From Notoacmeibacter marinus (GTDB lineage: Bacteria > Pseudomonadota > Alphaproteobacteria > Rhizobiales > Rhizobiaceae): a stretch of DNA of 64,000 bases. Positions 1 through 64,000 of the stretch are shown here, piece by piece. The number at the start of each line of letters is the position of its first letter. Within the stretch, counting starts at the first letter, position 1. The notes beneath the pieces are model-generated. The model saw only the letters and a list, made by a program, of their open reading frames with translations, was not told the DNA's origin and searched no databases. Location of the stretch: NCBI RefSeq assembly GCF_002238045.1, contig NZ_NBYO01000002.1:496001-560000 (forward strand), written 5' to 3'. The translations under genes were made by a program, and so were the position numbers.

Positions 1-515
1 ATCTGCCGGTCGAAGCGGAATCGCCGTGAGGCCCCGACTGGCAGGCTTTCCGGTGCGTAGAGCGCAACGACGGTCAGATCGAGCTGGTCGACATGATCGA
101 CGTCGATACCCTCCTCGTCATTGGCTTCCAGCATAGCGGAGACGATATCGTCGAAATGGCCGATATCGAGGAACTCTCCAGTGTTCAGGCTTCCCTGCGC
201 CATTTTCGAACGGGGGTCCTGTCCCAGATCTTCCGGCAGATCGCGCAAATCCGTGAGGCTGAGTTCGATCTGTCTCTCCGCGATATGAAGCGTGCCGATC
301 AGACTGGTGACGTAAAGCGGCTGGGCGCTCATATTGGTAACGAGGCACCGGCTGCGCATTCCCTTGCCGGCCGCTCGCGTGATCAGGATCGACGAACGCC
401 GACCGGCCCGAAACTGGATGAAGAGCAGTTGCAGATAGGTGATCCACACCGCAAGCATCATGGCGCTGAGAATGGTGCTGATAGCGCCGCTATGGTTCGA
501 CAACCATTGCAACAT
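1..515 (-). CDS. Membrane-anchored hypothetical protein, C-terminus outside window
   Basis: An uninterrupted minus-strand frame starts at the ATG at 515-513 and runs off the left edge, giving about 171 codons. The N-terminus begins MLQWLSNHSG and is followed by one hydrophobic segment at about residues 10-32. After that comes a basic stretch and a soluble beta-rich looking domain with several acidic residues. This suggests a single-pass inner-membrane protein with a cytoplasmic or periplasmic domain. I do not recognise the family. The amino-acid composition is that of a real protein, whereas the overlapping frames give arginine-rich shadows. It is divergent from the thioesterase gene. Confidence 0.7.
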   Translation of the reverse strand, partial: MLQWLSNHSGAISTILSAMMLAVWITYLQLLFIQFRAGRRSSILITRAAGKGMRSRCLVTNMSAQPLYVTSLIGTLHIAERQIELSLTDLRDLPEDLGQDPRSKMAQGSLNTGEFLDIGHFDDIVSAMLEANDEEGIDVDHVDQLDLTVVALYAPESLPVGASRRFRFDRQ

Positions 516-639
516 GCGAAGTTTTCCCTTGCCGGATCGGCGGTCCTGTCGCCGGCCGAACGCGCCCTCTAAAGCCGGCAAACGACAAGGTCAAACGCCA
601 AATGCATGTGCCGCCAAATGAATTCGGTCGCCTCTCATT

Positions 640-668
640 TGACGGATCGGCAGTCTGCAACAGATGCA
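640..668 (+). promoter_or_regulatory. Possible sigma70-type promoter for the thioesterase gene
   Basis: TTGACG at 640-645 and AGATGC at 663-668 are separated by 17 bases in the gap between two divergent genes, 43 bases before the ATG at 711. The -35 match is good and the -10 match is weak, so this is only a candidate. Confidence 0.25.
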
Positions 669-710
669 GCGCCAGACTTCAGTGATGCGATGGATGGGAT
701 AGTGGCGTAG

Positions 711-1091
711 ATGAGAGATCGCAAAAGCACGATGCGCGTACCGGCCATGCCGGCCGACGCCAATGCAGCCGGCGATATTTTCGGCGGCTGGGTTATGTCG
801 CAGATGGATCTGGCGGCGGGTATCCGCGCTGCCGAGAGGGCCGGCGGACGGGTCGTCACGAAGGCGGTCAGGGAGATGGCGTTCGAAAAACCGGTCAAGA
901 TCGGCGACACGGTGGCGGTTTACACGGATGTCGTGGCTGTCGGGCGCACATCGATGACCTTATCGGTCGAGGCTTGGGCGCAACGCTATCACACGCATGA
1001 ACAGGAACGGGTCACGAGCGCCGAATTCGTGATGGTTGCGCTGGACGCGGAGGGGCGCCCGACGCCGGTACCCGCGGCTAACAAAGACTAA
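711..1091 (+). CDS. Acyl-CoA thioesterase, YciA-like hotdog fold
   Basis: This 126-residue protein carries the hotdog thioesterase signature seen in YciA: a DANAAGDIFGGWVMSQMD-type segment near residues 16-33, followed by VTKAVREMAFEKPVKIGD. YciA enzymes hydrolyse acyl-CoA esters in the cytoplasm, and the Asp of the N-A-G-D region is the expected catalytic residue. Length fits the family (about 130). The ATG at 711 is used; the ATG at 732 (MRVPAMPAD) is also possible. The gene stands alone and is divergent from the truncated membrane protein. The preferred substrate cannot be read from the sequence. Confidence 0.85.
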   Translation: MRDRKSTMRVPAMPADANAAGDIFGGWVMSQMDLAAGIRAAERAGGRVVTKAVREMAFEKPVKIGDTVAVYTDVVAVGRTSMTLSVEAWAQRYHTHEQERVTSAEFVMVALDAEGRPTPVPAANKD

Positions 1092-1317
1092 CCGTGCCGC
1101 TGTAGCGGAAGTTTTACTTGCCGGACCGGAAGGTTCGGGCAATAATCCTGTCTATACGGGCGGTGGGCTCGGTGGATAGACCCTTTCGCGCCGCGACGTC
1201 TGTTCTCCGATCTGTCATTCGTATGACGGTTGCCTGGCAGCCGTCTCCACGCCGCTGCCCATGAGCTCCCCCACCATGGTTCAGCAGACTTTCGTAGAGG
1301 GGGAGGGACGACTTCGA

Positions 1318-1530
1318 ATGAGCCAGACCGGCACCGTCAAATTCTTCAATTCCGAAAAAGGCTTCGGCTTCATCACCCCCGAGGAGGGCAGCTCGGACGT
1401 TTTCGTGCATATCTCCGCCGTGCAGGCATCCGGCCTCGATACCTTGTCAGAAGGGCAGAAGGTCAGCTTCGAAACCGAGCCGGACCGCCGCGGCAAGGGG
1501 CCCAAAGCGGTAAACCTCACCACACTCTGA
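1318..1530 (+). CDS. Cold-shock protein, CspA family
   Basis: A 70-residue single cold-shock domain. RNP1 (KGFGFI, residues 14-19) and RNP2 (VFVHI, residues 28-32) are both intact, so it should bind single-stranded RNA or DNA as an RNA chaperone. The start at 1318 fits family length and has a purine-rich GGGAGGG ribosome site just upstream. An in-frame ATG at 1261 would add 19 residues with no family counterpart. The 226-base leader back to the previous gene leaves room for a long 5' UTR, as in many csp genes. A hairpin terminator follows. Confidence 0.93.
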
Positions 1531-1555
1531 CGCTCTTCGCCGATCATCACATGCG

Positions 1556-1590
1556 AAAGGTCGCCCTGCCCGGGCGGCCTTTCTTTATTT
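1556..1590 (+). terminator. Rho-independent terminator of the cold-shock gene
   Basis: AAAGGTCGCCC (1556-1566) pairs with GGGCGGCCTTT (1572-1582), with one G-T wobble and a 5-base loop. A T-rich run follows. It lies 26 bases after the cold-shock stop codon. Confidence 0.75.
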
Positions 1591-1690
1591 GTGCCGGGCG
1601 CTGAACGAGCCGTTCAGCCACCGTTCAGGTGGAGGCAGGCAGTCTCCTCTCTACCGGCGGGCAGAACCGCCGATCCAATTTCGGAGTGAG

Positions 1691-2197
1691 ATGATGTTTC
1701 GCCGCTTTTTCCACACCACCCTTTGCGCCATGATGATTGCGGGCATTGCCCTGCCCTCCGCCGCACAGGCGCAGTCGCGCTACAGCGTCTACGAATATTA
1801 CGAAACCTATGAGGACGACGGCTGGGATGGGGGCTGGGACCGCCGCGACGTGATCTTCGAAGAGCGCCGTCGCGCTGAACGAAGGGCGGAGCGCCGTGCG
1901 GAACGGCGTCGCGCCGAACGAAGGGCCGAACGCCGGCGCGATCGCGATGATGCGACGAAGTTCATCGCCGGCGCGGTGGTCGGACTGGCCACGGCCGCCA
2001 TCATCTCCGGTGCGACCCGACAGGATAACCGCCCGGTCTACCGCGCCGCGCCGCGGCGGGCGCCGACCCGGGTCGGCGGTCTGGAGCCTTGGACGCCCGA
2101 ATGGCGCCGCTGGTGCAGCAATCGCTACCGGTCCTTCAACCAGAACACCGGCTTCTGGCGGGGCTATGACGGCAAGACCTATTTCTGCCGTCCCTGA
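1691..2197 (+). CDS. BA14K-domain secreted protein with Arg/Glu repeats
   Basis: This 168-residue protein has a signal peptide (MMFRRFF, a hydrophobic core, then AQA at about residue 27). An acidic Tyr-rich patch follows, then a charged ERRRAERR repeat block near residues 57-77 and a hydrophobic segment at about 84-102. A C-terminal BA14K domain (LEPWTPEWRRWCSNRYRSF to the YFCRP end) completes it. BA14K proteins are typical of Hyphomicrobiales; the Brucella founder is an immunoreactive protein with lectin-like activity. The start could be 1691 or 1694; GGAG lies just upstream. Two paired Cys in the domain probably form a disulfide. Exact role unknown. Confidence 0.8.
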   Translation: MMFRRFFHTTLCAMMIAGIALPSAAQAQSRYSVYEYYETYEDDGWDGGWDRRDVIFEERRRAERRAERRAERRRAERRAERRRDRDDATKFIAGAVVGLATAAIISGATRQDNRPVYRAAPRRAPTRVGGLEPWTPEWRRWCSNRYRSFNQNTGFWRGYDGKTYFCRP

Positions 2198-2223
2198 CGC
2201 CGGGCGTATCTGAAACGAACAAA

Positions 2224-2256
2224 TGGCCCGGGGAAGACGATCCGCCGGGCCGTTTT
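2224..2256 (+). terminator. Terminator after the BA14K gene
   Basis: GGCCCGG (2225-2231) pairs with CCGGGCC (2245-2251), followed by GTTTT. It sits between the convergent BA14K and MBL-fold genes. Confidence 0.6.
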
Positions 2257-2259
2257 GCG

Positions 2260-2913
2260 TCAAGCGCCCGATGCGATGAAGGGATTGGTCCGCCGCTCTT
2301 CGCCGAACGTGCTGCCTGGCCCGTGCCCGCAAACGAACGAAACATCGTCGCCGAGCGGCAGCAATTTCTTGCGAATCGACTCGATCAGCGTTTCCGCATC
2401 GCCGCCCCAAAGGTCGGTCCGACCGACCGAGCCCCGAAACAGCGTGTCGCCGACCTGCGCGAATTTGTGTTCCCTGTTGTGGAAGATCACATGGCCCGGC
2501 GCGTGACCGGGCGTATGGTAGACATCGAAGCTGTGACCGCCGAACGAGACAGTATCGCCATCGCTCAGCCATTTGTCGGGCTTACAGTTGCGGGCCGGGT
2601 CGGACGAGCCGAACATTCTGGCCTGTTGTTCGAGCTGATCCAGGAGCGGCTCGTCGTCGCGATGCGGCCCGACGATCGGCAGGCCGTCCAGCTTGTCCTT
2701 CAGGTCCATCGCGCCACCGGCATGATCGATATGGCCATGCGTGAGCCAGATCGCTTCGATCGTCAGATTGTTGCTTTCGATGACGTCCATGATCCGCGCC
2801 ACCTCGCCGCCGGGATCGACGACGACGCCGGCGCGCGTGTCTTCGTCGAATAGGATGGTGCAGTTCTGCTGAAAGGCGGTAACCGGCACGATGCCGACTG
2901 ATAGCTTACCCAT
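2260..2913 (-). CDS. MBL-fold hydrolase, glyoxalase II-like (YcbL type)
   Basis: This 217-residue metallo-beta-lactamase-fold protein has the zinc motif THGHIDH at residues 58-64. Further metal-ligand regions are HTPGHAPGH, the Asp in VGDTLFRGSVGR and the His in CGHGPGST. The short single-domain form matches YcbL-type glyoxalase II-like enzymes, which hydrolyse S-lactoylglutathione or related thioesters. The C-terminal substrate-binding domain of classical GloB is absent, so the physiological substrate is uncertain. It is divergent from the MarR gene across a 147-base gap. Confidence 0.85.
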   Translation of the reverse strand: MGKLSVGIVPVTAFQQNCTILFDEDTRAGVVVDPGGEVARIMDVIESNNLTIEAIWLTHGHIDHAGGAMDLKDKLDGLPIVGPHRDDEPLLDQLEQQARMFGSSDPARNCKPDKWLSDGDTVSFGGHSFDVYHTPGHAPGHVIFHNREHKFAQVGDTLFRGSVGRTDLWGGDAETLIESIRKKLLPLGDDVSFVCGHGPGSTFGEERRTNPFIASGA

Positions 2914-2987
2914 GAAACACTCCGTAATGGACGGCTGCGGACCATAATCGGGCCAGCCGGCAAAGAACAGGCAGTCATCGCCGGTTC

Positions 2988-3016
2988 TTGTGCGCGTCGC
3001 GCGGCTTGCCTATGAT
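2988..3016 (+). promoter_or_regulatory. Predicted sigma70 promoter for the petP-like/petR-like operon
   Basis: TTGTGC (2988-2993), a 17-base spacer and TATGAT (3011-3016) lie 45 bases upstream of the MarR start codon. The -10 element is close to consensus. Confidence 0.5.
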
Positions 3017-3060
3017 ATGTCAGCATGACTGACCAGTTCGGCCCGGAGACCGATTGCTGA

Positions 3061-3594
3061 ATGGCAAAAGCCCCATCCGCTGCCGAGAACGGATCGGCCG
3101 AGAAGAATGCCGCGGCGAAGTGGGCGGTCCGCTACTCCAATATGCAGGAATTGCTCTTTTTCGCCTATCGGGATTTTACCGCCGGCCCGGATGCGATCCT
3201 CAGTGATTACGGCTTTGGCCGCGCCCATCACCGCGTGCTGCATTTCGTACATCGCTGGCCGGGGCTCACCGTCGCCGATCTGCTGGAAATTCTCGGCATC
3301 ACCAAGCAATCGCTCGCCCGGGTTCTGAAACAGTTGATCGACGCCGGCCATATCGAGCAGAAAACCAATGTGCGGGACCGCCGCCAGCGCGAACTCTATC
3401 TCACGAAGGAAGGCGAGAGCCTGGCGGCCGCCCTTTCTGCGCCGCAATGGCGGTTGATCGAAGAGGCCTTGCAGGCGGCAGGCACGGAGCATTACGACGC
3501 TATTGTCGCCTTTTTGCGCCGTATGATCGATGAGGATGGCCGCCTTGCGATTGGCGCGCTGGAAGAGCACCGACGCCGCCCGGAAGGAGATTGA
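3061..3594 (+). CDS. MarR-family regulator, PetP-like
   Basis: A 177-residue winged-helix regulator: a helical N-terminus, a helix-turn-helix around LTVADLLEILGITKQSLARVL (about residues 75-95), and the wing EQKTNVRDRRQRELYLT typical of MarR proteins. The order MarR - OmpR-type regulator - histidine kinase matches petP-petR of Rhodobacter capsulatus, which is needed for cytochrome bc1 expression. The petABC genes lie in this same window at 18.9-21.9 kb. The stop codon overlaps the ribosome site of the next gene, implying one operon. The PetP assignment rests on gene order and family only. Confidence 0.8.
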   Translation: MAKAPSAAENGSAEKNAAAKWAVRYSNMQELLFFAYRDFTAGPDAILSDYGFGRAHHRVLHFVHRWPGLTVADLLEILGITKQSLARVLKQLIDAGHIEQKTNVRDRRQRELYLTKEGESLAAALSAPQWRLIEEALQAAGTEHYDAIVAFLRRMIDEDGRLAIGALEEHRRRPEGD

Positions 3595-3599
3595 GGCCC

Positions 3600-4334
3600 A
3601 TGTCCGTACTGGAAGAGACGCCATCGCCGGCGGGCATGCCTCACCCGGACGACGAGAAGATGCATATTCTCGTCGTCGACGATGACAGCCGCATTCGCGA
3701 ATTGTTGCAGACTTTCCTGATCCGCCGCGGGTTCCGTGTCACGGTTGCGGAAGACGCGGCGACCGCGCGCCGGGCCCTGCGGGGCCTGACCTTCGATCTT
3801 CTCATCCTGGACTGGATGATGCCGGGCGAAGACGGCGTCTCGCTGACCAGATCGCTGCGTGAAACCATGAATGTGCCGATCCTGATGCTGACGGCGAAGG
3901 CCGAAACCGACAGCCGGATCGGTGGGCTGGAGGCAGGCGTCGACGATTACCTGCCCAAGCCTTTCGATCCGCGCGAACTGCTGCTGCGCATCGAATCGAT
4001 CCTGCGCCGCGCCGCGCCGCCAAGCAAAGACGAGCCGGCCATTGTCGCCTTCGGGCCCTTTACCTGGGCGACGGGTACGCGTGAACTGAAGCGTGGCGGC
4101 GAGCCGGTTCGTCTGACCGACCGCGAGCAGGACATGATGAGCATTTTCGTTGCCAGACTGGGAGAGACGGTGCCCCGCCACGAACTGGTCGCCGATGGCG
4201 TGGAAGTCGGCGAACGGACAATCGACGTCCAGATCAACCGACTGCGCCGCAAGCTGGAAGCGGACTCGGCCAATCCGCTCTGGCTCCAGACGGTGCGCGG
4301 CATCGGCTATCGGCTGAATCCCGTCATCGGATGA
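3600..4334 (+). CDS. OmpR-family response regulator, PetR-like
   Basis: A 244-residue two-domain regulator. The receiver domain (about residues 21-135) has the acidic pocket DDD at 27-29, the phospho-acceptor D71 in LLILDWMMPG, and the KPFD lysine. The C-terminal winged helix ends in TVRGIGYRL, as in OmpR/PhoB proteins. The ATG at 3600 is preceded by AAGGAG at 3585-3590. A TTG at 3591 is in frame but lies inside that ribosome site. It overlaps the kinase gene by ATGA, so the two should be translationally coupled and act as a pair. Confidence 0.88.
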   Translation: MSVLEETPSPAGMPHPDDEKMHILVVDDDSRIRELLQTFLIRRGFRVTVAEDAATARRALRGLTFDLLILDWMMPGEDGVSLTRSLRETMNVPILMLTAKAETDSRIGGLEAGVDDYLPKPFDPRELLLRIESILRRAAPPSKDEPAIVAFGPFTWATGTRELKRGGEPVRLTDREQDMMSIFVARLGETVPRHELVADGVEVGERTIDVQINRLRRKLEADSANPLWLQTVRGIGYRLNPVIG

Positions 4335-5761
4335 GCATCGAACCCGGCGCCGAACAGGAAAAGGAAAGCCGCTTCTCCGGCCGTTCCGCCGGCGCGCTTG
4401 TCCTGTCCGCATTCATGGCGGTCCGCGAAGCCTGGCGCCGGTTCTGGCAGCCGATCTTCCACCGCCTGCCCAAACGACTCTATGCCCGCTCGCTCATCAT
4501 CGTGATCGCGCCGATGCTGATCCTGCAATCGGTCATCGCGCTCGTTTTCATGGAGCGGCACTGGACTCGCGTCACCGAGATGCTCTCGGACCGCGTTTCG
4601 CAGGAGATCGCGGCGATCATCGATCTGATCGAGGCCGAACCCGGGATTGCCGATATGGACAGGATCGCGCAGATCGCCCGCGAACGGTTCGACCTGCAAG
4701 TGGAACTGTTGCCCGCGACGCCTTTGCCGAACACGACCAGCCGGCCCTTCTTCTCGCTTCTCGACACCGTGCTGACGGAGCAGATCGACGATAATATCGG
4801 CCTGCCCTTCTGGATCGACACGGTCGGCCAGTCGCGCTTCGTCGAAATCCGGATTGCGCTGGACGATGCGGTGCTGCGCGTCGTGACGAACCGAAACCAG
4901 GCCTATGCCAACAATAGCGAGATCTTCATCTTCTGGATGGTCGGCGCGTCTCTCGTTCTGATCGCCGTCGCCGTGATTTTCCTGCGTCAGCAGATCCGCC
5001 CGATACAGCAGCTTGCCGCCGCGGCTGAGAGCTTCGGCAAGGGCCAGCCCATGCCGGCGGAATTCCGGCCACGCGGCGCCGAGGAGGTGCGACGCGCCAG
5101 CCTCGCCTTCATTCAGATGCGCAACCGCATCGAACGCCAGATCGAACAGCGCACCGCCATGCTGGCGGGCGTCAGCCACGATCTGCGCACCATTCTGACC
5201 AGGTTCAAGCTGCAACTGGCGCTGGCCGCCGAGGAAACCGACACCGACGCGCTGGAGCGCGACGTAGCGGACATGCAGACCATGCTGGAAGCCTATCTGG
5301 ACTTCGCGCGTGGCGACAGCGAAGAGGCCGTTGCGCCTTTCGATCTGGCGACCTTCTTCCAGACCATGGCGGATGAAGCCAGGCTGAAGGGCCGCGAGGC
5401 GGTATGGCACATTGAAGGCGACCCCGAACTGATCGTCCGGCCGATCGCCTTCGGGCGAATGCTGCATAACATCGTGGCCAATGCCATGCGACACGCCGAG
5501 AGGATCGCATTATCGGCCACGCATACGGACAAGACGATCACCATCTGCATAGACGATGACGGCCCCGGCGTGCCGAAGGAACAGTATGATGTGATCTTCC
5601 GTCCGTTCACGCGGCTGGACGACGCCCGCAATCTCGATCAGTCCGGCACGGGACTGGGCCTGTCCATCGCGCGCGACATCGCGCGCAGCCATGGCGGCGA
5701 CATCCATCTCGACAAATCCAGAATGGGCGGGCTGGAGGTGACGATCAGACTGCCGTTGTAA
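4331..5761 (+). CDS. Sensor histidine kinase, partner of the OmpR-type regulator
   Basis: A 476-residue inner-membrane kinase. TM1 is at about 53-75, a periplasmic sensor domain of roughly 120 residues follows, then TM2 at about 197-219, a HAMP linker and the dimerisation helix with phospho-acceptor H283 in SHDLRTIL. The ATPase has an N box (MLHNIVANAMRHA), DDDGPGVP and GTGLGLSIA. The N-terminal 50 residues are an extra cytoplasmic tail. It overlaps the response regulator by four bases. The signal it senses cannot be deduced. The neighbouring genes and a possible link to bc1 control suggest redox or respiratory input. Confidence 0.88.
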   Translation: MSIEPGAEQEKESRFSGRSAGALVLSAFMAVREAWRRFWQPIFHRLPKRLYARSLIIVIAPMLILQSVIALVFMERHWTRVTEMLSDRVSQEIAAIIDLIEAEPGIADMDRIAQIARERFDLQVELLPATPLPNTTSRPFFSLLDTVLTEQIDDNIGLPFWIDTVGQSRFVEIRIALDDAVLRVVTNRNQAYANNSEIFIFWMVGASLVLIAVAVIFLRQQIRPIQQLAAAAESFGKGQPMPAEFRPRGAEEVRRASLAFIQMRNRIERQIEQRTAMLAGVSHDLRTILTRFKLQLALAAEETDTDALERDVADMQTMLEAYLDFARGDSEEAVAPFDLATFFQTMADEARLKGREAVWHIEGDPELIVRPIAFGRMLHNIVANAMRHAERIALSATHTDKTITICIDDDGPGVPKEQYDVIFRPFTRLDDARNLDQSGTGLGLSIARDIARSHGGDIHLDKSRMGGLEVTIRLPL

Positions 5762-5773
5762 CCGCCCGGTTGC

Positions 5774-6133
5774 TCAGAACAAACGCCCGCCGATCGGAAC
5801 GTTGTGATCCGGGGCCAGCAGCACCACTTCGCCATCTTCGTCCGGCACGCCGAGCGTCAGAACTTCGCTCATGAAAGGCCCGATCTGGCGTGGCGGGAAG
5901 TTCACCACCGCCATGACCTGACGGCCGACCAGCTTGTCGGCCTGGTAATGGCGTGTGATCTGTGCGCTGCTTTTCTTCTCGCCAATCGGATCGCCGAAAT
6001 CGATCCGCAGCTTGAAGGCCGGTTTGCGCGCTTCGGGAAACGGCTCCGCCGCGACGATCACGCCAACCCGGATATCGACCTTGAGAAAGGTATCGAAATC
6101 CGTTTCGACCGCCGGTGCGCCGCCCTTGCCCAT
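5774..6133 (-). CDS. csaA: CsaA-type tRNA-binding protein
   Basis: A 119-residue single OB-fold tRNA-binding domain: DTFLKVDIRVGVIVAAEPFPEARKPA followed by IDFGDPIGEKKSSAQI and PRQIGPFMSEVLTLG, the hallmark blocks of CsaA. CsaA is a small dimeric protein with chaperone-like and export-related activity in Bacillus; its exact role in alphaproteobacteria is unclear. The ATG at 6133 fits family length. The YbjN-like gene ends only 5 bases upstream on the same strand, so both probably share the promoter region around 6.7-6.85 kb. Confidence 0.9.
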   Translation of the reverse strand: MGKGGAPAVETDFDTFLKVDIRVGVIVAAEPFPEARKPAFKLRIDFGDPIGEKKSSAQITRHYQADKLVGRQVMAVVNFPPRQIGPFMSEVLTLGVPDEDGEVVLLAPDHNVPIGGRLF

Positions 6134-6138
6134 CCCGA

Positions 6139-6636
6139 TCAGGCCGTGCCGAAGGTTTCGAAGATCGCAGCCGCCATGGCGTCTTCGGCGCGCGAACCCT
6201 CGACGACGAAATGGAACGCCTGGAAATAGGCCTCGCAGCTTTCCAGCGACGCCGCCAGCAGACGCTCGACCTGTAATGCTGTCGGCTCCAGCCCGCCCGG
6301 CAGAATGAGCGAATGGCGAAACATCACCGCGCCTTCGCTTTCCCACAGATCGAAATGGCCGAACAGAAGCTGCTCGTTGATGATGGACAGAAGCCGGGTG
6401 ATCTCGCTCTGGCGCGGGCGCGTCACCGTCATGTCGAAGGCGCAGGCAAGATGCAGCGCCTCGTGCTCGTCCAGCCATGAATAGCTGACATGATAATCCG
6501 CCCACTGCCCCGCAACCGAAATGGCGATCTCGTCGTCGGTCGTGCGCTCGAAGCTCCATCGATTGTCATTGGCCACCGATTCGATGACATCCACCGGATG
6601 AACGTCACGCGGATCGAAAATGGAATGGAGCGCCAT
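6139..6636 (-). CDS. YbjN-domain protein
   Basis: A 165-residue soluble protein resembling the YbjN family. It begins MALHSIFDPRDVHPVDVIES, then has a short beta-strand region with DEIAISVAGQWADYHVSYSW and a helical second half. YbjN-like proteins resemble type III secretion chaperones in fold and have ill-defined roles in E. coli. The start at 6636 was chosen because an upstream extension to 6825 is arginine-rich low-complexity sequence. It is the first gene of the operon with csaA. Function unknown. Confidence 0.75.
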   Translation of the reverse strand: MALHSIFDPRDVHPVDVIESVANDNRWSFERTTDDEIAISVAGQWADYHVSYSWLDEHEALHLACAFDMTVTRPRQSEITRLLSIINEQLLFGHFDLWESEGAVMFRHSLILPGGLEPTALQVERLLAASLESCEAYFQAFHFVVEGSRAEDAMAAAIFETFGTA

Positions 6637-6935
6637 GTAAGCTGTTCCTCGTCGCCTGTTCGTGCGCCCCATGCCGCCGCGCATGGAGCGCCTCCGCCCG
6701 GATCCTCGCCTGCCGGGACGGCCTTGGCTCGAATCATCTTGTAGATTCAGTCTATTGATCCGGACTCCGGGCGAAAGCCCCAAGGCGATTTGAGTAGTGA
6801 ACAACGACACTTCAGGTTGAATCAATTGATTCAGAGATCACCGATAAGTGACTCCGCCATCTGGCTTTTTCGAACCGGTCACTTTGTTGAAAACTTTCTG
6901 TGAAAACGGTCGAATGTCGGAATGAGGCTGTGATG
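6637..6935. promoter_or_regulatory. Intergenic region with a cluster of six GANTC sites and a palindrome
   Basis: This gap lies upstream of the YbjN-csaA operon and downstream of the UbiK-like gene. It contains GANTC at 6731, 6744, 6763, 6819, 6828 and 6850, that is six sites in 124 bases. Two of them form the perfect palindrome TGAATCAATTGATTCA at 6818-6833. GANTC is the target of the alphaproteobacterial cell-cycle methyltransferase CcrM. No convincing gene is seen here. The promoter of the YbjN operon must lie in or near it. Confidence 0.55.
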
Positions 6936-7343
6936 CTAGTCGGTATCGCCGCCTGCTTCTTTGTCATCGCCGGCATGCTTGGCTTCGAGTGCGGCAACGC
7001 GCTCGCCAAGGGCCTTGGCTTCGGCGCGGGCGCGTAACGCCACATCGCGCATGGCCTCGAACTCCTCCCGGCTGACCAGATCGAGCGATCCGGTGAACCG
7101 TTCCGCCTGCGTGCGAACCGCCGTCTCCACCTCACGCCGCGCCCCCTGGGCAACGCCGGCCGCGTCGGTAACGAGACGGGCCAACTCATCGAGGAAGCGG
7201 CCTGGACCGGCAGCACCGCCGCGTCCGCTCGTTCTGGCGCGACCGAACGGGTCGGTGCCGTAGGGATCGGTGCCATAGGGGTCGCCATGGCTGCCCCCGG
7301 CGAATTCGTCCTGACCGAAGGGGTTGCGATCGTCGTTCTGCAT
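6936..7343 (-). CDS. UbiK-like accessory factor (BMFP domain)
   Basis: A 135-residue protein with a Gly/Asp-rich N-terminus containing tandem DPYGT repeats (near residues 21-35). A helical C-terminal part follows (FLDELARLVTDAAGVAQGA then EEFEAMRDVALRARAEAKALGERVAALEAK), matching the BMFP/UbiK family. UbiK in E. coli is an accessory factor of the ubiquinone biosynthesis complex with UbiJ. The start at 7343 (MQNDDRNP) is preferred over the ATG/other start 8 codons upstream. It is divergent from lgt, an arrangement common in rhizobia. The tandem repeats are unusual for the family. Confidence 0.75.
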   Translation of the reverse strand: MQNDDRNPFGQDEFAGGSHGDPYGTDPYGTDPFGRARTSGRGGAAGPGRFLDELARLVTDAAGVAQGARREVETAVRTQAERFTGSLDLVSREEFEAMRDVALRARAEAKALGERVAALEAKHAGDDKEAGGDTD

Positions 7344-7476
7344 GGCACGCTCCAAAATTGGTCTCAATTGGATTTAACGTCACTTTGCTGCGTTGCAAGA
7401 GACATCTTGACCCGGGGACGCCGGCCCGCGCATGGTCCGCGCCATTCCCGCCCGACCGATGGAAGGAAGCCCTTTC

Positions 7477-8334
7477 GTGCTGGACGCCCTGCGCCCCCTT
7501 GCCCTTATCCCCTACCCCGAAATCGATCCGGTCATCTTCTCGGTCGGCCCGCTGGCCATCCGCTGGTACGGGCTCGCCTATATTGTCAGCCTGCTGCTGG
7601 CCTGGTTCTACGTCAAGCGCCTGCTGCGCAATAACAGGCTATGGGCACATGGCCACGCGCCGATGACGGCGCAGCAAACCGACGATTTTCTGCTTTGGGC
7701 AATGGTTGGCGTCGTGCTCGGCGGACGTCTCGGCTATGTGCTGTTCTACGAGCCGATGCGCTATCTCTCCGAGCCGGCGGCAATCCTTCAGATCTGGTCG
7801 GGCGGCATGAGCTTTCACGGCGGCGCGCTCGGCACCATCCTCGCCATGATTCTCTACAGTCGCCGCCATGGCATTCCCACCTGGTCAATGCTCGATGTCG
7901 TCGCGGCGGCGGTGCCGATCGGGCTGTTCTTCGGCCGCATCGCCAATTTCATCAATGCCGAATTGTGGGGCGCGCCGACCGACCTGCCCTGGGCGATGAT
8001 CTTTCCGACCGACCCGGAAGGGCTGCCGCGCCATCCGAGCCAGCTCTACGAGGCGTTTCTCGAGGGTATCGTACTGTTTCTCATCCTGCGCTGGCTGACC
8101 CACAGCCGGCTGATGCTCAAACGGCCGAAATTCGTCGGCGGGGCCTTCGTCGCAGGCTATGGCGTCTGCCGCATTCTGGTCGAGTTCGTCCGCGTGCCGG
8201 ATGCCCAGCTCGGCTATCTGTTCGGCGGCTGGCTGACGATGGGCATGGTGCTGTCGATTCCCATGGTGCTGGCAGGCACATGGGCAATGGTGACGGCCCG
8301 CCGGCCGGAGAGCGCACCAGCTTCGTCCGCATGA
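7477..8334 (+). CDS. lgt: Prolipoprotein diacylglyceryl transferase
   Basis: A polytopic inner-membrane enzyme that transfers diacylglycerol from phosphatidylglycerol to the lipobox Cys of prelipoproteins. Visible signatures are [12 protein letters not shown] at the first membrane segment, [23 protein letters not shown] with the essential Arg, and [14 protein letters not shown] with the second Arg. I place the start at GTG 7477 because GGAAGGAAG lies at 7461-7469 with ideal spacing; the in-frame ATGs at 7432 and 7459 lack a ribosome site. This gives 285 residues. It overlaps midA by ATGA. Confidence 0.93.
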
Positions 8335-9401
8335 GTCTGAAAGACAGGATCAGCGCGCAGATCGCCGCGAACGGGCCGATGCGCATTGCCGATTACATGG
8401 CGCTCTGCCTGTTCGATCCGGCGGACGGCTACTACACGACGAAAGAGCCGTTCGGCGCCGATGGCGACTTTACCACCGCGCCGGAGATCAGCCAGATGTT
8501 CGGCGAACTGGTCGGCGCGGCGCTGGTCGGCCACTGGAACAGGCTCGGCGCCCCGCACCCATTCACGCTTGCGGAAATCGGGCCGGGCCGCGGCACGCTT
8601 TTCGCCGATATGAGCCGCACCGTCGCCGCCCTCGCTCCGGATATGATGGAAGCCGCCGATGCCGTGCTGATCGAGGCGAGCCCGCGTCTGCAAACCTTGC
8701 AGGCCGAGCGGCTTGCCGAAACGGGCATCGCGGCAAGGCATGTCGCTTCGCTCGACGACATCGCGCCGGACAGCCCGCTGATCATTGTCGGCAATGAATT
8801 GTTCGATGCCCTGCCCTTCCAGCAATTCGTCAGAACGGAAAAGGGCTGGCGCGAACGCGTCGTTCTGCTGGACGACGAAAACGATCTGGCTTTCGGCATT
8901 GGGCCGGGCACGATCGACGATGCCCTGCTGTCGCCCAGCCTAAAGGCAACTGACATCGGCGCTGTTTTGGAAATCTCGCCGCAGCGTGGAGCCCTGATGG
9001 ATGAGATCGCCCATCGCCTCGCCCGGCAGGGCGGTGCCGCGCTCTTCTTCGATTACGGCCACGTTGACCCCGGCTTCGGCGACACGTTCCAGGCGGTCGC
9101 TCGCCATGCCTATGCCGACCCGCTGGCCGAGCCGGGCCGCGCCGATCTGACCTCCCATGTCGATTTTGCCGCGCTCGCCGCCACCGCCCGAAGCCACGAT
9201 CTGAACGTCACCCTCTCGACGCAGGGCGAGTGGCTGCTGCGCCATGGCCTTCTGGAACGCGCCGGCGCGCTCGGCGCGGGCAAGGACGACCAGACACAGG
9301 ATCATCTCCGCGGCGAAGTGCAGCGTCTCGCCGGCAACGAGCCGGACGAAATGGGCGACCTCTTCAAGGTGATCGAGATCACGCCTTCTCAAACGGAATG
9401 A
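8331..9401 (+). CDS. SAM-dependent methyltransferase, MidA/NDUFAF7 family (COG1565)
   Basis: A 356-residue protein with the SAM-binding block [15 protein letters not shown], then [17 protein letters not shown] and [18 protein letters not shown], all diagnostic of COG1565. The mitochondrial relative NDUFAF7 dimethylates an Arg of a complex I subunit during assembly; the bacterial target is not established. The start overlaps the lgt stop (ATGA), which supports co-translation. A much longer frame extends upstream inside lgt, but that part is a shadow. In many relatives pgeF follows directly; here selO intervenes on the other strand. Confidence 0.88.
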
Positions 9402-9467
9402 AGGCCGGACGAATTGTCCTTTTCGCAAGGTCAGTTAGCCGGACAATCCGAATCGGGTTTTGAAGAC

Positions 9468-10955
9468 TTACGTCCCACAGAAGGTCGCGGTCACGCGCTG
9501 CTGATCGGTCGGCGGAGCCGCATAATCGGCTTTGTCCGGCCGGCTCTCATAGGGCCGCGACAGCACATCCATCAATTCGTGCATTGGCGTCAGATCACCG
9601 TTCAGCGCCGCCGCGATCATCGCCTCCACCCGATGGTTGCGGGGGATGAAGGCCGGGTTGACCGCATCCATTGCCGCCTGGCGCTCCGCTTCGGATATGC
9701 CCTGCCGAGCCAGACGCCGCCGCCAGACCTCCGCCCATTTGTCAAAGACGGTCGGATCGGCAAAGAGATCGCGCGCTGGCGCGTCGGTAGAAGGCCCACC
9801 CTCATTCGGCAGCTTGCCGAGAGCGCGGAACAGATTGGTGAAATCCACCATATTGGCCGACATGCGCGACAGAAGGTCGGCGACCAGCGCCGGATCGCCC
9901 TCCTCCCGTTCGTCGGCAAGGCCGATCTTGCTGCGGAATCGCGCGACAATGGCCGCATCGAAACGCGGCGACACGCTGTCGATCAGCGCCTGCGCATCGG
10001 CGATGGCCAGATCCTTGTCCCCGTTCAGGATCGGAAGAAGCGCCGAGGCCAGGATCGCTAGGTTCCATTGGGCGATGGGCGGCTGGTTGGAATAGGCGTA
10101 GCGCCCGCCCCGGTCGATCGACGAGAACACCGTATCGGGGTGGTAATCGTCCATGAAGGCGCAGGGACCGTAATCGATGGTTTCGCCCGATAGCGTCATA
10201 TTGTCGGTGTTCATCACGCCGTGGATGAAGCCGATGGACTGCCAGTGGCTGACCAGCGCGACCTGCGCATCGATAACCGCCTCCAGCATCGCGAGATACG
10301 GGTTCTCGGCCTCTCGCGCTTTGGGATAGTGCCGGGCGATGACATGATCGGCCAGCATTTTGACAGCCTCCACATCGCGTCGCGCCGAGAAATACTGGAA
10401 CGTGCCGACCCGGATATGGGATCGAGCGACGCGCGTCAGCACCGCGCCCGGCAGAACCGTCTCGCGGACCACCTCATTGCCTGTGGCAACAGCCGCCAGC
10501 GACCGCGTGGTCGGCACGCCGAGCGCCGCCATCGCTTCGGAAACGACATATTCGCGTAGCACCGGTCCGAGCCAGGCAAGCCCGTCGCCGCCCCGGCTGA
10601 ACGGCGTCGGCCCGCCGCCCTTCAATTGCAGATCGCGCCGGACGCCGTCCGTGCCGGTTACTTCGCCGATCAAAATAGCGCGTCCGTCGCCGAGCTGCGG
10701 CACCCAGCCGCCGAACTGGTGACCGGCATAGGCCATGGCGATGGAGGCTGCTCCCTCCGGCAGGCGCTGGCCCGACAGCATGGCGAGCCCTTCCTCGCTG
10801 CGGAGCCATGCGGCATCGAGACCGAGCACTTCGGCCAACCCCTTGTTCAAGGCCAGCAGCGCCGGCGCTTTGGGCCTTGCCGGGGCAACCCGGGCGTAGA
10901 AGCGTTCTGGCAGTTGGGTATAGCTGTTGTGGAATGTCGGAAATTGCTCTGTCAT
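9468..10955 (-). CDS. selO: Protein adenylyltransferase SelO (YdiU family)
   Basis: A 495-residue pseudokinase-fold enzyme that AMPylates protein substrates. Characteristic segments are MAYAGHQFGGWVPQLGDGRA, LQLKGGGPTPFSRGGDGLAW, GVPTTRSLAAV, HGVMNTDNMTLSG and IDYGPCAFMDDYHP, which carry the nucleotide and metal-binding residues. The extreme C-terminus ends in Cys-Gly-Thr, so Cys occupies the third-from-last position that is selenocysteine in animal SelO. The ATG at 10955 is chosen; upstream codons lie in the divergent gene. It is divergent from pgeF and interrupts the usual midA-pgeF order. Confidence 0.93.
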   Translation of the reverse strand: MTEQFPTFHNSYTQLPERFYARVAPARPKAPALLALNKGLAEVLGLDAAWLRSEEGLAMLSGQRLPEGAASIAMAYAGHQFGGWVPQLGDGRAILIGEVTGTDGVRRDLQLKGGGPTPFSRGGDGLAWLGPVLREYVVSEAMAALGVPTTRSLAAVATGNEVVRETVLPGAVLTRVARSHIRVGTFQYFSARRDVEAVKMLADHVIARHYPKAREAENPYLAMLEAVIDAQVALVSHWQSIGFIHGVMNTDNMTLSGETIDYGPCAFMDDYHPDTVFSSIDRGGRYAYSNQPPIAQWNLAILASALLPILNGDKDLAIADAQALIDSVSPRFDAAIVARFRSKIGLADEREEGDPALVADLLSRMSANMVDFTNLFRALGKLPNEGGPSTDAPARDLFADPTVFDKWAEVWRRRLARQGISEAERQAAMDAVNPAFIPRNHRVEAMIAAALNGDLTPMHELMDVLSRPYESRPDKADYAAPPTDQQRVTATFCGT

Positions 10956-11049
10956 GATCCTGCCGGTTCGGCCGCGCACTGTTCTGGCGCTTTCCCGTTC
11001 TATGTAGGTCGTCCAGACCGCCTCGAAACCACCGGAGAGCGACCAGCCC

Positions 11050-11853
11050 ATGACGTCTGAGACCGAAATGAAAGAAGGGCGCGAAGTGCCGCCCATCATT
11101 CGCCATGGCGCCCTCGATGCCTTGAAAGGCATTCGCCACGGCTTTTTCACCCGGCAGGGCGGTGTCTCGAACGGTATCTACGACTCGCTCAATATCGGCG
11201 CCGGTAGCGATGACGAGCCGGGCAAAGTCGAGACTAATCGCCGGCGCGTGGCGGACGCCCTCGGCAGCGATCCGCTGGTCTCGACACCCTGGCAGATCCA
11301 CTCGCCCGATGTCGTTACCATCGACGCCCCGCTTTCCGGCGAGCGTCCGAAATCCGATGCGTTGGTGACGAAGACGCCGGACGTCGCCATTGGCGTGGTG
11401 ACGGCCGATTGCGGGCCGGTCCTCTTTGCCGATCCCGACGCCGGTGTGATCGGCGCGGCCCATGCCGGCTGGCGCGGGGCCTTCAGCGGTATTCTGGAAA
11501 ACACCGTCCACGCAATGGAGGCGCTCGGCGCGGAACGCCAGCGCATTGTCGCTATCCTCGGCCCATCGATCAGCCAGCCCTCCTATGAGGTCGGGCCCGA
11601 ATTCGTCGAACGCTTTCTGATGGCGAACGAAGACAACCACCGCTGGTTCGCCCCGTCCCAGAAGACGGGTCATGCTCTTTTCGATCTCGTGGGCTTTACG
11701 CTGAACAGGCTGGCAGAGTTCGGCGTACAGGCCGAGACGCTGGGGCTCTGCACTTATGAGGACGAGCACCGCTTCTTCTCCTATCGCCGCACCACCCATC
11801 GCGGCGAAGGAGATTACGGCCGACAGATCAGCGCGATCATGCTGGCCCGTTAA
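11050..11853 (+). CDS. pgeF: Peptidoglycan editing factor PgeF (laccase-domain, YfiH family)
   Basis: A 267-residue YfiH-type protein. Conserved metal and catalytic regions are visible: [18 protein letters not shown], the His in [10 protein letters not shown], the Cys in [10 protein letters not shown] and the His in [11 protein letters not shown]. PgeF removes L-Ser wrongly incorporated into the peptidoglycan stem peptide in E. coli; the family was earlier annotated as polyphenol oxidase and has purine nucleoside activities. Length is normal. It is divergent from selO over 94 bases, which must hold both promoters. Confidence 0.9.
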
Positions 11854-11945
11854 GCTTCTCCACACCTCCCCATCTCATCGCGGGTTGCAAAGGGCGGCCC
11901 TGCCCCTTATGGCAGCGGCAGGACATCGGCCGGAACGTTTTTTTG

Positions 11946-12878
11946 ATGAAGCTCTTCGCGGGTAACAGCAATTCGCATCTGGCCGACGCCGTCGCCAGCT
12001 ATCTTGATATTTCGCTTGGCAAGGCTTCGGTCCGCCGTTTCGCGGATCAGGAAATATTCGTCGAGATCAACGAGAATGTGCGTGGCGAGGACGTGTTCGT
12101 CCTGCAGTCCACCTCGTTCCCGACGAACGACCACCTCATGGAACTGCTGATCATGATCGACGCGTTCCGTCGTTCATCGGCAAAGCGCATCACGGCGGTC
12201 ATTCCTTATTTCGGCTATGCCCGACAGGACCGCAAACCTGCCGCGCGTACGCCCATCTCCGCCAAGCTCGTCGCCAATCTGATTACCGAGGCGGGAGCCG
12301 ACCGCGTCCTGACGCTGGACCTTCACGCCGGGCAAATTCAGGGTTTCTTCGACATTCCGACCGACAATCTCTACGCGGTGCCGGTCATCTCGCGCGACGT
12401 GAAGGCCAAATACGACCTCTCCAACACCATGGTCGTTTCGCCCGATGTGGGTGGCGTGGTACGCGCCCGGGCTTTAGCCAAACGTCTCGATGCACTGCTT
12501 GCCATCGTCGACAAGCGACGCGACCGCCCCGGCGAATCCGAGGTCATGAACGTGATCGGCGATGTTACCGGCAAGGATTGCATCCTGATCGACGATATCA
12601 TCGATTCCGGTGGCACGCTCTGCAATGCCGCCGCGACCATCATGGATCGCGGCGCGAAATCCGTCACGGCCTACATCACCCATGGCGTGCTGTCGGGCAA
12701 GGCGGTGGAGCGGATCGAAACGTCCAAGCTGAAGGAATTGGTCATCACCGATTCCATCCAGCCGACCGAAGCGGTCAAGAACGCCGAGAAAATCCGCGTT
12801 CTTTCGATCGATCAGCTGATCGGCGAAGCCATCAATCGCACGGCGCTGGAGCAGTCGGTCTCTTCGCTCTTCGATTGA
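11946..12878 (+). CDS. prs: Ribose-phosphate pyrophosphokinase
   Basis: A 310-residue PRPP synthetase. It makes phosphoribosyl pyrophosphate from ribose 5-phosphate and ATP for purine, pyrimidine, His and Trp synthesis. Seen in the sequence are MKLFAGNSN at the start, [18 protein letters not shown], the ATP/flexible-loop region [23 protein letters not shown] and the PRPP loop [18 protein letters not shown]. The ATG at 11946 is used; a TTG one codon upstream is in frame. A strong bidirectional terminator follows. apt, a PRPP user, lies 5 kb away. Confidence 0.96.
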
Positions 12879-12914
12879 ACGGAAACGCGGCGTTTTTTTC
12901 CAAAGCAGTCCAGC

Positions 12915-12942
12915 AAAAAGGGCGCCGATTGGCGCCCCTTCT
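12915..12942. terminator. Bidirectional terminator between prs and the convergent secreted-protein gene
   Basis: AAGGGCGCC (12918-12926) and GGCGCC plus CCCTT (12931-12940) form a hairpin with loop GATT and one extra C. On the minus strand it is followed by a run of five T, and on the plus strand by CTTCTC. It can stop transcription from both convergent genes. Confidence 0.75.
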
Positions 12943-12967
12943 CATTCAAGCCGCGTGGCCGGACCGA

Positions 12968-13393
12968 TCACATGCCGTCGATGGCCTTCACGACCGGCTC
13001 GCCATTACGCATGGTCGGCGTATCGACATCGGTCGAGCCCGGACCGAAATCATAGGTCGTGTTGTCATTGGTCTCGTCATGAAGCATCAGCGACAGACCC
13101 GGTCCCGGCGTACCGGTCAACTCGATGGAAAGATCATCGGTGCTGCCGGGCTGGACCGCAATGTGACCGAGATTGGCGGGAGCCGCGCCTTCTGCGTCGT
13201 CATGCACGACCAGATAACCGGCCGTATCGGTGTTGACGCTGATGCCTGTGATCTTGCCGTCCTCGACTTTTGCGTTATCGACGCCGATCATGGCTGCTGA
13301 ACTGGCCTGATCGTTGTCGTTGTTGTCCTGCGCATAGGCGCCGGAAACACCAAGTGCGAAAGCCGCTGCGGTCGTAAGAATAAGCTTGTTCAT
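12968..13393 (-). CDS. Secreted DUF7282-like protein
   Basis: A 141-residue exported protein. A clear signal peptide (MNKLILTTAAAFALGVSGAYA, cleavage at about residue 21) is followed by an Asp/Asn-rich linker and a beta-rich domain with VNTDTAGYLVVHDDAEGAAP. This repeat-like sandwich resembles the DUF7282 family found in archaeal and alphaproteobacterial secreted proteins. GGAGG with 5-base spacing precedes the ATG at 13393, which decides the start. It is probably periplasmic. It is divergent from rplY and convergent with prs. Function unknown; family name is from recall of its pattern and is tentative. Confidence 0.75.
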   Translation of the reverse strand: MNKLILTTAAAFALGVSGAYAQDNNDNDQASSAAMIGVDNAKVEDGKITGISVNTDTAGYLVVHDDAEGAAPANLGHIAVQPGSTDDLSIELTGTPGPGLSLMLHDETNDNTTYDFGPGSTDVDTPTMRNGEPVVKAIDGM

Positions 13394-13663
13394 ATCGTCC
13401 TCCAAAAGTCGAAGCGATCGCATGATCATCGCGCGATCGTCGTCAGGTAGAGAACGGACTGCCGGCGTTTCCTGTTCCATGGCCATTTCAGGGAATTTTC
13501 ATGGCGCTTGCCCTTACTCCCGCAATGCGATAAGGCCCCTGCCAGCCACGCAGACACCCTTGGAGGCACCGTGGTCGGGGCGAAGGACGGGCAGCCGTCG
13601 GTTCGCCCTCCGGCGTTTTGGCACAGCGAAAACGTCACTCCATAATTTGAAAGGAACTACGCT

Positions 13664-14392
13664 ATGAGCGAGAGCTACGAGCTCGCGGCCGAGCGTCGCG
13701 AACGGGTCGGTAAGGGGTCCGCCCGCGCACTGCGCCGTGAAAACAAGATCCCCGCCGTGATTTACGGCGACAAGAAAGACCCCCTGTCCATCGCCCTGCC
13801 CTATAAGGACGTGCACCTGAAGGCGACCACGCCCGGCTTCCTCACCACCATCGCGACGATCGATGTGGATGGCGAGAAGATCCAGGTCCTGCCGAAGGAT
13901 TTTCAGGTCGATGTGGTGAAGGACTTCACCATGCATGTGGACTTCCTGCGGGTCGGCAAGAACACGCAGGTGACGGTGGCGATCCCCGTGCACTTCATCA
14001 ATGAAGAGCAGTCGCCAGGCCTCCACCCAACCGCAAGCGAAGACGAGAACGGCGATCCCATCGTGCCGGGCGTTCTGAACGTCGTTCGCCACGAAGTGGA
14101 AGTGGTCTGCGCCGCAACGTCCATTCCGGACGCGCTGGAGCTCGATCTTGCGGGCGCCGAGATGGGCGCGTCGCTTCACATTTCGAGCGTCAAGCTGCCG
14201 AAAGGCGTAGAGCCGACCATCACCGACCGCGATTTCACCATTGCAACGATCGCCGCCGCCGATTCCCTGGCTTCGCAGAGCGACGACGAGGAAGTGACCG
14301 AGACGGAAGTGATCGAACAGAATGTCGACACGGTCGAGGGCGAAGAATCCGCCACCGAAGAAGCCGGTACGGACCGTCCCGATCAGGACTGA
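13664..14392 (+). CDS. rplY: 50S ribosomal protein L25/general stress protein Ctc
   Basis: A 242-residue long-form L25 (TL5/Ctc type). The N-terminal 5S-rRNA-binding domain begins [23 protein letters not shown] and includes [12 protein letters not shown]. It is followed by the Ctc beta domain, then an acidic C-terminal tail rich in Glu/Asp/Thr (about residues 205-242). It binds 5S rRNA in the large subunit. AAAGGAA precedes the ATG. A perfect terminator separates it from pth, yet the rplY-pth-ychF order is the common alphaproteobacterial arrangement. It is preceded by a 270-base divergent promoter gap. Confidence 0.95.
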
Positions 14393-14421
14393 GGCAAAAG
14401 CCGGTCCATGAGAATGATACG

Positions 14422-14450
14422 AAGGGGCGGAGCGATCCGCCCCTTTTCTT
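14422..14450 (+). terminator. Rho-independent terminator after rplY
   Basis: A perfect 10-bp stem AAGGGGCGGA (14422-14431)/TCCGCCCCTT (14436-14445) with GCGA tetraloop is followed by TTCTTTT. It lies 30 bases after the rplY stop. Confidence 0.85.
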
Positions 14451-14501
14451 TTGGCCCGTGCTTTGCCAAGTGCGGAACTGGCAAAACGGAAAGGTGACGT
14501 C

Positions 14502-15269
14502 ATGTTGCTGATCGTCGGTCTCGGCAATCCCGGGACGAAATATGCGGGCAACCGGCACAATATCGGCTTCATGGCGGCCGACAAGATCGCCCGGCGGCAC
14601 GGCTTCGGCCCGTTCACGAAAAAGTTTCAGGGCGAACTGGCGGAAGGCCGGCTTGGCGGCGACAAAGCGCTGATCCTCAAGCCCCAGACCTATATGAACG
14701 AAAGCGGCCGCGCGGTCGGCGAAGCCATGCGCTTCTACAAGCTTGAGACATCCGATCTCATCGTCCTCTACGATGAACTGGACCTTGCACCGGGCAAGGT
14801 GCGCGTGAAGACCGGCGGCGGCGCGGGCGGCCATAACGGCATTCGCTCCATCGACGCCCATTGCAGCAAGGACTATCGGCGCGTGCGCATCGGCATCGGC
14901 CATCCGGGCGGCAAGGAACTCGTCACCCGTCATGTGCTCGGCGATTTCGCCAAGGCAGACGCAGAGTGGCTGGAGCCGCTGCTGGACGCGATTGCCGACG
15001 CCATGCCGATGCTTGCGGAAGGCAAGGACAGCGACTTCATGAACAGGGTCGCGCTGGCGATGCAGGGCAAGGCCCCGGCACCGAAGAACAAGGCGGCGTC
15101 AGCAAAACCCACGCGGCCAAAGGTCGGCGAAGGCGCCGCCCCCAACAAAAAGCCGGCGCCAAAGGGCAAGAGCCATATCCATCAGGCCCGCCAGAACGGT
15201 CCTGCCATCGCCCCGCCCACCACCGGCCCGATGGCGGAAATGCTGAAGAAGTTGCTGGGGAAGGGGTGA
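14502..15269 (+). CDS. pth: Peptidyl-tRNA hydrolase
   Basis: A 255-residue enzyme that releases peptides from tRNA after abortive translation. Conserved parts are [20 protein letters not shown] (catalytic His20), [21 protein letters not shown] and [13 protein letters not shown]. After the catalytic domain (about 1-190) comes a Lys/Pro/Ala-rich tail of about 65 residues, longer than in E. coli Pth (194 residues) but common in rhizobial versions. The ATG at 14502 is preceded by a GGAAAGG ribosome site. It follows rplY after a terminator, so it probably has its own promoter or reads through. Confidence 0.95.
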
Positions 15270-15324
15270 AAAGCATGTAGCGACTCGCTATATTCTTATT
15301 CAGGTTTGTTGAGGGAGCAGTGTC

Positions 15325-15552
15325 ATGGAAAGGGAACTGCTGAATTTCCAAGTTTTGGCCGAAGACGGATATATACGAAATGCCAAGCTAATAGAAAGAG
15401 CGGTTGATTTTACTCTGCTCGGCGGACCAAAAGATATAAGGACAGAAGAGATTATTTTTATCGATGGCGTATCTGGACCGATCTCATACAAAGAAAGCGA
15501 ACAGGCTTTAACGGACACGGCTGAACGAGTTTATAAACTCTTAAATGAGTAG
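15325..15552 (+). CDS. Small AT-rich orphan protein between pth and clpS
   Basis: A 75-residue frame with ATG at 15325 and a GAGGGAG ribosome site. The protein begins MERELLNFQVLAEDGYIRN and is mixed alpha/beta with no signal or membrane segment. GC is clearly below that of the neighbours, and it uses ATA, AGA, AGG and TTA codons that are rare in this genome, which points to horizontal acquisition. It splits the usual pth-ychF neighbourhood. I recognise no family. It could be a decayed immunity or phage-type small gene. Confidence 0.6.
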   Translation: MERELLNFQVLAEDGYIRNAKLIERAVDFTLLGGPKDIRTEEIIFIDGVSGPISYKESEQALTDTAERVYKLLNE

Positions 15553-15615
15553 CAATTAAGCACTTTCTCAGTATGCTGTGCTGCATTTGTTGTCAGGTTG
15601 ATTGGTATAAATATC

Positions 15616-15945
15616 TCACTCCTCCGGTTCGGTGGTGAACATCAGCGGAAAACCTTCGCTTTTGGCGAGGTCTGTGCCCTCCTTCGCCTTTTCCTCGGCG
15701 ATCTCGCGCGTCGCGACCGTGACGACACAGCTTCCCATGCGATGCGCGGTCATCATCAGCCGGTGAGCGGTGTCGGTCGGAATGCGGAAGACGGCGCACA
15801 GCACCATGGTGACGAAATCGCGCGGCGTGTAATCGTCGTTCAGTAGAATCACCTTGTAGAGTCGCGGTTTCTCCACCTTGGGCTCGGTGATCGTTCCGCG
15901 CTCGATCTCCGGCGCATCATCAAGAAGGGTCGGGCTGTCAGTCAT
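15616..15945 (-). CDS. clpS: ATP-dependent Clp protease adaptor ClpS
   Basis: A 109-residue adaptor that delivers N-end-rule substrates to ClpAP. The core YKVILLNDDYTPRDFVTMVL (about residues 30-49) has the substrate-pocket residues N-D-D, and VVTVATREIAEEKA follows with the ClpA-contacting helix. A long variable N-terminal tail of about 25 residues is rich in acidic residues and Pro. The start at 15945 is the natural ATG; a much longer frame upstream runs antisense through ychF and is not coding. clpA is not in this window. It is divergent from ychF. Confidence 0.94.
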   Translation of the reverse strand: MTDSPTLLDDAPEIERGTITEPKVEKPRLYKVILLNDDYTPRDFVTMVLCAVFRIPTDTAHRLMMTAHRMGSCVVTVATREIAEEKAKEGTDLAKSEGFPLMFTTEPEE

Positions 15946-15992
15946 GGCAAGCCTCGTTTGCAGGCGGATCGAGACCGATATTAGAGCAGCGC

Positions 15993-16021
15993 TTGACGCC
16001 TGCCCTCCCCTCGCCCATAGC
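15993..16021 (+). promoter_or_regulatory. Predicted sigma70 promoter of ychF
   Basis: TTGACG (15993-15998), preceded by C to give the alphaproteobacterial CTTGAC form, a 17-base spacer and CATAGC (16016-16021). The ychF start is 42 bases downstream. Confidence 0.5.
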
Positions 16022-16062
16022 CTGCCGGAAAATCGAGCACGTTTCCAAGGACCGATCCACCC

Positions 16063-17166
16063 ATGGGTTTCAAATGCGGCATCGTCGGACTGCCCAATGT
16101 CGGCAAGTCGACCCTCTTCAACGCCCTGACCAGGACCGCCGCGGCGCAGGCCGCCAACTACCCCTTCTGCACCATCGAGCCGAACACCGGCGAAGTGGCC
16201 GTACCCGATAGCCGCATGAAGGCGATCGCGAGCATCGCCGGCAGCAAGGAAGTCATCCCGACGCGTATCTCCTTCGTCGATATTGCCGGCCTCGTTCGCG
16301 GCGCAAGCAAAGGCGAAGGGCTCGGCAACCAGTTCCTCGCCAATATTCGCGAAGTCGACGCCATCGTCCATGTGCTGCGCTGCTTCGAGGATGGCGATAT
16401 CACCCATGTGGAGGGGCGGATCGACCCCGTTGCCGATGCCAATACGGTCGAGACCGAGCTGATGCTGGCCGATCTGGACAGCCTGGAAAAGCGCATCGTC
16501 GGCACGCGCAAGAAGGCGACCGGCAAGGACAAGGAATCCATCACCATATTGCCGATGATGGAGAGGGCGCTGTCGCTGCTGCAGGAGGGCAAACCCGTTC
16601 GCCTGATGCTGGATGGCATCGCGGCCGAAGACCTGAAAATCCTGCGCGGCCTGAACCTCCTGACCAGCAAGCCCGTCCTCTATGTCTGCAATGTCGCCGA
16701 GGAAGACGCCACCAAGGGCAACGATCACAGCGCCGCCGTCCAGGCGATGGCGGACGAACAGGGCGCATCGACCGTCGTCATTTCCGCCGCCATCGAAGCG
16801 GAGATCGCCCAACTCGACGATGCGGAAGCCGCTGAATATATGGAAACGATGGGACTGGAGGAGCCTGGTCTCGACCGGCTGATCCGGGCCGGTTACGAAC
16901 TGCTCGACCTCATCACCTATTTCACCGCCGGTCCGAAGGAGACTCGCGCCTGGACCGTGACGCGCGGCACCAAGGCGCCCGGCGCGGCCGGTGTGATTCA
17001 TACCGATTTCGAGCGCGGCTTCATCCGCGCCCAGACCATTGCGTACCCCGATTATGTCGCGCTGAAGGGCGAGCAGGGCGCCAAGGAAGCCGGCAAGGCC
17101 CGCGATGAAGGCAAGGAATATGTCGTGCAGGATGGCGACGTGCTGCTGTTCCGCTTCAACACCTGA
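16063..17166 (+). CDS. ychF: Redox-regulated ATPase YchF
   Basis: A 367-residue Obg-family P-loop protein. G1 is GLPNVGKSTLFNAL, with switch regions NYPFCTIEPNTG and DIAGLVRGASKGEGLGNQFL. The G4 motif is the noncanonical form typical of YchF, which makes it prefer ATP over GTP. A TGS-like C-terminal domain ends GDVLLFRFNT. It binds ribosomes and influences oxidative-stress responses in E. coli. Length matches the family (about 363). It is the expected neighbour of pth and rplY. Confidence 0.96.
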   Translation: MGFKCGIVGLPNVGKSTLFNALTRTAAAQAANYPFCTIEPNTGEVAVPDSRMKAIASIAGSKEVIPTRISFVDIAGLVRGASKGEGLGNQFLANIREVDAIVHVLRCFEDGDITHVEGRIDPVADANTVETELMLADLDSLEKRIVGTRKKATGKDKESITILPMMERALSLLQEGKPVRLMLDGIAAEDLKILRGLNLLTSKPVLYVCNVAEEDATKGNDHSAAVQAMADEQGASTVVISAAIEAEIAQLDDAEAAEYMETMGLEEPGLDRLIRAGYELLDLITYFTAGPKETRAWTVTRGTKAPGAAGVIHTDFERGFIRAQTIAYPDYVALKGEQGAKEAGKARDEGKEYVVQDGDVLLFRFNT

Positions 17167-17200
17167 TGTTGGCGACGGGGCGAAATGACGGAACGATGAG

Positions 17201-17689
17201 ATGAGTGGCAACGAGCAGATGCTGGCCTTCGAGGACATGACGGTCGGGCGACAATTCGCGCTCGGACCGCGTACGGTCAGCGCGGCAGAGATCGTTGCCT
17301 TCGCCGCGGAGTTCGATCCGCAGCCATTTCATCTCGACGGCGACAGCCAGCAGGCGCAGTTTACCGGCGGGCTGATCGCTTCGGGCTGGCATATATGCAG
17401 CCTCTTCATGGCGATGGCCTGTGAGGTCTTTGTCCTGAACAGCCTGTCCGAGGGCGCGCCCGGCGTGGATGAAGTGCGTTGGATGAAGCCATTGCGACCC
17501 GGCGATACGCTTTCCGGCGTGGTGACGGTCGGCGAACGACGCGTTTCGCATTCGCGTCCCGGTCGGGGCTTCGTCTATTTCGATGCCGTTTTGAACAATC
17601 AGAAGGGCGAGACGATTGCGACGATGCGCTATCCAGCCATGGTCCGGCTCCGTGACCCCGACAATGCCAGCGCGGAGACCGGTGCATGA
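17201..17689 (+). CDS. MaoC-family dehydratase (first of two)
   Basis: A 162-residue hotdog-fold protein. The hydratase-2 motif appears as AFAAEFDPQPFHLDGDSQQA (about residues 32-51), with the Asp and His expected in the active site, and GLIASGWHICSLFMAM after it. MaoC-type enzymes hydrate enoyl-CoA thioesters. It overlaps the next MaoC gene by ATGA (17686-17689), so the two are probably translated together and may form a heterodimer like a split two-hotdog hydratase. Substrate unknown. Confidence 0.85.
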   Translation: MSGNEQMLAFEDMTVGRQFALGPRTVSAAEIVAFAAEFDPQPFHLDGDSQQAQFTGGLIASGWHICSLFMAMACEVFVLNSLSEGAPGVDEVRWMKPLRPGDTLSGVVTVGERRVSHSRPGRGFVYFDAVLNNQKGETIATMRYPAMVRLRDPDNASAETGA

Positions 17690-18162
17690 CGCAGACGTTC
17701 TTCTCGCGGTTGCAGCCCGGCATGCGTCTGGAGCTCGGCAGCTACACATTCGAAGCCGAAGCGATCAAGACCTTTGCCCGGCAATTCGATCCGCAACCCT
17801 TTCACCTGGATGAAACGGCGGCGGAGCAAAGTCATTTCGGCCGGCTCTGCGCCTCCGGCTGGCACTGCTGCGCAGTGTTTATGAAACTCTACGTACGGAA
17901 CGGGGAGACGGCGCTTCGTGAGGCCATGGGCTGGACCGGAGCGATGCCGGACCGCGGCCCATCCCCCGGCTTCCGCGATCTGAAATGGCTTCGCCCGACC
18001 TATGCCGGCGATACGCTGGCCTACCGTTCGACTTTGCTTGCGGCGAGAGCATCGCAATCGCGTCCGGGCTGGGGCCTGATGCAATCCGAAATCGAAGCGA
18101 CGAACCAGAACGATGAAAGCGTTATGCGCTTCGTATCGACGGTGTTCATAAGCACCAGATAG
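17686..18162 (+). CDS. MaoC-family dehydratase (second of two)
   Basis: A 158-residue paralogue of the preceding gene with the same FARQFDPQPFHLDETAAEQ motif and the CASGWHCCAVFMKL segment. The two proteins are clearly related but diverged, as expected for subunits of a heterodimer or an old tandem duplication. The start overlaps the upstream stop codon. It is convergent with apt, separated by 18 bases. Confidence 0.85.
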   Translation: MTQTFFSRLQPGMRLELGSYTFEAEAIKTFARQFDPQPFHLDETAAEQSHFGRLCASGWHCCAVFMKLYVRNGETALREAMGWTGAMPDRGPSPGFRDLKWLRPTYAGDTLAYRSTLLAARASQSRPGWGLMQSEIEATNQNDESVMRFVSTVFISTR

Positions 18163-18180
18163 CTAGGAAGACGCTGGCGC

Positions 18181-18741
18181 TCAGTGACCGTCGAAACTGA
18201 GCAGGATCTCGACATGGACGTCGCGGGCGGCCAGCCTTGCCGCTCCACCGAGATCCGGCAGGTCGATCACAAACGCTGCCGCGACGACATGGCCGCCCAG
18301 TTCCTCGACCAGTTCGACGCCGGCCAGCGCCGTGCCACCGGTCGCGATCAGATCGTCGATGACCAGCACCCGCGCATTGTCCGGCAGTGCGTCGATATGC
18401 ACTTCCAACCGATCCGTTCCGTATTCCAGCGCATATTCGCGGCTGATGGTCCGGTGCGGCAGCTTGCCGCTTTTCCTGATCGGCACGAAGCCGACGCCCA
18501 TGGCATGCGCCACCGCGCCGCCCAGAACGAATCCGCGCGCCTCGATGCCGGCCACGCTGTCGATTCGTTCATCCGCGAAACGGCCGGCAATCGCGTTGAC
18601 GGCGTCCTGAAAGGCCGGACCGTTGGACAAGAGCGTCGTGATGTCGCGAAACAGAATGCCGGGCTTCGGATAATCCGGAATGGTGCGGATGGCGGCGCGC
18701 AGGCGCTCGGCCAGCGCCGGATCGGCAATCGTCGATGGCAT
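18181..18741 (-). CDS. apt: Adenine phosphoribosyltransferase
   Basis: A 186-residue purine-salvage enzyme converting adenine and PRPP to AMP. It shows IRTIPDYPKPGILFRDITTLL near the N-terminus, GIEARGFVLGGAVAHAMGVGF, the KLP/ISREYALEYG loop and the PRPP-binding loop VLVIDDLIATGGTA. Length matches E. coli Apt (183). The start at 18741 (MPSTIADPAL) is chosen over upstream frame extension. It follows petABC on the same strand after a terminator-like hairpin. Confidence 0.95.
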   Translation of the reverse strand: MPSTIADPALAERLRAAIRTIPDYPKPGILFRDITTLLSNGPAFQDAVNAIAGRFADERIDSVAGIEARGFVLGGAVAHAMGVGFVPIRKSGKLPHRTISREYALEYGTDRLEVHIDALPDNARVLVIDDLIATGGTALAGVELVEELGGHVVAAAFVIDLPDLGGAARLAARDVHVEILLSFDGH

Positions 18742-18814
18742 GGATTGTCCTTTGGATGATAGCGATCCCGTTTTGCCGCGCGGACGACCGGCTGACAAGA
18801 GCGCTCTCTAAAGC

Positions 18815-18846
18815 AAAGGGCGCCACCCGTAAGGTGACGCCCCAAA
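18815..18846 (-). terminator. Terminator after petC
   Basis: GGGCGCCACCC (18818-18828) is complementary to GGTGACGCCCC (18833-18843) with one mismatch and a short loop. On the minus strand it is followed by TTTGCTTT. It lies 24 bases beyond the petC stop. Confidence 0.6.
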
Positions 18847-18869
18847 TTTCGCAGCGGCAGAAGACTGCC

Positions 18870-19973
18870 TCAGTGCTTCACGCCGGACCAGACCTTGCGC
18901 TTGGTCAGCCAGAGCAGCGCGCCGAACAGCAGCAGGAAGAGCATGACGCGAAGGCCGATCTTCTTGCGCTCTTCCAGCTTCGGTTCCGCCGCCCACATCA
19001 TGAAGGCGGAAACATCCTTGGAATACTGCTCCAGCGTCTGGGGAGCGCCGTCATCGTAATCGACCATGTCGTCATCGATCGGCTTGGCCATTGCCAGTCC
19101 CGCCGACGAGATGAAGTAGGGGTTGTAATAAACGCCGTCCGGCAGCTCGATATGCTCCGGCTTTTCTTCGTCATAGCCGAGCAGAAGGCTGTAGATATAG
19201 TCCGGTCCGTTCTCGGCATAGCCGGTGAAGATATCGAAGACGAACCAGGGGAAGCCGCGTTCCACGGCCCGCGCCTTCGCCAGCAGCGAGAAGTCCGGCG
19301 GCGCAGCCCCGTTATTGGAAGCCGCGGCAGCTTCCTGGTTCGGGAAGGGCGACGGAAAATAATCCGAACCGACGGCCGCGCGGGTGAACATCTCTCCATC
19401 GGCGTCCGGGCCGTCTTCAACCTCATAATCGGCGGCGAATGTCTTCACCTGCTCTTCGGAGTAGCCAAGTTCTTCGAGATCGCGGAACGCCACCCGGTCG
19501 AGACCGTGACACGCCGAGCAGACCTCCTTGTAGACCTTTAGACCGCGCTGGAGCTGGGCGACGTCGTAATGGCCGAAGGGACCGGCGAAACTCCATTCGG
19601 CGTGACGCGGCTTCTTGAGCGGATAGTGCGGCGTATGCGAATCTTCTTCGCCATGGCCGTCATCGCCCGCATGGGCCTCGTCGCCGCCTTCCTCTTCTGC
19701 GGAGGCCATGTCGCCCTCTTCCGCCGGTGCGGCGTCCGGGGTCTCATCGACCGGCTCAGCCGGCGCGGCGGTTTCTTCGCCGTCAGCAGTCGGCTCGACC
19801 GCCGGCTGTTCGGCCGTTTCACCTTCCGGTGCGGCGGTCTCGGCCTCGGTCTGCTCAGCAGGCGCGGCCTGCTCGGTCGCCGCCGGTTCCTCGACCTGAT
19901 CCTGCGCATAGGCGGTGGTGGCGACACCAAGCCCGAAACCGATGCCGACCAGGCCTTTCAGAAGCGTATTCAT
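18870..19973 (-). CDS. petC: Cytochrome c1 with a long acidic extension
   Basis: A 367-residue cytochrome bc1 subunit. The signal peptide (MNTLLKG, cleavage after AYA at about 23) is followed by an Ala/Glu/Pro/Asp-rich acidic stretch, about residues 24-112. The cytochrome c1 domain has the haem motif CSACH at 152-156 and the axial Met in GLAMAKPIDD. The C-terminal anchor is VMLFLLLFGALLWLTK. It donates electrons from the Rieske protein to cytochrome c. The acidic insert resembles that of Paracoccus cytochrome c1. The ATG at 19973 has AGGGA 9 bases upstream; an alternative start is at 19982. It is the last gene of petABC. Confidence 0.93.
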   Translation of the reverse strand: MNTLLKGLVGIGFGLGVATTAYAQDQVEEPAATEQAAPAEQTEAETAAPEGETAEQPAVEPTADGEETAAPAEPVDETPDAAPAEEGDMASAEEEGGDEAHAGDDGHGEEDSHTPHYPLKKPRHAEWSFAGPFGHYDVAQLQRGLKVYKEVCSACHGLDRVAFRDLEELGYSEEQVKTFAADYEVEDGPDADGEMFTRAAVGSDYFPSPFPNQEAAAASNNGAAPPDFSLLAKARAVERGFPWFVFDIFTGYAENGPDYIYSLLLGYDEEKPEHIELPDGVYYNPYFISSAGLAMAKPIDDDMVDYDDGAPQTLEQYSKDVSAFMMWAAEPKLEERKKIGLRVMLFLLLFGALLWLTKRKVWSGVKH

Positions 19974-20005
19974 AAGTTTCATTCCCTGTCGCTGGTCCGA
20001 GCCAC

Positions 20006-21280
20006 TCATTCGGCGGGTTGTGCGGCAACCGCATCGTCGTTCTTCTTCAACACCGCTTCCGTTATCGAATTCGGCAACGGCCTTGGCGTCTCGAGAAGAC
20101 CGAGCAAGGGCATGATGACCACGAAGAAGCCGAAGTAGAACAGCGTTGCAAGCTGCGAGGCGACCACGTACCAGCCCTCCGCCGGTCGCGAGCCGAGCCA
20201 GCCGAGGAAGATGCAGTCGGCCACGAACAGCCAGAAGAAGAGCTTGTACCAAGGCCGGTAGGCCGCCGAGCGCACACGCGACGTATCGAGCCAGGGCACC
20301 ACGAAGAGGATCGCGATCGAGGCGAACATGGCGATGACGCCGCCAAGCTTGGAATCGATCGGACCGACATTGAACGTGATGGCGCGCAGGATCGCGTAGA
20401 ACGGCAGGAAGTACCATTCGGGCACGATGTGGGATGGCGTCACGAGCGGGTTGGCCGGAATGTAGTTGTCCGGATGGCCCAGATAGTTCGGCATGTAGAA
20501 CAGGAAGTAGCAAAACACCAGCAGGAACACGACCATGGCGAGGCCGTCCTTGACGGTCGCATAGGGCGTGAAGGCCAGCGTGTCCGTATTGCTCTTCACC
20601 TCGATACCGGTCGGGTTGGTCTGGCCGACCACATGCAGCGCCCAGACGTGAAGGATCACGACGCCGGTGATGATGAAGGGCAGCAGATAGTGCAGCGAGA
20701 AGAAGCGGTTGAGGGTCGGATTGTCGACCGCGAAACCGCCTAGCAGGAAGGTCTGCAGCCACTCGCCGATCACCGGTATGGCGGTGAAGAAGCCGGTGAT
20801 GACCGTCGCGCCCCAGAAGGACATCTGGCCCCAGGGCAGCACATAACCCATGAAGGCTGTCGCCATCATCAGGAAGAGGATGAGAACGCCGAGGATCCAG
20901 AGCAGTTCGCGCGGCGCCTTGTAGGAGCCGTAATAGAGACCGCGCGCCATGTGCAGATAGACGGCGATGAAGAAGAACGATGCGCCGTTGGCGTGCATGT
21001 AGCGCAGCAGCCAGCCGGAATTGACGTCGCGCATGATCTTCTCGACCGAAGAGAAGGCGACGCCGGTCTCAGCCGCATAATGCATCGCAAGCACCACACC
21101 CGACAGGATCTGGACGATCAGCATCACCATCAGGATGCCGCCGAACGTGTAGGCGTAGTTCAGATTGCGCGGCACGGGATAGGAGACGAAGCTGTCATAC
21201 ATCATCCGCGGCAGCGGCATGCGGGCGTCGATCCATTTCTCGATCCCGCTATTCGGCGTATAAGTGGAATGTCCGCTCAT
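20006..21280 (-). CDS. petB: Cytochrome b of the bc1 complex
   Basis: A 424-residue polytopic membrane protein that carries the two b haems and the Qo/Qi sites. It has the His ligands within [10 protein letters not shown]... and HANGASFFF segments, the Qo-site PEWY motif in [17 protein letters not shown], and several hydrophobic helices spread through the chain. Length fits proteobacterial cytochrome b (about 420-440), a single unsplit chain, unlike chloroplast b6 plus subunit IV. It sits between petA and petC in the standard order with short gaps, indicating one operon. Confidence 0.95.
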
Positions 21281-21303
21281 CGAAGAAGGCCCCTTCCGGA
21301 AAA

Positions 21304-21894
21304 TCAGCCGATACGAATGGTCGTATCAGAGGTGAAGGCGAAGGTCGGAATGGCGAGATTGGTCGGCGCCGGACCTCTGCGGATACGGCCAGCCGTATCG
21401 TAGTGACTGCCGTGACAGGGACAGAACCAGCCGTCGAAATCGCCGGCCTGGCCGAGCGGCACGCAACCCAGATGGGTGCAGGAGCCGATCATGACGATCC
21501 AGTTCTCCTTGCCCTCGCCCGCCGAGCGGTTGAAGTCGGTCGCTTCCGCCTCGACGGCGATGTTGTCGTTACGGGCAATCGGATCCTTCAGATCGTCGAG
21601 CGGGACCGAATTGGCTTCCTCGATCTCCTCATCCGTCCTGTTGCGGATGAAGACCGGTTTGCCGCGCCATTTGGCGGTCAGGCTCATGCCCGACTCGATC
21701 GCCGAGACGTCCACATCGATGGACGCGAGCGCCAGTGTCGACGCATCCGGGCGCATCTGGTCGATAAAGGGCCAAAGCGCCCCTGCGGTGCCGACGACCG
21801 CCGCCATACCCGTCGCAATGTAGAGAAAATCGCGGCGGGTCGTCTCGTCCTCGCCGTCATGTACGATCGTGTCGTTTCCGCTCACGTTCACCAT
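21304..21894 (-). CDS. petA: Ubiquinol-cytochrome c reductase Rieske iron-sulfur subunit
   Basis: A 196-residue protein that transfers electrons from ubiquinol to cytochrome c1. The N-terminus has a twin-arginine type signal/anchor ([18 protein letters not shown]), meaning folded export by Tat while staying membrane-bound. The cluster motifs are CTHLGC and CPCHGS, each with Cys and His ligands and the disulfide Cys. The ATG at 21894 directly abuts AGAGG; the GTG at 21885 has better spacing (9 bases) and may be the real start. It is the first gene of petABC and a likely target of the PetPR-like regulators at 3 kb. Confidence 0.94.
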
Positions 21895-22086
21895 CCTCTG
21901 CTGGAAGACCGGCCTTCGGTAGAGCACCGCCGGATCAGACGGCTGTCATGCAACGAGATACGTGCCCATGCCGCCGGAATACCCCACTACCCGGTCTTTT
22001 CGCGCCCTTCTATTGTCCAGAGGCAACCTTGTCCAGTGACCCGCACATTACTTTCGTCCAAAAGCGGTGGAGCGAATGCCGATCTT

Positions 22087-22449
22087 TCAGGTCGCGCCAA
22101 GCCGAGCGAGCACTGCGGGCGGAATGCCGAACAGCGCGATGGCATCATGATGGCGCCTGAGGCCGCATAATTCGCGCTGGATGAAATAGGCATGCGTGGC
22201 CGCGGCGGCACGCTTGAGCAGACGGGTCCTTTCCCGCCGGGCGGTTTCACCCATGTCAGCATTGTTGGAGCCGTGTTCGCTCTCGAAGGCGCGCAGCGCG
22301 TCCATGGCTTCGCCAACAGCCTTGCCGGCCCGCCCGAGACTGCTGGCCTTTTCCGCCGCGATCTCATAGCCGAGCGCATCGCAGCTTTCCTCGATAGCCG
22401 TCAGGCGCTCGCGATAACGGGAGGGCGGGCGGAGCGTCATCGGCCTCAT
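22087..22449 (-). CDS. DUF6665-family small protein
   Basis: A 120-residue helical protein. The pattern LGYEIAAEKASSLGRAGKAVGEAMDALRAFE followed by YFIQRELCGLRRHHDAIALFGIPPAVLARLG fits the DUF6665 family seen in rhizobia; the family name is from pattern memory. The ATG at 22449 overlaps the stop of the upstream ABC transporter gene (ATGA), so it is the last member of that operon. No signal peptide or membrane segment. Function unknown; the tight coupling suggests an accessory link to the exporter pair or simply shared expression. Confidence 0.65.
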   Translation of the reverse strand: MRPMTLRPPSRYRERLTAIEESCDALGYEIAAEKASSLGRAGKAVGEAMDALRAFESEHGSNNADMGETARRERTRLLKRAAAATHAYFIQRELCGLRRHHDAIALFGIPPAVLARLGAT

Positions 22450-24376
22450 TCGGCGGCAAGGTTCCGCGGCAGGAACCCGCCGGTCTGCCGTTTCCAGAGC
22501 CGCGCATAAAGCCCGTCCTGCGAGAGCAGATCGTCGTGACTGCCCTGCTCGACGATGCGGCCCTCATCGATCACGATGATGCGGTCGAGCCGCGCAATGG
22601 TGGAGAGGCGGTGCGCCACGGCGATGACGGTGCGGCCTTCCATCAACGTCTCCAGCGAATCCTGGATCGCCGCCTCGATCTCCGAATCGAGCGCCGAGGT
22701 CGCTTCGTCGAGAACCAGAATCGGCGCGTCCTTCAGCACCATGCGCGCCACCGCGATACGCTGGCGCTGGCCGCCGGAGAGCTTGACGCCCCGCTCGCCG
22801 ACATGGGCGTCATAGCCATTGCGCCCGCGATGATCGCCGACCGTCTGAATGAAGCCGTCGGCGGCGGCGCGCCGTGCCGCCTCCCTTATATCGGCGTCGC
22901 TCGCTTCGGGCCGGCCATAGGCGATATTGTCGCGGATCGACCGGTGCATCAGCATCGGCTCCTGACTGACCATGCCGAACTGTCGGCGCAGCGAGCTCTG
23001 GGTCAGGTCGCGAATGTCGTGCCCGTCCAGCGTGATCCGTCCGGACTCCACGTCGAACAGGCGCAGCAGCAGCGAAAGAATGGTCGTCTTTCCGCCGCCG
23101 GACGGCCCGACAATGGCGACCCTCTCGCCCGGCTCGATCCGGAACGAAAGATCGCTGATAACCGGCATATCGTCGCGCCCGTAACCGAACGAGACGTTCT
23201 CGAATGCGATCGCGCCATTGGCGCGGTCGATCTCGATGGCGTCCGGCGCATCCTGCAGCGCCGGGCGGACGGAGATCGTGGCGGTGGCGTCCTGCACGGT
23301 GGCGAAATTGCGCACGATCCCGTTGATGTTGAACATCACCCAGCCGCTCATCTGGTTGAGGCGGAAGACCAGTCCCATGGCTGCCGCGACGGCGCCCGTG
23401 GAGACATCGCCGGCCATCCAGCCACGAACAGCCACCACGCCGACCGCCGCCATCATCGCGCCGTTCAGAATGGCGACGGAGGCGCGCACGGTGGTGATGG
23501 CGCGCGCCGCATGGGCCGTTGCGTAGAGCAGGTGCTCCACTCCCTCGCGCACGAAGGCATGTTCGCGCCGGCCATCGTCGAACAGTTTGACCGCCAGAAT
23601 ATTGGTGAAAGCGTCGACGAGCCTGCCGCTCAGGATGGAGCGAGCATTGGCCCGGCGTCTCGAGGTCTTGCGCACCCGGGGCAGCAGGAACCGTGCGACG
23701 GCGAGGTAGCAGACCACCCAGACCGCCACCACCACGCCGAGAATCGGGTCCATGGCGACGAGAATCGAAGCCGTCAGCACCACGAAGGTGGCGAACGACC
23801 AGAACGTGCCGATGATCGAGGTGATGAGATCGGTGGTGCTCTCGCCGGCCTGAATGATCTTCTGCGCGATGCGGCCGGCGAAATCGTTCTGGTAGAAGGA
23901 CAGCGGCTGCTCGATCACGCGGCGGAACGCCTGCCAGCGAATCATTGCGATGAAGCGCGGCGAGATGACCTGCTGCTCCAGCATGGTCTGGCCGATCATC
24001 ACCGCCGCCCGGACGATAAGGATCAGGACGAGCAGACCGGTCAGCGACAGCCAGTTCTCGGCGAGGAAGTCGGCCGGCCCTTCCCGCTCCATCAGATCGA
24101 CCAGCCAGCCGACCGACCAGTAGAGCGCCGCATCCACCGCGCCGGACAGGCCGCCGACGATCAGCATCGCCGCGAACGGGCCCTTCGCCTGCTTTGCGAA
24201 ATGCAGAATGAACGCCATCGCCTCGCGTGGCAGAAGGCCGTCATCATCCTTCTCGAACGGATCGATATAATTTTCGGTGACGCCGAAGACGCGGTCGGAA
24301 ACGGTTTCGCGCCGGTTGTAATCGGTGCGAAGCTCGTCAGCCTGCGTCGGCAGATCGGGGGACTGGCCGGCCTGCC

Positions 24377-24380
<4 letters not shown>
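22446..24380 (-). CDS. ABC exporter, fused permease-ATPase (second half-transporter)
   Basis: A 644-residue type I exporter half-transporter: a six-helix transmembrane domain (about residues 60-370) and a nucleotide-binding domain with Walker A GPSGGGKTT, signature LSGGQRQRIAVAR, Walker B ILVLDEATSALD and the H-loop His in AVAHRLSTI. Both catalytic motifs look intact. It overlaps the upstream exporter by ATGA. The pair of similar half-transporters in one operon suggests a heterodimeric exporter. The substrate is unknown; lipids or drugs are typical of the MsbA/multidrug branch. Confidence 0.9.
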
Positions 24381-26257
<1,877 letters not shown>

Positions 26258-26403
26258 GTGCTCCCGCCCGCTCGATGGTGAAAGATGGATTGTGGAGGAC
26301 GTGCGCGCATGGCGCATCACGCCGGGACGATATAAGGCGGCTGAACGCACTTTTCCACGCCGGCCCGCCAGCCTTTCTTGCGCGCCCAGCTTACGAGCCG
26401 ATC

Positions 26404-26901
26404 ATGACGGATCATAAAAGCCCGCCGGATGGCCAGCCCCTGATCGCGCTCTACCAGCCCGATATTCCCGGCAATACCGGCACGATTCTGCGCATGGGCG
26501 CCTGCCTGAACCTGCCCGTCGCGGTGATCGGCCCGGCCGGTTTCGACCTCTCCGATCGCGCCCTCAAACGAGCCGGCATGGATTATCTTGAGATGGCCGC
26601 GCTCACCCGCTTCGACGACTGGGCCGCCTTCGACGGCTGGCGAAAGGCCGAGGGTCGCCGGCTGGTCCTTCTGACCACCAAAGCCGAAAAATTCTATCAC
26701 GCCTTCGACTGGCGGCGCGACGACGTCGCCCTGTTCGGCCGCGAGAGCGCCGGGGTGCCGGATGACGTTCACGAAGCCGCCGATGAACGGCTGACGATTC
26801 CCATGCGCGACGATGCGCGGAGCCTGAACCTGGCTGTCAGCGCGGCCATGGTGGCGGGCGAAATGGCGCGGCAATTCGCTCTCGACGGTAGATCAGCCTG
26901 A
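26404..26901 (+). CDS. trmL: tRNA (cytidine(34)-2'-O)-methyltransferase
   Basis: A 165-residue SPOUT-fold enzyme that 2'-O-methylates the wobble nucleotide of tRNA-Leu. Motifs are the N-terminal ALYQPDIPGNTGTILRMGACL, the knot region LFGRESAGVPDDV and the C-terminal IPMRDDARSLNLAVSAAMVAGE. The minimal length with no extra domain is typical of TrmL. The ATG at 26404 is used since frame extension upstream is in the shared divergent region with the ABC operon. Confidence 0.93.
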   Translation: MTDHKSPPDGQPLIALYQPDIPGNTGTILRMGACLNLPVAVIGPAGFDLSDRALKRAGMDYLEMAALTRFDDWAAFDGWRKAEGRRLVLLTTKAEKFYHAFDWRRDDVALFGRESAGVPDDVHEAADERLTIPMRDDARSLNLAVSAAMVAGEMARQFALDGRSA

Positions 26902-27150
26902 CTAATCGGCGCTTTTCAGGCGGCGCATGGTGAACTCGATCTCGTCATCGCCGACAATGCGCCAGCTTTCCACCTCGCTCCAGTAGGCCGCCTTCGGCCA
27001 GCGGTCCAGAAAGTCGCGCGCGGTCTGCCGCGCCTGCGGCCGTGGCAGGCGGAAGGTCTCGCGCACGAAACTGTCGCCCGCGCCGTTGCGCCCAGCGGCG
27101 ATCTGCTGCGACAACCCCTTCAGGGCAGGACGTTTTGGCGGACCCATCAT
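26902..27150 (-). CDS. Small hypothetical protein
   Basis: An 82-residue basic protein starting MMGPPKRPALKGLSQQIAAG, with an Arg/Ala-rich middle and the ending DDEIEFTMRRLKSAD. GGAGG sits 2 bases before the first of two tandem ATGs (27150 and 27147), which favours this start over 27210, which lacks a ribosome site. No signal peptide or membrane helix. I do not recognise a family. It is convergent with trmL with no gap (stop codons abut) and divergent from hemF. Confidence 0.6.
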   Translation of the reverse strand: MMGPPKRPALKGLSQQIAAGRNGAGDSFVRETFRLPRPQARQTARDFLDRWPKAAYWSEVESWRIVGDDEIEFTMRRLKSAD

Positions 27151-27291
27151 GGCCTCCACTCGTTTCAGGCGAGCCCTGCCGGGCTTGCCCTTACCGGTAA
27201 GATTAGGCATGGCCGGCGCAAATTGCGAATCGGTGGCCGCAACGCCGGGCCGCCTTATTTTGACCCCAGCCGCAACAGCCGAGGATAAATC

Positions 27292-28209
27292 ATGGAGCGC
27301 CCCACCCTGCCGCAGGGCCTACCCGCCGACATCGAGGCGAAGAAGAAGACGGCGCGCCAATGGTTCGAGACGCTGCGCGACCAGATCTGCGCCGCCTTCG
27401 TGACGCTGGAGGACGAGGCGGACGGCCCGTTTGCCGGGGGCGCGGACGAGCCGGGCCGCTTCGTCCAGACGCCCTGGGCGCGCGATGAGGGCAAGGGCGG
27501 CGGCGGCGTGATGAGCATGATGGCCGGCCGCGTCTTCGAGAAGGTCGGCGTCCACACCTCCACCGTCCATGGCGAGTTCTCGCCGGAGTTCCGCCAGCAG
27601 ATCCCCGGCGCGGCGGACGATCCGCGCTTCTGGGCTTCGGGCATCAGCCTGATCGCCCATCCCTGGAACCCGAACGTGCCGGCGGTGCACATGAACACCC
27701 GCTTCGTGGTGACGACGAGCTGGTGGTTCGGCGGCGGCGCCGACCTCACCCCCGTGCTCGATGCGCGCCGGACGCAGGACGATGCGGACGCCATCGCCTT
27801 CCACCAAGCGATGGAAGCACCCTGCCGCGCCCATGCCGTCGCCGACTATCCGAAGATGAAGGCTTGGTGCGACAGCTATTTCCACCTCGCCCACCGGAAC
27901 GAGCCGCGCGGCATTGGCGGCATCTTCTACGACTGGCAGCACTCGGCGGACGAGGATGGCGGCTGGGCGGCGGATTTCGCCTTCACGCAGGATGTCGGAC
28001 GCGCCTTCCTGCACGTCTATCCGGAACTGGTGCGCAGGAATGTCGGCCTGCCATGGACCGATGCGATGCGGCAGGAACAGCTCATCCGCCGCGGCCGCTA
28101 TGTCGAGTTCAACCTGCTCTACGATCGCGGCACGATCTTCGGCCTGAAGACCGGCGGCAATGTCCACTCCATCCTGTCCTCCATGCCGCCCACGGTGAAA
28201 TGGCCGTGA
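27292..28209 (+). CDS. hemF: Oxygen-dependent coproporphyrinogen-III oxidase
   Basis: A 305-residue enzyme that oxidatively decarboxylates coproporphyrinogen III in aerobic haem synthesis. Diagnostic parts are [32 protein letters not shown], the [12 protein letters not shown] block, [11 protein letters not shown] and [20 protein letters not shown] with the active-site Asp/Arg residues. GAGGA precedes the ATG at 27292. Length is normal for alphaproteobacteria. Haem feeds the cytochromes of bc1 encoded at 19-22 kb, though the genes are unlinked operons. Confidence 0.96.
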
Positions 28210-28310
28210 AATGACCCGCATCAAACGTGATCTTTGGACGATGCGCCGGACGGACCTAATTGCGATAGAGCGCAATGCGGATCAGAAGGCAGCATATCGG
28301 AACACGTGCG

Positions 28311-29735
28311 ATGTCGGAAAACGGAAATCAGGGTCAAGAATCGGAACTTCAGAAGACGACGTCCAAGATTTACGAGAAGTCGGGCGGCAAGGTCGACGAA
28401 TTCCGCAAATTGGCCGAGCGTATCGCCAATGGCGAAGAGGTCATCCCGCCTGTCCTGCTGACAGGTCAGGCAAGGCGCAGGCACGTTCGCTCGACCCTGC
28501 GCGAGGATCACGCCGACCGGATCGAGCAGCGCAACCCCGCCGCGGAAGTGAAGTTCAACGAATTGGCGAAGGACTTCTTCAAGTTCTATCGCGGTACGGC
28601 GCTGCTTTTCTATCGCGATATGGTCGGCATGGATTCCGACATGCCCTCCGTCATGGCGCTCGGAGACGTCCACCCGCAGAATTTCGGCGTGATGCCGGAC
28701 AAGAACGGCGCGCCGATCTTCGGGGTCAATGATTTCGACGAGGCGGTATACGCCCCGTTCACATGGGATTTGAAGCGCGGCGCGGTCGGCTTCTGGATCG
28801 CCGTGCGCGAAGCGGGCGGTATGAAACGCAAGAAACGGCGCAAGATCGTGAAGAAGTTCGCCAAGGGCTATCTGGAGGCGATGCAGAACTATGCCGACCG
28901 CGCGACCGAAAGCAATGATGACTATCGCATGGACAATTCGCCGAACGTCATCCGGCGTCTTTTCGAGGAAGCGTGGACCGATCGGCAGGACTGGCTCTGG
29001 TCCGATTACCTCAAACCGTCCGGACGCGGCTTTCGCGCCAGTGATGAGCTACAGCCCATCTCCAGCGAACTGGACAAGTTTCAGCAGGCGGTCAACGATC
29101 TCGCCAAGTCCAACGGTATCGAAGTGACGCCAGACCGTGCGGGCGAACTCAAGGTCAAGGATGTGTGCGTCCGCCACGGCCAGGGCACCGCATCGCTCGG
29201 TCTGCCGCGCTTCTATGTGCTGATCGAAGGTCCATCCAGGGACGCGACCGACGATATCATCATCGAATTCAAGAAGGCCCGCCGATCGGCGCTGGAAGGC
29301 CTGACGCCGCCGACCGATTTTCATGCCGGCGAAGAGGCGGACCGCATCGCCCACGGCCAGTCCGTGCAGCTTGCCCATGGCGACATTTTCTACGGCGCGG
29401 TGAAGATCGATGGCGAGAGCTATATGAGCCGCGAACGCGCGCCGTTCCGCGACGATATCGACCTCGACGATCTCAGCTACGGCACATGGAAGGACTATGC
29501 CCGCGTCTGCGGTGCGGCCCTGGCGCAGGCTCATGCGCTGTCGGACGATCTCGGCCAGATCGATTACGATGTCGAGCCCTCAATCATTGAGGCGGCGAAA
29601 CCGCGCAAACTGTTCATCAAGGATCTTATCCGCTTCGCCGAGGAAGCGGCAGACCGGCTCGCCGCCGATCACGAATTCTTCCGTGAGGACCACAAGGATG
29701 GAGCGTTCGAACGGGTCGATATTATCTACCGCTGA
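28311..29735 (+). CDS. DUF2252 family protein
   Basis: A 474-residue protein that matches the DUF2252 family. It has RRRHVRSTLREDH, FYRGTALLFYRDM, ALGDVHPQNFGVMPDKNG and GVNDFDEAVYAPFTWDLKRGA, an arrangement resembling kinase-like active sites (H-x-x-N-F/DFD). A conserved C-terminal region includes QLAHGDIFYGAVK. The start at 28311 (MSENGNQG) is preferred; an ATG at 28275 would add 12 residues with no family support. The activity of DUF2252 is not established; a phosphotransferase role is only an inference from the motif pattern. Confidence 0.8.
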   Translation: MSENGNQGQESELQKTTSKIYEKSGGKVDEFRKLAERIANGEEVIPPVLLTGQARRRHVRSTLREDHADRIEQRNPAAEVKFNELAKDFFKFYRGTALLFYRDMVGMDSDMPSVMALGDVHPQNFGVMPDKNGAPIFGVNDFDEAVYAPFTWDLKRGAVGFWIAVREAGGMKRKKRRKIVKKFAKGYLEAMQNYADRATESNDDYRMDNSPNVIRRLFEEAWTDRQDWLWSDYLKPSGRGFRASDELQPISSELDKFQQAVNDLAKSNGIEVTPDRAGELKVKDVCVRHGQGTASLGLPRFYVLIEGPSRDATDDIIIEFKKARRSALEGLTPPTDFHAGEEADRIAHGQSVQLAHGDIFYGAVKIDGESYMSRERAPFRDDIDLDDLSYGTWKDYARVCGAALAQAHALSDDLGQIDYDVEPSIIEAAKPRKLFIKDLIRFAEEAADRLAADHEFFREDHKDGAFERVDIIYR

Positions 29736-29824
29736 TCCGGTGCGGGCGATCCGCACGAAATTTGAACTTCTGACGCCCTTTCCCCGTTGTTCCGGCACAT
29801 CAACGCGAAAGAAGGAGGTTCACC

Positions 29825-30007
29825 ATGAAACGCTTCGATTGCGGAACCCTGGTTCCGGGCTGCCACTGGCACACCCAGGCGGAGGATGAGGCGGAAGTGG
29901 TCCGCCGCGCCAGCGAGCATCTGCGCTCCGCCCATGGCGAGACCCATGTCCGCCCCAATATGGTCAGCGAGATCAAGAGCCGCATCCGCGACGTCCAGCC
30001 GGCGTGA
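29825..30007 (+). CDS. DUF1059 small Cys/His protein
   Basis: A 60-residue protein with FDCGTLVPGCHWHTQA and AEVVRRASEHLRSAH, the Cys and His pattern of DUF1059, which suggests metal binding. GAAGGAGG immediately precedes the ATG at optimal spacing. A strong terminator follows about 20 bases after the stop. DUF1059 proteins are short, soluble and of unknown function. It may be co-transcribed with the DUF2252 gene 89 bases upstream. Confidence 0.8.
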   Translation: MKRFDCGTLVPGCHWHTQAEDEAEVVRRASEHLRSAHGETHVRPNMVSEIKSRIRDVQPA

Positions 30008-30028
30008 TGCAGGGCTGATAGGAAAACG

Positions 30029-30063
30029 AAACCCGCCGGGGTAACTCGGCGGGGTTTTTTATT
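30029..30063 (+). terminator. Rho-independent terminator after the DUF1059 gene
   Basis: AAACCCGCCG (30029-30038) pairs with CGGCGGGGTTT (30047-30057) with one bulged G. A run of T follows. It marks the left border of the AT-rich accessory patch. Confidence 0.8.
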
Positions 30064-30085
30064 TCAGATGTCATCCATGGTACGC

Positions 30086-30706
30086 TCAGTTGGCAGTGGT
30101 ATGATGATCGTAGATATACTGCATTTTTCTAATGAAAGCCTGCTGCAGGTCGCGGCAGAAAATCAAATCTTTAGAATATATTTCAACATATTGATTTATG
30201 AGATCGCCGAATAAATCTCGATTGACTACTTTATGTTCAAAGTCGACTGCCTTGTCGTTGGCACTGCCAGCCCAAATTTTCCATCCATTTTTGGTTTGTG
30301 CTTCGTGGACCAGACCGCAACGAACATTCTTGTAAAAATTCAAGGCACGATCTTCGTCAGTAAATAAACCTGAAAAAGGCGACTGCTGAGTAAGGAAACC
30401 GCAGTAAAGATCTTGGCTGCGTCCATACTGAAAATTTTTTCCCGGCTGAGCACCGACCTTATGATTCCATCCGAGCCGTAAAGCTGCCAGGAACTCTATC
30501 AGAGAACACTGAATCGTCAGAATTGCGAACCCTTCGCCGCGGTAATTGCTACCACTCCGTATTAAGGAAATCGGCTGAAAATAGCGATCATCTAAACGAG
30601 TTGTAAGCAGACGATCACAAGCATCTTTCCATATTGTCGCGTCAGGGCTATCGCCCTCTAATTTGTTTTTGATTTGAAGCCATTCTTCTTCGAAACTTGC
30701 CTTCAT
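30086..30706 (-). CDS. AT-rich hypothetical protein with HEPN-like R-x4-H motif
   Basis: A 206-residue soluble protein, predominantly helical. Residues 129-134 read RCGLVH (R129, H134), set in the sentence FYKNVRCGLVHEAQTKNGW. This resembles the R-x4-6-H catalytic motif of HEPN-domain RNases. A hydrophobic helix ILTIQCSLIEFLAAL near residues 62-76 precedes it. The DNA is clearly AT-rich and uses AAA, ATA, TTT and TTG codons unlike neighbours, suggesting horizontal transfer. Start is ATG 30706; a TTG codon precedes it. No antitoxin-like partner is visible next door. HEPN assignment is an inference from a short motif only. Confidence 0.6.
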   Translation of the reverse strand: MKASFEEEWLQIKNKLEGDSPDATIWKDACDRLLTTRLDDRYFQPISLIRSGSNYRGEGFAILTIQCSLIEFLAALRLGWNHKVGAQPGKNFQYGRSQDLYCGFLTQQSPFSGLFTDEDRALNFYKNVRCGLVHEAQTKNGWKIWAGSANDKAVDFEHKVVNRDLFGDLINQYVEIYSKDLIFCRDLQQAFIRKMQYIYDHHTTAN

Positions 30707-30747
30707 CAAATTTTAGCTCCCAGTATATCTATTTTAATTCTATATTA

Positions 30748-30888
30748 TCATAGCAACGAAATTTCATTCCGACTATCCCCCTCAATTTCTTCCCCGCCTA
30801 GTCCGACGCCCGCATTCTCATACCATTCACGGGCGGCATCGACGGCAACGGGCGAGGAGTTCGACAGGACTTTGAAATAGGCGGGATC
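30748..30888 (-). pseudogene. Remnant of an MFS transporter C-terminal tail
   Basis: Minus-strand translation reads DPAYFKVLSNSSPVAVDAA then REWYENAG and a stop at 30750-30748. This parallels the C-terminal tail of the MFS transporter at 33464-34750 (SAYLGVLPNSSAVAVDAAYEWYEDA). At DNA level 30819-30889 matches 33532-33602 with about three quarters identity. Upstream of the GAT codon at 30888 the similarity vanishes and no start codon leads into it. So this is a truncated duplicate, not a functional gene. Confidence 0.65.
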
Positions 30889-30929
30889 GCCCCTGCACCT
30901 CCAACTCCTTCACCCCCGCCCCACGGCCC

Positions 30930-31130
30930 CTACTCCCAGCCCGCCCTTCCCCGTCGGCCGGGCCGTCCATCCAGAAGGCCGATATCGCGCAGCCGATCCT
31001 TCGGCGCCGTCGCCGGATCGATCCTCGCGATGGTCCGCTTCGACCTGCCGCCAGGACAGCACTTCGATGCGGTCGCCGCACTCCCACGCCGTGAAAAGCA
31101 AAGGCGCAACAGGTCAATGAGTCGGCGCAT
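30930..31130 (-). CDS. DUF1127-like small basic protein
   Basis: A 66-residue basic protein beginning MRRLIDLLRLCFSRRGSAAT and containing APKDRLRDIGLLDGRPGRRG, which recalls the DUF1127 pattern (L..LDDR.LRDIGL.R). GGAGGATCGACC immediately precedes the ATG, a strong ribosome site. It is divergent from a LysR-type GcvA-like regulator, an arrangement frequent in rhizobia. The divergence from typical DUF1127 and its place beside a gene remnant mean it could be degenerate. DUF1127 proteins influence RNA turnover and phosphate/carbon responses. Confidence 0.5.
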   Translation of the reverse strand: MRRLIDLLRLCFSRRGSAATASKCCPGGRSKRTIARIDPATAPKDRLRDIGLLDGRPGRRGRAGWE

Positions 31131-31225
31131 GGTCGATCCTCCTTATGAGAGAGAATCGACAAAGCCCGACCGCTGAGATTAAATCCAACGGAATATCCGA
31201 TGCTTGGTATAAGGTAGCTTTATGC

Positions 31226-32140
31226 ATGTCGCGCTATGATCTTCCGCCGCTCGCCAGCGTCCGGGTCTTCGAGGCCGCGGCCCGCCATTTGAGCTTCACC
31301 CGTGCGGCCGACGAACTGGGGATGACACAGGCGGCGGTCAGCTATCAGATCAGGATGCTGGAGGACCGCGTTGGCGCGCCGCTCTTCATTCGCCGGCCGA
31401 GGGCGGTGGAGCTGACGGCCATCGGCGATACGCTGGCGGTGGCGGCGTCCAAGGTCCTCGATCAGCTCAATTCGGCTTTCGAGGCGGTTCGGCAGAGAGC
31501 TTCGGGCGTTCTGTCGATCAATGTGATCCCGACCTTCGCCGTCCAGAAGCTGTCGCCCGTCCTGGGGCGGTTTCAGATCGCGCATCCGGATCTGGCCACA
31601 CGCATCACGGCGACACGGGCTTTGGTGGATTTCGCCAGTGACGATGTCGATGTCGCCATTCGCTCCGGCAACGGCCAATGGCCCGGCCTTCGATGCCATG
31701 AATTGTTCAAGGCGCGCTTCACGCCCATGCTCAGCCCCGCCCTTGCCGAACGGCACGGACCGCTGCGCCAGCCCGCCGATCTGCTGAAATTGCCGCTGGT
31801 CGATCCGCACGATCCCTGGTGGTCGGCCTGGTTTTCCGCCGCGGGCGTCGATGCGAGCGAGATCATGAAGCGGCCGAAATCGTCGATGGGCGATCAGTTT
31901 CTCGAAGCGCAGGTGGCGCTCGGCGGCATGGGCGCCGCCATCCTTACCCCGGAGTTCTACCGCCGCGAGCTGGAAACCGGACAGTTGATCCAGCCCTTCC
32001 CGCTGGTGGAGGAGATGGGCCAGTCCTACTGGCTCTGCTATGCGGAACGACGCCGAAACGTCCCCAAGATCAAGGCGTTCCGCGATTGGTTGCTCGCTGA
32101 AATGGCGGGCACGGCGGAACCGGTCGCGACCACGGCGTGA
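31226..32140 (+). CDS. LysR-family transcriptional regulator, GcvA-like
   Basis: A 304-residue LysR-type regulator. The N-terminal helix-turn-helix (ASVRVFEAAARHLSFTRAADELGMTQAAVSYQIRMLE...) is of the GcvA subclass, which has the FTRAADEL...TQAAVS signature. The C-terminal effector domain runs from about residue 92 to 295. The start ATG at 31226 is supported by family alignment of MSRYDLPPLASVRVFEAAARH. It is divergent from the DUF1127-like gene and upstream of the COG0523 GTPase on the same strand with a 71-base gap. Effector unknown. Confidence 0.88.
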   Translation: MSRYDLPPLASVRVFEAAARHLSFTRAADELGMTQAAVSYQIRMLEDRVGAPLFIRRPRAVELTAIGDTLAVAASKVLDQLNSAFEAVRQRASGVLSINVIPTFAVQKLSPVLGRFQIAHPDLATRITATRALVDFASDDVDVAIRSGNGQWPGLRCHELFKARFTPMLSPALAERHGPLRQPADLLKLPLVDPHDPWWSAWFSAAGVDASEIMKRPKSSMGDQFLEAQVALGGMGAAILTPEFYRRELETGQLIQPFPLVEEMGQSYWLCYAERRRNVPKIKAFRDWLLAEMAGTAEPVATTA

Positions 32141-32191
32141 GCAGACCCGACGCGACGATTGACAAGGACGGCCCCGCGGAGCTATTCGATT

Positions 32192-32209
32192 GTTATGTTA
32201 TAACATAAC
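32192..32209. promoter_or_regulatory. Perfect 18-bp palindrome, Zur-like operator
   Basis: GTTATGTTATAACATAAC is exactly its own reverse complement. It closely resembles alphaproteobacterial Zur sites, 18-bp palindromes with ATGT...ACAT arms. It lies only 2 bases before the ATG of the COG0523 GTPase, so a bound repressor would cover the transcription start or ribosome access. COG0523 genes are commonly in the Zur regulon. Confidence 0.7.
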
Positions 32210-32211
32210 GA

Positions 32212-33435
32212 ATGATTGGAACGATTTTGCCTTCTCGCCTGCACGACAATCGCCTGCCCGTCACGGTTCTTTCCGGCTTTCTCGGTTCCGGCAAGACGAC
32301 GCTTCTGAACCATGTGCTGAACAATCGCGATGGCCGTCGCGTTGCCGTGATCGTCAACGATATGAGCGAAATCAATATCGATGCCGATCTCGTGCGCGAT
32401 GGCGGCGCGAATCTCTCTCGCACCGACGAAAAGCTCGTCGAGATGAGCAATGGCTGCATCTGCTGCACCCTGCGCGACGATCTTCTCGCCGAGGTTCGAG
32501 ATCTCGCGAGCGAAGGGCGGTTCGATTACCTTCTGATCGAATCCACCGGGATTTCCGAACCGCTGCCGGTCGCAGCGACATTCGAGTTCCGGGATGAAGA
32601 GGGCAGAAGCCTCTCCGATGTCGCGCGGCTCGATACGATGGTGACGGTCGTCGACACGATCAACCTTCTGAAGGATTATTCGAGCCATGATTTTCTGAAG
32701 CAACGCGGCCAGAGCCTGGGCGAGGGCGACGAGCGCACGCTGGTCGATCTTCTGGTCGACCAGATCGAATTCTCCGACGTCATCGTTCTGAACAAGATAA
32801 CCGACGCCGGCCCCGAGAGGCTGGATGCAGCGCGCAAGATCGTAAGATCGCTCAACCCCGATGCCCGGATCGTGGAGACGGACCACGGCAGGGTGGCGGA
32901 GGAAAGCATATTCGACACCGGCCTCTTCGATTTCGAAACCGCTCACAACCATCCATTATGGGCAAAAGAACTCTACGGATTCGCCGATCACATTCCCGAA
33001 ACGGAAGAGTACGGCGTCACCTCGTTCGTATACCGCGCCAAACGACCGTTCCATCCGCAGAAGATTCACGAGGTCCTCAATCGGACCCTGCCCGGCGTGA
33101 TCCGTGCCAAGGGCCACTTCTGGGTGGCGACCCGTCCCGAATGGGTGACGGAATTTTCACTCGCGGGAGCGTTGAGCAGCGTCAAGCCGTTGGGACGGTG
33201 GTGGGCCTCGGTACCGCGCGAAAGATGGCCGGACCATCCGCAGACTATGGCGTATATCGAAAAGCACTGGCAGCCGCCCTTCGGAGACCGGCGTCAGGAA
33301 CTGGTCTTCATCGGTTCCGGCATGGATCGGGACGCCATCACCGCCGATCTCGACAGCGCCCTGATCGGTGAAGGAAAGACATTCGAGGCGGACCGATGGA
33401 GCCATCTGGAGGATCCTTTTCCGCTTTGGCAATGA
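32212..33435 (+). CDS. COG0523-family zinc metallochaperone-like GTPase
   Basis: A 407-residue CobW/COG0523 protein. Walker A is GFLGSGKTT (22-30), and the zinc-binding CxCC motif is GCICC (81-85) with an adjacent TLRDDL. G4 appears as NKIT, near NKxD. The C-terminal CobW_C domain starts after residue about 270. Such GTPases act in zinc homeostasis under limitation. The palindrome just upstream predicts Zur control, so expression should rise when zinc is scarce. Start at ATG 32212; a TTG at 32227 is in frame and possible, since the operator nearly touches the ATG. Confidence 0.88.
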
Positions 33436-33463
33436 ATGAGGCCGGCAAGGCCGTGACGGTCGT

Positions 33464-34750
33464 CTAGTCGCTTCCGTCTCGCCCTGCGTTCTCCTCGCCG
33501 CTCTCCTCCTCCGCATCCTGCGCCGCGTCCTCATACCATTCATAGGCCGCGTCGACGGCAACGGCGGAGGAGTTCGGCAGAACGCCGAGATAGGCGGAAT
33601 CGTCGCCTGCCGGCGCGGCGCGCTGCGTCACGCGCCAGCCGATATAGGCGGCGATCACCGCGAACAGGACGGTCAGCAGAACCCAGAAGGAGACCGGGCC
33701 GGTCAGCTCCATCGTCTGGCCGATCACGACCGGCCCGGTAACGGCGCCGAGCCCGTAGATGAAGATCATGCCGCTGGCCGCCGACGGCATCTCCTCCCGC
33801 TCCAGATAATCGTTGGTGTAGGCGACCATCAGCGAATAGAGCGGCGTCGCCACCCCGCCGGCGATCAGTCCCGCGACGAGCAGAACGGCGAAGCTGCCTT
33901 CGATGAAAAAGGGCAGAATGCTCGCCAGCGCGCCGACGATGGCGAGGCTTATCATGAGAATGCGCCGGTCCATCAGGTCCGACAGCCGCCCCACCGGATA
34001 CTGGAAGATGAGCGAGCCGACGAAGATGGAGGCGATGAAGAGCGAGACGTCGCGCACATTGAGGCCGATCTTCGCGCCATAAACCGCCGCCATGCCCATT
34101 TGCGCCGCGATGATGGCGCCAATGATGGCCGTGCCGACCGTGGCCGTGGGCGAGCGCTCATAGAGGTCGCGCAGGCTCATTGGCTTGACCGCCTCAACCG
34201 CCGGCAGCGGCACGGCGGACAAAAGCACCGGCGTGAAGGCGAGCGACACGAAGATCGACGCCAGGATGAAGAGCGACGCGCCCGCCGCATCGCCGACGTT
34301 CAACAGCCCCTGCGCGCCGACCAGGCCGGCCATCTGCGCCAGCATGTAGGATGACAGCATCGTACCGCGCGTCTCATTGGTGGCGCGGTCGTTCAGCCAG
34401 CTTTCCGCTGTGACATAGATGCCGGACATGCAAAAGCCCAGTACGATGCGCAGCAACGTCCAGGACCAGGGATCGGTGAGCAGCGGATAGGCGATCAGCA
34501 CCGCAGACATGAGCGAGCCGAGCGCGGCGAAGGCGCGCACATGGCCGACCTGGCGGATCAGCTTCGGCGTGACCCGCGAACCGATGAGAAAGCCGAGAAA
34601 GTAGCCGGAGGTGACAAGCGACAGCGCGAAGGTGGAAAACCCTTCGATCTCGCCGCGGATGCCCATCAGCGTCGATTGCATGCCGTTGCCGATCATGATC
34701 AGGAAGACGCCGAGGAGAAGCGCCCACACGCTTGCGACCAGCTTCAACAT
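33464..34750 (-). CDS. MFS transporter with acidic C-terminal tail
   Basis: A 428-residue, twelve-helix major facilitator with a TM1 start MLKLVASVWALLLGVFLIMIGNGM and the SGYFLGFLIGSR helix 2/3 loop. The last about 40 residues form a cytoplasmic acidic tail (AVAVDAAYEWYED then Glu-rich). This tail is duplicated in the remnant at 30.8 kb. GGAGAG upstream of 34750 supports this start over a longer frame. Direct substrate is not deducible; the fold resembles bacterial sugar-proton or multidrug permeases. Confidence 0.85.
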   Translation of the reverse strand: MLKLVASVWALLLGVFLIMIGNGMQSTLMGIRGEIEGFSTFALSLVTSGYFLGFLIGSRVTPKLIRQVGHVRAFAALGSLMSAVLIAYPLLTDPWSWTLLRIVLGFCMSGIYVTAESWLNDRATNETRGTMLSSYMLAQMAGLVGAQGLLNVGDAAGASLFILASIFVSLAFTPVLLSAVPLPAVEAVKPMSLRDLYERSPTATVGTAIIGAIIAAQMGMAAVYGAKIGLNVRDVSLFIASIFVGSLIFQYPVGRLSDLMDRRILMISLAIVGALASILPFFIEGSFAVLLVAGLIAGGVATPLYSLMVAYTNDYLEREEMPSAASGMIFIYGLGAVTGPVVIGQTMELTGPVSFWVLLTVLFAVIAAYIGWRVTQRAAPAGDDSAYLGVLPNSSAVAVDAAYEWYEDAAQDAEEESGEENAGRDGSD

Positions 34751-34809
34751 GGCGCTCTCCGATTCCGCCGGCAAAAACGCGCCATGCCGTCTTTATGCGC
34801 CGCCGTCAA

Positions 34810-36087
34810 TCACCCCGGATCGAATTTCGTTTGGGTGCACGCTTTCGCCAGCAAATCGTCGCGATTCAGCCGGAAACCACTTTCGATCCACGCTTCTTCC
34901 GCAGCCTTCAGGCGCTCGCCGATCTGCGGCCCAGCAGCCATGCCGGCGCTGATAAGGTCGGCGCCGCGCAGCGGAAACTGCGGAATGTCCCAATTCTCAG
35001 CCGTTTCGAGCATTGCCGCGAACCGTCCGGCCTCGACCAGCGCGGCGTCATCGCTCGTCGCGCGTCCCCGCGCTGAAGCGAGCGATAGTCTGAGGCGGTC
35101 GAGCACGGCCGGGCGGCCTTGGCGGTAGAGCCATTCCTTCAGCGCCTTGTCGGTCATCTCGGCCGATGGCGCGGCATTGAAGGCAAAGGCCAGCAGGCGG
35201 TCGCGTTCGGCGTTGGAAAGCCTAAGACGATCGGCCAGCATCTTCATCCGCGCTTCGTCCGGCGGCAACATGGCCATCAGCCGAAGCAGCGGATCGGGCG
35301 TCCAGCCGGCATTTTGGCCGGTTTCTACGAGCGGGCCGACAAGATCGATCCCCCATTTCTCGCTTTCCGGCAGAATGGTCGTCAGCACGCTCGCCGTCCG
35401 CATCCAGAGCAGCGCGCGATGGGGATCGGGCGCGGCGAGCAGCTTGCGCAATTCGCTCCATACCCGCTCGGCGGACAGGCGGTCCATGCCGCCCTTCATC
35501 GCAGCGCAGGCGCGCAGCCCGTCCGCATCGGGCCGGCCCTGCCCGTACCAGGCGAAGAAGCGGAAGAAGCGCAGGATCCGCAGATAATCTTCCTCGATCC
35601 GCTCGCGCGCTTCGCCGATGAAGCGGATCGTCCGCGTTTCAAGGTCGGGCAGGCCGCCGACCGGGTCGTAAACGCGGCCATCGGCATCGGCATAGAGCGC
35701 ATTGATCGTGAAGTCCCGCCGGCGTGCATCCGCCTGCCAATCGGTCCCGAACCGCACATCGGCGTGGCGGCCATCGGTGGTAACATCGGTGCGCAGGGTC
35801 GTGATTTCGAAGACCGCGCCGTCGGCCACCGCCGTCACAGTGCCATGTTCGATCCCGGTCGGGATCGCCCGGAAACCGGCCTTGGCCACACGCCGCACCG
35901 TCTCTTCCGGCGGCGTGGTGGTGGCGATGTCGATATCGCCGACCGGCAGGTCGAGCAGGACGTTGCGCACCGCGCCGCCGACGATCCGCGCCTCATGCTC
36001 GCCGTCCGACAGGGCAGCCAGAAGGGTCTGAAGCGCCGGCTCTTTCAGGCATGGCGCCCGTCCGGCGATGGAAACCGTTTCGCTCAA
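34810..36087 (-). CDS. cca: CCA tRNA nucleotidyltransferase
   Basis: A 425-residue enzyme that adds or repairs the 3' CCA end of tRNAs. The head domain has RIVGGAVRNVLL, DIDIATT (metal-binding DxD), RRRDFTINALYAD and EDYLRILRFFRFFAWYG motifs of class II enzymes. I infer the start as TTG at 36087, overlapping the NUDIX stop as TTGA, with AGGAG 11 bases upstream. There is no better ATG before the conserved core; the ATG at 36138 lies inside the NUDIX gene. The C-terminal part is a helical tRNA-binding body. Confidence 0.9.
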   Translation of the reverse strand: MSETVSIAGRAPCLKEPALQTLLAALSDGEHEARIVGGAVRNVLLDLPVGDIDIATTTPPEETVRRVAKAGFRAIPTGIEHGTVTAVADGAVFEITTLRTDVTTDGRHADVRFGTDWQADARRRDFTINALYADADGRVYDPVGGLPDLETRTIRFIGEARERIEEDYLRILRFFRFFAWYGQGRPDADGLRACAAMKGGMDRLSAERVWSELRKLLAAPDPHRALLWMRTASVLTTILPESEKWGIDLVGPLVETGQNAGWTPDPLLRLMAMLPPDEARMKMLADRLRLSNAERDRLLAFAFNAAPSAEMTDKALKEWLYRQGRPAVLDRLRLSLASARGRATSDDAALVEAGRFAAMLETAENWDIPQFPLRGADLISAGMAAGPQIGERLKAAEEAWIESGFRLNRDDLLAKACTQTKFDPG

Positions 36088-36734
36088 GGGTAGAGTCGCT
36101 CCTGCATCATGCGAATGATGCCGGCGGTTACGCCCCAAATGTGCCAGTCGTCAAACGGCATGGTCCAGTAATAGCGGCGCTGGCCCTCCCAGATGCGGCT
36201 GTCCTGGATGTGGTTGGCCTGTTCCATCAGGAAGGACAGCGGCACCTCGAAGATGTCGGCCACCTCGCCCGGTTCGGGCCGCAAATCGAAGGGCGGGTGA
36301 AGGAGCGCCAGAACAGGCACGATCTTGAAGCCCGATCCGGTGGCGTAATCGGGCAATCGCCCGATTACTTCGGCACGCTCTATCGGCAGTGCCACCTCCT
36401 CCTGCGCTTCGCGCAGCGCCGCGCCGACCGGCCCGTCATCGCCAGGGTCGATCCGCCCGCCCGGAAAGGCGACCTGGCCCGAATGGGTCTTCAGATGATC
36501 GGTGCGCCGGGTCAGGAGAACATGCGCGCCGCCCGCCCGCTCGACCACGCCGATCAACACCGCAGCCTCGCGCTTCCTGCGGCGGAAGAAATGCTCGGCA
36601 ATGTCGAGATTCCAGCGGTGGTCGCCCCAGTCCGTCGTGTCGAACGGCCCGGATTCCCGTTCCGCACGCTGGCGGAACTCGTCGATGGAATAGATCGCGG
36701 ACGGCCTCCTGGCCTGCTCCTGCAGCCGGCTCAT
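36084..36734 (-). CDS. NUDIX CoA pyrophosphatase-like hydrolase
   Basis: A 216-residue NUDIX enzyme with FPGGRIDPGDDGPVGAALREAQEEV, the NUDIX box with the REAQEEV metal ligands. The preceding KTHSGQVAFPGG is a feature of the CoA pyrophosphatase NudL/YeaB family. It likely hydrolyses CoA or oxidised nucleotides. The stop overlaps the TTG of cca and the start overlaps the DUF1285 stop, forming a tight operon DUF1285-NUDIX-cca. The first Glu of the canonical box appears as Asp. Confidence 0.85.
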   Translation of the reverse strand: MSRLQEQARRPSAIYSIDEFRQRAERESGPFDTTDWGDHRWNLDIAEHFFRRRKREAAVLIGVVERAGGAHVLLTRRTDHLKTHSGQVAFPGGRIDPGDDGPVGAALREAQEEVALPIERAEVIGRLPDYATGSGFKIVPVLALLHPPFDLRPEPGEVADIFEVPLSFLMEQANHIQDSRIWEGQRRYYWTMPFDDWHIWGVTAGIIRMMQERLYP

Positions 36735-37354
36735 TCGGCCATGGCCTCGATACGGTCCATCGGCGCGATGGGAAACACCGCGCCCCGGCTATGCAGCGCC
36801 AGCACCTCGACGTCGCCGACCGTCATCGGCTCGGCCATCTCGATCAGCTGATAGGTCACGGCACGGGTCGCCAGCGCGGTCAGCCGTCCGCGAACGCGCA
36901 GATAGGGTTTGAGCGGGCCGTCATCCTCCGCTCCTTCGAAGCGGAGCGGGTGATCGGGGCCGGCCTCGACCAGATCGCCGACATTGGTCCGGAAGGTCAG
37001 GACACGCGTTTTGCCGCTGCCGCTGGATGCGCATTCGACCGCCATGAAATGGGCGTCCGCCACATTTACCAGCACCTTTTCGACCGGCGTGACCAGATAG
37101 GTCTTGCCGTCTGTGTCCTTGCGCAGGACCGAAGAGAAGAGCTGGACCATACGCTGGCGGGTGATGGGCGAACCCTTATAGGTCCAGGTTCCGTCCGCCG
37201 CGATTTCAAGGCCGATATCGCGGCAGTTCTGCGGTTCCCATTGATCGACCGGCGCGGGCTTTCGGCCATCCTGCACCGACCGGGAAATCAGTGCTTCGAG
37301 CGCTTCGGTCCTGTCATCCGCCATGGCGGCCCCGTCTGTTTGCGGCTTGGTCAT
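36731..37354 (-). CDS. DUF1285 protein
   Basis: A 207-residue soluble protein that fits DUF1285, with CRDIGLEIAADGTWTYKGSPI near residues 44-64 and VEKVLVNVADAHFMAVE. DUF1285 proteins occur beside NUDIX and cca genes in many alphaproteobacteria and have unknown function; structures show a beta-rich fold. It is the first gene of the operon (overlap with NUDIX by four bases) and is divergent from moxR, so the intergenic stretch 37355-37467 holds both promoters. Confidence 0.85.
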   Translation of the reverse strand: MTKPQTDGAAMADDRTEALEALISRSVQDGRKPAPVDQWEPQNCRDIGLEIAADGTWTYKGSPITRQRMVQLFSSVLRKDTDGKTYLVTPVEKVLVNVADAHFMAVECASSGSGKTRVLTFRTNVGDLVEAGPDHPLRFEGAEDDGPLKPYLRVRGRLTALATRAVTYQLIEMAEPMTVGDVEVLALHSRGAVFPIAPMDRIEAMAE

Positions 37355-37467
37355 GGCTTACGAAATAGTCATGCCGGGCGCGCTTGCCAGCCTTATTCCT
37401 TCCCTTAAGCTTGAAGCGGACGTAAGCGCGATCCCTGATTCTGAGAAAAAGCCAAGGCGGACCCTCC

Positions 37468-38475
<1,008 letters not shown>

Positions 38476-38484
38476 GACAAACGA

Positions 38485-39387
38485 TTGGCCGCAATCGGCA
38501 CGATAAGCGCGTCCGTCGCGCCGCAGAACGCTCTGGCAAGGGCGCGGGAACGTGCGGCCCTCGTTCCCGATCTGCTGGTGGAGGCGCGGCGTATCGCCGC
38601 TGCCGTCCTTTCGGGCTGGCATGGTCGGCGGCGGCGTGGCATCGGCGAGGATTTCTGGCAGTACCGCCCCTATACGGCCGGCGAGACGATGGCGCGCATC
38701 GACTGGCGGCGCAGCGCGCGCGACGATCATGTCTATGTTCGCGACAATGAGTGGCAGAGCGCGCACACGGTCTGGCTCTGGGCCGATCCCTCGCCCTCCA
38801 TGCTCTATCAGTCGCAAGGCGCGAGCGTGTCGAAGGAATCCCGCGCCATCGTGCTGGCCCTGGCGCTGGCGGAACTTCTGGCCCGTTCCGGCGAGCGGAT
38901 CGGCTGGCTCGGTCTTTTGGAGCCGATCTCCGCGCGCAACGCAGCCGAGCGCATCGCCGCGCGAATGATGATGTCGCCGCTTCCCGAAAAGCCGGATTTT
39001 TCGATCGTCAACGGTCGCAGCGACGTGGTGCTGATCTCCGATTTTCTGGACGAGACCGAAGTGCTGGAAGAGATGTGGCGGCCGCTGGCGCAGCGCGACG
39101 CGCGCGGCCATCTGATCGAGATCGCCGACCCGGCCGAGGAGACCTTCCCCTATGATGGGCGAACCCGTTTCGTCGATCCCGAGACCGGCGAACGGCTGAC
39201 CGCCGGCCGCGCAGAAGATGCCGCTGCCGCCTATCGCGATGTCTATCGGGCGCGCCGGGCCGAACTGTCGCGCGACGTGCGCCGCCTCGGCTGGAGCTTT
39301 ACCCTCAACCATACCGATCAACTGGCCAGCGAAGCGCTAGTCCATGTGCATCAGGCGATGACGACCCCGCATGGGAGCGCACTCTGA
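38485..39387 (+). CDS. DUF58 protein with MIDAS-like motif
   Basis: A 300-residue DUF58 protein, standard partner of MoxR ATPases. It has the core RPYTAGETMARIDWRRSA (61-78) and a metal-binding DPSPS (101-105) like the MIDAS of von Willebrand A domains. The start is probably TTG at 38485, with AGGAC 6 bases upstream; there is no ATG before the conserved region that gives the usual length. It follows moxR by 9 bases and overlaps the DUF4159 gene at 39387. Confidence 0.85.
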   Translation: MAAIGTISASVAPQNALARARERAALVPDLLVEARRIAAAVLSGWHGRRRRGIGEDFWQYRPYTAGETMARIDWRRSARDDHVYVRDNEWQSAHTVWLWADPSPSMLYQSQGASVSKESRAIVLALALAELLARSGERIGWLGLLEPISARNAAERIAARMMMSPLPEKPDFSIVNGRSDVVLISDFLDETEVLEEMWRPLAQRDARGHLIEIADPAEETFPYDGRTRFVDPETGERLTAGRAEDAAAAYRDVYRARRAELSRDVRRLGWSFTLNHTDQLASEALVHVHQAMTTPHGSAL

Positions 39388-42257
39388 TGTTCGGCCTGCC
39401 GCTCGCCTTCACCGCCCCCGCGCTTCTCGCCGGCCTCGCCGCACTGCCGGTGATCTGGTGGTTGCTGCGCGCCACACCTCCCCGTCCCAAGGAAGAAATC
39501 TTCCCGCCGCTGCGCATTCTGGCGCGCGTTCTGAAGACGGAAGAGACACCGCAGAAGAGCCCTTGGTGGCTGACCGCCCTGCGGCTCCTGATCGCCGCCT
39601 TCGTCATTCTGGCGCTGGCCGGTCCGCTCTGGAATCCGCGAGAGCCCGTCATCTCGGAATCGGGCGCGCTGGTGCTGGCCATCGACAATGGCTGGGCGAG
39701 TGCGCGGGACTGGGACGAACGTGTCGAAACGGCCAGCGGTCTGATCGACGAGGCGGCCAAGGCCGAGCGGCCCATCTTCCTCGCCTTCACCGCCGAACCC
39801 GCCAATAGCGAGATCGGCCCGTTCAACGAAGAAGAAGCCCTGCAACGCCTTGCCGCGGCCCGCCCCTACCCGGTGCCCGTCGACCGCACCGCGACCTTCG
39901 AGCGTCTGGCGACGGCCGCAAGCGAAACCGGCGAAGCGGCAAGTTTCGTGCTCCTGTCGGATGGGCTGGCATCGGCGGACGATGCCGACGCCTTCGCCAC
40001 GATCGCCGAAGCCGGTGCCGCGCGCATCGTGCTCGGCAAGCCCGACCGTTTGCCGGCGCTTATTGCAACTGCCGCCGAAAACGAAGCCGATGCCATGGTC
40101 GTCACGCTAAGGCGGGCGGACGAAAACGATGGCCCGGAACTCTTCACCCTCGGCGCTTATGACGGGCGTGGGCGGCGCATCGCCGAGACCGAGGCGCTTT
40201 TCCGCATGGATGAAAGCGAAACGCAGGCCAGTTTCGGCGTGCCGTTCGAACTGCGCAACGACATCGTCCGTATCGCCGTCGACGGCGCTGAACAGGCGGG
40301 TGCGGTGCGCCTGCTCGACGACGATGCGCGGCGCAGGCGGGTCGGCCTGGTTGGCGGGCGCGGGGCTGACGCCAGCAGTCAGCCTTTGCTGTCGCCGCTT
40401 TTCTATATCCGACGCGCCCTGGCCCCCTTCGCCGATCTGGTCGAACCGACCTCCGGAGATCTGAGCGAAGCGGTGCCGACCGTGCTGGAGCAGAAACCGG
40501 CCATGATCGTGTTGGCCGATGTCGGTGTTCTGCCGGAAACGGTGGAGCGCGGGCTGCTACGCTGGGTCCGTAATGGCGGGATGCTGGTTCGCTTCGCCGG
40601 GCCGCGCCTCGCCGGCGCCGATGGAAATGGCGATCCGCTCTTGCCGGTTGCGCTTCGAAGCGGCGAACGGGCGCTCGGCGGCGCGCTTTCCTTCACCGAA
40701 CCGCAACCCGTGGCCGATTTCCCGGTGAATGGGCCGTTCGCCAATCTTATCCCGCCCCGCGACGTCAAGGTCGAGCGCCAGGTGCTTGCCCAGCCCGCAC
40801 CGGAACTGGCGGCCCGCTCATGGGCGACGCTGGAAGACGGCACACCGCTCGTCACCGGACGTACCGAAGGCGAAGGCACGCTGGTCCTCTTTCACATTAC
40901 GCCCGAAGCCAGCTGGTCGAACCTGCCGCTCTCCGGCAGTTTCGTCGATATGTTGCGCCAATTGACGCGGCTGTCGCGCAATCAGGGTCGCCTCGATGCC
41001 AATGCGGAGACCGCGCAGGCGGCGGCGATCCCACCCTGGCGGGTGCTCGACGCCAGTGGTGCGCTCGTGACGCCCGGTCCGGAAGCCAGACCGCTCGAAC
41101 CGGGCGCGGACGGCGTGACCCTCGCCAATCCCCCCGGCCTTTACGGCAATGAAGAAGCAGTCTTCGCGCTCAATCTGATGACCGCCGATGACAGGCTGGC
41201 GACTATCGAAACGCCGGCCTTTACGGGCGGCGTCCGGCAGATCGGTTATGGCGCCGGCGAACAGGTCGATCTGCGCGGCCCGCTCTTCGCCATTGCCCTG
41301 GTGCTTCTGGCCATCGATACGCTGGTCAATCTATGGCTTGCAGGCGCGCTCTCCTCTCTGCGTCGGAACCGGCGTATGGGACGCCATGCCGCAGCGGCGT
41401 CCGCCATCCTGGTGCTCGCGCTCGCCATGGGCGCGCCCTCGCCTCTTCTGGCGCAGGACGCCACCGACCAGCCGCCACCTTCAGGATCGTCGTCCGAGAT
41501 CGCCGACACCGAGGCGGTTGAGGCCTTGACCCGAACCCGGCTCGCTTACGTGCTGACGGGGGATGCCGAAACCGACCGGATCAGCCGCGCCGGAATGCGC
41601 GGCCTGTCGGCATGGCTCATCGGTCGGACGGCCATGGAGCCGGGCGAGCCGCGCGGGGTCGATATCGAAACCGACGAACTGGCCTTCTATCCGCTGCTCT
41701 ACTGGCCGGTCGTCGCCGAAGCACCAACCCCTTCGCCCGCCACATTGGCTCGCATCGACGCCTATATGACCAATGGCGGAACCGTCCTCTTCGATACCAG
41801 GGACGAGTTCTCAAGAAATCTGCGGCGCAGCGGAACATTGACGCCGGCGACGCGCAAGCTGCGCGAAATTCTGGCGACGCTGAACGTGCCGCCGCTCGAG
41901 CCGGTGCCGGCCGATCACGTCCTGACCAAGAGTTTCTATATCCTGCCAAGCTTTCCAGGGCGCTACGCCAACGGCCCGCTCTGGGTAGAGGCGGTGATGA
42001 CCGCCGACGGCAATGCCTCTCGGCCCGTCCGGCGCGCCGACGGCGTTTCACCCATCCTGATCACCAGCAACGATCTGGCGGGCGCCTGGGCGATCTCCGA
42101 GAGGGGCCGACCGCTGCTTCCCGTGGTGCCAGGGGGCGAGCGGCAGCGCGAATACGCCTACCGCGTCGGCACCAACATCATGATGTATATGCTGACGGGC
42201 AACTATAAGGCCGATCAGGTGCATGTGCCGACCCTGCTCGAAAGGCTCGGCCAATGA
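39387..42257 (+). CDS. Large membrane protein with N-terminal BatA-like and C-terminal DUF4159 domains
   Basis: A 956-residue protein. The N-terminus is the BatA-like aerotolerance type with TM helices at about 10-28 and 62-80 and DUF-style WNP junction. A long periplasmic or cytoplasmic middle follows. Further hydrophobic stretches are at about 635-655 and 670-690, the latter ending like a signal sequence (PLLAQDAT). The DUF4159 domain after that includes RGVDIETDELAFYPLLYWPV and TNGGTVLFDTRDEF. The stop of DUF58 overlaps the ATG, as does the start of the next gene. Function unknown; likely envelope stress. Confidence 0.85.
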   Translation: MFGLPLAFTAPALLAGLAALPVIWWLLRATPPRPKEEIFPPLRILARVLKTEETPQKSPWWLTALRLLIAAFVILALAGPLWNPREPVISESGALVLAIDNGWASARDWDERVETASGLIDEAAKAERPIFLAFTAEPANSEIGPFNEEEALQRLAAARPYPVPVDRTATFERLATAASETGEAASFVLLSDGLASADDADAFATIAEAGAARIVLGKPDRLPALIATAAENEADAMVVTLRRADENDGPELFTLGAYDGRGRRIAETEALFRMDESETQASFGVPFELRNDIVRIAVDGAEQAGAVRLLDDDARRRRVGLVGGRGADASSQPLLSPLFYIRRALAPFADLVEPTSGDLSEAVPTVLEQKPAMIVLADVGVLPETVERGLLRWVRNGGMLVRFAGPRLAGADGNGDPLLPVALRSGERALGGALSFTEPQPVADFPVNGPFANLIPPRDVKVERQVLAQPAPELAARSWATLEDGTPLVTGRTEGEGTLVLFHITPEASWSNLPLSGSFVDMLRQLTRLSRNQGRLDANAETAQAAAIPPWRVLDASGALVTPGPEARPLEPGADGVTLANPPGLYGNEEAVFALNLMTADDRLATIETPAFTGGVRQIGYGAGEQVDLRGPLFAIALVLLAIDTLVNLWLAGALSSLRRNRRMGRHAAAASAILVLALAMGAPSPLLAQDATDQPPPSGSSSEIADTEAVEALTRTRLAYVLTGDAETDRISRAGMRGLSAWLIGRTAMEPGEPRGVDIETDELAFYPLLYWPVVAEAPTPSPATLARIDAYMTNGGTVLFDTRDEFSRNLRRSGTLTPATRKLREILATLNVPPLEPVPADHVLTKSFYILPSFPGRYANGPLWVEAVMTADGNASRPVRRADGVSPILITSNDLAGAWAISERGRPLLPVVPGGERQREYAYRVGTNIMMYMLTGNYKADQVHVPTLLERLGQ

Positions 42258-44338
42258 CCGATCAGTTCTCGCTCGCATTCGAGCCGCTCGTGCCGATGCT
42301 CTGGCTGATCGTTCTGGCCGTGCCGCTGATCGTCTTCATTGCGCTCGGCTTCGTTCTGGGCCGGCGGGGCGCGTTCATCCGCGCTCTTGCCGCCGCGCTT
42401 TTGTTTCTTGCCGTCACGAACCCTGTGGTGCTGCGCGAGGAACGCGATCCGCTGACAAGCATCGTCGCTGTCGTGGTGGACCGCAGCCAGAGCCAGGAGA
42501 TCGGCGAGCGCCGAGCCCAGACCGACGAAGCACTGGCGGAACTGCGCGAGCGCATAGGGGCGCTGCCGCAATTCGAACTGCGTGTCGATGAAGCCGGTGG
42601 CCCTTCCGATGACAGTGACCGGACACGAACACGCCTGTTCGAAAGCCTGAACGCCCTTCTCGGCGACGTAGCGCCATCGCGTGTTGCGGGAGCCGTCTTC
42701 ATCACCGACGGTCAAATCCACGATGTTCCGGACGGCGCGGCGCAAGCCGGTATTGCCGCGCCAGTCCACGGTCTGATCACGGGCGAGCCGGATGAATTCG
42801 ATCGCCGCATCCGCCTGGAGCGCGCACCCCGCTTCGCTCTTGTCGGCCAACCGGTCGAACTGACCTACCGCGTCCTGTCGGACGGCAAACCCGCCGGCGC
42901 GGGTGGCCCCGAACGCGGCGCCGTTGACGTGACTATCCGCCTGAACGGCGAAGAGGTGGCCCGCCAGCGCGCCTTCATCGGCGAAGAGACCGCCGCTTCC
43001 GTCGAACTGCCGAATGCCGGACGGGCCATCGTCGAACTGGACGTCGCGGAGGCCGACGGCGAACTGACGAGGGCCAACAACACCGCCATCGCCAATATTG
43101 ACGGCATCAGGGAAAATCTGCGCGTTCTGCTCGTCTCGGGCGAACCGCATGCCGGCGAGCGCGCCTGGCGCAACCTGCTGAAGAGCGATGCGGCGGTGGA
43201 TCTGGTCCATTTTACCATTCTGCGCCCGCCGGAAAAACAGGATGGCACGCCGATCAACGAATTGTCGCTGATCGCCTTTCCGACCCGCGAACTCTTCGTC
43301 GAGAAGATCGACGAGTTCGATCTCATCATCTTCGACCGCTACCAGCACCGCGACGTACTGCCGATCCTCTATTATGATTACATCGCCGAATATGTGCGCA
43401 ATGGCGGCGCGCTGCTCGTAGCCGCCGGGCCGGAATACGCCTCCGAACAGTCCATCTCACGCACGCCGCTTCTGCCGGCCCTGCCGGCCCTGCCGACCGG
43501 TGAGGTGTCGAATGCCGCCTTCCACCCGGTTTTGAGCGAACTGGGCGAACGTCATCCCGTTACACGGAATCTCGACGGGTCCAGTGTCGAGCCGCCGGCC
43601 TGGAGCCGCTGGTTCCGCCAGATCGCCGTGCAGCGACCGCGCGGGCAGGTCGTCATGCATGGGCTGGACGAGGCGCCGCTGTTGATCCTGGACCGGGTCG
43701 GAGAAGGCCGTGTCGGAATGCTGCTCTCCGATCAGGGCTGGCTCTGGGCGCGCGGTTTCGAGGGCGGCGGCCCGCATGTCCAGCTTTATCGCCGCATGGC
43801 GCACTGGCTGATGAAACAGCCGGAGCTGGAGGAAGAGCGCCTGGTCGCCAGCGGCGACGGCATGGTGCTGGAGATCGTCCGGCAGAGCATGGCGGAGGAG
43901 ATCCCGCCAGCGATCGTGACCGGTCCCGATGGCGAACGGATCGAGGCGTCGCTGACGGAGGACGGGCCCGGCATCTTTTCGACGCGTTTGCAGATGAAGA
44001 ATATCGGTCTGCATCGCGTTCAGAACGGCGATATGAGCGCCATCGCCCATATCGGTCCGCTCAATGCGCCGGAGTTCGCCGACACCATCTCGACCATCGA
44101 CACGCTAATGGGCCTGGCCGGTGAAACCGGCGGCACGGTGCGGCGGCTGTCGGACGGCATGCCGGCCATTGCCCCGATCAAACCCGGCACGACCGGATCG
44201 GAGCGTTTCGTCGGCCTGCGAGAAACCGACGAGACGATCCTGCGCAGCGTCGACCGGACGCCGCTCCTTGCGGGCTTCGCCGGCCTTGGCGCGATCCTTC
44301 TTCTGCTCGGCGGCATGTGGTGGCGCGAAGGGCGCTGA
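42254..44338 (+). CDS. Membrane protein with VWA/glutamine amidotransferase-like region
   Basis: A 694-residue protein with two N-terminal TM helices (about 13-35 and 42-60) and one C-terminal helix (LLAGFAGLGAILLLLGGMWW). The region after them starts IVAVVVDRSQSQEIGER, like a degenerate MIDAS, and the later RNGGALLVAAGPEYAS resembles glutamine-amidotransferase-like folds of related Bat-operon proteins. It ends the MoxR operon. Its overlap with the previous gene at 42254-42257 implies coupled translation. Function unknown. Confidence 0.8.
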   Translation: MTDQFSLAFEPLVPMLWLIVLAVPLIVFIALGFVLGRRGAFIRALAAALLFLAVTNPVVLREERDPLTSIVAVVVDRSQSQEIGERRAQTDEALAELRERIGALPQFELRVDEAGGPSDDSDRTRTRLFESLNALLGDVAPSRVAGAVFITDGQIHDVPDGAAQAGIAAPVHGLITGEPDEFDRRIRLERAPRFALVGQPVELTYRVLSDGKPAGAGGPERGAVDVTIRLNGEEVARQRAFIGEETAASVELPNAGRAIVELDVAEADGELTRANNTAIANIDGIRENLRVLLVSGEPHAGERAWRNLLKSDAAVDLVHFTILRPPEKQDGTPINELSLIAFPTRELFVEKIDEFDLIIFDRYQHRDVLPILYYDYIAEYVRNGGALLVAAGPEYASEQSISRTPLLPALPALPTGEVSNAAFHPVLSELGERHPVTRNLDGSSVEPPAWSRWFRQIAVQRPRGQVVMHGLDEAPLLILDRVGEGRVGMLLSDQGWLWARGFEGGGPHVQLYRRMAHWLMKQPELEEERLVASGDGMVLEIVRQSMAEEIPPAIVTGPDGERIEASLTEDGPGIFSTRLQMKNIGLHRVQNGDMSAIAHIGPLNAPEFADTISTIDTLMGLAGETGGTVRRLSDGMPAIAPIKPGTTGSERFVGLRETDETILRSVDRTPLLAGFAGLGAILLLLGGMWWREGR

Positions 44339-44358
44339 GCCCCGCAGCCGGCCCACGG

Positions 44359-45012
44359 TCACTGCGTCTGGATCAGATCGACAGGCGGGCCGGAACGGTC
44401 ATCGTCGAAGACGGCAGCCGAGAGAGGCCCGCCAAATACCGCACCGCTATCGATATTGGTCCGGTTGCCCCGCGTCGTCGGGTTGGACGAACGCGGCGTA
44501 TGACCATGCACGAAATGCCAGGGCGCGATCTGCTTCAACGTATCGAACGCCGACCAGCGCTCCCACAGCACCGTGTCGGCGACCTGCTCTTCGTAAGGAA
44601 CATCGACATCGTAGAAGGCATGGCCGTAAATGCGGTGCTTGTCCCGGTGCAGAAAGTGCAATCCCCGCACATAGTCCAGATGATCCTGTGAAATCCTGCC
44701 GTCCGGATAGGACGCCTGCGTCGCTTCGCCGCCATTGGTCAGCCAAAGCTTTGCCTCATCGGCCGATGCGGTATCGGATACGCCTTCGAGCATCATGATC
44801 TCATGGTTGCCTTTCAGCGCGATCCACGTCCAGCCGGATGGCGGGCCCTCGATCAGCCTTTGCAGAACGCCCGCGCTGTCGGGTCCCCGATCGACATAAT
44901 CGCCAATGAAGACGACCGTGCCGCCATCAGCTTGGCTTTCGATCTTCATCAGCAGCATGTCCATCTTGGCGCGTTCGCCATGAATGTCTCCGACTGCGAA
45001 GGTAAGGGCCAT
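44359..45012 (-). CDS. Serine/threonine-type metallophosphatase
   Basis: A 217-residue protein with the dinuclear metal centre of the PPP/calcineurin-like family: GDIHG, GDYVDRGPDS, LKGNHE and the C-terminal HGHTP. This is the short bacterial type related to PrpA and lambda phosphatase, able to dephosphorylate Ser/Thr or diadenosine polyphosphates. Single domain, no signal. It follows the GNAT gene on the same strand by 29 bases and is convergent with the MoxR operon. Confidence 0.9.
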   Translation of the reverse strand: MALTFAVGDIHGERAKMDMLLMKIESQADGGTVVFIGDYVDRGPDSAGVLQRLIEGPPSGWTWIALKGNHEIMMLEGVSDTASADEAKLWLTNGGEATQASYPDGRISQDHLDYVRGLHFLHRDKHRIYGHAFYDVDVPYEEQVADTVLWERWSAFDTLKQIAPWHFVHGHTPRSSNPTTRGNRTNIDSGAVFGGPLSAAVFDDDRSGPPVDLIQTQ

Positions 45013-45041
45013 TGCCGCGCGATCCTGTAAATCAGTGATTC

Positions 45042-45578
45042 CTAAACAGGCTCAATGCAATAGGCATGACGAACGTTCCCTTCCAGCCGTTCGCAAACGG
45101 CCGTATCCAGCGCGCAGACCAGCAGCCGGTCCGGCGCGACTGGCAGGGGCATCCGCACCGTCTCAGCCGATATGGGACGAAACCCCATCGGCCAGTAATA
45201 GGGCGCGTCACCCACGAGAAGAACGAAAGGACTACCGGCCACACGTGCCGCCTCGACGCCGAGATTGACCAGATGCTTGCCGATACCGGCCTTTCGCCGG
45301 TTGCGCAGAACGGCAAGCGGCCCAAGGAGATGGCCCCGCGCAGGGCCGACAGAAATCGGCGACAGCCGCACCGAGCCGATCAGCTCGTCGTCGAACCGCG
45401 CCGTGAAGGACAGAGCCCGATCATGCGGCCCCTGCTCGCGAATGGCCGAGGCGGCGCGCACGAAGCGGCCAGGCCCGAAAACTTCGTCATGAAGCGCTTC
45501 GATATCGGCGTCGTCTGCCGATGTTTCCTGCGTGAAACGAATGTTGGAAGACTGGCTGGGCGATGGCGTGAAGGACAT
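45042..45578 (-). CDS. GNAT-family N-acetyltransferase
   Basis: A 178-residue acyltransferase with the acetyl-CoA loop seen in LLGPLAVLRNRRKAGIGKHLV (R/Q-x-x-G-x-G/A) and the C-terminal VLLVGDAPYYWPMGFRPISA. It resembles the YhbS-type predicted N-acetyltransferases. A Ser/Gln-rich N-terminal tail of about 12 residues precedes the domain. The start at 45578 is used. Substrate unknown. Confidence 0.85.
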   Translation of the reverse strand: MSFTPSPSQSSNIRFTQETSADDADIEALHDEVFGPGRFVRAASAIREQGPHDRALSFTARFDDELIGSVRLSPISVGPARGHLLGPLAVLRNRRKAGIGKHLVNLGVEAARVAGSPFVLLVGDAPYYWPMGFRPISAETVRMPLPVAPDRLLVCALDTAVCERLEGNVRHAYCIEPV

Positions 45579-45859
45579 GGTGGCGATCCGGAAGGCGTGC
45601 GTCGAAACTGGCGCCGCGCATTCGGCAGCACCGTTTACCGTGGCTTCGGTCGTCCTCGTCGGAAGATCATCGGTTCATCCCTCGGTTCCGGCCCCTCACT
45701 GCCGGAAAAGCCATCAGCTATCGCATAGCGGCCCGCCTGTCTACTTGTCCCGGGTTTCGGACGCGAGCGCCCCGATCGGGAAGACGGTCTGTTCACGGCG
45801 CCACCCTGTTCCGCCGTTCGGCCCGGCCCTAACTGCCTTGGCAGAACAAAGGAGTTTTC
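45579..45859. other. Intergenic region, divergent promoters only
   Basis: A 281-base gap between the divergent GNAT and GST genes. I see no convincing coding frame, terminator or repeat. It contains AAAGGAG at its right end as the ribosome site of the GST gene. Confidence 0.4.
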
Positions 45860-46831
45860 ATGGGACAGCTGGTCGATGGCGAATGGAAGAGCGGCGATGT
45901 CGCCACCACGAAGGATGGCGGCTTCGAACGGCAGGATTCCACCTTCCGCAACTGGGTAACGAAGGACGGCAGCGCCGGTCCGAGCGGCGAAGGCGGCTTT
46001 CCCGCCGCGCCGAACCGCTACCACCTCTATGTCTCCCACGCCTGCCCCTGGGCGCACCGGACGATGGTGATGCGCCGTCTCAAGGGGCTGGAGGACATCA
46101 TATCCGTCTCGGTCGTCCACTGGCATATGGGTGACAAGGGCTGGAGCTTCGACGACGATGTGAAGGGCGCCACCGGCGACGATCTCTACGGCAAGGCTTT
46201 GCTGCACGAGATCTACCAGAAGGCCGATCCGGACGCGACATGCAAGGTGACCGTGCCGGTGCTCTGGGACAAGGAGCGCCAGACGATCGTCAACAATGAG
46301 AGCAGCGAGATCATCCGCATGCTCAATTCGGCCTTCGCCGAATGGGCGAGCGACACAACCGACTATTATCCGGCCGATCTGAAAAGCGAGATCGATGCGG
46401 TAAACGATCTGGTCTATCCGAATGTGAACAATGGCGTCTATCGCGCCGGCTTCGCCAAGAACCAGGAAAAGTACGAAGCCGCCTATGACGATCTGTTCGG
46501 TGCGCTGGACGAGTTGGAAGAGCGTCTCGCTTCAAACCGCTATCTGACGGGCGATCGCTTCACCGAAGCCGATATCCGCCTGTTCACCACGCTCATCCGC
46601 TTCGACGCGGTCTATCACTACCATTTCAAATGCAACCGCAACCGGCTGAACGAGATGCCGAACCTGTCCGACTTCATGCGCGAGATCTACCAGATGCCCG
46701 GCATCGCGGAGACGGTTCATCTCGATCATATCAAGGGCCATTATTACACGAGCCATCCCGGCGTGAACCCGACCGGCGTGGTGCCGAAGGGGCCGGCTCT
46801 GGATTTCAATGCGCCCCATGGACGTGGATGA
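45860..46831 (+). CDS. Glutathionyl-hydroquinone reductase-like glutathione S-transferase (Xi class)
   Basis: A 323-residue enzyme with the thiol centre ACPWAHR (Cys62 in SHACPWA), preceded by FRNWVTKDGSAGPSGEGGFPA, which is characteristic of the YqjG/ECM4 Xi class. Conserved features include NNESSEIIRMLNSAF and the C-terminal helical domain. Such enzymes reduce glutathionyl-hydroquinones and guard against quinone stress. AAAGGAG lies 5-6 bases before the ATG at 45860. It is convergent with the NUDIX gene downstream. Confidence 0.93.
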   Translation: MGQLVDGEWKSGDVATTKDGGFERQDSTFRNWVTKDGSAGPSGEGGFPAAPNRYHLYVSHACPWAHRTMVMRRLKGLEDIISVSVVHWHMGDKGWSFDDDVKGATGDDLYGKALLHEIYQKADPDATCKVTVPVLWDKERQTIVNNESSEIIRMLNSAFAEWASDTTDYYPADLKSEIDAVNDLVYPNVNNGVYRAGFAKNQEKYEAAYDDLFGALDELEERLASNRYLTGDRFTEADIRLFTTLIRFDAVYHYHFKCNRNRLNEMPNLSDFMREIYQMPGIAETVHLDHIKGHYYTSHPGVNPTGVVPKGPALDFNAPHGRG

Positions 46832-46844
46832 AAAAACGGGACGG

Positions 46845-47318
46845 CTACCACTCAGTGGCGGGCGGCTGACCGGCGCGCCATTCGGCGATGCGCCGCGCCG
46901 TTGCCGGGCTGAGATCCTCGGGCAGACCGTCGAGCGGGAAGGCGCGCGCTTCGGCGATCTCCCAGTTCGGATCGGGATCGCCGGTCTGCACGCAGTCCTC
47001 GCTCAGATAGAGGAGGATGTGGTTGTGCCGCGCCCTCCGGTTGAACAGCACGCCCAGAAACAACGGCTCGGTCGCCAGCTTCAGACGCCCCTCCTCCATC
47101 AGTTCCTTTCGGACGGCCTCCATGACCGTCTCGCCGCGCTCGACGCCGCCGCCCGGTAAATGCCAGCCTTCCACATAGGTATGGCGCACCAGAAACACTG
47201 TCCCCGCCGCAGGGTCGTGTACGATGATCCGAACGCCAAGTGTCATCGGGCGTGTGAGAAGAAAAAACGTCTGCAGCAGCCTGTTACGCAAAGGGCGCAG
47301 GATCGACGGCAGTCTCAT
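46845..47318 (-). CDS. NUDIX hydrolase
   Basis: A 157-residue NUDIX protein. The box reads GGGVERGETVMEAVRKELMEEG, with Lys in place of the usual Arg. A hydrophobic/basic N-terminus (MRLPSILRPLRNRLLQTFFLL) may form a membrane-associated helix. Substrate unknown. It is convergent with the GST gene (13 bases between stops) and divergent from the phosphoesterase at 47370. Confidence 0.85.
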   Translation of the reverse strand: MRLPSILRPLRNRLLQTFFLLTRPMTLGVRIIVHDPAAGTVFLVRHTYVEGWHLPGGGVERGETVMEAVRKELMEEGRLKLATEPLFLGVLFNRRARHNHILLYLSEDCVQTGDPDPNWEIAEARAFPLDGLPEDLSPATARRIAEWRAGQPPATEW

Positions 47319-47369
47319 TGGGGCGAACCGGTCTGGAAAACCGTCTCAAGCTGGTTAGGATGAGCGCCG

Positions 47370-48338
47370 ATGTATACGCTAGGCCACATTTCCGATCTCC
47401 ATCTCGGTCCGCTGCCGGACATCCGGTATCGCGAACTGGTGAACAAACGTATCACCGGATACGTCAACTGGCATCGCTCGCGTAGCAGCGCGCTCGGCGA
47501 CGACGTTCTGAACCGCGTGGCCGAACACATGCTGGAAAGCGCGCTCGATCACGTCGCCATTACCGGCGACATGACCAATCTGGCGCTGGAAAGCGAAATC
47601 GAATCGGCCCGCCAATGGCTGGAGGGCTTCGGCGATGGGCAGTTCGTTTCGCTGGTGCCCGGCAATCACGACGCTTACGTCCCCGGCGCTCTCGACAAGG
47701 CCTGCCGCGCATGGAGCGAATGGATGGGCAGCGATGGCGTGAAGACGCCGATCACCAGCCGCTCCTTTCCCTATATGCGGGCGCGCGGCCCGCTGGCGCT
47801 GATCGGCATTTCGACCGCAAGGGCCTCCGCGCCCTTCATGGCGACCGGTTATTTTCGCCGCCGTCAGGCCAAGAGGCTGGCGCTCATGCTCGACGATGCG
47901 AAGCGCCGCAATCTCTTCCGCGTGATCATGATTCATCACCCGCCGGTCCGCAAAGCGGCCCAGCAGCACAAGCGCCTGAACGGGATCAACCTGTTTCAGC
48001 GGGTCGTCTCCCAGCATGGCGCCGAACTGATCCTGCACGGCCATACGCATCTGCCGACGCTGCACTGCGTGCAAGGCACGGATGGCCCGGTGCCCGTCGT
48101 CGGCGTCAGCGCGACCGGTCAGCAGCTTGGCGGCAAGAAGCCTGCCGGAAGCTGGAACCGCTTCGACATCACGCCCGACTATCATGGCGGCTGGACGATC
48201 AATCTGCAGCGCTATGCGGTGACGGGCGAAACGACGCCGCTGGAATGCGTCGCCGAAACCCAGCTCGATCGGCTCGACATGCCGATAGAAAATCCCGATT
48301 GGAGCGATGCGCACAACCGGATGGCGATCGCCCGGTAG
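47370..48338 (+). CDS. Calcineurin-like metallophosphoesterase
   Basis: A 322-residue cytoplasmic metallophosphoesterase. Motifs: HISDLHLG, ITGDMTN, PGNHDAY, IMIHHPPV and LHGHTHLP. Length and layout resemble CpdA/YfcE-type class III phosphodiesterases, which can hydrolyse cAMP or other phosphodiesters. There is an AGGATGAG purine stretch upstream of the ATG at 47370. Substrate unproven. Confidence 0.88.
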   Translation: MYTLGHISDLHLGPLPDIRYRELVNKRITGYVNWHRSRSSALGDDVLNRVAEHMLESALDHVAITGDMTNLALESEIESARQWLEGFGDGQFVSLVPGNHDAYVPGALDKACRAWSEWMGSDGVKTPITSRSFPYMRARGPLALIGISTARASAPFMATGYFRRRQAKRLALMLDDAKRRNLFRVIMIHHPPVRKAAQQHKRLNGINLFQRVVSQHGAELILHGHTHLPTLHCVQGTDGPVPVVGVSATGQQLGGKKPAGSWNRFDITPDYHGGWTINLQRYAVTGETTPLECVAETQLDRLDMPIENPDWSDAHNRMAIAR

Positions 48339-48375
48339 GAGCGGAACCGGTTAGTTCATGCGGTCCGACGGGAAA

Positions 48376-49101
48376 TTATGCGCCGAGCGGTCGCAGCAGA
48401 GTTTGCAGAAGGTCGGGCGCAATGAAAAGCGCCACTGCCACGAAACCGACCGCCATACCGAGCAGGATCACAATCAGGGCGAGAAGAACCGTGACCCAGC
48501 CGCTCCGGCCGGACGATTTTTCCGGGTGTCGCTCACCGGTCATCTCAACGCGCCCTGCCGTCGGCGGCAATTCCTGTTCAGGCTCCGGCGTTGGCGCACT
48601 CGTTTCCCTGGCGAGCTTATCGGCCGGCCGGTCCGGTTCCTTCGGCGGAAGCGACAGCGACGGACGGAACGCCGACGTGCCCTCCATCTGCAGCCGCTCG
48701 CGCTCCACCATCCGCTCGGCCACGTAGAAGGTGACGTATTCCGCCATCTCCTGCACATTGCTTGCTTCCGCGATGACTTCTCGGCCCAGTCGCAGATCGC
48801 GCACGAAACAATAGCTCCGCCCGTCCCGCCCGATATGGACATGGGACACGGCGTCGATCCAGAAGCGGGGCTCCACGCCCGACGACACCGCCAGATCGAA
48901 CAGATCGTCCTCCGCCGGAATATCGTCGATGAGCGGCTGCAATTCCTGCACCAGAAGATCGATCCGCGCCCGACGCGCCTCCCGCAGATCGCCGAGAATG
49001 TCGGACCGGTCGGCGACGGCGTTCTTCACCTCGCGAATGGCGTCGGAAAGGCGGCGCGTGCGCACCGGATCGTGTCCCCGCCCCTCATTCTGCTCGTCCA
49101 T
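48376..49101 (-). CDS. Hypothetical protein with C-terminal membrane anchor
   Basis: A 241-residue protein with a charged helical N-terminal half. A central globular stretch includes FWIDAVSHVHIGRDGRSYCFVRDLRLG (about residues 77-103), a Pro/Glu-rich linker follows, and a C-terminal TM helix lies at about 205-230 (WVTVLLALIVILLGMAVGFVAVALF). It is thus probably a tail-anchored cytoplasmic protein. I place the start at ATG 49101; a GTG three codons upstream is also open. No family recognised. Convergent with the phosphoesterase gene. Confidence 0.7.
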   Translation of the reverse strand: MDEQNEGRGHDPVRTRRLSDAIREVKNAVADRSDILGDLREARRARIDLLVQELQPLIDDIPAEDDLFDLAVSSGVEPRFWIDAVSHVHIGRDGRSYCFVRDLRLGREVIAEASNVQEMAEYVTFYVAERMVERERLQMEGTSAFRPSLSLPPKEPDRPADKLARETSAPTPEPEQELPPTAGRVEMTGERHPEKSSGRSGWVTVLLALIVILLGMAVGFVAVALFIAPDLLQTLLRPLGA

Positions 49102-49201
49102 CGATCTCACCCGTTCCGAAACCTCTGCGTCGCTGACGGATATCTAGCAGTTGCAGCGATATTTTGCACCGATCCATCGGTCGCAGAACCACGGCAATCG
49201 T

Positions 49202-49987
49202 TTAGCGAACCGCTTCTGCGATCACCTGCGCGACCCGGGAAGGGCTTTCTTCGGGCAGCATGTGGCCAGCGCCATCAACCGTATGGAGGGTAAAGTTACC
49301 GGGCGCATTCTGCGTCTGATCATAAGGCAGAATGGTGTCCTCTGTTCCCCAGATCAGCGCAACTGGCATGGCGAGCTTTTCCAGCCACTTCGCCGGCAAT
49401 TGCCCCTGCTTGCCGTCGCGAGTCATGGTGTCGGCGATCCGCTGCAGCATCGGCACCTGCCCCGGTCGCTTGCGCATGGCAACGAGCGCCTCGATATCCT
49501 CGTCCGAAATGTCCGCGCCCGGCCCGCTCATGCGCGACAGGCATTGGCGAAGATCGTCCGCCGTCGCGGCCTCGGCAAAGAGCTTGAGAACGTCGATGGC
49601 GATCTCCGGTCCGAAGCCGCCCGGCGCGACGAGCGTCAGCGAGGCGACCGGATCCGGTTCGGCGCAGGCGATCAGCGTCGCGATCGCCCCGCCCATGGAA
49701 TGGCCGGCCAGATGGTAGCGTTCGATGCCGCGCCGCTTCAGATCGGCGGCGATCAGCTCCGCCCCGCGTTTCGGCGGGCCGGCGCCCGGCGCATCGAGAT
49801 TTTCGCCATGGCCCGGCAGGTCGTAGGCGAGGATCGAAAGGTACGAACACTCCGCCAGAAGCGCGTCGATGACGGCCTGCCAGATGCGATGCGTGCCGCC
49901 GAAACCATGCAGCAGGACGAGGACGGTCGAGCCGTCCTCGTCGCCGAACTGCGTGGCGTGAAGAGGGTGCGGCTGATCGTCGGCCAT
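49202..49987 (-). CDS. Alpha/beta-fold hydrolase
   Basis: A 261-residue hydrolase with the oxyanion region LLHGFGGTHRIW, nucleophile elbow GHSMGG and the catalytic His in GAGHMLPEE. Candidate Asp is in WGTEDTILP. Natural substrate not predictable. Its start ATG (49987-49985) overlaps the leuA stop, so it is co-transcribed and coupled with leuA; a link to leucine metabolism is only contextual. Confidence 0.9.
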   Translation of the reverse strand: MADDQPHPLHATQFGDEDGSTVLVLLHGFGGTHRIWQAVIDALLAECSYLSILAYDLPGHGENLDAPGAGPPKRGAELIAADLKRRGIERYHLAGHSMGGAIATLIACAEPDPVASLTLVAPGGFGPEIAIDVLKLFAEAATADDLRQCLSRMSGPGADISDEDIEALVAMRKRPGQVPMLQRIADTMTRDGKQGQLPAKWLEKLAMPVALIWGTEDTILPYDQTQNAPGNFTLHTVDGAGHMLPEESPSRVAQVIAEAVR

Positions 49988-51708
49988 CAGTCCGCCTTGC
50001 CCGAAGCATCCGCCAGAACGCGATTGGCGGCGGAGGTGATCGCCTTCAGCGAAGCGGCGACGATATTCTTGTCGATGCCGACGCCGAAGAGCCGCCCGCC
50101 CGGGTGCTCGATCTCCATGTAGCAGATCGCCGCGGCGTCGGAGCCCTTGCCGATGGAATGCTCGGAATAATCGACGACCGACAGGGGCGTTGCAATGTGC
50201 TCCGAAAGCGCGGCGATGAACCCGTCGACCGGTCCGGTGCCCGCGCCGGCAATACGCATCTCCTGACCCTGATCGACGATGGTCGCCTCGACCATGCGCC
50301 GTCCTGGATTGACCGTATCGGGGAAGGTGTGGTGATCGACGAATGTCAGCCGCCCGTCCGGCTGCTCGACATAATGCTCCATGAAGCGGTCATGGATTCG
50401 CGCGCTCGGCAGTTCGACGCCTTCCTCATCGGTAATGCGCTGGATATCCTCGCGGAATTCCACCTGCAGATTGCGCGGCAGGTTCATGCCGTAATCGGCT
50501 TGCATGATATAGGCGATGCCGCCCTTGCCGCTCTGGCTGTTGATGCGGATGATCGCCTCGTAAGTGCGGCCGACATCCTGCGGATCGATCGGCAGATACG
50601 GCACTTCCCACAATTCCTTGTTGGCCTGCGAAATAGCCTTCATGCCCTTGTTGATCGCGTCCTGATGGCTGCCGGAAAAGGCGGTATAGACCAGTTCGCC
50701 GACATAAGGATGGCGTTCCGGGATGGTCATCTGGTTGGAGTATTCATAGACATCCTTGATGCGATTGATCTCGCGCACGTCCAGCATGGGATCGACGCCC
50801 TGCGTGTACATGTTCAGCGCCAGCGTCACGATATCGACATTGCCGGTCCGCTCGCCATTGCCGAACAGCGTGCCCTCCACGCGGTCGGCGCCCGCCATCA
50901 GCCCCATCTCGGTCGCGGCAATGCCTGTGCCCCGGTCATTGTGCGGATGCAGCGACAGGATGACGTTCTCGCGATTGTCGAGATTGCGGCTCATCCATTC
51001 GATCTGGTCGGCATAGATGTTCGGCGTGCTCATCTCCACCGTCGCCGGCAGATTGACGATCAACTTGTTGTCCGCTGTCGGTTGGACGATCTCGATCACC
51101 GCGTTGCAGATCTCCAGCGACACGTCCAATTCTGTGCCGGTGAAGCTTTCGGGCGAATACTGGAAACGGTAGCCGCCGCCGGCCTTCGCCGCCATGTCTG
51201 TGATCATCTTGGCTGCGTCCGTTGCGATCTGCTTGATGCCGGCAACGTCCTTGGCGAACACCACGCGCCGCTGCAGTTCGGATGTCGAATTGTAGAAATG
51301 GACGATCGGCCGGTTGGCCCCTTCAAGTGCTTCGAACGTTCGCGTGATCAGCTCGGGCCGGCACTGCACCAGCACCTGAAGGGACACGTCCTCCGGCACA
51401 TTGCCCTGCTCGATGCACCAGCGGGTGAAGTCGAAATCGGTCTGGCTGGCCGCAGGGAAACCGATCTCGATTTCCCTGAAACCCATATCCAGCAGCAGCG
51501 CGAACATGCGCGCCTTGCGGTCGTGCCCCATCGGATCGACCAGCGCCTGATTGCCGTCGCGCAAATCGACGGAGCACCAGATCGGCGCCTCCTCGATCCG
51601 CCTGGACGGCCATGTCCTGTCGGTCAGCCCGACCATGGGATAGGCCTGATATTTGCGGGCCGCATCGTCCATCGTCCGGTGGCGAACGGGAGAGGTCGTA
51701 TCGGTCAT
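49987..51708 (-). CDS. leuA: 2-isopropylmalate synthase
   Basis: A 573-residue enzyme that condenses 2-ketoisovalerate with acetyl-CoA as the first committed step of leucine synthesis. It has SVDLRDGNQALVDPM with the catalytic Arg and metal ligands, EIGFPAAS, HPHNDRGTG and NGERTGNVD. The C-terminal regulatory domain (about 430-573) should bind leucine for feedback inhibition. The length is of the long LeuA2 type common in rhizobia. The start at 51708 is preceded by only a weak ribosome site, consistent with translational control by the leader upstream. Confidence 0.95.
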   Translation of the reverse strand: MTDTTSPVRHRTMDDAARKYQAYPMVGLTDRTWPSRRIEEAPIWCSVDLRDGNQALVDPMGHDRKARMFALLLDMGFREIEIGFPAASQTDFDFTRWCIEQGNVPEDVSLQVLVQCRPELITRTFEALEGANRPIVHFYNSTSELQRRVVFAKDVAGIKQIATDAAKMITDMAAKAGGGYRFQYSPESFTGTELDVSLEICNAVIEIVQPTADNKLIVNLPATVEMSTPNIYADQIEWMSRNLDNRENVILSLHPHNDRGTGIAATEMGLMAGADRVEGTLFGNGERTGNVDIVTLALNMYTQGVDPMLDVREINRIKDVYEYSNQMTIPERHPYVGELVYTAFSGSHQDAINKGMKAISQANKELWEVPYLPIDPQDVGRTYEAIIRINSQSGKGGIAYIMQADYGMNLPRNLQVEFREDIQRITDEEGVELPSARIHDRFMEHYVEQPDGRLTFVDHHTFPDTVNPGRRMVEATIVDQGQEMRIAGAGTGPVDGFIAALSEHIATPLSVVDYSEHSIGKGSDAAAICYMEIEHPGGRLFGVGIDKNIVAASLKAITSAANRVLADASGKAD

Positions 51709-51813
51709 AAACTTGATCCATTTGCTTTGGCCGGGCGAGCCGCGCATCTGTACGTTGGCGGGTCGTTCCAGGCTTGTCGGCCATTCGGCCGGAAATTTCC
51801 ATTGAAGTGATCC

Positions 51814-51855
51814 GGGGCAAACGGCAGCGGCGGCCGATCGACCGCCGGGCGCCCC
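51814..51855 (-). promoter_or_regulatory. Structured leader between leuL-like peptide and leuA
   Basis: On the minus strand GGGGC (51855-51851) can pair with GCCCC (51818-51814) around an inner hairpin CGGCGG/CCGCCG (51847-51842 with 51833-51828). It begins right after the leader stop. No canonical U-run follows, so the mechanism may be translational rather than classical termination. Confidence 0.45.
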
Positions 51856-51936
51856 TTAACGGACCCGACGGTCGCCAGGAAGGAGGAGGAGAAGCTGCGT
51901 GGCGCGCTTCGACAAAGGGGCCGAAATCATGATCAT
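51856..51936 (-). CDS. Leucine-rich leader peptide of leuA (attenuator)
   Basis: A 26-codon frame starting ATG 51936 (or Met at 51930). It ends ATQLLLLLPGDRRVR with five consecutive Leu codons (CTT CTC CTC CTC CTT), then TAA. Tandem codons for the pathway end product just upstream of leuA are the hallmark of a ribosome-mediated attenuator: charged tRNA-Leu shortage would stall the ribosome in the run. It lies 147 bases upstream of the leuA ATG, followed by a structured leader. No strong ribosome site is visible. Confidence 0.75.
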   Translation of the reverse strand: MIMISAPLSKRATQLLLLLPGDRRVR

Positions 51937-52028
51937 GGAACCAAGACTAACCCTGGATGTTTGGCCGGGCAAGCCCAATTGGAATCCGGCGCGACGGCAG
52001 GCAATGGAAATAGCGGGAATATCGGACG

Positions 52029-52709
52029 ATGGCTTCGGACGACAACGCCAGGCAAAGCACCAGAACACTGACGCAGCCCTGGGTTTTGAAGATGCTCGGA
52101 TGGTTTGCACTCGCCTGCTGCGTTTTCGTTGCCGCCACCGATCTCATTCTCGGCTTTTTCCTGCAGAAGGACTATTCGCCGATCTCCGATACGATCAGCG
52201 ATCTGGCGGCGGGTGGGCGTTATGCCATATGGCAGGACTTCGCCATGGAAGCGTTTGCTATCGCTGTCGTCCTGACCGGTATCGGCCTACTTCTGGCCCG
52301 TCGCAGCGGCGCTCGCTGGATCGCCGGGGCGGCGGCGATGATTCTCACCGGCGTCCTAGTCTTCTTCATTGCACGGTGGGACGAATATGGCGATCTGGAC
52401 GAAGGCGGTTGGGTTCTGCACTACCGGATGGTTTATCTGATGGCGGCTCTGGTTCCGGCAAGCCTGCTGCTGCTTCGACGGGACATTGCTCGCCGATCCG
52501 ATCACGACCGGGCGATCCGCATCGTCTTCGTGGCCCTGGCGGCCCTGTGGGTCTTGGGTGCGCCGATCTTCTATCTCATGGATACGGCCTTCGACGGCCT
52601 GGTCGAACGGGCCCTCGCCGCAGTCATGCTGGTCTGGATTGCGACCTGCGCGCGTTCTTTGACAAAAGAGCGACAGTTGGACGACGATGGCGGCACGAGC
52701 CCGTTGTGA
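52029..52709 (+). CDS. DUF998-like six-TM membrane protein
   Basis: A 226-residue protein with about six hydrophobic segments (near residues 21-45, 70-95, 100-125, 135-155, 170-190 and 195-215). The early segment contains DYSPISDTISDLAAGG, a DUF998-type motif. Such proteins are poorly characterised inner-membrane proteins. The start overlaps none of the leuA leader but is divergent from it. It ends 6 bases from the convergent CDF transporter stop. Function unknown. Confidence 0.75.
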   Translation: MASDDNARQSTRTLTQPWVLKMLGWFALACCVFVAATDLILGFFLQKDYSPISDTISDLAAGGRYAIWQDFAMEAFAIAVVLTGIGLLLARRSGARWIAGAAAMILTGVLVFFIARWDEYGDLDEGGWVLHYRMVYLMAALVPASLLLLRRDIARRSDHDRAIRIVFVALAALWVLGAPIFYLMDTAFDGLVERALAAVMLVWIATCARSLTKERQLDDDGGTSPL

Positions 52710-52715
52710 GGGTTG

Positions 52716-53660
52716 TCAGGCGAGCGGCAGGCCGTGCGGCTCGCTCTTCTGGTCGGGTTCGACATGGATCGTCACCCGCGCGCCCTCGACCTTGCGCCGG
52801 ATACCCGTTTCGATGCGGTCGCAAATATCGTGTGCTGCCGCCACGCTCATGTTCCGGTCGACGACCAGGTGAAATTCGATGAAGCGGGCCGGCCCGGCGA
52901 TGCGGGTCCGTATGTCGTGAACCTCGATGGCCCCTTCCGCTTCCTCCCGGATCGACCGTTCGATAAGCGCCTGTTCTTCTGGATCGACGGCGCGGTCCAT
53001 CAGCCGGTCGAGCGACGACATTACCACCCTTGCCCCATGATAGAGAATATTGATCGCAACGAGTATGGCGATGACAGGATCGAGCCAAAGCCAGCCGGTC
53101 AACCCGCTGAGAATGAGCGCGACTACCACGCCAACCGACGTCCACACATCGGTCATAATATGCCGACCATCGGCCTGGAGTGCGGGCGAACGGTAGCGCT
53201 TGCCTTCGCGCAGGAGGGTGATCGCCAGAACAGCATTGATGATCGTGGCGAGAAGATTGATCGCGATGCCGGCCGATGAATTGTCGAGCGGTCGCGGCTC
53301 GAACAATGCCGGAACGGCTTCCGATATGATCAGGAGCGCGGCCAGGACGATCAGAACGCCTTCCAGCACGGCGGAGAAATATTCGGCCTTGTGGTGGCCG
53401 AACGGATGACCTTCATCAGCCGGTTTGTGAGCGATGGATATTGCCATGAGGGCGGCGCAGGCCGCCACGACATTGACGATCGATTCCAGCGCATCGGACA
53501 AAAGCGCGACCGAACCGGTGAGCCACCAGGCCAGAAACTTCAGTCCCATCACCGCAAAGGCCGTCACCAATGACAGGATGGCAAGCTGGCGCACCCACAC
53601 GCGGCCGGCCCTTACGCCGTCTTCTTCGCTACCGTTGCTGGACTGCCCGCCGATCGCCAT
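52716..53660 (-). CDS. Cation diffusion facilitator transporter
   Basis: A 314-residue CDF protein with transmembrane segments through about residue 215. Metal-site Asp residues appear in ALLSDALESIVNV and the H-x-x-x-D of RHIMTDVWTSVG, and GHPFGHHKAEYF marks the loop after TM2. The C-terminal cytoplasmic domain (from about 215) is the metal-sensing dimerisation domain. It exports divalent metals such as zinc, iron or manganese; the sequence alone does not decide which. Convergent with DUF998. Confidence 0.9.
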   Translation of the reverse strand: MAIGGQSSNGSEEDGVRAGRVWVRQLAILSLVTAFAVMGLKFLAWWLTGSVALLSDALESIVNVVAACAALMAISIAHKPADEGHPFGHHKAEYFSAVLEGVLIVLAALLIISEAVPALFEPRPLDNSSAGIAINLLATIINAVLAITLLREGKRYRSPALQADGRHIMTDVWTSVGVVVALILSGLTGWLWLDPVIAILVAINILYHGARVVMSSLDRLMDRAVDPEEQALIERSIREEAEGAIEVHDIRTRIAGPARFIEFHLVVDRNMSVAAAHDICDRIETGIRRKVEGARVTIHVEPDQKSEPHGLPLA

Positions 53661-53700
53661 GGCCGGTCCCTAACACGACGAATCGCCTTCGTCATGATGC

Positions 53701-54645
53701 CTACTGGCAAAGGCGGTAGCCGCTGCTGCGCTTGATGACGTCGAAATGCAGATGATCGTCGTGATAGTCATCCGAACCCGGCCCGAGCACCGTCGTGAAG
53801 TGAAGGCACCCGCCCGCTTGCACGGTTCGCTGAAAGGCTTCCTGCATCGTGCCCTTGCCGGCGCGCGGAATGATCGGCAGCGGCTTGTGACCTTCGAAAG
53901 CGAAGCGAATAATGTCGATAGCCTGGCCTTTGGCGTGTTCGCTGAGTTTGCCGGTCGGCCGATTGTTGCGCCGCCGGCACACATAGGTGGAGGCATGGGT
54001 GATTTCGCTCAGCCGAACATCCGGGCCGAGTGCAGCGGCACTGGGTTGCACGACGCCCCGCACCCAACGGGCCAGAGCCAAAGCCACATCGCAGGTCATC
54101 TGCGTGCGCGGCCGTATCTTGATCCCGTCGATTTCGGAGACATTGTAGGGACGCGCCACGCCGCAACCGTTCTTGCCGGCGATCGGGTCGAGTACCTCGA
54201 ACGTGGCGCCGAGCGCTTTCAGGTCTTTTTCGCACCGTGTGACTTCGACAGCGGACATGCCCTCCGGCACGGTTTCGACCGGTGGAGCAGGAGCGGCGGC
54301 ATCATTCTTCGCATCGTCAGCCGGGCCATCCTCGGATTCGCTGTCATCTTTCGGCGGAGCGCTGTCTTCCTCGGCGTCATTGTCCGGCGCGTCATCCGGT
54401 CGGGAGCGGGGAAGCGGCGGTTTGGCCTTATCGTCCGGCTTGTCCGACGCCGCCGCATTGTCTGCGTCGGCTCGACCGTCCGTCTCGTCAGTCGTATCAT
54501 CTCCATCGGTCGGCCGCGATTCCGGCAATGGTGGATCGATGTCACCCGCCTGCGTGCCTTCCTGGGCGAAACCGACCAATGGATGCGCCATCGCTCCGGC
54601 GACCATGAGACAGCTACCGAGAGCCAGTGCGCGTAGAAGTTTCAT
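53701..54645 (-). CDS. Exported extensin-like C-terminal domain protein
   Basis: A 314-residue exported protein: a signal peptide (MKLLRALALGSCLMVAGAMA), then a 100-residue acidic, Pro/Asp-rich disordered linker (about 35-130), then the extensin-like C-terminal domain. That domain shows RCEKDLKALGATFEV, CGVARPYNV, SEHAKGQAIDI and DDYHDDHLHFDV with the His/Asp metal-type motif. This bacterial domain is related to peptidoglycan peptidases of the VanY/DacB type. Together with the adjacent L,D-transpeptidase it suggests cell-wall work. No ribosome site strong enough to exclude other starts. Confidence 0.85.
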   Translation of the reverse strand: MKLLRALALGSCLMVAGAMAHPLVGFAQEGTQAGDIDPPLPESRPTDGDDTTDETDGRADADNAAASDKPDDKAKPPLPRSRPDDAPDNDAEEDSAPPKDDSESEDGPADDAKNDAAAPAPPVETVPEGMSAVEVTRCEKDLKALGATFEVLDPIAGKNGCGVARPYNVSEIDGIKIRPRTQMTCDVALALARWVRGVVQPSAAALGPDVRLSEITHASTYVCRRRNNRPTGKLSEHAKGQAIDIIRFAFEGHKPLPIIPRAGKGTMQEAFQRTVQAGGCLHFTTVLGPGSDDYHDDHLHFDVIKRSSGYRLCQ

Positions 54646-54651
54646 ACCGGA

Positions 54652-55620
54652 TCAATCCTTGAATTCGACCGTGGTGCCCTGCTCGACGGCCTCAGCCAGT
54701 TCCAGCGCGTCCCAGTTCGTCAGGCGCACGCAGCCATGGCTTGCCGTCTTTCCGATCTCGGCAGGGTAAGGGGTGCCGTGAAGCCCGTAGGTGGGCTTGG
54801 ACAGATCGATCCACACCAGACCGACAGGTCCGTTCGGCCCCGCGGGAATGGCGAAGGTCTCTTCAATATCGGATTCGGGAATATTCTTCGGATCGAACGT
54901 GTAGGTCGGTTCGATCGCCACCGCATTCACCTCCACCGTGCCCGATGGGCTGGGCGTATCGTCCGAACCGATCGTCGTGGGATAGGACAGGACGATCCTG
55001 TCCTGATCGTCATAGGCCAGAATGCGCGAACGCCCCTTATCGGCGACAATGCGAGCGACGCTAGCGCCCTTGTTTGCGCCCGGATCAGCCACAACGATCG
55101 TGTCGCCCTCCTGGAACCGGCGGTCCGGATTGACCGCTTTCAGAAAGTCCTCGTCCATGTGGAACTTCTCGGCCAGCGCCTCGCTCGCCGAGGTGAAGCC
55201 GAGCCACTCCTCTTCAGCCATCTCCTTGTAATCTTCGGGATTGCTTTCCTTCAGCCGTTCCAGATCGGACGCCTGGATGGTGTAATCCATCATGGCCGGT
55301 CGGTCCTTGCTCTCCAGCGCGTTCCAGATCTCCTCATCCATCTTCCCATCGACGGTGAACCCGCTCATTTCCTCGAAACCGGTCAGCGCATCGCGAACAT
55401 TGCCGCCGGAATAGCCATCGATCACACCCGGCGAAGAACCGTTTCGGTCGAGCAGGATCTGTATGCGCGTGGTAATGGGGCTCTGGCCTTCCGGCAGTGC
55501 CCCTCCGCTATAGGACGCTTCGTTGACGGACTGCATCGAAAGTTCGGCAGTGGCCGCAGGCCCGGTCAGCGAAACAAGAGCGACACCGGCCGCCAGAAAA
55601 CCGAAAATCCGAGACGTCAT
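54652..55620 (-). CDS. L,D-transpeptidase (YkuD domain)
   Basis: A 322-residue exported enzyme that crosslinks peptidoglycan or attaches proteins to it. Signal peptide MTSRIFGFLAAGVALVSLTGPAATA; a helical region follows, then a LysM-like/peptidoglycan binding type segment, then the YkuD catalytic domain. The active site is HGCVRL with Cys297 and His295. GGAGG with 8-base spacing sets the start at 55620. It is followed by the extensin-like gene 6 bases downstream, likely a cell-wall operon. Confidence 0.92.
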   Translation of the reverse strand: MTSRIFGFLAAGVALVSLTGPAATAELSMQSVNEASYSGGALPEGQSPITTRIQILLDRNGSSPGVIDGYSGGNVRDALTGFEEMSGFTVDGKMDEEIWNALESKDRPAMMDYTIQASDLERLKESNPEDYKEMAEEEWLGFTSASEALAEKFHMDEDFLKAVNPDRRFQEGDTIVVADPGANKGASVARIVADKGRSRILAYDDQDRIVLSYPTTIGSDDTPSPSGTVEVNAVAIEPTYTFDPKNIPESDIEETFAIPAGPNGPVGLVWIDLSKPTYGLHGTPYPAEIGKTASHGCVRLTNWDALELAEAVEQGTTVEFKD

Positions 55621-55884
55621 ACGTGAACCCTCCAAGGAATTGTCCCGACCAACGCCGGGCCACCCTAATTGTTGCCTCATGCAAGAAAGGAACGGCATTC
55701 GGCACGCAATGACAACTTCAGGGTGCAAAAGTCAGAAACGAAAACTTTACCGGGTGCGACTTACAAGGAACCTGCTTCACCGATGGTTCGATCTGGCGCC
55801 ACACGGTGAGCCGGTCTCGTGGAACTGCCCTCTTACCCTCCACGCGGACCGATCAGGCTGCAGCAAACACGCGGCTATTCGACT
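55621..55884. other. Gene-free region upstream of the putative small RNA terminator
   Basis: No coding frame with protein-like composition is present on either strand here. It holds the L,D-transpeptidase promoter side and the 5' part of the putative plus-strand transcript described below. Together with 55885-55993 it is a 373-base stretch between genes. Confidence 0.5.
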
Positions 55885-55924
55885 GGGGGTCTGCCGGTCA
55901 ATGACTAGGGCGGACCCCCTTTTT
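55760..55924 (+). ncRNA. Putative small RNA ending in a strong terminator
   Basis: The terminator at 55885-55924 has no protein gene to serve. Upstream, CGGTC-CGTGGA (55812-55823) pairs with TCCACG-GACCG (55839-55851) around a pyrimidine-rich loop actgccctcttaccc. Small RNAs in rhizobia often carry such pyrimidine loops that base-pair with ribosome sites. The 5' end is unknown; 55760 is only a guess. I could not match it to a known family by eye. Confidence 0.45.
55885..55924 (+). terminator. Strong terminator without an upstream gene
   Basis: GGGGGTCTGCC (55885-55895) pairs with GGCGGACCCCC (55909-55919), 11 bp with one wobble, followed by TTTTT. The nearest plus-strand gene upstream ends at 52709, so it must end an unannotated transcript. 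Confidence 0.8.
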
Positions 55925-55993
55925 CGCTTCAAATGGCAAGCCGTCCTTCAAAGCCGATAGACAAGTGCAACCGCGCGGCCTATGAGGCAGGAC

Positions 55994-56038
55994 ATGAACA
56001 CGCCGCGCATCGAGACTGGGAACTGGTGGCGCCTCTGA
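55994..56038 (+). CDS. trpL: trp leader peptide TrpL
   Basis: A 14-residue peptide MNTPRIETGNWWRL with two tandem Trp codons (56024-56029), ATG 55994 and TGA 56036-56038. AGGCAGGAC provides the ribosome site. It precedes trpEG by 123 bases and an attenuator terminator. The rhizobial model is peTrpL/rnTrpL upstream of trpE(G). Trp starvation should stall the ribosome on the WW pair and prevent termination. The stop codon lies in the loop of a perfect CGCCTC/GAGGCG hairpin (56030-56044). Confidence 0.8.
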   Translation: MNTPRIETGNWWRL

Positions 56039-56056
56039 GAGGCGAGCCGATCCGCA

Positions 56057-56118
56057 TGCATTCTTGATGCAGGCAATTTGGAAGAGGTCGCCATGGAGAT
56101 GTCCGGGGCGGCCTTTTT
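56057..56118 (+). promoter_or_regulatory. Attenuator terminator hairpin of the trpEG leader
   Basis: GGTCGCC (56086-56092) pairs with GGCGGCC (56107-56113), one wobble, followed by TTTTT (56114-56118). Upstream, TGCAT (56057-56061)/ATGCA (56067-56071) gives an alternative hairpin. These are the expected antiterminator and terminator segments of Trp attenuation between trpL and trpEG. Confidence 0.7.
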
Positions 56119-56161
56119 GCTATGAGCCCGGCAATCCTTGGCCAGATCAGGCAGAACGATC

Positions 56162-58345
56162 ATGACGACGCATCGAACATCCCCCCCCCTCCGTATTCAG
56201 ACACGCGGCGGCGTGGCGATCGAACGAGGACGCACTCCCGTGGAATATGAGGGTGCGATCGAACGCTGGATCGATGCGCTGGACAGCCGTCGCGGCGCGG
56301 TCTTCTCGTCCAATTACGAATATCCGGGACGCTATACGCGCTGGGACACGGCCATCGTCGATCCGCCGATCGCGATCGCCGGGCACGGACGACGACTTTC
56401 CATCCGGGCGCTGAACGAGCGCGGACGAGCGATGTTACCCTTTCTGGCCGGCCTGGCGGCCAGCCCCGACGCAGCTCGCATGACAGCGCAGAGCGAAGAT
56501 GAAGTCGCCATCGAAATTGATGAACCCAAGGGCCACTTTACCGAAGAAGATCGCTCGCGCATGCCCAGCGTCTTCACGGTGCTGCGTGCGATCACCGATT
56601 GTTTCCATACAGACGAAGACGAAAATCTCGGCCTTTACGGCGCGTTCGGCTATGATCTGGCGTTCCAGTTCGACCCGGTGACGCAGCGTCTGGACCGGCC
56701 GGACGAGCAGCGCGATCTGCTGCTTTATCTACCGGACGAGATTCTGGTCGTCGATCATTATACCGCGTCGGCCTGGACGGAGGATTATACATTCTCCGGC
56801 GATGGATGGACGACGAAGGGTCGCGCGCGCGACAACCGGCTCGAGCCGTTCCGCTTCGCCGACATCGATCCTCCGCGTAGCGACCATGAGCCGGGCGAAT
56901 ATGCGCGGCTCGTCGGTAGGGCCAAGGAGCATTTCCGCCGCGGGGATCTGTTCGAGGTCGTGCCCGGCCAGACCTTCTACGAAAAGTGCGAGACAGCGCC
57001 CTCGGCAATTTGTCGGCGGCTGAAGGAGACCAACCCCTCACCCTATTCCTTCTTCATCAATCTGGGCGAACAGGAATATCTGATCGGCGCCTCGCCCGAA
57101 ATGTTCGTGCGCGTCAATGGACGGCGGATCGAAACCTGCCCGATTTCCGGTACGATCAAGCGCGGCGCCGACGCCATCGAGGACGCCGAACAGATCCTCA
57201 AACTGCTCAATTCCAAAAAGGATGAGAGCGAACTGACAATGTGTTCGGATGTCGACCGTAACGATAAGAGCCGGGTTTGCGAACCGGGCTCGGTGCGCGT
57301 TGTCGGCCGTCGCCAGATCGAGATGTATTCCCGGTTGATCCATACGGTCGACCACATCGAAGGCCGTTTGCGGGCCGATATGGACGCCTATGACGGCTTC
57401 CTCTCCCATGCCTGGGCCGTCACCGTGACCGGTGCGCCGAAGCTCTGGGCGATGCGTTTTCTGGAAGAGAACGAGAAAAGCCCTCGCGCCTGGTATGGCG
57501 GGGCCGTCGGCATGGTGCATTTCAACGGCAATATGAACACCGGCCTGACCCTGCGCACCATCCGCATCAAGGAAGGCATCGCCGAGGTTCGGGCCGGCGC
57601 GACGCTTCTTTTCGACTCCGTGCCGGAAGACGAGGAAGCTGAAACCGAATTGAAGGCGTCCGCGCTGCGAGCGGCGGTGCGCGAAGCCGGATCGTCCAAT
57701 GCGAATGCGGCTGCGCGATCGGCTGCTCCGGTGGGGGACGGCATCCGCATCCTCCTAGTCGATCACGAGGACAGCTTCGTTCACACGCTGGCCAATTATT
57801 TCCGGCAGACGGGCGCGGAAGTGACGACCGTTCGAACGCCTGTCCCGGAAGCGCTCTTCGAAGAGGTCGATCCCGATCTCGTGGTGCTGTCGCCCGGCCC
57901 CGGCATGCCCAAGGATTTCGACACCAAGCGCACGATCAAGATGGCGCGCGACGCCGACCGGCCCGTTTTCGGCGTTTGTCTCGGCCTCCAGGCGCTGGCG
58001 GAATCCTATGGCGGTTCGCTGCGCACCCTTCACGTTCCGGTGCACGGCAAACCGTCGCGCATTCGGGTCGATGCCCACCGCACCATCTTCTCGGGGCTGC
58101 CGCAGGAGGTCACGGTCGGTCGCTACCATTCCATCTTCGCCGATCTTGCCCGCCTGCCGGACGATTTCGAGGTGACGGCGCAAACGGACGATGGCGTGAT
58201 CATGGCGATCGAACACAAGAGTGAGCCTGTCGCCGCCGTTCAGTTCCATCCGGAATCGATCATGAGCCTCGGTGGAGAGGCCGGGATGAGAATGATCGAG
58301 AATGTGGTGGCGCATCTGCCACGCCGGCGCGGGAACACGGCATGA
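56162..58345 (+). CDS. trpE(G): Anthranilate synthase, fused TrpE-TrpG
   Basis: A 727-residue fusion. The TrpE domain (about 1-510) has the chorismate-binding blocks [46 protein letters not shown] and GAPK. The TrpG amidotransferase domain begins near residue 527 ([21 protein letters not shown]) and has catalytic C606 in FGVCLGLQ, and H696/E698 in QFHPES. It makes anthranilate from chorismate and glutamine. The fusion is typical of rhizobia. Expression is governed by the trpL leader and terminator just upstream. Start at ATG 56162. Confidence 0.97.
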
Positions 58346-58476
58346 GCGAATTAATTAAGATTTGGCGAAAATGTGTCAGCCCAATGGCAGCATTGCGTCA
58401 ACGATAAAAAAGTAATACACCCGGACCTGAGGGGAGCGACGGCTGCGGACGATTGCCGCTATCGCCGTCTATCCGA

Positions 58477-58492
58477 CCGCAAAGTTTTGCGG
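58477..58492. promoter_or_regulatory. Perfect inverted repeat before the ArsR-type gene
   Basis: CCGCAAA-GT-TTTGCGG (58477-58492) lies 22 bases upstream of the ArsR start codon. ArsR regulators often bind such repeats at their own promoter, so this is a candidate autoregulatory operator. Confidence 0.4.
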
Positions 58493-58514
58493 AACTTCTA
58501 GGCGAGGCCGTTGT

Positions 58515-58859
58515 ATGACTTTGGCAACTGATCAATTTCGGGACATACCCGACCGACCGAATCTGACATTTTGCCACCTCAACGAAAAGATCACGCAGAG
58601 CGCCGATTTTCTGGCGGCCCTGTCGAACGCCAAGCGCCTGGAGATCCTTTGCATCCTGCACGCCGGCGAAATGAATGTCGGCAGGCTGGCCGAACGGGTG
58701 CAGTTATCGCAGTCGGCTCTGTCCCAGCATCTGTCCAAGCTGCGCGCCCGCGAAATTGTCAGCACACGCCGTGACGGGCAGACGATCTATTACAGCCTGC
58801 AGTCCAACCTTGCCAAAGAGTTGCTGGAACTGCTGGATCAACGCTGCACCAAGCTCTGA
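58515..58859 (+). CDS. ArsR-family winged-helix regulator
   Basis: A 114-residue ArsR/SmtB-type regulator. The recognition helix region is LAERVQLSQSALSQHLSKLRAREIV (about residues 59-83), and the wing STRRDGQTIYYSL follows. There are two Cys (positions near 20 and 46) but no CxCxxC ligand motif, so the sensed ligand is not evident. The gene stands between trpEG and an RNA methyltransferase; the intergenic inverted repeat may be its operator. Confidence 0.88.
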   Translation: MTLATDQFRDIPDRPNLTFCHLNEKITQSADFLAALSNAKRLEILCILHAGEMNVGRLAERVQLSQSALSQHLSKLRAREIVSTRRDGQTIYYSLQSNLAKELLELLDQRCTKL

Positions 58860-58901
58860 CATTGGCAGGCCCCGCTCTGCGCGGCATATCCTGACAGCAT
58901 C

Positions 58902-59699
58902 ATGGCCAATTTGATCCGCATCACCCATTGTGATGATCCCGCCATCGCGCCCTACCGCAATGTGCGGGAGCGCGACCTTGCGGGCCGGCAAAAGCTGTTC
59001 GTCGCGGAAGGCACGGTGGTTCTGAACGTTCTGCTGACGAGTGGCCGCCATGCCGTCCATTCACTTTTTCTGCTGGAAAACCGGCTGGCGGGGCTCGCCG
59101 ATCTGCTAGCGAAAGTGCCGGACGGCGTGCCCGTCTATGTCGCGGACCGGACGATCATGGACGAGGTCGCCGGCTTTCCGATCCATCGCGGCGTCCTGGC
59201 GCTCGGTTATCGCGAGACGGGCCAAACCGCGCCCGCCTTCCCGGCCGGCCGATCCCTTGTTATGGGCCTCGTCGGCATCGCCAACCATGACAATATGGGC
59301 AGCCTCTTCCGAAACGCGGCGGCGTTTGGCGTCGACGCGATCCTGATGGATGAAACCTGTTGCGATCCACTCTACCGCAAGGCAATCCGCGTATCGGTGG
59401 GCGCCGCGCTGAAACTGCCGTCCATGACGATCGGCCCTGCGTCGGAAATGATCGCGCGCCTCAGGGCCGAAGCCTATACGATCTACGCCACGTCCCCGAG
59501 CGCCGGTCTCGTTCTGGAAGACGCGCCACGCGCCGAGCGGGTGGCTCTGCTCTTCGGTGCCGAGGGCGACGGGCTGCCGGATGATATTCTGACTGAAACC
59601 GACGGCCTGCGTATCGGTATGGCTGCCGATTTCGACAGCCTGAACGTCGCAGCGGCATCGGCCATCGCTCTCCACCATTTCCGCAAAACGGCGGATTAG
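58902..59699 (+). CDS. TrmH-family RNA 2'-O-methyltransferase
   Basis: A 265-residue SpoU/TrmH methyltransferase. An N-terminal RNA-binding substrate domain (about 1-105) precedes the SPOUT knot: LVMGLVGIANHDNMGSLFRNAAAFGVDAILMDE, VALLFGAEGDGLPDDIL and IGMAADFDSLNVAAASAIALHH. It probably methylates rRNA or tRNA ribose. The target nucleotide cannot be deduced. It is convergent with the coiled-coil gene. Confidence 0.9.
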   Translation: MANLIRITHCDDPAIAPYRNVRERDLAGRQKLFVAEGTVVLNVLLTSGRHAVHSLFLLENRLAGLADLLAKVPDGVPVYVADRTIMDEVAGFPIHRGVLALGYRETGQTAPAFPAGRSLVMGLVGIANHDNMGSLFRNAAAFGVDAILMDETCCDPLYRKAIRVSVGAALKLPSMTIGPASEMIARLRAEAYTIYATSPSAGLVLEDAPRAERVALLFGAEGDGLPDDILTETDGLRIGMAADFDSLNVAAASAIALHHFRKTAD

Positions 59700-59707
59700 G
59701 CGGGCGC

Positions 59708-60772
59708 TTAACGCTCCCCGGAAATTCGTGCGGCGAGGCGGCCGGACAGGCCCGGACTGTCCGTTTCTTCGGCCAGCAATTGATGGATCGTGCCGTCTTC
59801 GCCTTCCTTTGCAGCCGCGGAAGCCACGGTCTCCTCAGCGAACCGGTCCAGCGCTTCGCGAAGGGCGGCCATCTGCTCGCTATCCCCGGCGCCGTTCATC
59901 GAACGAAGCTGTTCCAGTTGGCTGCGCAGCAACTCGTTCTCGGCGCGCAGCGCACTGGCATAGGCCGTCGCATCCGCCTGACCGCTATCGCTGCCGACCC
60001 CGGACAGGGCGGCGGGCGCCGAATGATCGCCGTCGCTCTTTGCGTTCGCGAAGTCCGAAACGGGTTCGTATCGCTCAATGCTCTCGCCAAGCGCTTCGAG
60101 CTGTTCTTCCAGAGCCGCGCGACGTTCGCGCTCGCGGTTCAGTTCGCGCGTGCCGGTCGAAACGCGCTCGAGTAGGCTTTGCAATTCGCCGTCCTGTAAA
60201 GCCAGACGTTCGACGAGGCGTTCCCGCTCCCGCCGTCCCGCCTCCACGCGAACGCGGTCGACCTCGAGATCGGACTGCAGATCCTCGCGCTCGCTTTCCA
60301 GTCTGGTCACCGATTGCTGCGATTTCTTCAGGCTGCTTTCGGCCTTGGCGAGGCGCTTTTCCAGAACGGCCACATGGCCCTTCAGTTCGGCGATCGTTTC
60401 ATCGCGAAGCGCGACCGCGTGATTGCCTTCGCGAATTTCACCTTCCAGCGTCTCGATCGTTTCGGTCTGCTGGGTGTTGTCGCGAACGATCAGGCGATTC
60501 TCTTCCCGGATTCGGCCGATGGCCGCTTCGCTCAACGCCACTTTCTCACGCGACCGGTCCATGCCGATTTCAAGCTTGCGCAGGCGCATGGCGTAATCGG
60601 CCCGGATCTGATCCTTTTCCGCCCGCGCTTCCGCAACGGTGGTCGGGACGGATGCGGCAATGCGCCATCCGGTCAGCTTGACGGCCCGGCTCCAGAGAAA
60701 TGGCGCCAGCAACAGCGCCAGAAGAAGCGCCGATAGAAACCCCGCAGCGAAAATCAGACCAAATTCGATCAC
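59708..60772 (-). CDS. Membrane-anchored coiled-coil protein
   Basis: A 354-residue protein. It begins at GTG 60772 (MIEFGLIFAAGFLSALLLALLLAPFLW), with one N-terminal TM helix (about 5-28). Then about 200 residues of strongly predicted coiled coil follow (many Leu/Glu/Arg heptads between about 75 and 235), and a flexible C-terminus. No enzyme motif is seen. Such anchored coiled coils often scaffold envelope or division complexes, but that is inference. Conserved in Hyphomicrobiales in my memory only as a hypothetical protein. Confidence 0.75.
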   Translation of the reverse strand: MIEFGLIFAAGFLSALLLALLLAPFLWSRAVKLTGWRIAASVPTTVAEARAEKDQIRADYAMRLRKLEIGMDRSREKVALSEAAIGRIREENRLIVRDNTQQTETIETLEGEIREGNHAVALRDETIAELKGHVAVLEKRLAKAESSLKKSQQSVTRLESEREDLQSDLEVDRVRVEAGRRERERLVERLALQDGELQSLLERVSTGTRELNRERERRAALEEQLEALGESIERYEPVSDFANAKSDGDHSAPAALSGVGSDSGQADATAYASALRAENELLRSQLEQLRSMNGAGDSEQMAALREALDRFAEETVASAAAKEGEDGTIHQLLAEETDSPGLSGRLAARISGER

Positions 60773-60808
60773 AGCCCACTCACCCTGTTTCTCGTCCTTA
60801 CAATGACG

Positions 60809-60846
60809 AAACGGCCCTCATGCGTCGGTGTAACGCAAGAGGGCCG
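60809..60846 (-). terminator. Terminator after the DUF1134 gene
   Basis: CGGCCCTC (60812-60819) pairs with GAGGGCCG (60839-60846), with GCGT/ACGC extending the stem. On the minus strand it is followed by TTTCGTC. It lies just beyond the DUF1134 stop. Confidence 0.6.
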
Positions 60847-60889
60847 GTCTGTGCAGTCTCAAAAAGAGATGTGGATCGAAGCGGGACGC

Positions 60890-61468
60890 TCAGAAGGGGT
60901 TCCAGGTCGGCGAAGGCGTCAGCTTCAGATAGCCGACATTGACGCCCAGCCGCGCGCCGATTCCGGTTCGCACCGGCACGAGAAGCACATTGTTGCGTTC
61001 CAGCACATTGATGCCGACGCCGGCCAGAACATACGCTGCGCCGGCCACACCGCCATAACGGGTGTAGAGGGAAGAGACGCTGTCCAGATTATAGACCAGC
61101 ATCATGATGCGGGAGCCCTGGCCGCCGAAGTCGAAACCGAGCGACGGACCCTGCCAGAAGACGGGATGGTCGCCGGCATTCTTGGTGTAGAGAACGCCTT
61201 CGCCATAGGTGAGCCCGCCAATGAAGGCGCCCGATCCCTCCTCGCCCAGGACATAACCGTTGGGCTGGCCGTATTTTGCGAAGATCGTCTCGATTGCCTG
61301 CGCAAGCCCGCCCGAAGTGGAGCCGAAGAAGCGGTGGCCATTATCGACGATTTCCTGCGAGGAGTAATCCTCGCCGGCCGCCTGAGCCGCACCGAGGCCC
61401 AGCGAAAGCGTGATTAGGAAGGGCGCGAAGATTCGCGCGAAGACGATTTTGAGGAACCGGTTCAGCAT
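60890..61468 (-). CDS. DUF1134 exported protein
   Basis: A 192-residue exported protein with a signal peptide (MLNRFLKIVFARIFAPFLITLSLG, cleavage after AQA). The mature part matches DUF1134: YSSQEIVDNGHRFFGSTSGGLAQAIE, then GSGAFIGGLTYGEGVLYTK and GPSLGFDFGGQG. This beta-rich fold resembles SYLF/lipid-binding modules. GGAG 9 bases upstream sets the start at 61468. Divergent from chpT. Function unknown. Confidence 0.85.
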   Translation of the reverse strand: MLNRFLKIVFARIFAPFLITLSLGLGAAQAAGEDYSSQEIVDNGHRFFGSTSGGLAQAIETIFAKYGQPNGYVLGEEGSGAFIGGLTYGEGVLYTKNAGDHPVFWQGPSLGFDFGGQGSRIMMLVYNLDSVSSLYTRYGGVAGAAYVLAGVGINVLERNNVLLVPVRTGIGARLGVNVGYLKLTPSPTWNPF

Positions 61469-61756
61469 GGCCGCAAACTCCTGACATATGGTCGGCAAAG
61501 CGCCCGCTCCCGCCGTGATCGCCGGCTGAATTGGGGGCCGATTTGCCGTCATAATCGTCGATAATCCTTTTCTTAAGTTTAATAGACGGTGACACGCCTG
61601 CGTTCACTTTGTGGCAAATGCGCAGCATCATTGGGGCGCAGGACCTCTCGCTTGCCCCGGCGGCCTTTAGCGGGGTAACCGTTCTGCAGGCAAACGCTTA
61701 CGATTCGGCGTATGGACCGGCGGCGGCCGGACCTAGAGACGGGGATTTTCGACACC
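61469..61756. other. Gene-free divergent region between DUF1134 and chpT
   Basis: A 288-base gap holding both promoters. I see no coding frame. AT-rich CTTAAGTTTAATAG near 61570-61590 resembles part of a CtrA-type TTAA site but lacks the N7 spacing. Confidence 0.4.
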
Positions 61757-62386
61757 ATGGCAAATGTTCTGACCCTTTCGGCAAGCGACCTCGCGGCGCT
61801 TTTGTGCTCCAAGGTCTGCCACGACATCATCTCGCCCGTGGGCGCGATCAATAATGGTCTGGAACTTCTGGACGAGGGTGGCGCCGACGAAGACGCCATG
61901 ATGCTGATCCGCGCTTCGGCCACCAACGCGTCCGCCCGGCTCCAATTTGCGCGGATCGCATTCGGCGCGGCGGGATCGGCGGGCTCCCAGATCGATACGG
62001 GCGACGCAAAGGCTGTGGCCGAGAGCTTTATCGCCAATGAGAAGCCCGAACTGATCTGGGAAGGCGAGCGCGCGCTGTTGCCCAAACAGAAGGTCAAGTT
62101 GCTGCTCAACCTGCTCCTGATTGCCAATGCCGCCATTCCGCGCGGCGGCGAGATCAAGGTATCGCTCGACGCGCTGGAGACGGCGCCCGTCTTCACGATC
62201 ACCGCCACCGGGCGAATGATCCGCGTCCCGCCGCACTTCCTGGAACTGCACGGCGGATCGGTCGGCGAAGAGCCGATCAACGCCCATTCCATTCAGGCCT
62301 ACTACACCATCCTCATGGCCAGCGAAGCCAAGATGGACATCGGCATTTCCACCACCGGCGAAGCGGTGACGCTGACGGCGCGCTAG
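61757..62386 (+). CDS. chpT: Histidine phosphotransferase ChpT
   Basis: A 209-residue phosphotransfer protein that relays phosphate from CckA to CtrA and CpdR. The phospho-acceptor is H22 in KVCHDIISPVGAI (about residues 19-31), and the C-terminal half resembles a degenerate histidine-kinase ATPase domain, as in ChpT. The ATG at 61757 follows a weak GGGGA site. Its nearness to ctrA supports the assignment; the phosphorelay partner cckA is not in the window. Confidence 0.9.
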   Translation: MANVLTLSASDLAALLCSKVCHDIISPVGAINNGLELLDEGGADEDAMMLIRASATNASARLQFARIAFGAAGSAGSQIDTGDAKAVAESFIANEKPELIWEGERALLPKQKVKLLLNLLLIANAAIPRGGEIKVSLDALETAPVFTITATGRMIRVPPHFLELHGGSVGEEPINAHSIQAYYTILMASEAKMDIGISTTGEAVTLTAR

Positions 62387-62525
62387 GTCGGCCGGCACCG
62401 CGCCTGCCATCTCCATCAAATCGGAAACAGCCTATTTCAGGTTCCTTAACCCGCGGGCGATAGGCTTTCGTCGGGCGCATGCAATCGCGTCGCGTGAAGG
62501 GAAAAAGCAAGGGTCCCCGCTGGTG

Positions 62526-62939
62526 ATGAACCGATGTCTTGTCATCGACGATGCTCCGGTCGTCCGGAAAGTCGCATCCCGCATCCTGTCCTCCGAGGGC
62601 ATGGAGGTGGAGGTGGCCGATAGCGGCAGCGCTGCCCTCAGCATTTTCAGTGACATGCGCCCGGACATCATCCTTCTGGACGACTGGCTGCCCGATATGC
62701 GCAGCGTCGATTTTCTGCAGAGCCTTCAGAGCATGACGGCCGGCGCGATGCCGATGGTCTTTCTGATGGTGGTCGAAGTGGACCCCGTTCCGATCATGCG
62801 CGCCAAGCGGGCCGGAGCAGAAGGCTGGATCCTGAAGCCCTTCGACCGTCCTCTCCTGATGTCGGCGATCGAAAAGAACGTCGAAAAAGCGATGCGCCGC
62901 CGCAGGAGAAATGCGGAGAAGGAAGAAGCCGCAGCCTAG
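62526..62939 (+). CDS. CheY-like receiver protein beside chpT
   Basis: A 137-residue single receiver domain. Acidic pocket D8-D9, acceptor D52 in LLDDWLPDM, and K104 in ILKPFD are present. The position normally held by Thr/Ser (about residue 81-82, in MVFLMVVE) is Met/Val, so the switch is altered. It is conserved next to chpT in rhizobia, in my memory, and may take phosphate from the same relay. ATG 62526 chosen over the adjacent GTG 62523. C-terminal tail is Lys/Arg/Glu-rich. Confidence 0.85.
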   Translation: MNRCLVIDDAPVVRKVASRILSSEGMEVEVADSGSAALSIFSDMRPDIILLDDWLPDMRSVDFLQSLQSMTAGAMPMVFLMVVEVDPVPIMRAKRAGAEGWILKPFDRPLLMSAIEKNVEKAMRRRRRNAEKEEAAA

Positions 62940-62989
62940 ATTTCAGAAAGCCGCGGCGTGGATTCCTCGAGTTCCGGTTTTCATTCAGA

Positions 62990-63020
62990 AAGAAGAAAAG
63001 CCCGGCGTGGCGGCCGGGCT
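62990..63020 (-). terminator. Terminator of ctrA, also facing the receiver gene
   Basis: AGCCCGGC (62999-63006) pairs with GCCGGGCT (63013-63020). On the minus strand it is followed by TTTTCTTCTTTC. It lies 37 bases after the ctrA stop and also ends the convergent receiver gene. Confidence 0.75.
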
Positions 63021-63056
63021 CTTGAGAATTTCGATTGTTTTGTTCCGGTCAGGCCC

Positions 63057-63752
63057 TCAGGCGCTGGCGCGGACTTCTTCCGGCTCGCGCAGCACGTAAC
63101 CGCGACCCCATACCGTCTCAATGTAGGACTGACCGCCGGACGCCATGTCCAGCTTCTTGCGCAGCTTGCAGATGAAGACGTCGATGATCTTCAGTTCCGG
63201 TTCGTCCATGCCGCCATAGAGATGGTTGAGGAACATTTCCTTGGTGAGCGTCGTGCCCTTGCGCAGGGAGAGCAGCTCCAGCATCTGATATTCCTTGGCG
63301 GTCAGATGCACGCGCTGGCCGCCCACTTCCACCGTCTTGGTATCGAGGTTCACAACCAGATCGCCGGTGGTGATGATCGACTGGGCGTGGCCCTTGGAGC
63401 GGCGGACGATAGCGTGAATGCGGGCCACAAGCTCGTCTTTGTGGAACGGCTTGGTCATGTAGTCATCGGCGCCGAAACCGAGACCGCGCACCTTGTCCTC
63501 GATGCCGGCCATGCCGGAAAGGATCAGGATGGGCGTCTTGACCTTGGAGAGCCGCAGCGTCCGCAGCACCTCGTAACCGCTCATATCGGGCAGGTTCAGG
63601 TCCAGCAGAATGATGTCGTAATCGTAGAGCTTGCCGAGATCGACACCCTCCTCGCCGAGATCGGTCGTGTCGACGTAAAAGCTTTCCGACTTGAGCATCA
63701 ATTCGATGCTCTGTGCCACCGCACTGTCGTCTTCAATGAGCAGAACGCGCAT
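63057..63752 (-). CDS. ctrA: Cell-cycle response regulator CtrA
   Basis: A 231-residue OmpR-type master regulator. The receiver has acidic D9-D10, acceptor D51 ([11 protein letters not shown]) and KPF; the DNA-binding domain includes SRKGTT-like HTH and the GRGYVLREP end. The near-identical match to rhizobial CtrA throughout is striking, for instance [18 protein letters not shown] and [20 protein letters not shown]. It controls DNA replication, division and flagella in alphaproteobacteria. GGGGAAG precedes the ATG. chpT and a receiver lie next door. Confidence 0.97.
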
Positions 63753-63943
63753 TCAGTCTTCCCCTCTTTCACCGCCGAGGCTTCGAGCCTGCCCGTTTGG
63801 GCGACAGCTGATTTGCCTTGGCGTAGAGCCTGCCACGAAGATGGTTAACAAAGTCCGAATCGGGATGGCAAGTCTGCCTCGAACCTATGAAAACCTCATC
63901 GCAACGTGATGATCTTACAACAGAAATCGAGGTTTAGGCCCAC
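63753..63943 (-). promoter_or_regulatory. ctrA promoter region with CtrA half-site and GANTC
   Basis: ATGGTTAA at 63841-63848 is TTAACCAT on the minus strand, the CtrA 8-mer half-site reported for rhizobia and Caulobacter. GAATC at 63857-63861 is a CcrM GANTC site 8 bases away. Together they suggest autoregulation and methylation control. No complete TTAA-N7-TTAA is seen. Confidence 0.5.
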
Positions 63944-64000
63944 ATGGACCGACACGAAGAAACGCCTTCAAGTGATTCTTCGGACTCGCCTTCCGGGTCA
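63944..64000 (+). CDS. Start of an unidentified gene, divergent from ctrA (partial)
   Basis: ATG 63944 opens a frame of 19 codons to the right edge: MDRHEETPSSDSSDSPSGS. It is acidic and Ser-rich at the N-terminus. TTAGG lies 7-11 bases upstream. No family can be assigned from 19 residues. It contains two more GANTC sites at 63974 and 63983. Confidence 0.35.
   Translation, partial: MDRHEETPSSDSSDSPSGS

Follow-up and report, generated by a model that had tools for sequence, protein, structure and literature searches.

Covarying hairpins upstream of trpL point to a probable unannotated small regulatory RNA gene in Notoacmeibacter

On the plus strand of the window (the whole 64-kb stretch of DNA analysed here) a strong intrinsic terminator lies in front of the trpL leader without a gene that it might end, raising the question whether it closes an unannotated small RNA (sRNA), as the original prediction held. 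Reading of the sequence reproduced the proposed 11-bp stem and T5 at 55885-55924 to the base: GGGGGTCTGCC (55885-55895) pairs with GGCGGACCCCC (55909-55919) over 11 bp, including one G-U, and T5 (55920-55924) follows directly 3' of the stem. The surroundings are also as described, with 264 bases free of plus-strand genes between the minus-strand start at 55620 and position 55885, trpL beginning shortly downstream at 55994, and, upstream, no plus-strand ORF counted as a gene closer than the one ending at 52709, approximately 3.2 kb away. The terminator belongs to no upstream plus-strand gene and is the element's own. Scanning both strands of the window for a stem of 10 bp or more with a T run gave five matches, this terminator among them and two of the five being one overlapping site; the same scan on 20 first-order Markov sequences gave 0-2 matches (mean 0.2), so that chance seldom produces a terminator of this kind. 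A simple terminator scan missed 55885-55924 because it allowed only loops of 3-8 bases.

The element was compared with the corresponding region in two further Notoacmeibacter genomes (G001 and G002), the genus belonging to the Hyphomicrobiales. The second strong hairpin of the original prediction, hairpin A (55812-55851, plus strand), is part of the MFE fold. Its stem combines CGGTC/GACCG with CGTGGA/TCCACG and presents a 15-nt loop (55824-55838), ACTGCCCTCTTACCC, in which 12 of the 15 bases are pyrimidines, in agreement with the claim of a pyrimidine-rich loop. The MFE fold also contains a tentative 5' hairpin (CACCG...CGGTG, 55770-55811, plus strand), which can form in each species with a differing stem and by itself weakly beats shuffled sequences (z -1.0 to -1.8), and a small third hairpin on the same strand (GGCTGC/GCGGCT, 55856-55876), which is found in the MFE folds of the window and G001, is variable in sequence and was left out of the covariance model described below. 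Relative to shuffled sequences the plus strand folds with z -2.6 for the region and z -3.75 for 55770-55924; folding of the minus strand is less significant and would carry no T tail, a strong stem followed by a T-run being present on the plus strand only. The predicted sRNA would be about 115 nt long if counted from hairpin A and about 155 nt with the 5' hairpin. Consensus promoter scans for the sRNA in the three species gave weak sites only and nothing convincing; in G002 and G001 such sites would place the start 43-44 nt 5' of hairpin A, where the window has none.

Both stems are kept in all three Notoacmeibacter species with compensatory changes. We built a covariance model from the window and G002, which differ by both-side changes already when compared alone, and left G001 unseen. 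In a search of three loci this two-species model recovered G001 at the syntenic site (31.3 bits, E 1.4e-6), and the site is the model's sole match in that whole genome (E 6.3e-5). The resulting alignment of the three species showed pairing in 98.5% of cells, and both partners had changed in 10 of the 22 pairs; these counts are tilted towards structure, since the model used to fit the alignment came from two of its three rows. Shuffles gave 3.3 ± 1.6 both-side changes and none of 500 reached 10, and in register-slid controls pairing fell to 38-52% with 1-2 such pairs. The changes are distributed over both hairpins: hairpin A contributes four (11 pairs, 97% of cells paired) and the terminator six (11 pairs, 100% of cells paired), the terminator stem having a different sequence in each species and always retaining its pairing. 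A MAFFT alignment of hairpin A alone from the three species was misregistered and was excluded.

Conservation extends to the loop of hairpin A. The loops of the three aligned species, GGAACTGCCCTCTTACCCTCC, GGGACTGCCCTTAACCTCC and GGAACCGCCCTCAAACCTCC, each with a terminator 3' of it, share the core ACyGCCCU...ACCUCC, which resembles an anti-Shine-Dalgarno (SD) sequence, while the flanks have drifted; each of the three has ACCUCC, which reads ACCCUCC in the window, and its final bases close the stem. Hairpin A and its loop have 46-62% identical columns versus 28% in the upstream spacer and 21% in linker B, an approximately two-fold difference. In the predicted fold the loop is accessible, conserved in three species and complementary to SD sequences. 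Since the loops differ between species by indels of 1 and 2 bases, any reading frame across them is broken, and the three-species comparison revealed no conserved protein-coding frame across the element. What the comparison supports directly is that compensatory changes have kept two stems intact and that the loop core and the synteny are conserved.

We then considered how the element relates to its neighbours. The gene order L,D-transpeptidase, element, trpL, trpE(G) is common to the window, G001 and G002. The L,D-transpeptidase gene (54652-55620, minus strand, start ATG at 55620; Pfam YkuD 1e-21, PG_binding_1 8e-9) is the divergent upstream neighbour in the same position in all three genomes; together with the gene that follows it, for an extensin-like C-terminus protein, it constitutes a minus-strand pair of cell-envelope genes at 53701-55620. 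Downstream lies the trpL leader peptide ORF (55994-56038, plus strand, MNTPRIETGNWWRL), whose two tandem Trp codons are retained in all three species. The trp attenuator and trpE(G) come next, and the encoded TrpE(G) shares 91% identity with its counterpart in Notoacmeibacter sp. MSK16QG-6. A trpL promoter, TAGACA-17 nt-TATGAG (55958-55986, plus strand), begins 34 bases past the T-run of the terminator in the window with ideal spacing, and its counterparts occupy the equivalent site in G001 (TGGACA-17-TATGAG) and G002 (TGGACA-17-TAAGAG). It is separate from the sRNA and constitutes its downstream limit; as it lies 3' of the terminator, the element is a unit of its own outside the trp attenuator. 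In all three species the start predicted from the 17-nt-spaced promoter is at or beside the trpL ATG, so that trpL is probably leaderless, like rnTrpL of S. meliloti, which begins at the trpL ATG (PMC7298713). Promoter, trpL and an attenuator lie within 55958-56120 of the window, and from trpL to the attenuator identity over the three species is 72%. The trpE(G) coding region of the window carries, close to its 5' end, a run of nine C (56181-56189) that is missing in both sisters; such a run might be slippery or sensitive to sequencing, and the frame is open as given.

The element appears to have a narrow distribution. The search with Rfam models that had been suggested for it gave no match: no family reached its gathering score in the window, and none matched at the locus even at E values up to 1 or 5, so the element is not a curated family. 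BLASTN against 101 relatives returned chance matches only, in coding sequence of G047 and G061, and failed to detect even the sister species, whose copies were found by synteny and the covariance model only. Covariance models found no credible member outside the genus in 151 family genomes, 39 relatives and 297 order genomes (overlapping sets); the best matches outside the genus, once inspected, fitted the terminator only or were located in coding sequence and were rejected. The loop pattern, searched in 289 genomes of the class, occurred in the window and in one likely chance match. As far as several hundred Hyphomicrobiales genomes were searched, the element thus seems restricted to Notoacmeibacter.

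These comparisons make it very probable that 55770-55924 of the plus strand is a small regulatory RNA gene missing from the annotation. The step from orphan terminator to small RNA made in the original prediction is supported in that both hairpins, for which it had proposed covariation analysis, do covary, and we infer that an RNA is made from this stretch. Most likely this RNA would repress one or several mRNAs in trans, probably assisted by Hfq, a reading favoured by the complementarity of ACCUCC to SD sequences, the precedent of ar14/NfeR1, in which anti-SD motifs in loops silence translation (PMC10746234), the presence of Hfq, which is encoded in all three genomes, and the U-tail. On the model of NfeR1 and the AbcR sRNAs, the loop ACyGCCCU...ACCUCC would pair in trans with the SD region of a target mRNA and block its translation, and the U-tail, which is predicted to suit Hfq binding, would stabilise the RNA together with Hfq. 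We assign a probability of roughly 0.6 to this reading as a whole, i.e. an independently transcribed, genus-restricted sRNA of ~115-160 nt with its own terminator and a loop that masks SD sequences of its targets in trans.

A pattern search for extended loop complements gave no convincing conserved target: there are a few complements per genome, approximately as many as for a reversed-pattern control, and the sole pair shared between genomes (L167/L169) lies inside a histidine-kinase coding region. At these orthologous sites of two species, GGAGGGTTGAGGGC complements most of the sRNA loop; they are located at the 3' end of the histidine-kinase gene, with a lipoprotein-like gene just downstream, and the sharing probably reflects coding constraint.

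Other explanations of the locus were weighed against the same evidence. The element might be an insulating terminator only, which keeps transcription that leaks or diverges from the promoter region of the L,D-transpeptidase gene from reaching the trpL promoter, with a short RNA that has no function. The terminator is indeed the strongest and best conserved structure, consensus scans found no convincing sRNA promoter, and most of the folding signal in the sisters comes from the terminator, as the folding energy without it remains significant in the window (z -2.5) but not in G002 (z -0.3) or G001 (z +1.1). Insulation, however, would need neither the four compensatory pairs that hairpin A has of its own nor a loop core conserved beyond its flanks, and we regard this explanation as unlikely, if worth keeping in mind. 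A role in cis was suggested by the position, as in 3/3 species the trp operon follows directly in the same orientation: a transcript started upstream would enter trpL-trpE(G), and a conditional terminator would add a second layer of control over tryptophan synthesis. The separate, ideally spaced trpL promoter that follows the terminator here and in the sisters, the lack of any Rfam riboswitch or leader match and the fact that other family members retain trpL-trpE(G) without the element render this quite improbable.

The L,D-transpeptidase gene, which is always adjacent, could itself be the target if the loop or the 5' part of the RNA paired with its 5' leader as an antisense or cis regulator. 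In the window ACCCUCCA of the loop can form 8 pairs with the SD sequence of the gene, UGGAGGGU, but the pairing drops to approximately 6 in G002 and 5 in G001 despite the conserved loop, so it is not under selection there and is probably incidental; regulation of this neighbour is thus a reading to which we give little credit. That the element is a small protein gene, or a chance set of hairpins in a spacer, seems very improbable: a 32-codon GTG ORF and longer open frames do span it, but the loop indels break them, and the covariation of the stems argues against chance. The trans-acting sRNA remains the preferred reading, and the element resembles an ordinary bacterial sRNA, albeit a new one. 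It provides a concrete, testable and uncurated sRNA gene confined to one genus, and it illustrates that an orphan terminator spotted by eye can lead to a real gene; the general picture of bacterial RNA regulation is unchanged by it.

Finally, we compared the element with known RNAs, as the original prediction had likened its loop to those of trans-acting rhizobial sRNAs. This likeness holds for the anti-SD-like loop with its conserved core and stays a resemblance, since the element is not ar14. With ar14/NfeR1 (RF02344), an anti-SD sRNA of Rhizobiales, it shares the intergenic position, several hairpins, a C/U-rich anti-SD loop and an intrinsic terminator. However, ar14 has three hairpins with CCUCCUCCC in each (PMC10746234, PMC3927594), whereas the element has a single ACyGCCCU...ACCUCC loop, and CCUCCUCCC was not found in 55770-55924 even when one mismatch was allowed. 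Identity with ar14 was rejected as RF02344 does not match at the locus, and each of the three genomes has a genuine ar14 elsewhere that scores above the cut-off, so that the element is a different RNA. These NfeR1-type loci, one clear per Notoacmeibacter genome, are L174 (G000:C2:79789-79916), L173 and L175; weaker matches below the cut-off, e.g. G002:C7:1152409 and G000:C2:687719, may be further anti-SD sRNAs.

AbcR1/AbcR2 (ar15) are trans-acting with anti-SD-like seeds (PMC10746234), a mode of action proposed for the element as well, but the element has no Rfam match, a single locus and another sequence and loop. EcpR1 (SmelC291) likewise combines conserved C-rich hairpin loops with variable closing stems, its loop motifs UCCGCCGCAUCU and UCCUCG (PMC3927594, RFMSmelC291) differing from those of the element. 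The trp attenuator RNA rnTrpL is also small and is encoded next to the element in the same orientation, but it starts at the trpL ATG (PMC7298713), 69 bases downstream of the point where the element stops. A possible, if doubtful, scenario is that a lineage-specific anti-SD sRNA arose beside trpL in the ancestor of Notoacmeibacter and works alongside the ancestral ar14, splitting its targets or adding new ones. As the element coexists with the older and similarly looped ar14, the two together could show how new sRNAs with seeds for ribosome binding sites enter regulatory networks.
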